A stretch of DNA of 34,754 nucleotides from Spirochaetaceae bacterium. GTDB lineage: Bacteria > Spirochaetota > Spirochaetia > DSM-27196 > SLAA01. The DNA is taken from positions 1-34,754 of the forward strand of contig PUPD01000281.1 in assembly GCA_003552985.1 (NCBI GenBank). Direction: 5' to 3'. Positions 1 through 34,754 of the stretch are shown one piece after another. Made by a program: the position numbers and the translations under genes. The first letter of the stretch is position 1. Each line of letters starts with the position of its first letter. A model generated the notes under the pieces. That model had not been told where the DNA came from and ran no database searches. It saw only the letters and a program-made list of their open reading frames with translations.

Positions 1-529
1 GATGCTCCCAAAAATGAACCTTTTCAAGATGCTCGGTCACACGGTACAGCTCGCGAAAAAACGCCCGCACCGCAAGGGTCAGCTCGTGGGTTGCCTTGAG
101 CGCCATCTCAACCAGCTCTTCAAAATCAGCGCGCAAAAACGGGTATACTTCCGGCTTTTCAATACTGAAATGGCTCGCTACCTGTTTCGCCACGTCGGCC
201 ACGTTGTCGGTGGTTTCGATCAACCCGAGCACGTCGCCGCGAGAGTCGGGGATGAGCATCTCCGAGTAAATGCGATGCGTGATCGCGCGGCGCAACTCGT
301 CGGCCTTGCGTTCGGCCGTATCGATTTCGCGTGATTTCTCTTCAAATTGCTCGAACTCACCGGCGAAGTACTTCTTGAGTGATTCCCCAAGTAACAGAGA
401 GCATTGATCGATATAGCTCAAGTACTGATCAATCTCCATCTCAAGCGCTTTAGTTCGTGAGCCGAAAACGCGTCCGATTCCGTCACGCCCCGGGTCCTTT
501 CTGCTGATTGTCTCGTTTCTCCTGGCCAT
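1..529 (-). CDS. DUF47 / PhoU-like phosphate transport regulator (3' end off the window)
   Basis: This gene is missing from the ORF track because it leaves the left edge; I read it by translating the reverse complement. It starts MARRNETISRKDPGRDG and continues open for 176 codons. The part seen is rich in helix-forming charged residues and contains SLLLGESLKKYFAG, ADELRRAITHRIYSEM and GLIETTDNVADVAKQ. This pattern fits the DUF47 (YkaA/TIGR00153) family, helical-bundle relatives of PhoU often encoded next to a PiT-type low-affinity phosphate permease. The start is supported by a GAGGGAG Shine-Dalgarno a few bases upstream. A pit gene would be expected just beyond the left edge (inference). 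The family's role is thought to be modulation of phosphate uptake; the biochemical activity is not settled. The C-terminal part is not visible. Confidence 0.8.
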   Translation of the reverse strand, partial: MARRNETISRKDPGRDGIGRVFGSRTKALEMEIDQYLSYIDQCSLLLGESLKKYFAGEFEQFEEKSREIDTAERKADELRRAITHRIYSEMLIPDSRGDVLGLIETTDNVADVAKQVASHFSIEKPEVYPFLRADFEELVEMALKATHELTLAVRAFFRELYRVTEHLEKVHFWEH

Positions 530-543
530 TGTGCTCCCTCTGT

Positions 544-567
544 TGTCTCGTGGTCTCGTTGTCTCGA
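544..567. repeat. Three imperfect tandem octamers before the DUF47 gene
   Basis: On the plus strand three adjacent 8-mers read TGTCTCGT, GGTCTCGT and TGTCTCGA. They lie in the untranslated region just upstream of the DUF47 gene's ribosome binding site (gene on minus). The rest of the 192-bp gap shows no convincing promoter to me. The copies may be slippage-prone or simply chance low complexity. Confidence 0.5.
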
Positions 568-721
568 TTCTCTATGCCTGTGGCTCCCGATGGTGCGGTC
601 TTCGGCGCATGTTGTTACGGGCAGGTACCGGGTTGCGGGACGCAACGCTGCCTTTCGGCGGCGCTGCGTTTCAGGAGCGCTACAATTACCGACGCCGCCA
701 CGGGGCGGACCGGTTCGGATC

Positions 722-1360
722 CTACGCCATTCCGACCACACGCTTGGCGGCACGCAGGTAGTTTGTGTTCGTTTTAGACGCCAGGCCAAGCTCCTCGATC
801 ACCTTCCGCATCCCGTCGTAGTTCTCGCTCTCGGCGCAAGCGGTTTCCACCTGTGCTCCGTTGAACCATACGTAGGCGTACTCGCAGATGATGTCGTCGA
901 TTGTGAAGCCGTAGCGCATTTTCTCCACGTTGACGACCGCCAGTTCCCGGTGTTCGCGCGCCATTGCTATAAAGGTGTCGATATCGTACTCGTCCTGATC
1001 GAGCTTCATATCGATCTCCAGGTGCGAGATAATCGTTGCCAGATCAGCGGACTTCACGGGAAACTGAAACTTGCCCCGCGGCTGAAAGACTTCATAGCCG
1101 TCCGGAGTTTCGTCGACTTTGGTCTTGATGTCAAGCAGACCTTCGCGGACTTTGACATTTGCCTCGTTGGTATGAACCGACAGAAAGTAGGTCTCAACCG
1201 GCATCCGGCGCGCCTTGAAAAGGACCGTACGTCCGTTCCACATGCGTTCCTTGACGGCGTCGATAACGCCATTCTCAAAGACGCGAAACTCAGCGCGCGG
1301 AATAATCTTCGCCGCCTCTTCAGCGGTTGTTGCCTTGTTCTGACTGTAGACATCGGCCAT
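722..1360 (-). CDS. CYTH-like (triphosphate tunnel) domain protein
   Basis: A 212-residue protein. The ORF track starts it further upstream, but ATG at 1360 (MADVYSQNK) is preferred because GGAGGG lies about 10 nt before it and the upstream residues look non-coding. It has the alternating charged beta-strand pattern of the CYTH fold: AEFRVFENG, then VKVREGLLDIKTKVDE, PRGKFQFP, NVEKMRYGF and a C-terminal NTNYLRAAKRVVG. CYTH proteins use such inward-facing E/K/R residues to bind triphosphate and metal ions, and include thiamine triphosphatases, polyphosphatases and class IV adenylate cyclases. The N-terminal ExExK signature is degenerate here (EFRVF), so catalysis is uncertain. It lies between a DUF47 gene and a Prune/PPX1-like phosphatase, which would suit polyphosphate or triphosphate metabolism. 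The family call comes from pattern recognition only. Confidence 0.55.
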   Translation of the reverse strand: MADVYSQNKATTAEEAAKIIPRAEFRVFENGVIDAVKERMWNGRTVLFKARRMPVETYFLSVHTNEANVKVREGLLDIKTKVDETPDGYEVFQPRGKFQFPVKSADLATIISHLEIDMKLDQDEYDIDTFIAMAREHRELAVVNVEKMRYGFTIDDIICEYAYVWFNGAQVETACAESENYDGMRKVIEELGLASKTNTNYLRAAKRVVGMA

Positions 1361-1604
1361 GGTTGCTTGCCCTCCGTTTCTTTCCATACTTTGAGTGAAT
1401 GGTACAACTGTGTGCAGTAGTGGAAGGTATAGTAGCACGACCTTGTGGCACTGCACCAATCAAAATCATTGTTTTAGTATCTAGAGAACTTTTGGTATGC
1501 CGGCGCGCTGTTTTGCTTGACAGCAGCGGGAGGTCGGAGGAGTATTGCGCCGTGTGCCATGGGCACCATACCGGCAATTCAGCCACATGGAGGCAATACA
1601 AATC

Positions 1605-2711
1605 ATGTCTGAAAAAAAAGGGCAAGCGCTTGAACAGTATCTTAAGACCGTGAAGAGCAGGATGGGGGATGCGGGCAGGATGCACTGCATCGTCGGAAAC
1701 GAGGCTGCAGATCTCGATTCTATGGCATCGGCACTAGTCTACGCCTATTTCCGGGGTTCAACGGCCGAGACGCCGGATACCGTCTTCGTGCCGCTCATTC
1801 CAATACCTCGCGACGACTTCAAGCTACGCACCGAAGCGGTGTTCCTGTTTTCGGAAGCCGGAGTGGATCCGCAGTGGTTGGTGTTTTCGGAAGACATCGA
1901 TCTGAAACCGCTGTATAATGCGGGCAAGCTTGAGCTCACCCTGGTCGACCACAATCGCCCTACGGGGGCCCAGGCCGAGTTTGAGAATGCCGTAACGGGA
2001 GTCATCGACCATCACGCCGACGAGGGGTTGTTCGAGACTGCCTCGCCGCGCAAGATTGAGCCGGTAGGTTCTGCCGCCACCCTGGTGACCGAGCTGATTC
2101 TCGGCGAGGCTGAAGATCTGCTGGATGCCGGAGTGACCACTCTGCTGCTCGGCACCATCCTGCTCGATACCGTGAATCTTGACCCTGAAGCGAAGCGAGT
2201 AACCCCGAAAGACGAGACGGTTGCCGCGGAGCTGCTGAAGCGCAGCGGCATTGAGCAGAAAGCGCTGTTCGACCGCGTGCAACACGAGAAGTTCAACGTT
2301 TCGGCGCTGGACAGCAGTGATCTGCTCCGCAAGGACTACAAGCAGTGGGAGCTTGGGCGACACCGAGTCGGAATCAGCTCGGTTTTGCTTTCGTTCGCCG
2401 ACTGGTTGAAGAAAGATTCGACTCTGTCGCAATCGCTGGCACGTTACGCCGAGTCGGGCAATCTCGATTTGCTGTTGGCGATGAACGCCTACACCGCGCC
2501 TGAGTTCACGCGGGAGCTGGGCGTGTACTGTCCGGACAGTGAGTTGCGCGCTAAGCTCCTCGATCACCTGGAGCAGTGTGGTCTCGAGTTAACCCCGATT
2601 ACGGCCGAAACGCCTGACGGATCAACGGCCTTGTTCGCGCAGGGAAACCTGGGGATTTCGAGGAAGAAACTGCAGCCGATGTTGGCTGAGTTTTTTGCAT
2701 CGCTGTCCTGA
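1605..2711 (+). CDS. DHH-DHHA2 phosphoesterase, exopolyphosphatase (PPX1/Prune) or pyrophosphatase type
   Basis: A 368-residue protein with the metal-binding motifs of DHH phosphoesterases: GNEAADLDSMASA near residue 34, then DHNRP, VIDHHADEG and GTILLDTVNL. The first motif closely resembles that of yeast PPX1 and animal Prune. The C-terminal half fits a DHHA2 domain, the arrangement of Mn-dependent pyrophosphatases (about 310 aa) and PPX1 (about 390 aa); the length here is nearer PPX1. Expected chemistry is metal-dependent hydrolysis of phosphoanhydride bonds in the cytoplasm. ATG 1605 was chosen over ATG 1587 because the in-frame ATGGAGG upstream supplies a GGAGG Shine-Dalgarno 11 nt from 1605. 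A TTGACA lies at 1517-1522 but no good -10 follows it at normal spacing. It is divergent from the CYTH-like gene. Confidence 0.82.
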   Translation: MSEKKGQALEQYLKTVKSRMGDAGRMHCIVGNEAADLDSMASALVYAYFRGSTAETPDTVFVPLIPIPRDDFKLRTEAVFLFSEAGVDPQWLVFSEDIDLKPLYNAGKLELTLVDHNRPTGAQAEFENAVTGVIDHHADEGLFETASPRKIEPVGSAATLVTELILGEAEDLLDAGVTTLLLGTILLDTVNLDPEAKRVTPKDETVAAELLKRSGIEQKALFDRVQHEKFNVSALDSSDLLRKDYKQWELGRHRVGISSVLLSFADWLKKDSTLSQSLARYAESGNLDLLLAMNAYTAPEFTRELGVYCPDSELRAKLLDHLEQCGLELTPITAETPDGSTALFAQGNLGISRKKLQPMLAEFFASLS

Positions 2712-3055
2712 GGCGGTTGGTTCTGAATTGCTATAGAAATGTCTGTTACCGGATATAGAGGTCTTTTTCTCGACAAGATTATCGATTGCGGGTTAAGCTT
2801 CCGCCAACCAAAACCAGCAATAATGAAACTGCAACGCACTGTACAACCGTTCGGTAGAGGCTTAACACAAACTTAACACAACTATGTCACAAGACACAGT
2901 TGTGACAGGCGGACAGTTGTCACAGATACGCGCCCGAAAATGATCGAAAAAAGAGTGCGCACGAGGATCGCATGAGGATCACGGTTAAAAACCTGGAAAA
3001 GCATCTAATGAGGAGAGTTATCATGAGAAAGATTCGTTTTTTGAAAGGAGAGAGT
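2712..3055. other. 344-bp intergenic region upstream of tctC
   Basis: No gene is supported here. The ORF track extends tctC upstream to 2972, but that stretch lacks protein-like character and tctC has a clear signal peptide and ribosome binding site further down. The region is AT-richer than its neighbours. It holds a tandem pair CTTAACACAAA/CTTAACACAAC and a cluster of TGTCACA half-sites, described separately. I found no intrinsic terminator for the upstream phosphatase gene and no promoter with both boxes convincing. Confidence 0.6.
2861..2925. promoter_or_regulatory. Candidate operator cluster ahead of the tct operon
   Basis: Three repeat types are packed into 65 bp. CTTAACACAAA is followed directly by CTTAACACAAC (2861-2882). 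TGTCACAA (2885-2892) and TTGTGACA (2900-2907) form a perfect 8-bp inverted repeat with a 7-nt spacer. ACAGTTGTGACAG (2896-2908) recurs as ACAGTTGTCACAG (2913-2925), 12 of 13 identical with a 17-nt period. The TGTCACA half-sites are therefore 16-17 nt apart, which would place bound proteins 1.5 to 1.7 helical turns apart. No U-run follows the inverted repeat, so it is not an intrinsic terminator. Regulator unknown. Confidence 0.5.
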
Positions 3056-4054
3056 ATGAAGCGAGTATTGGTTTTTCTGCTTCTTGTGACATTGACCTTC
3101 AGTGTCTTCGCCGGAGGTCAACAGGAAGAGGCGGCGCCGGATCCTGACGCAGCTGTAGGCCCCTGGGAGCCGACCCGCCCTATTACCATTATTACCCACG
3201 TGGGTCCTGGTGGTGGTATGGATGTAGCTACCCGTCTCTTTGTTGATATCGCCAGCGAGTTCACCGACGCTACCTTCGTGGTGGAGAATATCACCGGCGG
3301 CGGTACCATGAATGCCTCCCGCGCGGTGCTGGACCGTCCCGCCGACGGCTACACCGTCTTCGGCATGGCGATGTCCAACGTCAATAGCGTGGTCGCCAAC
3401 GAGTTTGACCGGGATGTGTTCATCGACGGCTATCACTGGATCGCAAAAATCCAGCGGGACCCTGCAGCCGTTATTATCCACAAGAGGGACCGCGATGCCG
3501 GTATGGACTTCGAAGGCATCATCGAGCAGGCTCGACAAATGGGTGGCCGACAGAACTGGGCCGTGCCGGTACTGGGCGGCAACAAGCACTTTGAAGCGCT
3601 CATGATCTGGGAAGCTACCGGCGTGGAAGCCACGGCAACACCGTATGAAACGGGCCCCCTGGGGGCGGCTGCGGTACTGGGCGGCTCGGCGCAGGTCCAA
3701 ATGGGCAACCCCTTCAACGCCGCCGGTCGCGACCTATGGGTAGCGGCGATCGCGTCTCCCGAGCGTATGCCCGGCTTTGAAGATTCCCCTACCTTTGCTG
3801 AGCTGGGTTATCCCGAACTGAATGACGAGCATATCTGGCGCGGTTTCGCGGTAAAGCAGGGAACCCCACGGGAAATGATAGAGTGGTTTCAGGGTATTGT
3901 TCTCCAGGTTTACGAGCACCCCCGGTGGCAGGCATTCAACGCGGAAAACGCAATTATGCCCCGAGCGGTGTTCGACGATGACTTCCGGGCCATCGTTGAC
4001 AGTACCATGGAGAAGACCGAGTTCTGGTTGCGAGAGCTCGGTATGCTGGATTGA
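3056..4054 (+). CDS. tctC: TctC-type (Bug family) periplasmic solute-binding protein
   Basis: A 332-residue extracytoplasmic binding protein of a tripartite tricarboxylate transporter. It captures a carboxylate in the periplasm and hands it to TctAB; the exact substrate cannot be read from sequence. The start is ATG 3056 (MKRVLVFLLLVTLTFSV), preceded by AAAGGAG. A hydrophobic signal peptide ends near VFAGGQQEE, with likely cleavage after Ala; no lipobox Cys is present. The glycine-rich THVGPGGGMDVATRLF matches the first ligand-binding loop of Bug proteins. Later NITGGGTMNASRAV and AAAVLGGSAQVQMGN are also family-like. It is first in a tctC-tctB-tctA operon, the usual gene order. A GC-rich hairpin separates it from tctB and a repeat cluster lies upstream. 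Confidence 0.93.
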   Translation: MKRVLVFLLLVTLTFSVFAGGQQEEAAPDPDAAVGPWEPTRPITIITHVGPGGGMDVATRLFVDIASEFTDATFVVENITGGGTMNASRAVLDRPADGYTVFGMAMSNVNSVVANEFDRDVFIDGYHWIAKIQRDPAAVIIHKRDRDAGMDFEGIIEQARQMGGRQNWAVPVLGGNKHFEALMIWEATGVEATATPYETGPLGAAAVLGGSAQVQMGNPFNAAGRDLWVAAIASPERMPGFEDSPTFAELGYPELNDEHIWRGFAVKQGTPREMIEWFQGIVLQVYEHPRWQAFNAENAIMPRAVFDDDFRAIVDSTMEKTEFWLRELGMLD

Positions 4055-4100
4055 AGCCGACAGACACGGTTGTTACATAGGCTAAACATGACGGGAGCAG

Positions 4101-4123
4101 GCGGTCGGGCTCTGTCCGGCCGC
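4101..4123 (+). other. Stable intercistronic hairpin between tctC and tctB
   Basis: GCGGTCGG (4101-4108) pairs with CCGGCCGC (4116-4123): 8 base pairs including one T.G wobble, closing a 7-nt loop GCTCTGT. No U-run follows, so it is not a canonical intrinsic terminator. Such hairpins 3' of binding-protein genes in transporter operons can protect the upstream mRNA and raise binding protein over permease; that role is inferred here. Confidence 0.6.
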
Positions 4124-4140
4124 GTGTTCCTTGTCCTCGG

Positions 4141-4728
4141 ATGGAGGGTGCGCAATTGGAAGAACTTGGCAGGTTTTTTGCAACCCACGGGTTGCTGATG
4201 CAGTTGGTCTTTTTGATTATTGCGCTTGCAGTAGCCTGGGTGCTGATCAGGCCGTTCAAAAGACTTCATCCGTATACGGGACAGGTGTTGGTGCTGGCCG
4301 GCGTTTTCTGGATCGGTTTGCTGTTCTTTATGATCACCTATTCGTTCCCCATGCCCCGATTCGCAGCAGTGGCCACCACCGCGGCTACCATCCCACGTTT
4401 CTGGTTTTATGTGCTTATCCCGGTCACACTTCTGGCCTTCATCCCCATGTTGAGAGGGGAAGAGCAGCCCGACCCAAAATGGGGCAGCGTGTGGCGCGTG
4501 GCTATCGTCTTCGGCGTGCTGGTAGCAAGCCTCTTTGCATTTCGTTATATCGGCTACTACCTCAGCTCGGCGATTTTTCTGGTGGTGGTGATGTGGCTGC
4601 TGGAATCGCGCAGTAAGATTGAACTGGTCGCGGTGCCGGTAGGCTGGATGATATTCTCCTATTTCTTCTTCGCTCGGTTGCTATATGTTCGCTTACCGGT
4701 CGGCACGCTGTTCGCCGGGTTGCTATGA
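4141..4728 (+). CDS. tctB: TctB, small membrane subunit of tripartite carboxylate transporter
   Basis: A protein of up to 195 residues with about four hydrophobic helices: LLMQLVFLIIALAVAWVLI, VLVLAGVFWIGLLFFMITY, VAIVFGVLVASLFAF and SSAIFLVVVMWLL. The poorly conserved TctB family has this size and topology and acts with TctA in the inner membrane. Start choice is open. ATG 4141 reads MEGAQLEELG but has little Shine-Dalgarno upstream. TTG 4156 (LEELGRFF) has GGAGG, contained in ATGGAGG, 8-9 nt before it and may be the true start. The 3' end comes shortly before tctA starts. It sits between tctC and tctA, which supports the call more than the sequence itself does. Confidence 0.85.
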   Translation: MEGAQLEELGRFFATHGLLMQLVFLIIALAVAWVLIRPFKRLHPYTGQVLVLAGVFWIGLLFFMITYSFPMPRFAAVATTAATIPRFWFYVLIPVTLLAFIPMLRGEEQPDPKWGSVWRVAIVFGVLVASLFAFRYIGYYLSSAIFLVVVMWLLESRSKIELVAVPVGWMIFSYFFFARLLYVRLPVGTLFAGLL

Positions 4729-4747
4729 TAAAAAGGGGTGTAGCGTC

Positions 4748-6244
4748 ATGATGGATATACTTGTCAACCTGGGCGGCGGCTTCGGCATCATGTTTACGCC
4801 CATGGCAATCTTTTTGTGCCTGCTGGGTGTTTTCGCCGGTATTACCTTCGGCGCCATCCCCGGCATATCGCCCTCCATGGCGGTGGCGCTGCTGCTGCCG
4901 ATGACCTTCCGCCTGGAACCCATTCTGGGCATGGTGCTGCTGTTGGGTGCTTACAAGGGCGCCAACTACGGTGGCTCGGTCTCGGCGGTGCTCATTAACA
5001 CACCGGGCACCCCGTCTGCGGCTGTAACCGGCTTTGACGGCTACCCCATGGCAAAGACCGGTCGCGTCGGCGAGGCGATGGGTGTGTCGCTGTATGCCTC
5101 CATGATCGGAGGGATCATTGGAACAGTGGTCCTTATCCTGTTTGCCGCGCCGCTGGCGCGGGTGGCCCTGGAGTTCTGGCCTTCCGAGTACTTTGCCCTT
5201 ACCGTTTTGGGTCTTACCACCGTGGCCACGATGGGGGGAAAGAACTGGCAAAAGGCGTTGGTGGCGGTGGTATTCGGACTGCTTCTGAACACCGTGGGCA
5301 TGGAACCCTTTGCGGGAACACGCCGCTTCACCTTCGGGGAAGTTCGCCTGTTCGAGGGCTTCTCCCTGGTACCCGCCATCATAGGGCTCTTTGCGCTGGG
5401 AGAGCTCTTCTACAATCTGGAGCACTACGTTAAGGGTGAAAAGTTCGATAAGCTGGCCTATAAGCTGCCTAAGCTGAGCTACTACCTTACGGTTTGGAAA
5501 AACATAACACGTGCCGGTGTGCTCGGAACTATCATCGGGATATTCCCCGGTGCGGGCGGTACTATTGCAGCGTTTATTTGCTATGATGTAGAGAAACGTT
5601 TCAGCAAGAAGCCCGATGAGTTCGGCAAAGGTGCACCGGAAGGCGTCGCGGCGGCGGAATCGTCGAACAGTGCTTCTGCCGGTGGTGCTCTCGTTCCCTT
5701 GCTGGCCCTAGGGATACCCGGAAGCGCCACGGCGGCTGTGCTGCTGAGCTCGTTACTGGTGCACGGCTTGAATCCCGGCCCCGAAATGTTCGTCGATGAG
5801 CCCGAACTGGTGTACGGGATGTTTGCTTCCATGTTTATGGCCAACGCCTTCATCCTGGCGGTGGGGCTTCTGGGAGCGCAGCTTTTTGTTCGGGTAACCG
5901 ATCTGAGTAAGAAGTTGCTCTATCCTCTCATTTTCGTCTTCGCCATAGTCGGCAGCTATGCCGTCACCAATTCGATGTATCCGGTGGTAGTGTGCGTGGC
6001 CTTTGGTGTAGTCGGTTGGATTTTCCGGCGCTACGGCTTCCCCACCGCACCGGTCGTGCTGGGTATCGTGCTGGGGAGATTGGCGGAAATGAGTTTCCGG
6101 CAGGCGCTTATGATCGGCGGTATCGAGAGCTTCTACCAGCGTCCGCTGACACTGATTATGCTGGCTACTGCCATAGCGGCTGTAGTGTATCCCATCGTGA
6201 AGAAGCGCATCACCGGGAGGGCAGCCATAGGAAGAGAGGAGTGA
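4748..6244 (+). CDS. tctA: TctA, large membrane subunit of tripartite carboxylate transporter
   Basis: A 498-residue, strongly hydrophobic protein with about a dozen membrane segments, close to the usual TctA length of about 500. Diagnostic parts are GITFGAIPGISPSMAVALLLP near the N-terminus and NYGGSVSAVLINTPGTPSAAVTGFDGYPMA, both TctA signatures. A second glycine-proline-rich set, FPGAGGTIAAF and LALGIPGSATAAVLL, comes from the internal repeat of the family. It forms the transport channel driven by an ion gradient. ATG 4748 (MMDILVNLGGG) is chosen over the upstream start at 4685, which overlaps tctB; an AAAAGGGG Shine-Dalgarno lies about 10 nt upstream. It is the last gene of the operon and converges with the MFS gene; no clear terminator was seen. 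Confidence 0.95.
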   Translation: MMDILVNLGGGFGIMFTPMAIFLCLLGVFAGITFGAIPGISPSMAVALLLPMTFRLEPILGMVLLLGAYKGANYGGSVSAVLINTPGTPSAAVTGFDGYPMAKTGRVGEAMGVSLYASMIGGIIGTVVLILFAAPLARVALEFWPSEYFALTVLGLTTVATMGGKNWQKALVAVVFGLLLNTVGMEPFAGTRRFTFGEVRLFEGFSLVPAIIGLFALGELFYNLEHYVKGEKFDKLAYKLPKLSYYLTVWKNITRAGVLGTIIGIFPGAGGTIAAFICYDVEKRFSKKPDEFGKGAPEGVAAAESSNSASAGGALVPLLALGIPGSATAAVLLSSLLVHGLNPGPEMFVDEPELVYGMFASMFMANAFILAVGLLGAQLFVRVTDLSKKLLYPLIFVFAIVGSYAVTNSMYPVVVCVAFGVVGWIFRRYGFPTAPVVLGIVLGRLAEMSFRQALMIGGIESFYQRPLTLIMLATAIAAVVYPIVKKRITGRAAIGREE

Positions 6245-6353
6245 GCCCGGGGAAGTATCGTGTACGAAGGATCATCGGGTAGATCCGGTCCGGTTCGATT
6301 CCGGGGAATTGCACGAACGCAGGTGCGAATGCGAATCCTGCCGGCGCAATAGC

Positions 6354-7550
6354 TCAGGCGCGCGAGCGTAGAGCCGACACAAGCGCAACCAGGTACAGCG
6401 CGGCCCCGAGCAGGAACACAGCTTCCGGTGAACCGGCGCGCTCAATCGCAAGCCAGCCGACTATTGGTCCGGTAGCCGCTCCCAAATCGGCCGCGCTCAC
6501 GAACTGGGCGAAACTGCGCGGCCCGCTCACCCCGGCCTGCGCGACCAGAGCAATCTTGCAGGCCACGGTTGCCACGAAGAACAGCAGCAGGGCCGGGAGC
6601 AACAGCGGCGAGGCGGGCATCAGGGCTGTGGCGCCAAGGGCGAGCGCCCCGACTCCAAAGGCTGTAATCTCGCCGGCCCGTCGGCCGACGCGGTCGACCA
6701 GGCGCCCCAGGTACGGTGATCCTATGCAGTTGATCGTGTAGTTGAGCGCTATCAGGAGGCCGTTCAGCGTCGCGATACCCAGAGTGATGACCCCTAATTC
6801 CAGCTGTTCACCAAAATGGCTCCGAAGCGCAAAGCCCAGCGTCGAAATAATCAGGCCGGTTCCGACCGCGCGTTCGACGAATCCTCGAAACAGCAACGCC
6901 GCACCGGCCTTGCCGTTAGCGGGCGTGTGCTCGTGTGCGGGAGTGCTGACGGAGGCCAGGAGCCGAAATCCCCTTATCTCCAACGGGATTGCAAAAAGCG
7001 AGACCATGCCGGCAACCACAAACGCCGCGCTGTAGCCGAACCCGTCGAAAAGGAGCGCTCCAGCGAGCGTCCCTGCGATGAAGCCCAACTCCACGACCCC
7101 GTTGTAGATTCCGTAGACTCCGGCGGCTTGAGATTCCGGGCGGCTGCCGATCGAGGTCATCACGCCGGTGTGCCGAATGATTGACCACGCAACGCCCCAC
7201 AGCGCTCGCGCAGCCAAAAAAACGAAGAACGGAGGAGCGGTCGCGTACACCAGGCTGGCTGCGGCACCGGCGGCGAGCGCCGCCGCGAGCACCCGCGACG
7301 GGACGCCCCGTGCCAGGATTCTACGTGCCACGTGATTGCTTGCCAGTCGTATCCAGCGGTTGGCGGACAGCAGTATGCCGACCTGCAGCGGTGTGAGGCC
7401 CAACGCCGCATAGTGCACCGGCACCACGACGTAGATCGTCACGTCGCCGGCAAGCGAAAACGCGACCGCAAGCGCCAGCATCACGACCGGCTGATGAGCT
7501 TTGTATGCTGTGTTTAGCGGCTCGCGCACACCGCGCCCCGACCGATTCAC
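6354..7550 (-). CDS. MFS family transporter
   Basis: A 398-residue protein with 12 likely transmembrane helices and the two-bundle layout of the major facilitator superfamily. After the first helix comes PLQVGILLSANRWIRL, and PYLGRLVDRVGRRAG in the middle resembles the loop 8-9 copy of the MFS G-X-X-X-D-R-x-G-R-R motif. Substrate cannot be assigned; drug or sugar efflux-like clades are possible. The start is GTG at 7550 (MNRSGRG), with GGAGG about 5 nt upstream. A TATAAT at 7587-7592 could serve as its -10. It lies downstream of ssrA on the same strand, so readthrough from tmRNA could also contribute. Confidence 0.85.
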   Translation of the reverse strand: MNRSGRGVREPLNTAYKAHQPVVMLALAVAFSLAGDVTIYVVVPVHYAALGLTPLQVGILLSANRWIRLASNHVARRILARGVPSRVLAAALAAGAAASLVYATAPPFFVFLAARALWGVAWSIIRHTGVMTSIGSRPESQAAGVYGIYNGVVELGFIAGTLAGALLFDGFGYSAAFVVAGMVSLFAIPLEIRGFRLLASVSTPAHEHTPANGKAGAALLFRGFVERAVGTGLIISTLGFALRSHFGEQLELGVITLGIATLNGLLIALNYTINCIGSPYLGRLVDRVGRRAGEITAFGVGALALGATALMPASPLLLPALLLFFVATVACKIALVAQAGVSGPRSFAQFVSAADLGAATGPIVGWLAIERAGSPEAVFLLGAALYLVALVSALRSRA

Positions 7551-7586
7551 CGGCCCCTCCGACGTTAGAGCAATTTGACTGTCAGG

Positions 7587-7592
7587 ATTATA
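7587..7592 (-). promoter_or_regulatory. Possible -10 box of the MFS gene
   Basis: Read on the minus strand this is a perfect TATAAT, 36 nt upstream of the GTG start. No good -35 is found 16-18 nt further up, so the promoter is only tentative. Confidence 0.35.
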
Positions 7593-7729
7593 CCTTCACG
7601 CAGCGGGGCTCGGCTACACCTGATCGAGTAGTGGAAATCCGACGTTTACACGCCGAATCAACGACCTAAAGAGGGTGGGGAGGTCGGGCGTTGTTTCAAC
7701 TGCTCCGAGTCAGGCGCTGGAAAGGGGGT

Positions 7730-8081
7730 TGGAGGTGGCGGGAATCGAACCCGCGTCCTAGAGTCCAAGCGGCACGTCTCTACAGGTTTAGTCGCCTGAT
7801 TATTGTTTCGGATGAGGCGGTTCAGGCGACCGACCGATCCCCTTCCTGAGCCCGCTTAGTTGTCCCTCACGCTACGCGGGCAGAACGCGAGGTAAGCCCT
7901 GGTGTCTTCCAGGCGACCACGGCATTCAGAGCTGCACGCCGTGGGCCCGTGGCCGCATTAATTATGCAGCCAGTGCGAAATCTGCTTCGTTGGCAGGTAA
8001 ATCGGTTGTCGGTTTGGGAGACGACGCTCCACCTGCAACGTACTCGCTTGCGCGAACTCCAGTCGAAGCCTTGACACCCCC
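7730..8081 (-). ncRNA. ssrA: tmRNA (ssrA), tag ANEADFALAA
   Basis: A 352-nt RNA that rescues stalled ribosomes together with SmpB. Its 5' end GGGGGUG pairs with CACCUCC at the 3' end as a 7-bp acceptor stem. The third pair is G.U, the identity element recognised by alanyl-tRNA synthetase. The T-arm reads GCGGGTTCGATTCCCGC and the discriminator base is A. The tag reading frame, read on minus from 7994 to 7962, is GCC AAC GAA GCA GAT TTC GCA CTG GCT GCA TAA, giving ANEADFALAA, a typical tag ending. The 3' CCA is not encoded (A then ACC follows), so it must be added by a nucleotidyltransferase. smpB lies 2.2 kb away on the same strand. The 87-aa ORF in the track here is an artefact. Confidence 0.95.
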
Positions 8082-8111
8082 GTTTGATTGTGTCGTTCCA
8101 GCCGTGGGCTA

Positions 8112-8140
8112 AAGGTACTCGTGTAACCGTACGTTGTCAA
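8112..8140 (-). promoter_or_regulatory. Promoter of ssrA
   Basis: On the minus strand, TTGACA (8140-8135) and TACCTT (8117-8112) are separated by 17 nt. Transcription would begin about 25 nt before the mature tmRNA 5' end, leaving a short leader for RNase P to remove. Its -35 overlaps that of the divergent M23 gene. Confidence 0.7.
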
Positions 8141-8163
8141 GCCTGACGTACATCTGGTAAGCT
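8134..8163 (+). promoter_or_regulatory. Promoter of the M23 peptidase gene, divergent from ssrA
   Basis: TTGTCA (8134-8139), an 18-nt spacer and TAAGCT (8158-8163). The -10 ends 8 nt before the ATG, so the start site would fall almost at the start codon (leaderless). The -35 shares the heptamer TTGTCAA with the ssrA -35 on the other strand. Confidence 0.5.
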
Positions 8164-8171
8164 GACGCGCT

Positions 8172-9461
8172 ATGCATGTGAGAATCGCAGTTATCGCGGC
8201 GCTTGCGGCCGTTGTAGTCATAGGGTGTGCCCAGGAGGTGGTTGAAGAAGAGTTCGAGCCCTCAGAATCGCACCAACGATATCGAGAGAGCCTTGAACAG
8301 TTCGGCCTGTCGGGTACGGCACTAGCACGCGACTGGGTGGCTGCCGCAGAGCGCGCGCTCAGCGAACCGGTGGAACTGGAGATTCCTTTCCAGGAGCGGG
8401 CTGCTTTCGACCCCGCGCGGGCCGAAGCGGCTGGTTATCGCTTCGAGGCGACTCAGGGACAGCGCATCACTATCACCATCGAGATCGAGGCAGAAGCGAA
8501 CCTCGAGGGCGCTGTTGCGCGCGGCATCGGCGAGAATGCCGAAACGAACTCGGACGAGGTGTTGGATAAAGCTCCGGACGGACCCGAGACAGAAGCCGAC
8601 TTCGAAGAACTTGATGACAATTCCGGGCTTAGGCTCTTCGCGGATGTGTTTCGTGCGGACGACGATGACCTGGAAGCGCTCGAGCAGGTTGCCAGCTACT
8701 CCGAGGCTCGAAATCGGCTTGAGTTTGAGCCCCGGCGCGACAATAGCTACATTCTGCGCCTGCAGCCCGAGCTCCTGCGCGGCGGACGTTACACCGTGAC
8801 GATTGAAACCGAACCGTCACTGAGCTTTCCGGTGGAAGGCCATGATACCGAAGACATCCGAAGTTTTTTCGGCGCGCCGCGCGACGGTGGTGCGCGCGTT
8901 CACGAGGGAGTGGATGTCTTCGCACCGCGCGGCACTCCGGTGCTCGCTTCAAGCCCGGCACTGGTGCGGCGGGTCGGTACTCGGGAACGCGGGGGAAAGG
9001 TCGTCAGTCTTTACGACGAAGAGCGTGATCTTATTTACTACTACGCGCATCTCGATGAACAGCTTGCCGAACAGGGCGCCCGGGTAGAGCCCGGCGACGT
9101 GATTGGGACTGTTGGTAACACCGGCAACGCAAGAACGACGCCTCCGCACCTGCACTTCGGGATTTACGAAGCGCACTGGAATGCGGTCGATCCCTTCTAT
9201 TACCTGCACGACAAGGGCGGAGAGCCCACGGAGCCAAGTCTGGATCCGGAATTGATCGGAGCCGCCGTGGCGCATTTAGGCCCGGAGCGGCCGGTGTATA
9301 ACGGTCTTACCGCCGAAAGAACTGTAACCGCTCATCTTGGTGAAGGAACCGTGTTTCGGCCGGTGGGCGTCAGCGGTGAGTACCTGCGGGTGCGCTTCGC
9401 CGACGGGGGTCACGGGTATGTCCGCGGTAGCGAGGTGAGCCGCGTTCCGGACGCGGACTAG
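8172..9461 (+). CDS. M23 (LytM-type) peptidase lipoprotein with SH3-like tail
   Basis: A 429-residue predicted lipoprotein. The N-terminus MHVRIAVIAALAAVVVIGC is a short signal peptide ending in a lipobox-like VIGC, so Cys19 would be lipid-modified. Residues about 20-220 form an acidic region without a family I recognise. The M23 domain follows: HEGVDVFAPRGTPV (about residue 244), YYYAHLDE and PPHLHFGIY (about 326-334). These supply the zinc ligands (HxxxD, HxH) and catalytic His, so it should be an active cell-wall endopeptidase rather than a degenerate activator. The last 60 residues, HLGEGTVFRPVGVSGEYLRVRF, resemble a bacterial SH3 domain. No Shine-Dalgarno precedes the ATG; a promoter just upstream suggests a leaderless mRNA. 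Confidence 0.9.
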   Translation: MHVRIAVIAALAAVVVIGCAQEVVEEEFEPSESHQRYRESLEQFGLSGTALARDWVAAAERALSEPVELEIPFQERAAFDPARAEAAGYRFEATQGQRITITIEIEAEANLEGAVARGIGENAETNSDEVLDKAPDGPETEADFEELDDNSGLRLFADVFRADDDDLEALEQVASYSEARNRLEFEPRRDNSYILRLQPELLRGGRYTVTIETEPSLSFPVEGHDTEDIRSFFGAPRDGGARVHEGVDVFAPRGTPVLASSPALVRRVGTRERGGKVVSLYDEERDLIYYYAHLDEQLAEQGARVEPGDVIGTVGNTGNARTTPPHLHFGIYEAHWNAVDPFYYLHDKGGEPTEPSLDPELIGAAVAHLGPERPVYNGLTAERTVTAHLGEGTVFRPVGVSGEYLRVRFADGGHGYVRGSEVSRVPDAD

Positions 9462-9498
9462 TGCGCCGGACGAGGATTAGTGCGCGGTGCGCCGGCTA

Positions 9499-10284
9499 CT
9501 ACGTTGGGTAGAGGCCCAGGACGGCTTCGTGAAGCAGCCCGTTGGTTGCGAGCGCGCTGCTGCCGGTCGCGTCATCATTGCCGTCGATGTCGGTGAATCG
9601 TCCTCCGGACTCCTCAATGATCGGCTTCAATGCCGCGACGTCCCAGAGGTTCATGATGGGATCAAGCATGATCTCCGCACGCCCGGTGGCAACCATCAGG
9701 TACCCGTACGCATCGGCCCAGGTACGAACGTTGCCCACCGCTCCGTAGAGGCTTGGCCCCAACTCCGGACGGTATCGCGCCATATCGGCAGGATCGGTCA
9801 ACAGTAACCAGGCGTCATCGAGCGTGGATACGGTGCTGACCTGTGCCGGTTTGTCCTGATAGGTGCACCCCATGCCGACCGCCGCCGACACGGTTTCATC
9901 CAATGCCGGATTATGAATGACTCCGACAATCGGTCGTTGCTCGTGCAGCAGGGCGACCAGGACGCAGTACAGCGGAACCCCTTTGACGAAAGATTTGGTG
10001 CCGTCGATGGGGTCCAGTACCCAGGTGAATGCGCTGCCCTGCGTACCGGCTTCCCCGAACTCCTCGCCGATCACCGCGTGCTCGGGATAACGGCTCAATA
10101 TGCGATCCCGGAGCACAGTTTCAGCCTCGCGGTCAGCCGCCGTAACCGGTGACTTATCGGACTTGTGCTCCACCTCGAACGCCTTTCTGAAGTAGCGTAG
10201 CGTAACCTGTCCGGCCTCATGAGCGATCTCCTCGGCGAACGCGCGGACTTCCTGCAGTATCTGTGGACTCGGTGTTTGCATCAT
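9499..10284 (-). CDS. hisN: Inositol monophosphatase family protein, HisN-like histidinol phosphatase
   Basis: A 261-residue Mg-dependent phosphatase of the IMPase superfamily. Metal-site motifs are all present: VTAADREAE (residues 47-55), GEEFGE (73-78), WVLDPIDGTKSFVKG (88-102) and LWDVAALKP (213-221). The K-S-F after IDGT is more typical of HisN-type histidinol-phosphate phosphatases than of IMPases, which read IDGTTNF. That would make the enzyme the penultimate step of histidine synthesis, but no other his gene is in the window, so another sugar or inositol phosphate remains possible. The start overlaps the smpB stop in ATGATG, and GGGGGG just upstream serves as Shine-Dalgarno, pointing to translational coupling with smpB. 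Confidence 0.75.
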   Translation of the reverse strand: MMQTPSPQILQEVRAFAEEIAHEAGQVTLRYFRKAFEVEHKSDKSPVTAADREAETVLRDRILSRYPEHAVIGEEFGEAGTQGSAFTWVLDPIDGTKSFVKGVPLYCVLVALLHEQRPIVGVIHNPALDETVSAAVGMGCTYQDKPAQVSTVSTLDDAWLLLTDPADMARYRPELGPSLYGAVGNVRTWADAYGYLMVATGRAEIMLDPIMNLWDVAALKPIIEESGGRFTDIDGNDDATGSSALATNGLLHEAVLGLYPT

Positions 10285-10730
10285 AGCCCCCCTTTGATTT
10301 CACGTGCTGCTTCACGCTTCAAATCGCGTGCCTTTATCGCTTCGCGCTTATCGTGCTGCTTTCGGCCTTTACAGAGGCCGAGCTCCAGTTTTACAAGCCC
10401 GTTCTTGAGATAGATATTGAGCGGGACCAGGGTATAGCCTTTTTCGGTTACGCGCCGGCGCAGGCGTTTGATTTCCTGTTTGTGCGCGAGCAACCGTCGG
10501 TCACGGGTGGGCCGGTGGTTATGGATGTTGCCTTGTTCGTACTCGCTGACATGCAGCCCGACAAGGTACAGCTCGTCATCACGGATACGAGCGTGTGAGT
10601 CGGCAAAGGAGAAGCGGCCCGCCTTGATGGATTTCACCTCGGTTCCCTGCAGCTCGATACCGCACTCGAGGGTTTCTTCCACTGCGAAATCGTGAAACGC
10701 TTTCTTGTTGCGTGCAAGCTTTCGCACCAT
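10281..10730 (-). CDS. smpB: SmpB, tmRNA-binding protein
   Basis: A 149-residue protein of normal SmpB length (about 150-160). It binds the tRNA-like part of tmRNA and brings it to stalled ribosomes. Family motifs include RNKKAFHDFAVEETLECGI at the N-terminus, LQGTEVKSIKAGR, LVGLHVSEYEQGNIHNH, TRDRRLLAHKQEI and the C-terminal GRKQHDKREAIKARD, the basic tail that enters the mRNA channel. The ATG is preceded by AAGGAGAAGG. It lies in an apparent operon PEGA-FGE protein, smpB, hisN, and its RNA partner ssrA is nearby on the same strand. Confidence 0.97.
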   Translation of the reverse strand: MVRKLARNKKAFHDFAVEETLECGIELQGTEVKSIKAGRFSFADSHARIRDDELYLVGLHVSEYEQGNIHNHRPTRDRRLLAHKQEIKRLRRRVTEKGYTLVPLNIYLKNGLVKLELGLCKGRKQHDKREAIKARDLKREAAREIKGGL

Positions 10731-10778
10731 ATCGAACCTTCTCCTTACCTCATGCGGATCAACGTGCGGTTCTCATGA

Positions 10779-12581
10779 TCACTGTGCGGCTTGATCAGTA
10801 CGGTCGCGGGGGACCACAGCGAGTCGGAACCCAAGAAACGGGCTGCTGAAATGCCGGGGCTGCACCCCGACGGCCGCCAGGGCTACTTCGTCGGGTTGAT
10901 TCGCCCAGGATCCGCCCCGGACAGCTCGGAACGGAACGGCGCCGGCGAGCTCGCTGCTGAGCTCAGGAAGGTCTCCGAGTGAGACCTGAAACGGGCGTAA
11001 AGCGTACGTGGACGGGAGGTATGGGGACGCCGTCCATTCCCAGGTGTTGCCCATGAGATGCCGAAAACCAAGATTGCCTTCCGCGCCTTCCTCGACCGAA
11101 ACCGGGCCGCTTACAAAACCGTCGCGGAACACCGGCTCGTACAGATCGGCGCCGTCGAGCAGCGCGGCAAACTCCCATTCCTCCGAATACGGCAGCCGGG
11201 AGGCAAGCTCTTCCCCGGTCTCCGCGAGGCGTTCGGAAAACCAGGAAGCGAACTCCTCGGCCACCGGGTGGGAAACATAGCGCACCGGCAGTTGAAGCCA
11301 TTCTTCGTAGTCAAGGTCGAGCTCGTCGTTCCCTGCGTTGTCGGGCCTATACTGCCCCGCCTCAAACTCAAAACCGCCGTCCGCATTCGGGCGTTCATCA
11401 GCATCCCAGTCGGCAAGGTGATCCGGAGTCACCAGCCCTTGCTCGCGGAGCTCCTCCAGATGCTCACGTCCCCAACCGGGGTTGTCCTCAAGAAACTCGG
11501 CGAACTGGGCGTTGCTGACCGGAGTTCGCATCAGCCAGAACTCGTCCAGTTGGAGCAGGTGAGGAATCCGAAGGGAGTCATCAATCGGTTCCTCGTCACG
11601 CTGCATCCCAACGAGGGCCTCGATCGGCGGAATGCGGACAAACTCAACTCCGGCGAACACCGCGGTCTGCGGTGCATCGAGCTCGAGCGGCGTTTCCTCA
11701 AGGCTGTGAGCCGCTGCAGCGGTATTCACACGATCGCGCGCCCGCCCATACCACTCGCTCTCCAGGAAGCGCTCCGCGGTTTTCTCCGGGAGCACAGCCT
11801 CCAGTACCGCGAACGCAGCATGAGTATCATTCTGAAGGTGTATAAAAGTTTGTACAATTTCAAGGGCGCCCGGGGCGGACAGGACGCCGCCGGCGCCGCG
11901 GTCCAGAGAGAGTGCACGCAGATAGTCGCGCCCTGAGCCGCTGTGCTCAAGCAGAGCGGGCGCAAGGGCTAAGAGCACGTCGAGCTGTGATGCGTTCCCG
12001 GTTTCAGCGTCGGAGCCTCCTGAGATCGAGGTCGGCACACGTGCAGGATCGGCGTACCAGGCGAGCACTGCCTCGGAAAGCACATCAGGACCGCGGTGCC
12101 GGTAGGCCGGTTGCTCCGCCAGAGCCCAATGAGCGAACTCACGGACCGAATCGGTGATCAAGTCATCCGGTTCGTCAAGCTGGAGCCTGTAAAAGACATC
12201 CCGCGAACGGGAATGGAACGGAATCCGAAACAGTTGATTCCCAACGTCGGCGCTAACGGTCTTATCCTGGAACCATGGGTGCCGCAACACGATCTCACGC
12301 GTACCGCGCTCGAGAAAGAGCTCGGCCGGAGTTGCGTCGACGCGGCGCCCGTCCACGTAGACGGCACTGCCCGGAGGGCTGGAGTGCAGCTTGACCGGCT
12401 CTCCGGGCCTGCGCAGCGCGGGCAGAAAGAACACCAGAAACAAGATTACGAGCAGCACGAGCAGCATGAGCAGCGGGAGGTAGTGCTCGGGGGCGATTCC
12501 GAACAGAGGCCGCAGCTTCACCGGTGGGGGGAGAGTTCCCTCACTGTCACGTGAGGAGGTGTCGGCCCGGTCCTTTTTCAT
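10779..12581 (-). CDS. Membrane-anchored PEGA + formylglycine-enzyme-like (SUMF1) protein
   Basis: A 600-residue protein. After a short cytoplasmic N-terminus comes one membrane helix (LPLLMLLVLLVILFLVFF, about residues 35-57). A PEGA-like domain follows (VKLHSSPPGSAVYVDGRR and PAELFLERGTREIVLR, about 64-110). A long middle region is unassigned, and the C-terminal 300 residues match the FGE-sulfatase fold: MRTPVSNAQFAEFLE, LPYSEEWEFAALL, GNTWEWTASPY, RAVRGGSW and FLGFRLA. The protein has no cysteine at all, so it cannot use the catalytic cysteines of true formylglycine-generating enzymes; an extracytoplasmic binding or scaffold role is more likely. ATG 12581 (MKKDRAD) is chosen over 12593, because a near-consensus promoter's TATAAT overlaps the latter. 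No Shine-Dalgarno: probably leaderless. It is upstream of smpB by 48 nt. Confidence 0.82.
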   Translation of the reverse strand: MKKDRADTSSRDSEGTLPPPVKLRPLFGIAPEHYLPLLMLLVLLVILFLVFFLPALRRPGEPVKLHSSPPGSAVYVDGRRVDATPAELFLERGTREIVLRHPWFQDKTVSADVGNQLFRIPFHSRSRDVFYRLQLDEPDDLITDSVREFAHWALAEQPAYRHRGPDVLSEAVLAWYADPARVPTSISGGSDAETGNASQLDVLLALAPALLEHSGSGRDYLRALSLDRGAGGVLSAPGALEIVQTFIHLQNDTHAAFAVLEAVLPEKTAERFLESEWYGRARDRVNTAAAAHSLEETPLELDAPQTAVFAGVEFVRIPPIEALVGMQRDEEPIDDSLRIPHLLQLDEFWLMRTPVSNAQFAEFLEDNPGWGREHLEELREQGLVTPDHLADWDADERPNADGGFEFEAGQYRPDNAGNDELDLDYEEWLQLPVRYVSHPVAEEFASWFSERLAETGEELASRLPYSEEWEFAALLDGADLYEPVFRDGFVSGPVSVEEGAEGNLGFRHLMGNTWEWTASPYLPSTYALRPFQVSLGDLPELSSELAGAVPFRAVRGGSWANQPDEVALAAVGVQPRHFSSPFLGFRLAVVPRDRTDQAAQ

Positions 12582-12591
12582 AACTCGGCGC

Positions 12592-12621
12592 ATTATATTG
12601 ACAAGCAGTTGCGCTTGTCAA
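12592..12621 (-). promoter_or_regulatory. Near-consensus promoter of the PEGA-FGE gene
   Basis: Read on minus: TTGACA (12621-12616), 18-nt spacer, TATAAT (12597-12592). Both hexamers are perfect consensus. The -10 ends 10 nt before ATG 12581. It lies in the palindrome TTGACAAGC-agttgc-GCTTGTCAA (12598-12621). Confidence 0.75.
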
Positions 12622-12643
12622 TTCAGGCGCCTTGTGGTAGCTT
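12615..12643 (+). promoter_or_regulatory. Promoter of the first signal peptidase gene
   Basis: TTGTCA (12615-12620), 17-nt spacer, TAGCTT (12638-12643). The -10 ends 9 nt before ATG 12653, predicting a leaderless transcript. The -35 overlaps the divergent -35 within TTGTCAA. Confidence 0.5.
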
Positions 12644-12652
12644 CGACGGGCC

Positions 12653-13642
12653 ATGAAGCAGCGCTACCTTGCGTTCTCGCGCCGGCTTGTCAGGGGCACC
12701 GAGCGGTTCCTGACCTGGAGAAGGCTACGCAAACACCGGAGGCTCGAGAAACTAAAGAACAAGAACGTGATTCTCGACTGGGTGGAGGCGTTTCTCTGGG
12801 CGGCGCTGGTGGTGCTGCTCATCAATCAGTATGTTCTACAGGCGTATCAGATCCCAACCGGGTCGATGATAGATACCTTGCTGCAACAGGACCGGGTATT
12901 CGTCAATAAGTTGGTGTTCGGTCCTGAGCTCATCCCCGGTATGTGGAAGGTGCCCGGCTTCCGGGAGCCGGAGCGCAACGAGGTTGTGATCTTCGAGAAT
13001 CCGGCGTATGTGAGTCGCGGTCCTGCGTTCGAGGTGCTGCAGCGCGTCGTCTATATGCTTACGCTCTCGATGGTCGATATTGACCGCGATGAACGCGGCA
13101 TGCCGCGTGCGCAGTTTCTGATCAAACGAGCGGTTGGGGTAGATCACGACCGCTTCCGGGTGCGCAACGGTGAGATGCAGATCCGACCTCAGGGAGAGCG
13201 GGACTGGATGAGCGAAGCGCAGTTCCAGGAGCTCGCACAGATAGATTACCCGGTTAACCGCCTGGTCGAGCCGGAAGATTACCCCGTAATTCGTGGCGGA
13301 GGGGTTGCGTCCGGGTTTCGAGACCTCGGGGTCAGTGCGCCGCAGTTCGCCCGCGATGCGATGGGAGAGATGCGAGGCATTGGGTTCCCTGATGCCGTGT
13401 ATTTCGAGAAGTGGCGTGAACAGACGGTGTTTATGGCGCGCCCGCATAACCGGGACGCGCGCCGCCAAGCGCTGCAGTATGCCAACGGGTGGTATGTTCC
13501 CGAAAACGGGATGCTCATGCTCGGGGATAATCGCGATAACTCGCTCGACGGGCGGAACTTCGGCACGGTGAGCGCCGATCGGGTACTCGGCCTCGGCATG
13601 ATCAAGTATTGGCCGCCTGATCGTTTCGGCCCAATAGAGTAA
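12653..13642 (+). CDS. lepB: Signal peptidase I (first copy)
   Basis: A 329-residue type I signal peptidase, which cuts signal peptides from exported proteins on the outer face of the inner membrane. A basic cytoplasmic segment precedes one membrane helix (VEAFLWAALVVLLINQYVL, about 44-62). The catalytic Ser71 is in QIPTGSM and the general-base Lys158 in FLIKRAVGVD. The C-terminal GDNRDNSLDGRNFGTV box is also present. Between the Ser and Lys regions and before the last box are insertions (for example ERDWMSEAQFQELAQ) longer than in E. coli-like cores. No Shine-Dalgarno precedes ATG 12653; a promoter directly upstream suggests leaderless initiation. A second, different signal peptidase follows 38 nt downstream. 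Confidence 0.95.
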   Translation: MKQRYLAFSRRLVRGTERFLTWRRLRKHRRLEKLKNKNVILDWVEAFLWAALVVLLINQYVLQAYQIPTGSMIDTLLQQDRVFVNKLVFGPELIPGMWKVPGFREPERNEVVIFENPAYVSRGPAFEVLQRVVYMLTLSMVDIDRDERGMPRAQFLIKRAVGVDHDRFRVRNGEMQIRPQGERDWMSEAQFQELAQIDYPVNRLVEPEDYPVIRGGGVASGFRDLGVSAPQFARDAMGEMRGIGFPDAVYFEKWREQTVFMARPHNRDARRQALQYANGWYVPENGMLMLGDNRDNSLDGRNFGTVSADRVLGLGMIKYWPPDRFGPIE

Positions 13643-13680
13643 GACGTCGAGTAAACGGCTCCCGGCGACAAGGAAGAAGA

Positions 13681-14520
13681 ATGCGTTCAGGTTTCGCGCG
13701 TCCGCAGCGAACCCCGCGGAAGGGCCCGCTGGGCCGAGCAGCGAGGCGAGCGGACAAGAAGGAACGGTCACGCCGTCCTGATTTCAGTCTGTACCGCGGC
13801 CCGCAAACTCGGCGCCCGCTATGGCGGCGTATTCTGCGCGCGCTCGTGCTGCTGTTCGTCGTGTATCAGATAGTGCAGATGCTCGTGCTCCAGTCATACG
13901 TGGTGCAGTCCGGGTCGATGCAACCGACGCTCGAGGCCGGTGACCGCGTGCTTGCGCTCCCGGCGCTGTATGGCCCAGTGGTTCCGGCGATCCGGCGGCG
14001 CCTACCGGGGATCGCGGAACCGGAACGCGGCGACGTGGTACTGGTACAGCCGCCGTACTATGAGCATCCCGGCGTGATCCGGGCCGCCGCTGACCCAATC
14101 GTCCGGTTTATTACCGGTCAACGGGTTTCGCTGGTCGGTGGCAGTGAGGATGTCTGGAGATCAGCTCTGGTGGTCAAGCGGCTGATCGGACTGCCGGGGG
14201 ACGTAATCCGGTACGAGGAAGACCGGGTCTACCTCGTACCGGCGAGAACACAACCGCAGGGAGAACCGCGGTCGAAGTTCCAGCTCGCAGATCGGGAGTA
14301 TGAGATAAAGCTCGAAGAGCTTCCGGAGGCATTCGGCCCGCAGCTGCCGTTCGGCCGGACGATGGAGGCGCTCGTCCTCAACGATAACGAGTACTTCGTC
14401 GCGGGCGACAATCGTACGCGCTCTCTGGACTCCCGCCATTGGGGCGTCGTCACTTCGCAGGCGCTGCGAACACGAGTGGTGCTGCGCTATTTCCCGGTCG
14501 GCCGCTGGGGTTTTCTTTGA
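13681..14520 (+). CDS. lepB: Signal peptidase I (second, divergent copy)
   Basis: A 279-residue type I signal peptidase that differs clearly from the copy before it. A very basic, about 50-residue N-terminus precedes a single membrane helix (ILRALVLLFVVYQIVQMLVL). Ser79 in VVQSGSM and Lys166 in VVKRLIGLPGD form the expected Ser-Lys dyad. The last conserved box reads VAGDNRTRSLDSRHWGVV instead of GDNRDNSxDSR, so it retains the core. The start ATG has AAGGAAG upstream. Together with the preceding gene it probably forms an operon; the two may divide substrates, but the sequence does not show how. Confidence 0.93.
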   Translation: MRSGFARPQRTPRKGPLGRAARRADKKERSRRPDFSLYRGPQTRRPLWRRILRALVLLFVVYQIVQMLVLQSYVVQSGSMQPTLEAGDRVLALPALYGPVVPAIRRRLPGIAEPERGDVVLVQPPYYEHPGVIRAAADPIVRFITGQRVSLVGGSEDVWRSALVVKRLIGLPGDVIRYEEDRVYLVPARTQPQGEPRSKFQLADREYEIKLEELPEAFGPQLPFGRTMEALVLNDNEYFVAGDNRTRSLDSRHWGVVTSQALRTRVVLRYFPVGRWGFL

Positions 14521-14623
14521 TTCACACCGATTGCGTACAGGGCATGGCGGCGCGGTTGCGGAGGGCGGCTCAGTCGGGTGAGCTCGCGACTGAAGGGGCG
14601 CCTGACAATGCTCCGCAGCTTTG

Positions 14624-14653
14624 TTGACAGCGTAACATCATACATGGTAGCGT
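14624..14653 (+). promoter_or_regulatory. Candidate promoter of the yebC-ruv-queA group
   Basis: TTGACA (14624-14629), 18-nt spacer, TAGCGT (14648-14653), giving a leader of about 60 nt before yebC. The -10 keeps only the TA...T positions. TGACA here and TGTCA at 14656-14660 form an inverted pair around the -10. Confidence 0.5.
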
Positions 14654-14719
14654 TTTGTCAGCTTCAAAATCCGCACCGGCTCTCAGTGGATATACATACG
14701 GGAGACAACAGGAGATAGC

Positions 14720-15463
14720 ATGTCTGGCCACAGTAAATGGGCAACCATTCGCCACAAAAAAGGCGCGATGGATGCAAAGCGGGGTAAGCTGTTTACCAAG
14801 CTGATCAAGGAGATCACGGTATCTGCACGGCTCGGCGGTGGCGATATCGAGGCAAATCCCCGCCTTCGCACTGCGGTTTCAAAGGCGCGCATCAACAACA
14901 TGCCGAAAGAGAATATCGACCGCGCCATCAAGAAGGGCACCGGGGAGCTCGAGGGCGTTGACTATATCGAGATACGCTACGAGGGGTATGGCCCGGGCGG
15001 CGTAGCCATCATGGTTGACGCGCTCACCGACAACCGCAACCGCACCGCGTCCGATGTTCGCAGCATCTTCTCCAAGGGCGGGGGAAACCTTGGAGAGAAC
15101 GGATGCGTCTCGTACCTGTTTCAACGCAAAGGCATCATCGCCTACGATGCCGAGCAGTATAGCGAAGACGATGTGCTCGAGAAGGCGCTGGACGCCGGCG
15201 CCGAGGACGTCGAAACCAGTGGTGGCAGCGTTGAGGTAAGCTGCGCGCCTGAACAGTTCAACCAGGTACTGGAGGTAATGCAGGCGGCCGGATTCGAACA
15301 TCGGTATGCCGAGATATCCAACATCCCCGACGCAACCGTGGAGCTCGACCACGAGAAGACCGCCAAGGCGCTCAAACTGGTCGAAACACTGGACGACCAT
15401 GATGATGTGCAGTCGGTCTCCAGCAACCTCGAGATCCCCGACGATTTTGAGCTTGAGAACTAA
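14720..15463 (+). CDS. yebC: YebC/PmpR family protein (TACO1-like)
   Basis: A 247-residue protein of the YebC/TACO1 family. It begins MSGHSKWATIRHKKGAMDAKR, the hallmark start of the family, and continues with KLIKEITVSARLGGGD, NMPKENIDRAIKKGTG and YEGYGPGGVAIMV. Members are described as transcriptional regulators and, more recently, as factors helping ribosomes through difficult peptide stretches. The length is normal. AGGAG lies 6-7 nt before the ATG. It is followed after 113 nt by ruvC, a frequent neighbour of yebC in bacteria. Confidence 0.97.
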   Translation: MSGHSKWATIRHKKGAMDAKRGKLFTKLIKEITVSARLGGGDIEANPRLRTAVSKARINNMPKENIDRAIKKGTGELEGVDYIEIRYEGYGPGGVAIMVDALTDNRNRTASDVRSIFSKGGGNLGENGCVSYLFQRKGIIAYDAEQYSEDDVLEKALDAGAEDVETSGGSVEVSCAPEQFNQVLEVMQAAGFEHRYAEISNIPDATVELDHEKTAKALKLVETLDDHDDVQSVSSNLEIPDDFELEN

Positions 15464-15576
15464 GTGCTCTTGCGCGCGAGAAAGCAGGTGCGCGAGAAGA
15501 CGCACGCGACAGATAAGCCATGGACCGCGCGGCGCATGACGTGCGCGGCGTAAGCGGGTGAGCGCATGAGGCGGCC

Positions 15577-16086
15577 ATGAGAGTAGTCGTTGGCATTGAT
15601 CCGGGACTCGCGTCCACCGGTTTTGGGGTCGTCGCTGAGGACCGGGGCCGTTATCGGCATCTCGGACACGAGGTTCTGCGAAGCTGCAGCACAAGCACCA
15701 CCGGTGAACGGCTGGCCGCAATTCACGAAGCGCTCGGCCGCCTTGTCGCGCAGTATAACCCCGTGGAGGCAGCTGTCGAGACGCTGTACTTTGCCCGCAA
15801 CGTCTCGAGCGCGCTTCCGGTGGCCCAAGCGCGGGGAGTGCTGCTGCTGACCCTGCACCAATGCGGCGTTGCTGCGCATGAGTACTCGCCGCAGGAGATC
15901 AAGCTGGCGATCGTGGGACGAGGACGTGCCGAGAAAGAGCAGGTACAGGAGCTGGTGCGCATCCTGTTGAAGCTCGAGCAGCTTCCGAGCTCCAGTCATG
16001 CCGCCGACGCTCTTGCGGTGGCGATCTGCCACCTGCAGAGCTCGGCCGGGATGCGGCGCATTGAAGCCGGGCTGGCCGGGCGATAG
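15577..16086 (+). CDS. ruvC: RuvC, Holliday junction endonuclease
   Basis: A 169-residue RNase H-fold resolvase that cuts Holliday junctions symmetrically. The acidic catalytic residues are visible: Asp in GIDPGLASTGFG (residues 5-16), Glu in AAVETLYFARN (about 68), and two Asp-region residues near SSHAADALAVAICH at about 146. VAQARGVLLL and YSPQEIKLAIVGRGRAEKEQV are also typical. Length is normal. GAGG lies upstream of ATG 15577. It begins the ruvC-ruvA-ruvB set, all on plus and closely spaced. Confidence 0.97.
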   Translation: MRVVVGIDPGLASTGFGVVAEDRGRYRHLGHEVLRSCSTSTTGERLAAIHEALGRLVAQYNPVEAAVETLYFARNVSSALPVAQARGVLLLTLHQCGVAAHEYSPQEIKLAIVGRGRAEKEQVQELVRILLKLEQLPSSSHAADALAVAICHLQSSAGMRRIEAGLAGR

Positions 16087-16151
16087 CCGGCTTTCGAATA
16101 CTATGCCGCAGGTGCGGCGAATACATTGCGGGCAACGGGGAGATACGCAGC

Positions 16152-16766
16152 GTGTTCAACAGCTTGACCGGTGAGATCACCCATGCGGTCGGCACGACCG
16201 TACGGCTGCAGACCGGAGGGGTCGAGTGGCAGCTTGAGGCTCCGGCGGGAACGGTAGCCGCGATGACGCGCCTAGGGCATGAGCGCGTGCGCGTCTTCGT
16301 CCATCTTCATCACCGTGAAGACAGCATGACGCTTTACGGTTTCGCAGCCGAGGCCGAGCGGGCGGTCTTTCTAGAGCTCATTCGCATAGCCGGCATCGGC
16401 CCGAAACAGGCAATCCGCATTCTATCAGGCACGAGTCTCGACAGTTTCGTCGCGATGCTGGAGGCGGGAAACCTCGAAGCGCTGGCCACGATACCGGGCC
16501 TCGGCAAGAAAACGGCGCAGAAGATCGTGCTTGCTCTGCAGGGCAAGCTTGTGAGCGCCGAGGCGGCGGTCGATGGAGGGGCGGGCTCGCAAGCCGGGGG
16601 GGGTCCCCATGCCGAGCTGGTTACCGCGCTGTATGAGATGGGCTTCGACCGCAAGGCCGCCGGCGAAGCGATTGAGCACGCCATGGCGGGCCTGCAGTCG
16701 GAGGATATGGAGCCGGCCCTGCGGGAGCAGGAAGCTTTTCGTCGGGCGATAATTGCGCTAAGCTGA
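16152..16766 (+). CDS. ruvA: RuvA, Holliday junction branch migration DNA-binding subunit
   Basis: A 204-residue protein starting with GTG (MFNSLTGEITH), with GGGGAG upstream. The N-terminal OB-fold segment (VHLHHREDSMTLYGFA) is followed by two helix-hairpin-helix motifs: LIRIAGIGPKQAIRIL and LATIPGLGKKTAQKIVLAL. A flexible glycine-rich linker (DGGAGSQAGGG) leads to the C-terminal domain that contacts RuvB (ELVTALYEMGFDRKAAGEAI). RuvA tetramers hold the junction while RuvB drives migration. The stop is 6 nt before ruvB starts, so the two are probably co-translated. Confidence 0.96.
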   Translation: MFNSLTGEITHAVGTTVRLQTGGVEWQLEAPAGTVAAMTRLGHERVRVFVHLHHREDSMTLYGFAAEAERAVFLELIRIAGIGPKQAIRILSGTSLDSFVAMLEAGNLEALATIPGLGKKTAQKIVLALQGKLVSAEAAVDGGAGSQAGGGPHAELVTALYEMGFDRKAAGEAIEHAMAGLQSEDMEPALREQEAFRRAIIALS

Positions 16767-16772
16767 GGACCG

Positions 16773-17951
16773 ATGACGGACCACCACAATCTGGGATCGG
16801 CGGAACAGTTCGAGCGGCACTCCGACCATCCGAAGACGGAGCACAGTGAGGCGGAGATCGGAGCCCATGGCGACGGCACCGGCGAGCATCTGTTGCGCGC
16901 GGAAGCCGGCAGCGAGGATCTGCATGAGGCACGGTTGCGACCGTCGCGCCTGCACGAGTTTCAGGGGCAGACCGAGATCAAGCGCAACCTGGAGGTGTTC
17001 ATCCAGGCGGCGCGCGAACGCGGCGACAGTCTTGACCACGTGTTTTTCAATGGTCCGCCGGGGCTCGGGAAGACCACGCTTGCCGGGATCATGGCGCATG
17101 AGCTGAACTCGGAGTTCAAGGTAACCGCTGCGCCGGCACTGGAGAAGCCGAAAGATCTGGCCGGGATACTCACCACCGTTTCACGTAACACGGTGTTCTT
17201 CATCGATGAGATTCATCGACTTCGTCCGGCAATCGAGGAGATGTTGTACATCGCGATGGAGGACTTCGAGATCGACTGGGTGATCGGACAGGGCCCGTCG
17301 GCGCGCACCATTAGGATTCCGATTCCGCCGTTCACGCTGGTAGGAGCAACCACCAAGGCGGGCTTGATTTCCGGACCGCTGTACAGCCGTTTCGGCATTA
17401 CGATCAGACTGGAGTTCTACAGCGTGGAGGAACTGCAGCAGGTGTTGCAGCGGTCGGCGGAGATTCTTGAGGTCGCCGTAGAGCCCGCGGCGCTGCGGCT
17501 GCTCGCGCGTAGCGCGCGCGGAACACCGCGGGTGGCTAACCGCCTGCTGCGGCGGGTACGGGATTTCGCGCAGGTGCTCGGCGACGGGACGATAACCGCC
17601 GAGATCGTCGAGGAAAGCCTGCGGCGGCTGCAGATAGACCGCTACGGTCTCGAACGCCACGATCGCCGTATACTCGAGGTCATTATCGGCAACTACGGAG
17701 GCGGGCCGGTCGGAGCCGAGACGCTCGCGATCTCGATTGGGGAAGCGATCGACACCCTGGAAGATTTCTACGAGCCGTTCCTGATTCAGAGCGGTTTTCT
17801 GCAGCGCACACCGCGAGGGCGAGTCTGCACGCCGCTGGCGTATACGCACCTGGGGCTTCCCCCGCCGCAATCCGAGCCGGATGCCTCCACACGCAGCGCC
17901 GCCCAAGAACGACAAACGCACGGCCATGAAGACCAGGGATTTCTCTTTTGA
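16773..17951 (+). CDS. ruvB: RuvB, branch migration AAA+ motor
   Basis: A 392-residue AAA+ ATPase. Walker A is GPPGLGKTT (residues 94-102), Walker B FIDEIHRL (143-150), and LVGATTKAG carries sensor 1. The arginine-finger region is GPLYSRFGI, and the C-terminal winged helix includes [11 protein letters not shown]. It is longer than usual (about 330-350) because of a hydrophilic, His- and Glu-rich N-terminal extension of about 50 residues ([17 protein letters not shown]) before the conserved [12 protein letters not shown]. An internal start cannot be excluded, but the ATG sits directly after ruvA with a TGAGGA Shine-Dalgarno. The 3' end overlaps queA by 26 nt. Confidence 0.96.
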
Positions 17952-18954
17952 GCTGCCTGAGCGCTTGATCGCGCAGCATCCGGCCGAGAGCCGTGATCAG
18001 GCGAGATTGCTGCTGCTGCGAAGCACCGACGGTTCGCTCGAAGACCATGCCGTAACGGACCTACCAGGGCTGCTGCCGGACAACTCGCTCGTAGTCTTTA
18101 ACGACAGCCGCGTGGAGCCGGTACGGCTTCCGGCACGCAAGCAGCCCGACGGCGGAGCTGTGGAGCTACTGCTTGTGGAACCGTTCACCGGCACCCACTG
18201 TCGAGCGATGATTCAGCGCGCTCGCCGCGTGCAGGTGGGTGCAGGCTTCAGGCTGCCGGAAGATGTGATCGCGACCGTAATCGCCAAGGCACCACCGTTC
18301 GTTGAGCTCGAGCTGAACCCGGGCCTGTCGGTTGAGTACCTGCGCCGGCACGGCTCGGTTCCGCTTCCGCCGTATATCCGGCGCGAGGCGAACGCGGAAG
18401 ATCTGGATCGCTATCAGACGGTGTACGCCGCCGATTCGGGCTCGGCCGCAGCTCCCACCGCCGGTCTGCACTTCACCCCTGAGCTGCTTGCCCAGATGCG
18501 TGCCGCCGGTCACGAAACGGCGTTCGTCACACTGCACGTCGGGCCCGGCACGTTCTTACCGGTTCGAACCGAACGCGTGGAAGACCACGAGATGCACAGC
18601 GAGCGCTATTCGATCAGCAGCCAAACCTCAGCTGCGATTCAACGCGCCCGAAGCGCTCAGCGGACCATCGTCGCGGTCGGAACCACGACCGTCCGCACGC
18701 TGGAGTCGGCGGCCCGCGCGCGGCCGTCAGAGCCGCTGGCCGTCGGAACCGGTGAGACGCAGCTGTTTATCTACCCTGGTTTCAGGTTCCAGGTCGTGGA
18801 CGCGCTGTTCACCAACTTCCATACGCCGGAGTCCAGCTTGATGATGCTTGTTGCCGCTTTCGCCGGTTATGAATCGGTTATGCGCGCCTATCGCTACGCG
18901 GTGAGCCGCGAGTATCGGTTCTTTTCCTACGGCGATGCTATGCTGATCCTGTAG
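17926..18954 (+). CDS. queA: QueA, S-adenosylmethionine:tRNA ribosyltransferase-isomerase
   Basis: A 342-residue enzyme that transfers and rearranges the ribosyl group of SAM onto preQ1-modified tRNA to give epoxyqueuosine. Motifs: [20 protein letters not shown] at the start, [56 protein letters not shown] and the C-terminal [17 protein letters not shown]. The ATG at 17926 gives the family's normal N-terminus; the ORF track start at 17881 adds 15 unlike residues. It overlaps the ruvB end by 26 nt in another frame, so its ribosome binding site lies inside ruvB. It ends shortly before a convergent gene. Confidence 0.97.
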
Positions 18955-18985
18955 CGGGGGCGAAGAGGCCGTTGCGACGGGCCGG

Positions 18986-19585
18986 TCAGTAGGTGTCCGC
19001 ATCCATTGCCTCGAACCGAGCTCGTACCTGCCGCAGACGCTGGAGGTGACGGTTGATGATGAACTCATAGTCGAGATCGCCGGTCTCGATGCGGTGGTTC
19101 TGGTCAGCCCAGTGTTGCACCTGCGGCAGGTGCACGTCCCGGAACTCCCACGCGAGGTCCGACCACTGCAGGGTAATTTCCCAATAGACGAGGGCAAACT
19201 CGAACAGTTCTTCCGCTCGATCGAGGCTTTCGAGATTCTGGAGCCGCCAGGGATAGTTATAAAAGTAAGCGGTGCGCTTATTGTACTGGTTACCCCACTG
19301 CAGATAGAGATCAACCAGCTTGAGATTCAGATGCATGGTGAACAGGTACCGATAACGTTGCCAATCGCGCTTGTCCTCGATTCTGGCCAACGCATACAGC
19401 GGATTGGCGAAATCGGCGCGGAGCGCTTTCTCGAGCCAGTATATGTTCTCTTTGATAAGGTTCGGTTTCTGATAGAGATGTTGGCGGTACAGGCGGTATA
19501 TTTGCTCGCGGTAGATCAATCGATATCCCGAGACTGGAGCGGCAAGTAGGGTAAAGGCCAGAAACACGAGTAAGAGTCGTTTCAC
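18986..19585 (-). CDS. Unrecognised secreted helical protein downstream of tmk
   Basis: A 199-residue protein I do not recognise. It begins MKRLLLVFLAFTLLAAPVSG, a clear signal peptide probably cut after VSG, so it should be periplasmic or surface-located; no lipobox. The mature part is very rich in Tyr, Trp, Arg and Leu (for example REQIYRLYRQHLYQKP, YFYNYPWRLQNL, WEITLQWSDLAWEF) and looks all-helical, possibly TPR-like in spacing (NPLYALARIEDK, LDRAEELFEFALVYWE), though no repeat is certain. It starts 4 nt after tmk ends on the same strand, so the two are cotranscribed. Codon use matches the neighbours and it is a convincing gene. Confidence 0.8.
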   Translation of the reverse strand: MKRLLLVFLAFTLLAAPVSGYRLIYREQIYRLYRQHLYQKPNLIKENIYWLEKALRADFANPLYALARIEDKRDWQRYRYLFTMHLNLKLVDLYLQWGNQYNKRTAYFYNYPWRLQNLESLDRAEELFEFALVYWEITLQWSDLAWEFRDVHLPQVQHWADQNHRIETGDLDYEFIINRHLQRLRQVRARFEAMDADTY

Positions 19586-19589
19586 ATTC

Positions 19590-20270
19590 CTACTTATCGG
19601 CGCGTTGCTGCGCCGGGGTTATCGCCAGGCGACCGAGAATTTCGGCAGCGACGGCGTGCGGATTGCGTGAACCGTCGATGCGGTGGATGCGCATCGCGGA
19701 GTGGGCGTAGTACTCGAGGGCTTGCCGGTACCCCCGGTATACGGTATCTTGAAATTCAGGAGTTTCGTAAATTTCGCTGTGGCCCCGTGTTTTGATCCGC
19801 TCGAGTCCAACCCGGCCCGGAAGGTCCAGAAACACCAGATGCTCCGGTAGTGCGAACCGGGAGTTGAGCATCCGCACGTAATCGAAACCGCACAGACCGC
19901 CTTGGTAGGCGAGCGAAGAGAACAGATAACGATCACAGACCACGTACCGCCCTCGAGCCAGCTCGGCATGAATGCCGCCGTCCGGATCTGCGAGGTGTTC
20001 GCTCCGATCGGCGGCGAAGAGCAGCGCCATCGTAAGGTCGGCCACCCGCTCCGCGCCCGAGAGCACCGATCGAATGCGGCGGCCGATCGGCCCGTCGGTC
20101 GGCTCGGCAGTAGCAACCACCTCGTGCCCGGAAGCCCTCAGGGCGGTTACCAGGCGCGCGGCCTGGGTTGTGGTGCCTGCTCCGTCCAGACCCTCGAGCA
20201 CAATGAAACGCGAGAGGACCGCCTGGTCCCGGGCGGCGGGCGTGCTGGCTGCGCTTTTATTTGAAGCCAT
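19590..20270 (-). CDS. tmk: Thymidylate kinase
   Basis: A 226-residue dTMP kinase, making dTDP for DNA synthesis. The P-loop is FIVLEGLDGAGTTTQ (residues about 22-36), followed by the DR-motif VVCDRYLFSSLAYQG and the substrate segment TAEPTDGPIGRRIR. The P-loop ends G-A-G-T-T-T rather than the more usual G-A-G-K-T-T, a known variant among thymidylate kinases. About 20 extra residues precede the conserved core (MASNKSAASTPAARDQ), so the true start might be inside. It is divergent from tamB with a 43-nt gap; no promoter pair in the gap is convincing for tmk. Confidence 0.93.
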   Translation of the reverse strand: MASNKSAASTPAARDQAVLSRFIVLEGLDGAGTTTQAARLVTALRASGHEVVATAEPTDGPIGRRIRSVLSGAERVADLTMALLFAADRSEHLADPDGGIHAELARGRYVVCDRYLFSSLAYQGGLCGFDYVRMLNSRFALPEHLVFLDLPGRVGLERIKTRGHSEIYETPEFQDTVYRGYRQALEYYAHSAMRIHRIDGSRNPHAVAAEILGRLAITPAQQRADK

Positions 20271-20313
20271 AACGTGCTACTATGTAGAGGTATAAAGGTT
20301 TGTTTTTTTTCGC

Positions 20314-23300
20314 ATGAGTACGGTGCGCTTTCGTCCTAACATCCTTGTTCTCATCCTCCTTTTCGTCCTGGTCGCGGTGGTGGTCAGCCCCATCCATTCC
20401 TATATGAGCGCACGACTTAACGAGCTCAAGGCAGACGCGCTGGACCAGATCGAGACCGAGCTCGGTCGGCGGGTGAGTTACGAGCGCATCTCGCCGTCGA
20501 TATTCCGACGCTTCGATATCCGCGGCCTGCGGGTTCACGGCTCGGGTCTCGACAGCGACGCACTCCTCACCGTATCGCGCGTACGAGTCTACTACAGTTT
20601 GGTCGATCTGATAAGCAACCGCGACCGTAATCCGCTGCGCCGAATCAGCATCGAGAATACCCATTTCCGCTACGATACTGCAGCCGATCGTGAGCTGTAC
20701 GAGTTCGTCCGCGCGATCGCCGAGATGCCGGAGCGCCGGCCGCGCGAACGCGATTTCACGCTGACCGGCCGTAACCTCTCGCTCGAGCTCGTACACGAGG
20801 GGCGGGAGTACCGGCTCAGCGACCTTTTTTTTGACGCTGACCTTACCGGCAGTACACGCCTGCGGGCCGGAGCAAAGCTTGAAGCCGAAGATCTCGGTGC
20901 TCCGCTCGGCCGCAGCGGTGTGGGACCGGCAACCGCCGAGGTCGCGCTGAGCGGCCGGGTGGAGGACGACTTCAGCCTCGCTGATGTGACGTTGCGGCTT
21001 CCGTTTTTCGAAACCGACTACTTCACGGTCTGGGACCAGGCCTTCTCGGTCACGCTGAGCGATCGCAAGCTGGTGGCGCACAAGCTCCAGGATCGGGAGC
21101 CGGTCGATATAACCCTTGGTTACAACCTGGATACACGGGAGGTGAGCGGAAGCTTCCTGGCCCAAGAATACCGGCCGGCCGATTCGCTGCGCTTGCGCGG
21201 CAGAACCGCCGAGTACGATGCTTGGATGCAGACGGTTGTTTCCGGTGAAGGACGTTTGACCTGGCAGCAGGACGGCGAGCTCGAGTACGAGATGGGAGTG
21301 GTCGCCCAACTCCCGCAAGAGGCCGAAGAGATGACGCTCTCGGCGGCGTTGCGCGGTAACCGCGCGCGAGTGGATTTCGACCGCATCATCGCGGTTACCG
21401 AGACCGGTTCGGCTACCTTCGACGGCCATATCCTGCTCGAAGACCCTCATATTCCGAACGGCCGCCTTGTGCTTAACGATTTCAGCTACGGCGGCTCGCG
21501 CAAAGTCAACGCGCGCATGACCCTGTCCGGCGAGGAAGGACGCTACCGGCTCAGCTCGCGACATCTGGATTACGGAGGGTTTGAGTTCTTTAATCTGCAG
21601 GCCGAAGCCGGGCTGCGCAACGGCGAGTTGAGCTTCGACCTGGCGACCGACCTTGAGTTTTTCGGCGACAGCGCTGTTGCGGCCCAGGGGAGAGTAACCT
21701 TCGAGGATGGCTTTGGAATGACGGTTGAGACCGAGCTTCGTAATGTTCCGCTTGACCGCCCTTATGCCGCATGGCGTGCGTTCACCGGAGAGCCCGCCTC
21801 CGGGCAACAGCCGGCTGGAGCACAGCAGCTTAGCCGCTACGTTCTCGATTCTCACGTCTCGCTTGAGCTCGGAGATGACGGCCTGCAGATCGACGCCCCG
21901 TTCGTATCACTCTACGACGTTGAGGCCCCCGATACCTTCGCAACCTTTACCGTACGCAGCGATGGAGCCGCTTACCATCTCGATAATATTGTGTTCGGGG
22001 TCGGCGATCGGCGCGGCAGCGGTGCGGTGACCGCTACCCTCGATCAGCGTAGCCGCCTGCGGTTTACGACCGATCTTTGGTTCGAAGGGAAAGACTACGA
22101 GCTGGCGGGGCTGTTTGATCCGGCGGGCAGGCTGGTGGCAAGCGGGTCCTACGGGCTGGACCTCATGGCATCGTTCGGCCGCGACCGCAACATCGTGTTC
22201 ACCCTCAGGGGAGAAGATCTCCCGCTGCCGGTGCGTGATCAGGCGCTTGCCGGCAGCTTCGATCTCAGCGGTGTGATCGCAGCCGCGGACGACTGGCAGT
22301 TGGATATCAATCGGCTGCGATTGAGTGGCGTGCCGGCCCTGGGTGAAGAAGAGGGAGCTTTAGAGCTTGCCGGGCGCTTCACCCCTACCGGAGGAGCACT
22401 GCGGCAGATCGTGTACGAGGATCGTTACTCGCGTCTCTCCGGTAGCGGGAATATAGAGTACGGAACCGCTTCGCCGTTCAAGACCGAGGTTGCGTTTGCG
22501 CTTGAAAGCGACACCGGCGAAGAACGTTACGAAGCGCGCTTTGAGTATCGTGACGGCGAGATTGAAGGACGTGCGATGGTAACCAACGCGTCACTGCGCC
22601 GTCTCAATGTCCAACCTGTGCGAGGAGGGGTCAACGGCGAGTTCGTCGTTTCCGGCTCACTGGACTCACCGCTGCTCACCGGCCGGTTCGAATCGGTGGA
22701 TGCACGTTTCAACAACGATCCGTTCCAGACACGGGGTGTGTTCGAGTATCGTGACGGCTGGGTCGGCGTCCGCGAGATCAACGTGCGGTACCTGGCCAAC
22801 GAGCTGACCGACCTGCGCGGCAGCCTCGATCTCGAGACAGGAGAGCTGGCCGTCGACAGTCTGTTCGAACAGTTTGGGCGTCCTGAAGCTCTGGAGGTAA
22901 CAGTGGCGCTGCGCGCCGCGTTTTCCGCCCCGGAAGAAGGCCGTCTGGAGCTTGGCGATCTTGCCGGGGCCGATGCCGTCGCTGAGCTGGCTGTGCTTTC
23001 GGAGGCGCTTGAGGAGCACGACGGGCGCTGGGACTTCCGGATTACTCGGCGCGACGGCCGCACGGCGCTTCAGGGCGGGCCGGAGAACTCGGTGAACGCC
23101 CACCTCGAGCCGGAAGGTGCGTTTCAACTCCGGCTGACCGACCCGCTGCCGGTCGTTTTGACGGCCGAGGGAATGTACGAGGATGGGAATCTGGAGGCCG
23201 ATCTGACGCGCATGAGCGTTAACGCGGAGCGCATGCAGGATTTGCTGAGCTTTCAGCGGTTTGCAATCCATGAGGGTCGAGTGAGCGGGAGCCTGCGCGT

Positions 23301-24630
23301 GGTAGGGCCGATAAACGACCCCGACTTCTTTGGTACGCTGACGGCCGAGAATGCACGGGTGTGGCTGGATTACGTAGCCGATGATGTCACCGCGGAGCGG
23401 TTCTACGTTGTATTGCAGGAGAAGGCATTGATGATCAATCCGTTTCGCGCCAAGGCGGGGCGGGGCGAAGTTGAGGTGGACGGCCGCGTTCTGCTCGGGC
23501 GTTGGACTCCCGAGCGATACGAGTTCCAGTTCCGGACGCTCGACGAGCACGGTGTCAATATCGCTCATGCGTTCGACGCGCTGGTGATCGACGGTTTCGG
23601 TACCGGTACGTTTACGATCTCGGGCACGCCGCAGCTGACGAATCTCAGCGGACAGTTCACGGCACGTTCCACGACCATCACACTCGGACCGGACACAGAG
23701 CCCGAACGCAGGCGGCGTGACCACGATGTCGTCGTTGATCTGGAAATTACCTCCGGGCGTGGGGTAGAGTTTTATTGGCCAACCCGTAACTTCCCGATAC
23801 TGCGGAGCTTCGCACGGGCGGGTGAAACGATCTACTTTGAGCACTCCGGGGTTGACGATACGTTCTCGTTGCGGGGTGACGTCGGCATTCAAGGCGGTGA
23901 GGTGTTCTATTTCGATCGAAGCTTCTATGTGCGCGAAGGGAGCATCTCGTTTGATGAAACCCAGGACCAGTTCGACCCCCGGCTTTCGGCGCGGGCGGAG
24001 ATTCGGGAAATCGCTGAGCGAGGGCCGGTGACGTTGTATCTGGTGGCCGACGATACGCGCTTGAGCGAGTTCACGCCGCGGTTTGAGTCCGACCCACTTC
24101 TGAGCGATCAGGAGATAGCCGAGCTGCTCGGCCGGCAGGTGTTTACCCAGGCCGCCGGCGATCTGGCGGCGCTGTCCTCGGCAGTCCTTATGACCGGCGA
24201 TGTCGTCACTCAGCTGGGAGTGATGCGTACGTTCGAGAGTCGGCTCCGGGAGCTGCTGAGGCTGGATATGCTGTCGGTGCGGACGCAGGTGTTTCAAAAT
24301 CTCGTCCGAGGGGTGATGCCGGAGGAAGAAACCGAGGAGCCTATTGACACTGCAGGGCCTTCTCTTGGAGAGTACCTGGACAATACCTCAGTGTTTCTGG
24401 GGAAGTATCTGGGTACTGATCTCTTCCTTGAGCTGCTGGTTCGCGTTCAGGCGGCCGACCGTCGCGATCCCGGTGTGCAGGATTTGGGTGGGATAACGGT
24501 CGATTCAGAGTTGACGCTGGAGTTTCAGACTCCGTTTTTCAACCTGGATTGGAACTTCTTCCCACAGAATCCACAAGACCTGTTTGTGACGGATAACACC
24601 TTTACGTTTTCCTGGGGGTTCTCGTATTAG
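20314..24630 (+). CDS. tamB: TamB-like translocation/assembly module, inner-membrane anchored
   Basis: A 1438-residue protein. One N-terminal membrane anchor (ILVLILLFVLVAVVVSPIHSYM, about 9-30) is followed by more than 1100 residues of repetitive beta-strand sequence, as in the AsmA-like/TamB bridge proteins that span the periplasm. The C-terminal part has the TamB (DUF490) look: GVEFYWPTRNFPILRSF, GDVGIQGGEVFYFDRSF, DPRLSARAEIREI and LSDQEIAELLGRQVF. It ends TFSWGFSY with a terminal aromatic. TamB helps outer-membrane assembly and probably lipid transport. Spirochaetes lack TamA, and TamB is reported to pair with BamA, encoded immediately downstream. Upstream is TATAAA at 20291-20296 but a poor -35 and no Shine-Dalgarno. 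The long antisense ORFs inside are shadows. Confidence 0.93.
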   Translation: MSTVRFRPNILVLILLFVLVAVVVSPIHSYMSARLNELKADALDQIETELGRRVSYERISPSIFRRFDIRGLRVHGSGLDSDALLTVSRVRVYYSLVDLISNRDRNPLRRISIENTHFRYDTAADRELYEFVRAIAEMPERRPRERDFTLTGRNLSLELVHEGREYRLSDLFFDADLTGSTRLRAGAKLEAEDLGAPLGRSGVGPATAEVALSGRVEDDFSLADVTLRLPFFETDYFTVWDQAFSVTLSDRKLVAHKLQDREPVDITLGYNLDTREVSGSFLAQEYRPADSLRLRGRTAEYDAWMQTVVSGEGRLTWQQDGELEYEMGVVAQLPQEAEEMTLSAALRGNRARVDFDRIIAVTETGSATFDGHILLEDPHIPNGRLVLNDFSYGGSRKVNARMTLSGEEGRYRLSSRHLDYGGFEFFNLQAEAGLRNGELSFDLATDLEFFGDSAVAAQGRVTFEDGFGMTVETELRNVPLDRPYAAWRAFTGEPASGQQPAGAQQLSRYVLDSHVSLELGDDGLQIDAPFVSLYDVEAPDTFATFTVRSDGAAYHLDNIVFGVGDRRGSGAVTATLDQRSRLRFTTDLWFEGKDYELAGLFDPAGRLVASGSYGLDLMASFGRDRNIVFTLRGEDLPLPVRDQALAGSFDLSGVIAAADDWQLDINRLRLSGVPALGEEEGALELAGRFTPTGGALRQIVYEDRYSRLSGSGNIEYGTASPFKTEVAFALESDTGEERYEARFEYRDGEIEGRAMVTNASLRRLNVQPVRGGVNGEFVVSGSLDSPLLTGRFESVDARFNNDPFQTRGVFEYRDGWVGVREINVRYLANELTDLRGSLDLETGELAVDSLFEQFGRPEALEVTVALRAAFSAPEEGRLELGDLAGADAVAELAVLSEALEEHDGRWDFRITRRDGRTALQGGPENSVNAHLEPEGAFQLRLTDPLPVVLTAEGMYEDGNLEADLTRMSVNAERMQDLLSFQRFAIHEGRVSGSLRVVGPINDPDFFGTLTAENARVWLDYVADDVTAERFYVVLQEKALMINPFRAKAGRGEVEVDGRVLLGRWTPERYEFQFRTLDEHGVNIAHAFDALVIDGFGTGTFTISGTPQLTNLSGQFTARSTTITLGPDTEPERRRRDHDVVVDLEITSGRGVEFYWPTRNFPILRSFARAGETIYFEHSGVDDTFSLRGDVGIQGGEVFYFDRSFYVREGSISFDETQDQFDPRLSARAEIREIAERGPVTLYLVADDTRLSEFTPRFESDPLLSDQEIAELLGRQVFTQAAGDLAALSSAVLMTGDVVTQLGVMRTFESRLRELLRLDMLSVRTQVFQNLVRGVMPEEETEEPIDTAGPSLGEYLDNTSVFLGKYLGTDLFLELLVRVQAADRRDPGVQDLGGITVDSELTLEFQTPFFNLDWNFFPQNPQDLFVTDNTFTFSWGFSY

Positions 24631-24670
24631 CGGGGCCCGCGCATGTTTTGAGACCAATTGAGGAGACTGT

Positions 24671-27166
24671 ATGCGAAAGCGCCTGGTAGTGTGCGCGCTC
24701 CTGCTGTTACCGGCAACCACCGCGTTCGCGCAGCAAGACAACGACGACTGGTATCTGAACGAGCCCATCTATGACATCGTGTTCGACGGGCTCGAGTATG
24801 TATCCGAGAGCGAGCTCGAAGGAATCGTCGAGCCGTTTATCGGACAGCGGTTTACCGAATCTCGCTTTCAGAACCTCCAACGCCGGCTGTACGCGCTTGA
24901 TTACTTCGACGAAATTGTTCCGATGGCCGAACGTGGCGGGCCTGACGGCGATCAGCTAGTTCTGCGTTTTGAGGTCGGCGAACGGCCGGTAGTATCGCGG
25001 ATCCGTTTTGAAGGCAATCGCAATGTTCGCCGCCGGCAGCTCGAGGACGTGATCTTGTTGTCGGAAGGTGATGTCGTTACCGACTCACGTCTGCGGTCGG
25101 CTCGCAACGCGATCGTCTCGGAATACGCAGAACGCGGGTACCCCGACACCGAGGTGCAGAGCCGCGTAGAGGAAGATGACGACGGAAGACGAACCGTCGT
25201 GTTCGAGATCACCGAGGGGTTCCGCACGGTGATCCGGGAGATCGAGTTTTCCGGCAACAGCTTCGCATCAGGAAGCACACTGCGCGGGGTGATGGAGAGC
25301 CGACCGCAGTCGCTGTTCAGCCGCGGCATTTTTCAGGAGGGGCGGCTGGAGCAGGACCGCCGCCAGATCGAGCAGTATTACCACGAGCGCGGCTATATCG
25401 ATGCGCGCGTAGCTGATATCGTGATCGATATCGAGCGTGACGAAGAGGACGAGCGCAACTACGTAACGCTTACGGTGTTCGTGGAGGAAGGCGAGCGCTT
25501 CACCTTCGGCGGCATGGAGTTTCAGGGTAATACGCTGTTCACCGACGAACAGCTGCAGGGACGGCTGCGCATGAGCCCCGGCAACGTGCTCAACAAGCAG
25601 CGGCTGGAAGCCGATTTTCAGCGCGTCGCTGACCTGTACTTCGAGAACGGCTACATCTTCAACGAGATAACGCGCGAAGAAATCCGCGACGAGCAGGATC
25701 AAACGATATCCTATCGGGTGAACATCGTCGAACGCGACCGCGCACGAATAGAAAACATCGTGATCCGCGGCAACGAGAAGACGCGCGAACACGTCATCCG
25801 CCGCGAGATTCCGCTCGAGGAAGGCGAGGTGTTCAATGCCGCACGGGTACGGCGCGGGTTGCAAAACCTCGCGAACACCCAGTACTTCAATAACGTTGTC
25901 CCCGAGACTCCGCAGGGAAGCGCAGAAGGCCTGATGGATCTCGTGGTCAACGTCGAAGAGGGCAACACCGCCGACATTCGCCTCGGTGTGGCATTCGGTG
26001 GAAGCGCCGACTTTCCGGTCTCGGCGCAGGTGCGCTGGCAGGACATCAACTTCATGGGCCGCGGGCAGACCGTGGGCGCCGAGGTCAACGTATCACCGGT
26101 GAGCCAACGCTTTACCGCCAACTTCCAGGAGCGCTTTCTGTTCGGGCGCCGCTGGTCCGGCGGCTTGAGCGCGTCGGTAGAGCGCGCGGTTCGCTCCAAC
26201 GTGCGCCAGCTGAGCGATGAAAGCGACTCGGCTCCGGCGCCATACGCGTCGGAAGAGGAGTACGAGGATGCAGGCGGCACCTTTCGCGTACCGATTCCCG
26301 AGCAGTACCTGATGGATTACACATCGTGGAACATCTCGGTGGGCGCGAACACGGGGTATCGCTGGAGCACTCCGGCCGGGCGCCTGAGCGCGAGAACTTC
26401 ATTCCGCACCAGCGCGGAGTATATCGACTATGACCGCGACATCTACACCCCGTTCAACGAGGCAACCCGGGAGAACTGGCAAAGCTGGCGCTTCGTCAAC
26501 CGCTGGGGCGTCGGCAGCTCGCTGGACACCCGCGATCTGATCATCAGCCCCTCCACCGGTTTTCTGTTGAGTCAGGACGTCACTTTCGCCGGCGGCGTGT
26601 TCCGAGGGTCTCAGCACTTCATCAAGACCGAGAGTAAGGCGGAGCGCTATTTCACGCTGTTCGATGTGCCGGTGTTCGAGAACTGGAACTTCAAGTGGGT
26701 TCTCGCCGGTCAGTCGAAGCTCGACTTGATCTACGACTGGCCCGAACGGCTGGTGCCGGACCGCGACCGCGACCGGCCTGAGCGCTGGATCTCGGATGCC
26801 AACCTGCTATTCTTGGACGGAATGTTCAACGCCCGCGGCTGGACCGGCCGGCGTGGAGACCGTGGACGCGCCCGCTGGAACAACTGGCTTGAGCTGCGCA
26901 TGCCGCTGGCTGAGCAGATCATCTGGCTCGACGGCTTCATCGAAGGTGCAACCTTGCAGGAAGAGCCGGGGGATATTCTGGACCTTGAGGCCGAAGACTT
27001 TCTGTTCAGCACCGGTTTCGGCCTCCGGTTTACGATTCCCCAGTTTCCGATCCGGCTGTATCTTGCCCGTCGTTTCACTATTGACGATGGGGACGTACAG
27101 TGGGAGGATAGCACCGGTCCGTTCGGTTTCGATTTCGTGTTCTCGATCGGCACCGAGTTGTGGTAG
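24671..27166 (+). CDS. bamA: BamA, outer-membrane protein assembly factor
   Basis: An 831-residue outer-membrane protein that inserts beta-barrel proteins. The signal peptide is MRKRLVVCALLLLPATTAFA, cut before QQDND. About five POTRA domains follow (residues about 30-430), with repeated beta-alpha-alpha-beta-beta units such as RIRFEGNRNVRRRQLEDVI, EIEFSGNSFASGSTL, GMEFQGNTLFTDEQL and NIVIRGNEKTREHVI. The C-terminal half is a 16-strand barrel, with NARGWTGRRG in the place of the VRGF/IRGF lid-lock motif of other BamAs. It ends SIGTELW, a terminal aromatic beta-signal. ATG has GAGGAG upstream, 40 nt after tamB ends. Confidence 0.96.
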   Translation: MRKRLVVCALLLLPATTAFAQQDNDDWYLNEPIYDIVFDGLEYVSESELEGIVEPFIGQRFTESRFQNLQRRLYALDYFDEIVPMAERGGPDGDQLVLRFEVGERPVVSRIRFEGNRNVRRRQLEDVILLSEGDVVTDSRLRSARNAIVSEYAERGYPDTEVQSRVEEDDDGRRTVVFEITEGFRTVIREIEFSGNSFASGSTLRGVMESRPQSLFSRGIFQEGRLEQDRRQIEQYYHERGYIDARVADIVIDIERDEEDERNYVTLTVFVEEGERFTFGGMEFQGNTLFTDEQLQGRLRMSPGNVLNKQRLEADFQRVADLYFENGYIFNEITREEIRDEQDQTISYRVNIVERDRARIENIVIRGNEKTREHVIRREIPLEEGEVFNAARVRRGLQNLANTQYFNNVVPETPQGSAEGLMDLVVNVEEGNTADIRLGVAFGGSADFPVSAQVRWQDINFMGRGQTVGAEVNVSPVSQRFTANFQERFLFGRRWSGGLSASVERAVRSNVRQLSDESDSAPAPYASEEEYEDAGGTFRVPIPEQYLMDYTSWNISVGANTGYRWSTPAGRLSARTSFRTSAEYIDYDRDIYTPFNEATRENWQSWRFVNRWGVGSSLDTRDLIISPSTGFLLSQDVTFAGGVFRGSQHFIKTESKAERYFTLFDVPVFENWNFKWVLAGQSKLDLIYDWPERLVPDRDRDRPERWISDANLLFLDGMFNARGWTGRRGDRGRARWNNWLELRMPLAEQIIWLDGFIEGATLQEEPGDILDLEAEDFLFSTGFGLRFTIPQFPIRLYLARRFTIDDGDVQWEDSTGPFGFDFVFSIGTELW

Positions 27167-27187
27167 ACAGAAGGAGTATAGAGACCG

Positions 27188-27709
27188 ATGGGTATGAAGA
27201 AACTTGCGCTGATCGCCCTGTTGGCCCTCTTCGCAAGCGCCGGCCTGCCTGCAGACCAGCTCAGCACGGTCGGCGTAGTCGACATTCAAGAGGTATACAA
27301 CAGCTTCTACCGTGAGTCCAGGCAGGTGCGCGAGCTCGAGCAACTGCGCGATGAGTACCAGGACGAGATCGACGGCTACCTTGATATGCTTGAGCAGTTG
27401 CGTGATGAGCTCGCCGACGCGCGTGACGACGGAAATCGCAGGCGAATCGGCGACCTCGAGGAAGAGATCGAGGAACTCGAGGTATTCATTGACGAGCTGA
27501 CTCGCCGCCGTCGCCGCCAGCTCGAGCGTCGGCAGCAGAGTGTGTTGACCGACGACTTTCTCGAGGACCTGCAGCAGGCGATAGCCTACGTAGCCGAGAC
27601 CAACGGCTATACAATCGTCGTACGCTCCGACGCCGACGGCCTGCAGTGGTGGAGCTCGGTGGTGGATATCAGCGACGAGGTCGTTGAGCGATTGCGGCGA
27701 ACGCGCTGA
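27188..27709 (+). CDS. skp: Skp/OmpH periplasmic chaperone
   Basis: A 173-residue OmpH-family protein. A signal peptide (MKKLALIALLALFASAG...) precedes the family's characteristic strand TVGVVDIQEVYNSF. A long charged coiled coil follows (about 40-125: EYQDEIDGYLDMLEQLRDEL, RRIGDLEEEIEELEVF, RRRRQLERRQQS), ending in QQAIAYVAETNGYTIVVRS, as in Skp. It should form trimeric jellyfish-like complexes that shield unfolded outer-membrane proteins on their way to BamA. AAGGAG lies 11 nt before ATG 27188. It is 21 nt after bamA in the same operon. Confidence 0.93.
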   Translation: MGMKKLALIALLALFASAGLPADQLSTVGVVDIQEVYNSFYRESRQVRELEQLRDEYQDEIDGYLDMLEQLRDELADARDDGNRRRIGDLEEEIEELEVFIDELTRRRRRQLERRQQSVLTDDFLEDLQQAIAYVAETNGYTIVVRSDADGLQWWSSVVDISDEVVERLRRTR

Positions 27710-27774
27710 TAGGGCCCGTCTCGGCCGCTACATAGCCGACGGCGCCCGCCGCCTTTCCGGTGCAACCGACAACG

Positions 27775-30441
27775 ATGTCCGAAAAAACTCCGATGATGCA
27801 ACAATACGCGCGGATTAAGACCCGGTATCGGGACGCGGTGTTGTTCTTTCGGCTTGGCGACTTCTACGAGATGTTCAAACAGGACGCGGTAGAGGTTTCG
27901 CGCCTGCTCGGGCTTACGCTTACGCAACGCAACGGAGTTCCTATGTGCGGGATTCCGTACCATGCCTCGCGCGGATATATCGGGCGTCTGATCGCCGCGG
28001 GCAAGAAGGTTGCGATCTGTGAGCAGGTCAGACTCCCTGAGGGCGGCAAAGGGCTTGCCGACCGCGAAGTCATCGAAGTCATCACGCCCGGAACCGTCAC
28101 CGAAGAAGACTATCTCGAGGCAGGCGCCAACAACTATTTGTTCGCGATCGCCGCTTCCAGGGAAACCGTCTCAATCGGCTACATCGATCTTGCCACCGGG
28201 AGGCTGTGTCTGACCGACTGCGCGATTAACCGCATTCAGGAGTACGTTCGCCGTGAGGTAGCGCGCCTGCAGCCGCGGGAGATTCTGCTGCAGGAAAGCC
28301 TTCTAGAGCGCCTGCCGCATTCCGACGAGCTGTTCGACGGGTGCTTGGTCAACCGGTATCCGGACTGGGCGTTCGACGTTGCGGCATCGGAGCGCGACCT
28401 CTGCGACACACTCGGCATTGTGAACCTTAAGGCGTTCGATATCGACAGCGGCGCACCGGTGCTGGCTTCGGTGGGAGTGCTGCTCGAGTACCTGCGGGAG
28501 AACATCAAGTCGGCCTTGCCCCAGCTGCGGGAGGTGATCTGGTACCGCGACGCCGAGTACGTGGTGCTGGATGAACCCACCCAGCGGAATCTGGAGCTTG
28601 TGCGCAACCTTCTGGACCGCAGCGGAGCCTACACGCTGTGGTCGGTTGTCAAGGATACCTGTACCGCTATCGGCGCCCGGCGTCTACGGAGCTGGCTGCT
28701 GTATCCGTTGAAACAGGTGGATGCAATCGCGGCACGCCACGATGCGGTTGAGCGCATGTACCACAATCAGTTGCTGCTGCAGCGCGTTCGCGAACACCTC
28801 TCCGCGGTGCTGGATCTGGAGCGTCTCGCCGCGCGGGTAGCGGTCGAGCGCGCCCACGCCAAAGATCTGGTGGCGATACGCAATACGCTCGCTGCGGCGC
28901 TACACCTCGATAACGTGCTGGTAGAGACGCTCGGCGAGCGCGATGCGGTTCTCGGCAGCACCGCTCGCTCACGCGCGGCGGCCATTCGCGAACGGCTCGG
29001 CCAGGCGCTGCTGGACGAGCCGTCGGTTCTGCTGACCGAAGGGAATATGATACGTCCCGGCTGGAGCGCTGAGCTCGACGAGCTGCGGGAGTTGCGCGAC
29101 AACAGTAGAACGGTACTGGAACGCTACCTCGAAGAGGAGCGCGCGAGAACCGGCATCAGCAATCTGCGGCTGCGCCATAATCGAGTGCTCGGCTATTATT
29201 TTGAGCTCACCCGCAGCAATCTGGCCGCAGTACCTGATTACTTCATCCGCCGACAGAGTCTCTCGAACGCCGAGCGGTTCACTACCCAGAGGCTGGGTGA
29301 GCTGGAGGAAGCGCTGAACTCAGCCGCCGACCGCATCGTCGAGCTCGAGCGACGTCTGTTCGTGGGCTTGCGTGAGGAGTTGCTCGGCGAGCTCGGGCTC
29401 CTCTACGATCTCGCCGACGCGCTCGCATACCGCGATTGTATTCAGTCGTTCGCATTTACTGCAACTCGCCGAGGCTACACCAGGCCGGCGGTGGAAGAGA
29501 GCAAAGAGCTCGTAATCCGCAACGGACGTCATCCGGTGGTTGAAGCGCATCTGCCTGCGGGCAGCTTCGTCGCCAACGATCTCACCCTCGGGGCGGGTGA
29601 CAAGACATTCGCTTTGATCACCGGACCGAACATGGCCGGAAAGTCGACTTTTCTGCGGCAGACTGCACTGATCGTGCTGCTGGCGCAAGCCGGTAGTTTC
29701 GTGCCCGCCGAGGAAGCGCGCGTCGGTATCGTCGATCGCATCTTCTGTCGCGTGGGGGCCGCCGACAATCTCGCGCGGGGCGAGTCGACCTTCTTGGTAG
29801 AGATGAACGAAACGGCCAACATCCTGCGCAACACCACCGCCGAAAGTCTCGTCATCATGGACGAAGTGGGGCGTGGGACGAGCACCCGGGACGGGCTGGC
29901 AATAGCGTGGGCGGTCTCGGAATACCTGGCGCGGCATGCGCGGCCTCGGACGTTGTTCGCAACTCATTTCCATGAGCTCACCGAGCTCGCTGAAGAGAGC
30001 ATCTTCAACCTGTCGCTCGCGGTATCGGAGCAGGACGGTGAGGTGGTGTTTCTCAAGCTTGTTCGTGCGGGGCCCTCGAACCAGTCGTACGGAGTGCAGG
30101 TTGCCCGCATAGCCGGTCTGCCTGAGGAAGTTTTGGCACGTGCCGAGGAGCTCATGAACGAGCTCGTTCTCCGAGAGCAGGCGGAGGCGCAGGGTTCGGC
30201 GGGAGCACTGTCCGGCGCTGCCGGCGACCGCGGCGCCGCGGACGAAAAGATGCCGGCCGAGCAGGGCCGTTCGGCCGCCCGGAGAACGGCTGCAAACCTG
30301 CAGGCCGAGCTCTTTGACCCCGGCGAGATGGTCACGGCGGAGCTCAGCAAGTTGGATATCGAGCACCTCACTCCGATTGAGGCGCTCAATCTCCTCTCGC
30401 GCTGGCAGCAGCAGCTGCGGGGCAGTTCCGGGGGGTTATGA
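27775..30441 (+). CDS. mutS: MutS DNA mismatch recognition protein
   Basis: An 888-residue MutS1-type ATPase. The mismatch-reading Phe-x-Glu is in RLGDFYEMFKQDA near the N-terminus. The ATPase carries Walker A GPNMAGKST (about residues 617-625), the Walker B IMDEVGRGTSTRDG and the TLFATHFHELTEL signature. A low-complexity linker (GSAGALSGAAGDRGAADEK) separates the core from the C-terminal tail (LDIEHLTPIEALNLL). ATG 27775 (MSEKTPMMQQY) is preferred over GTG 27760; neither has a clear Shine-Dalgarno. It follows skp after about 65 nt. MutL is not in the window. The convergent lycopene cyclase gene ends 91 nt downstream without a terminator that I can see. Confidence 0.97.
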   Translation: MSEKTPMMQQYARIKTRYRDAVLFFRLGDFYEMFKQDAVEVSRLLGLTLTQRNGVPMCGIPYHASRGYIGRLIAAGKKVAICEQVRLPEGGKGLADREVIEVITPGTVTEEDYLEAGANNYLFAIAASRETVSIGYIDLATGRLCLTDCAINRIQEYVRREVARLQPREILLQESLLERLPHSDELFDGCLVNRYPDWAFDVAASERDLCDTLGIVNLKAFDIDSGAPVLASVGVLLEYLRENIKSALPQLREVIWYRDAEYVVLDEPTQRNLELVRNLLDRSGAYTLWSVVKDTCTAIGARRLRSWLLYPLKQVDAIAARHDAVERMYHNQLLLQRVREHLSAVLDLERLAARVAVERAHAKDLVAIRNTLAAALHLDNVLVETLGERDAVLGSTARSRAAAIRERLGQALLDEPSVLLTEGNMIRPGWSAELDELRELRDNSRTVLERYLEEERARTGISNLRLRHNRVLGYYFELTRSNLAAVPDYFIRRQSLSNAERFTTQRLGELEEALNSAADRIVELERRLFVGLREELLGELGLLYDLADALAYRDCIQSFAFTATRRGYTRPAVEESKELVIRNGRHPVVEAHLPAGSFVANDLTLGAGDKTFALITGPNMAGKSTFLRQTALIVLLAQAGSFVPAEEARVGIVDRIFCRVGAADNLARGESTFLVEMNETANILRNTTAESLVIMDEVGRGTSTRDGLAIAWAVSEYLARHARPRTLFATHFHELTELAEESIFNLSLAVSEQDGEVVFLKLVRAGPSNQSYGVQVARIAGLPEEVLARAEELMNELVLREQAEAQGSAGALSGAAGDRGAADEKMPAEQGRSAARRTAANLQAELFDPGEMVTAELSKLDIEHLTPIEALNLLSRWQQQLRGSSGGL

Positions 30442-30532
30442 GTGCCTGCCGAGTGGCGCCGTATAGTTCCGTCTGCTTCCGTGTGAGGTGGTAAGTGGTG
30501 TACGCTGTGATGGGGGAGGCCGGGCTTAGCCG

Positions 30533-31690
30533 TCAGGGGCCGAGCGTCTTCAGGCGAAAAAATGCCCGGATAAACGGCCACCACGGTACCGTGGCCATCA
30601 GTCGCAGATCCTCGGCGAGCGAGGTTTCTTCGTTGAGGAACCGCAGGACGCGGTGCACCGGATTGTGCTTGAACAGTCGCGTGAAGACCTCTTCGCTGAG
30701 CTGACCACGTCGGTAAAGGATCTGGAGCAGCATTGCGTCAAGCAGACGGTAGCGCCGCGGCGCCCGTGGTAGGGCGAACGGGTGGCTGTAGCGTTCGAGC
30801 GACGCGACGATGGCCGCCGAGTCATGCTGGATACGGTGAAACGCGAACCCGCTCGAGGCTTTGACGCGCCCGCCCTTGGTGCCGGTGTAGAGAATGTGAC
30901 GGCCCCCACGCCGGCGAAACGTCTGATCGGTCATTGGAATGACGCCCTGTTCCTCTTCGACGATCCGATAGGTGTGAATGCCCAGGACGTTCTCAATATA
31001 GTCTCGGAGCTCGCGTTCGTACTCGTCGCGGCTCAACAGCTCGGCGGAAAAGAGCGTATACTCCACGAGTGCGCTGCGCGCCGAAAACGGCAGAATATAG
31101 ACAAAGCGCATCACCCCGTACTGCGGCACCCGAAAATCGAAGAACCGTATCGAATCCGGCTCAAAACAATCGAGATCGGTTTCGATGAACCAGCCTTTAA
31201 AATGCTGCTTGATGAAGTGATAGCGCTTCGTATCGACTTGAAACCGCTCCGGAATCAGGAGACTGTCAAACAGGTATGCACCCTTAAGCCTCGTGCCGTT
31301 CTCAAGCTTCACTTCAGCACCGTCTGTGGTATCGTGGATCTCTTCCACGACACCGTGCACGAACTCGACATTGGGGCTGCGCTCGATGATGTCATGCATC
31401 GCGGTGTATAACTCGATGCCCGGGATCATACGGTACTGGTACGGGGCCAGGTCATAGCTATCGCGATAGGTTGTCCCGACAAACTCCATCCGGTTCCAGC
31501 GCTTGCGGATCACCGAGTCAAACACGAACCGACGGTCCGTCCAGAAGCACCAGGTGCGGTCATTGCTTCGTTTCGGATCCTTGTCGATGATCGCGATTCG
31601 ACAGTCTCGCAAACCGCTGTGTAGCATGTGATACGCTAAACTCAGACCCGCAGCCCCGCCTCCGGCGAGCAGATAATCGTAGCGTTCCAT
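30533..31690 (-). CDS. crtY: Lycopene cyclase-like FAD enzyme (CrtY family)
   Basis: A 385-residue flavoprotein. An N-terminal dinucleotide-binding motif (YLLAGGGAAGLSLAY, residues 5-19) is followed by DRTWCFWTD, then MRFVYILPFSARSALVEYTLFS, EQGVIPMT and GTKGGRVKASSGFAFHRIQ, all signatures of bacterial CrtY lycopene beta-cyclases, which close the ionone rings of carotenoids at the membrane. No other carotenoid gene (crtE, crtB, crtI) lies in the window. ATG 31690 (MERYDYLLAG) is preferred over 31732: a TTGACG-17-TATATT promoter overlaps the longer version, ending 9 nt before ATG 31690, with no Shine-Dalgarno, so leaderless. It faces mutS and diverges from comF. Confidence 0.88.
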   Translation of the reverse strand: MERYDYLLAGGGAAGLSLAYHMLHSGLRDCRIAIIDKDPKRSNDRTWCFWTDRRFVFDSVIRKRWNRMEFVGTTYRDSYDLAPYQYRMIPGIELYTAMHDIIERSPNVEFVHGVVEEIHDTTDGAEVKLENGTRLKGAYLFDSLLIPERFQVDTKRYHFIKQHFKGWFIETDLDCFEPDSIRFFDFRVPQYGVMRFVYILPFSARSALVEYTLFSAELLSRDEYERELRDYIENVLGIHTYRIVEEEQGVIPMTDQTFRRRGGRHILYTGTKGGRVKASSGFAFHRIQHDSAAIVASLERYSHPFALPRAPRRYRLLDAMLLQILYRRGQLSEEVFTRLFKHNPVHRVLRFLNEETSLAEDLRLMATVPWWPFIRAFFRLKTLGP

Positions 31691-31699
31691 AGTCGCGCT

Positions 31700-31728
31700 A
31701 ATATACGCCGCTCGCACACGACCGTCAA
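31700..31728 (-). promoter_or_regulatory. Promoter of the lycopene cyclase gene
   Basis: On minus: TTGACG (31728-31723), 17-nt spacer, TATATT (31705-31700). The -10 ends 9 nt before ATG 31690, predicting transcription from at or near the start codon. Confidence 0.65.
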
Positions 31729-31895
31729 ACATTACGACAGTCTCTCAACGCAATTCCAAGCACCCGGGAAACCGCGAGTAATCGTTCGAGCCGGGCCGAG
31801 TTAAGCGAAGCGCTGTGCCGACGCAAGCGGTAGTATCATGTGTGAGATGGAACGCCACGCGCCGGATCGGCGAGGCGCGCCGGAGAGGCACTGGA

Positions 31896-32768
31896 GTGAC
31901 GATCATTAAGAACAGTGTCAGATCGATAGCGCAGATACTCATTCCGACCGACTGTGTGCTCTGCAGTGTGCCGGTCGCAAGCACTGAGCGCCGGCTACAA
32001 GCGGACGAGAGGGCGGGCACTACGACCGCGGCGTGGCTGCTCGAGAGCGCTCGCAAAGCCGGCGTCTGCAGTTCCTGCCTCGACTGTTTGCTCGCTGAAG
32101 CGCTCGACGAGCTGATCATACCGGCAACGCCGCCCCGCGTCGCACCGCGCTGCCGCGGTCGTCGGCCAGCGCAGCCGATAGAGGGCGGGACGGCCCGCTG
32201 TCGAGGCTGCAGCCGTCCGCTCATCTCGGAATACGAGTGGTGTTGCACCTGCCGCAGCGCGTCGTTTTCGTTCGCCGGCGCCTGTGCGTTGTTCGAGTAC
32301 CGCGGGAGGGCACGCAAGCTGCTTGGGTTCTACAAGTTCGAAAACTACAAGCCTCTTGCGGTCCTATTCGCGGCGCTGTTGTGTATCGCATACGTCGCGC
32401 GCTTCGGCCCGGCCCCGATTGTGCCGGTTCCGGCCCAACGACGATCTCGAGCACACCGGGGCTGGGACCAGGTCGGCGTCCTTGCAGGTCACCTGAGTAA
32501 CTCCTACGGCGTTCCGGTAATCACCGCCCTCCGCCGCAGTCCCGGCGACAGTTCCCAGAAGACCTTGGGCAGAACCGATCGGTTCAGTCGCGCCTCTTCT
32601 CATTATCAACTCGCGGGTCAGGCACGCCGTGGTGGCTGCAGAGGGCTCCCGACGGCGGTGCTCGTTGACGACGTGCTTACCACCGGAGCGACTGCCTCGG
32701 CCTGTGCAGAGCTTCTGCGTTCGGCCGGCGTGGAGGCGGTGCAGGTCCTCGCCTTGACGGTACGCTAA
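31896..32768 (+). CDS. comF: ComF-like phosphoribosyltransferase-domain protein
   Basis: A 290-residue ComF family protein. GTG 31896 (VTIIKNSVRSIAQILIPTDCVLC) is preferred, with GAGAGG about 7 nt upstream; the ORF track start at 31815 adds unlike residues. The N-terminal part has Cys pairs of a zinc finger (DCVLC, CSSCLDC, RCRGCSRP, CCTC), then the phosphoribosyltransferase half with VPVPAQRRSRAHRGWDQ and the PRPP loop VLVDDVLTTGATAS (about residues 255-268). ComF is needed for DNA uptake in competent bacteria and is found widely in non-competent ones; its substrate is unknown. It is larger than usual (about 220-240) owing to an insert between the Cys pairs (RRLQADERAGTTTAAW). Confidence 0.88.
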   Translation: MTIIKNSVRSIAQILIPTDCVLCSVPVASTERRLQADERAGTTTAAWLLESARKAGVCSSCLDCLLAEALDELIIPATPPRVAPRCRGRRPAQPIEGGTARCRGCSRPLISEYEWCCTCRSASFSFAGACALFEYRGRARKLLGFYKFENYKPLAVLFAALLCIAYVARFGPAPIVPVPAQRRSRAHRGWDQVGVLAGHLSNSYGVPVITALRRSPGDSSQKTLGRTDRFSRASSHYQLAGQARRGGCRGLPTAVLVDDVLTTGATASACAELLRSAGVEAVQVLALTVR

Positions 32769-32817
32769 CGCAGCGACTGTAAGACTGCCGCAGCTGCCGA
32801 ACTACCGCAGCTTGCGG

Positions 32818-32847
32818 TTGACATAGTGAGCTGCAAGTTGGTACATT
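32818..32847 (+). promoter_or_regulatory. Promoter of the rimP-nusA operon
   Basis: TTGACA (32818-32823), 18-nt spacer, TACATT (32842-32847). The expected start is near 32854, giving a leader of about 118 nt before rimP, within which the terminator at 32877-32910 lies. Confidence 0.7.
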
Positions 32848-32876
32848 GAAGTGACACTCAGACCTGTACCCGTCGG

Positions 32877-32910
32877 AGGGAGTCGTTCACGGAACAGACT
32901 CCTTTTTTTT
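32877..32910 (+). terminator. Intrinsic terminator in the rimP-nusA leader (attenuator candidate)
   Basis: AGGGAGTCGTTC (32877-32888) pairs with GAACaGACTCCTT (32892-32904): 12 base pairs with one bulged A and one G.T wobble, loop ACG, followed by a run of T (32903-32910). This is a strong intrinsic terminator shape. It lies after the rimP promoter, so it would stop rimP-nusA transcripts after about 55 nt unless bypassed. It would also end readthrough from comF. No obvious antiterminator stem was found. Confidence 0.85.
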
Positions 32911-32971
32911 GCTCCAGTGGTCCAACCTGAACAGTGCGAACACCGGCGGGCCTTGCAAGAGCGGTGGCGTT

Positions 32972-33424
32972 ATGAGTAGAATTGAGCATGAGCTCCGGCG
33001 TGAGATCGAGCCTGTAGTCGACGGCTTGGGCTTCTCTTTGGTGGAGCTGAAGGCGTCCGAGCTGAAGGACGGCTTTCATGTGGTGGTGACGGTCTACCGC
33101 ACGGCCGGGGTTGATCTGGACGCGTGCGCCGAGATCCACCGTACAATCCTTCCGCGTATCGAGTTGTGGCGGGATGCACGGGACGTTAACCTCCAGGTGA
33201 GCTCCCCCGGCTTGGACCGCACGCTCAAGCACCATCGAGAATACGCGATCTTCGCCGGCAAACGGGTACGAATCATGCTCAGTACGAGCAATGAATGGAT
33301 AAGCGGTGTGCTCAGCGCAAGCGATGAGGACTCCTGCACGATTGAAACTGCGGACGGTATGCGTCGGCTGGCTTTCAGCGAGATTCGAAAGGCCAAGCTC
33401 GACGAGTTCCGGGAGGTAAGGTAA
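32972..33424 (+). CDS. rimP: RimP, 30S ribosome maturation factor
   Basis: A 150-residue protein, the usual RimP length. It begins MSRIEHELRREIEPVVDGLGFSLVELK, and contains HVVVTVYRTAGVDLDACAEIHRTI and VNLQVSSPGLDRTLKHHREYAIFAGKRVRI, the family's core strand-helix segments. A C-terminal SH3-like part includes WISGVLSASDEDSCTIET. It binds the small ribosomal subunit during assembly. ATG 32972 is chosen over the upstream 32909 start, which lies inside the terminator leader. Only a weak GGTGG precedes the ATG. It is the first gene of rimP-nusA, the order usual across bacteria, 5 nt before nusA. Confidence 0.94.
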   Translation: MSRIEHELRREIEPVVDGLGFSLVELKASELKDGFHVVVTVYRTAGVDLDACAEIHRTILPRIELWRDARDVNLQVSSPGLDRTLKHHREYAIFAGKRVRIMLSTSNEWISGVLSASDEDSCTIETADGMRRLAFSEIRKAKLDEFREVR

Positions 33425-33429
33425 ACGAG

Positions 33430-34754
33430 ATGAGCTCGGCACTCAGCGATGCAATCCGGGGGCTTGCACAAGACAAGGGCATCTCCGAAGAGCTGATTCA
33501 CCGAACGATAGAGGAGTTCCTCCTTGCAGCGTATAAGAAGAAGTTCGGGACAGCCGAAAATGCAGTGGTCCAGTTCGGTGAGGACGAAGGCGAGGTCACA
33601 CTGTTCGCGCAGAAGCGCATCGTCGAAGACGTCTATGACCCGGTGACCGAGATTGAGCTCGATGAAGCGCTCGAATACAACGAGGAATGCGAAATCGGTG
33701 ACGAGCTGCTGATCGAAATCAACCCGCAAGAGTTCGATCGCACTGCGATCCAAAGCGCCAAGCAGCGCGCGAAGCAGACGCTGCGGGAAATCCAGAAGGA
33801 CACGCTGCACTCCGAGTTTAAAGACAAAGTCGGGGAGATGATAATCGGATACTACCAGCGTGAGCGCAACGGCAATATCTTCGTCGACCTCGGCAAGACC
33901 GAAGGGATACTCCCGAAGCGTTATCAGTCGCCGCGGGAAGTCTATCGACCGAACGACCGCATCAAGGCCTTGATCTACGAAGTCAACAAGGCCCCGACCG
34001 GACTGCAGATCGTGCTCTCACGCACGCACACCGAGTTCGTGCGACGCGTATTCGAGCTCGAGGTCCCTGAGATCTACGACAAGACCGTAGAAATCTACAA
34101 GATCGTGCGCGAACCCGGATACCGAACCAAGATCGCGGTGTACTCCAACCGAGAAGACGTGGACCCGGTAGGAGCGTGCGTCGGGATGCGCGGCGTGCGC
34201 ATCCAGGCCATCGTGCGCGAGCTCGAGGGCGAGAAGATCGATATCCTCAAGTACGACACCAACGTACCGGAGTTCATTCGCAACGCGCTCTCGCCGGCTG
34301 AGGTCTCGCAGGTGATCGTGCTGGACGAAGCTAAGAAGCAGGCGCTCGCGATTGTGCCCGAGTCTCAGCTGTCGCTCGCAATCGGGAAGCAGGGGCTGAA
34401 TGTACGCCTTGCCAATCGGCTCGCCGACTGGAATATCGACGTCAAGACCGAGGCGCAGTTCGCGGAGATGGATGTTGTGGCCGGATCGAAACGTGCCGTC
34501 TCGCAGCTGTTCGGTGATTACGACAGCGAAGAGGATGAGATCACAACGGTCGCCGAGCTGCCCGACATTCCGGAGCACGTGGTCGAGGCGCTGCGCGAGC
34601 ACGGCGTCGAGATGATTGAAGACCTGGTAGCATTGGGAGAAGAGGGACTCAAGGAAGTTGAGGCCCTTTCGAATGAAGACGTCGAGCTCGTGCAGCAGAT
34701 TGTGGCCGACAATATCGAGATCATCGAAGGCGAGGAAGCAGTCGAGGCAGTCGC
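33430..34754 (+). CDS. nusA: NusA, transcription elongation/termination factor (3' end off the window)
   Basis: Absent from the ORF track because it runs off the right edge; I read the frame directly. The first 441 codons are seen. It starts MSSALSDAIRGLAQDKGI, with the N-terminal RNA polymerase-binding domain (EEFLLAAYKKKFG). An S1 domain follows (GEMIIGYYQRERNGNIFVDLG), then the KH pair (VGACVGMRGVRIQAIVRELEGEKID and SQLSLAIGKQGLNVRLANRL) and an acidic C-terminal part (FGDYDSEEDEI). NusA modulates pausing, hairpin termination and antitermination. GGTAAGG upstream serves as Shine-Dalgarno. It follows rimP by 5 nt. Because NusA favours hairpin termination, the leader terminator could be autoregulatory. 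Confidence 0.95.
   Translation, partial: MSSALSDAIRGLAQDKGISEELIHRTIEEFLLAAYKKKFGTAENAVVQFGEDEGEVTLFAQKRIVEDVYDPVTEIELDEALEYNEECEIGDELLIEINPQEFDRTAIQSAKQRAKQTLREIQKDTLHSEFKDKVGEMIIGYYQRERNGNIFVDLGKTEGILPKRYQSPREVYRPNDRIKALIYEVNKAPTGLQIVLSRTHTEFVRRVFELEVPEIYDKTVEIYKIVREPGYRTKIAVYSNREDVDPVGACVGMRGVRIQAIVRELEGEKIDILKYDTNVPEFIRNALSPAEVSQVIVLDEAKKQALAIVPESQLSLAIGKQGLNVRLANRLADWNIDVKTEAQFAEMDVVAGSKRAVSQLFGDYDSEEDEITTVAELPDIPEHVVEALREHGVEMIEDLVALGEEGLKEVEALSNEDVELVQQIVADNIEIIEGEEAVEAV

Follow-up and report, generated by a model that had tools for sequence, protein, structure and literature searches.

Two divergent genes in a Spirochaetaceae genome appear to be transcribed from two mutually exclusive sigma70 promoters which have a single -35 box in common, and both first genes are probably leaderless. 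We give this reading, which is drawn from sequence comparisons, a probability of about 0.86. The promoters lie in an intergenic space of 71 bp, between a minus-strand gene coding for a protein with PEGA and FGE-sulfatase domains and lepB (Table 1). The window, that is, the whole stretch of 34,754 nucleotides analyzed here, belongs as contig C292 to a draft genome of 3.93 Mb, whose closest named relatives are Spirochaetaceae metagenome assemblies, for example CSSed10_65m.

Table 1. Promoter elements and genes at the divergent site (positions in the window)
Feature	Position	Strand	Remarks
Common -35 heptamer TTGTCAA	12615..12621		TTGTCA on plus, TTGACA on minus; same heptamer 5' of lepB in 57/69 relatives
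Minus-promoter -10 box TATAAT	12592..12597	-	18-nt spacer
lepB-promoter extended -10 TGG-TAGCTT	12635..12643	+	17-nt spacer
Left arm of 9-bp inverted repeat	12598..12606		Within minus spacer; genus-specific, function unsupported
PEGA + FGE-sulfatase-domain protein, no cysteines	10779..12581	-	Start ATG 12581, predicted leader 0–5 nt
Signal peptidase I LepB (Peptidase_S26)	12653..13642	+	Start ATG 12653, predicted leader 0–5 nt
smpB	10281..10730	-	Next minus-side gene; conserved neighbor; adjoins promoter where FGE absent
Second S26-family peptidase	13681..14520	+	Next plus-side gene

The minus promoter is formed by TTGACA (12621-12616), 18 nt, TATAAT (12597-12592) and 10 nt up to ATG 12581, and matches the consensus in 12 of 12 positions. 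The plus promoter is formed by TTGTCA (12615-12620), 17 nt, TAGCTT (12638-12643) and 9 nt up to ATG 12653. TAGCTT alone is a weak -10 box (3/6 against the consensus), with a TGn extension in front of it. This extension had been overlooked in the first-pass annotation, whose bases and distances are otherwise reproduced base for base. Both promoters show the features of the housekeeping sigma70 type (TTGACA, 16–18 nt, TATAAT, or an extended -10), the plus one as TTGTCA-17-TGGTAGCTT. No structured RNA is found in the gap by Rfam, whose only match is the tmRNA at 7727-8081.

According to our proposal, these back-to-back promoters would use TTGTCAA from opposite strands. The rightward reading, TTGTCA with the extended -10 (TGnTAnnnT), would serve lepB, and the leftward reading, TTGACA with TATAAT, would serve the PEGA/FGE gene and, probably, the smpB gene that follows. 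The predicted starts, at about 12585 and about 12650, are about 65 bp apart. For each of them the center of the heptamer would fall at about -32/-33, which would prevent two polymerases from using it together. Polymerase footprints should overlap almost fully, and each binding event would lead to transcription in one direction. Both first genes would begin about 0–5 nt from the 5' end of the mRNA and would be translated as leaderless messages.

Cysteine has a catalytic role in formylglycine-generating (FGE) enzymes. The PEGA/FGE protein, about 600 residues long, contains no cysteine. An enzymatic role in formylglycine formation is therefore improbable, and the protein appears to be a non-catalytic relative anchored in the membrane.

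Such arrangements are rare in this genome. The perfect TTGACA-N16-18-TATAAT promoter is present in 6 copies, and only at this site is there an ATG 5–10 nt downstream. The pattern TTGTCA-N14,15-TGnTAnnnT-N6-10-ATG is present in 2 copies, both inside the window. In 35 related loci (625 kb, both strands counted) there are 26 matches to the architecture, every one between these two genes, and the 21 perfect TTGACA-TATAAT promoters in these loci all correspond to this site.

Another TTGTCAA is found in the window at 8134-8174, between the tmRNA (minus strand, 7730-8081) and a gene coding for an M23-peptidase-like lipoprotein. This gene also looks leaderless: TGGTAAGCT is followed by 8 nt and ATG 8172. 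The same heptamer is present between these neighbors in L032, L037, L038, L039 and L064. It is probably the other shared -35 box mentioned in the first-pass annotation.

The site is conserved in most of the Spirochaetia families tested. We have gathered the DNA 5' of lepB from 69 relatives bearing this gene (38 genera, 29 families) and searched it for TTGTCAA flanked by a -10 box on either side; genomes of the same genus are not independent in the counts that follow. The strict architecture is found in 39 of the 69 genomes, 21 genera and 16 families (0 of 6,900 shuffles), and the relaxed one in 49 genomes, 28 genera and 21 families (1 of 13,800 shuffles). The lepB half alone is present in 57 genomes and 24 families. 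Among the genomes with the architecture is that of Breznakiella homolactica RmG30 (locus L057), a cultured member of the class. When 100 whole genomes of relatives are searched, 33 contain the exact pattern, almost always as one copy each and at lepB, and the reversed control gives none. An arrangement of this kind is missing from 10 of the 69 genomes, mostly from families f3, f8 and f21; the locus of a Borrelia-sized genome (f27) looks unrelated. We also inspected 20 more sites from a phylum-wide pattern search, nearly all at this locus, either as FGE and lepB, as smpB and the second peptidase, or as smpB beside another gene. The exceptions are G117, which is off-locus, and L215, whose neighbors were not identified by the ORF search.

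Off-locus matches in G003, in G117 and at a recurrent Brachyspira-like site have other neighbors and were set aside. In the Brachyspira-like genomes (family f50; L137-L143, L145-L147, L149-L151) the pattern recurs at what is apparently one different conserved site; in L137 its neighbors are a coiled-coil protein and a secreted protein.

The arrangement has a constant asymmetry: the perfect -35 box belongs to the minus side and the TG extension to the plus side, where its constancy is partly by construction, as the scan demanded it. In the strict set the center of the heptamer is always T (TTGTCAA), never TTGACAA, although A was permitted, so that the perfect -35 is in every case the one directed at the FGE gene. 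The heptamer is preceded by C (0.81) and followed by C (0.58) or T (0.39) and then G (0.82). Outside these flanks the spacer carries little information in the column table, which is anchored on the heptamer by definition.

The starts of both genes are consistent with leaderless messages. As the first-pass annotation had stated, there is no Shine-Dalgarno (SD) sequence before ATG 12581 or ATG 12653. An in-frame TAG at 12638-12640, within the -10 box, leaves no choice for the lepB start: ATG 12653 is the sole ATG, GTG or TTG between this stop codon and the conserved N-terminus of LepB. The minus gene has an alternative in-frame ATG at 12593, which overlaps the -10 box and would fall outside the predicted transcript. 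Three relatives of genus g1 have an extra in-frame ATG two codons upstream (ATG GCT ATG), which would be too near the -10 box to be included in the transcript. Both genes have the features of TA-led genes (no SD, and TANNNT some 10 bp 5' of the start codon), with 10 and 9 nt, respectively, between the end of the -10 box and the ATG. This spacing leaves room for a few leader nucleotides, and the word leaderless is therefore not exact. Among the relatives, the minus ATG is found 5–11 nt past its -10 box in 47 of 49 genomes. The lepB ATG is 5–10 nt past the -10 box in 44 genomes, only one of which has an SD-like motif; in 9 other genomes the leader has 13–32 nt, and an SD-like motif is present in 7 of them (Fisher test, about 2e-6, calculated with 43 short-leader genomes instead of 44). 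At lepB, therefore, leader length and SD change in parallel.

Loci which have lost genes are informative. The minus -10 box is missing in all 5 loci without a detected FGE gene and present in 26 of the 28 with FGE (p = 9e-5). The lepB promoter can be scored in 4 of the FGE-less loci, and the exact heptamer is missing in 2 of them. In Treponema-like genomes without both first genes, the promoter is kept between smpB and the second peptidase gene. In L161 and L217-L223 it faces a leaderless-looking smpB as first gene; the gene opposite, where identifiable, codes for the second S26 peptidase and is leadered. In these genomes the promoter has apparently survived the loss of both first genes at this place. 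A different situation is found in genus g9 (L079, L081, L084, L085), where tandem repeated (T)GTCAACG boxes keep the two promoters apart: the shared box may have been duplicated and divided, each direction having its own copy. Given the class-wide conservation, the dichotomy of leader length and SD, and the loci without one of the genes, the claim of a common -35 box with two leaderless (0–5 nt leader) genes, already made in the first-pass annotation, is strongly supported.

The other suggestion of that annotation, a repressor bound to a palindrome, fares worse. A perfect 9-bp inverted repeat, TTGACAAGC-agttgc-GCTTGTCAA, is indeed present at 12598-12621, and it might be the operator of a dimeric repressor covering both promoters. 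The dyad is also perfect in G001, and 8/9 in G004 despite a differing loop. The left arm is nevertheless confined to genus g1, where it matches in 9/9, 9/9, 8/9 and 7/9 positions (7/9 in G002), while the other 53 anchored sites match in 3–6 of 9: the repeat is not kept across the orthologous promoters. The spacer as a whole is similar among the members of g1, and the arm is not clearly better conserved than its surroundings. No second match to the palindrome is found in the window or in the 3.93-Mb genome when up to 3 mismatches are allowed (0.01 expected in the window), which argues against a regulon. The conserved bases beside the heptamer, C before it and Y-G after it, lack dyad symmetry, and no regulator gene adjoins the site, whose neighbors are smpB, FGE and S26 genes. 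We have rejected the palindrome as a conserved feature, since the arm is genus-specific and the whole is unique in the genome, and for the same reasons a repressor acting on it is unsupported and quite improbable. A conserved activator or repressor might otherwise recognize TTGTCAA(C/T)G itself, which would then be mainly a protein-binding site rather than a -35 box. This would account for the invariant heptamer and for flanks (C and YG) conserved beyond the -35 hexamer, but not for the fixed 17/18-nt spacing to two opposite -10 boxes, the exact TTGACA on one strand or the FGE-less loci, which have no minus -10 while lepB keeps its own. We consider it even slightly less probable than the operator.

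A more serious alternative, although we do not favor it, accepts the same anatomy and denies it any regulatory meaning: these would be ordinary divergent promoters, whose overlap would simply reflect the shortness of the intergenic space. The space is in fact compact, and the separate tandem boxes of g9 indicate that sharing is not indispensable. On the other hand, the exact heptamer stays shared in 21 families, and also in places which have lost the two first genes, which speaks for constraint, not for a regulatory purpose. At the other extreme, the site might be a class-wide transcription splitter: one -35 box, present since the common ancestor of most Spirochaetia, would force a fixed, mutually exclusive division of polymerase between a secretion unit (lepB and the second S26 peptidase) and an FGE-smpB unit, and would have outlasted the loss of both first genes. 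This extension, including any purpose in balancing the two units, is rather doubtful, somewhat more so than a simple overlap.

Our reading of two mutually exclusive promoters with a common -35 box may be compared with known systems. Bidirectional promoters with a common -10 element and divergent starts 7–25 bp apart have been described (Warman et al. 2021, as cited in PMC10268837; PMC12825309). Both types would have one promoter element and two polymerase orientations, one binding event excluding the other; here, however, the -35 is common, the two transcripts would both be mRNAs and conservation extends over the class. With its two separate -10 boxes and predicted starts about 65 bp apart, the site does not belong to the shared -10 type. 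In E. coli promoters of that type, competition appears once one direction is strengthened (PMC12825309); here the minus side corresponds to the consensus. TA-led leaderless genes, as defined above, have been found in 6 of 18 Spirochaetes genomes, with an average of 3.9% of genes (PMC3160421). Both genes described here resemble them, but they are divergent, share one box and have been traced across orthologues. In Leptospira interrogans, a distant spirochaete, many mapped starts are found 0–10 nt from the start codon (PMC5243855); the starts proposed here are predicted from sequence.

In summary, shared -10 bidirectional promoters and leaderless genes in the phylum are already known. In the literature we searched we found no paper dealing with a leaderless lepB of spirochaetes or with the conservation of shared -35 promoters, and no description of a shared -35 with two leaderless genes or of such a depth of conservation. 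Bacterial promoters usually turn over fast. A promoter pair which can be recognized in 21 of 29 families, with a constant asymmetry and apparently leaderless genes on both sides, would be a rare fixed point. The site permits a direct test of whether a common -35 box couples two transcription units, and the phylogenetic series allows the leadered and leaderless states of one gene, lepB, to be compared.
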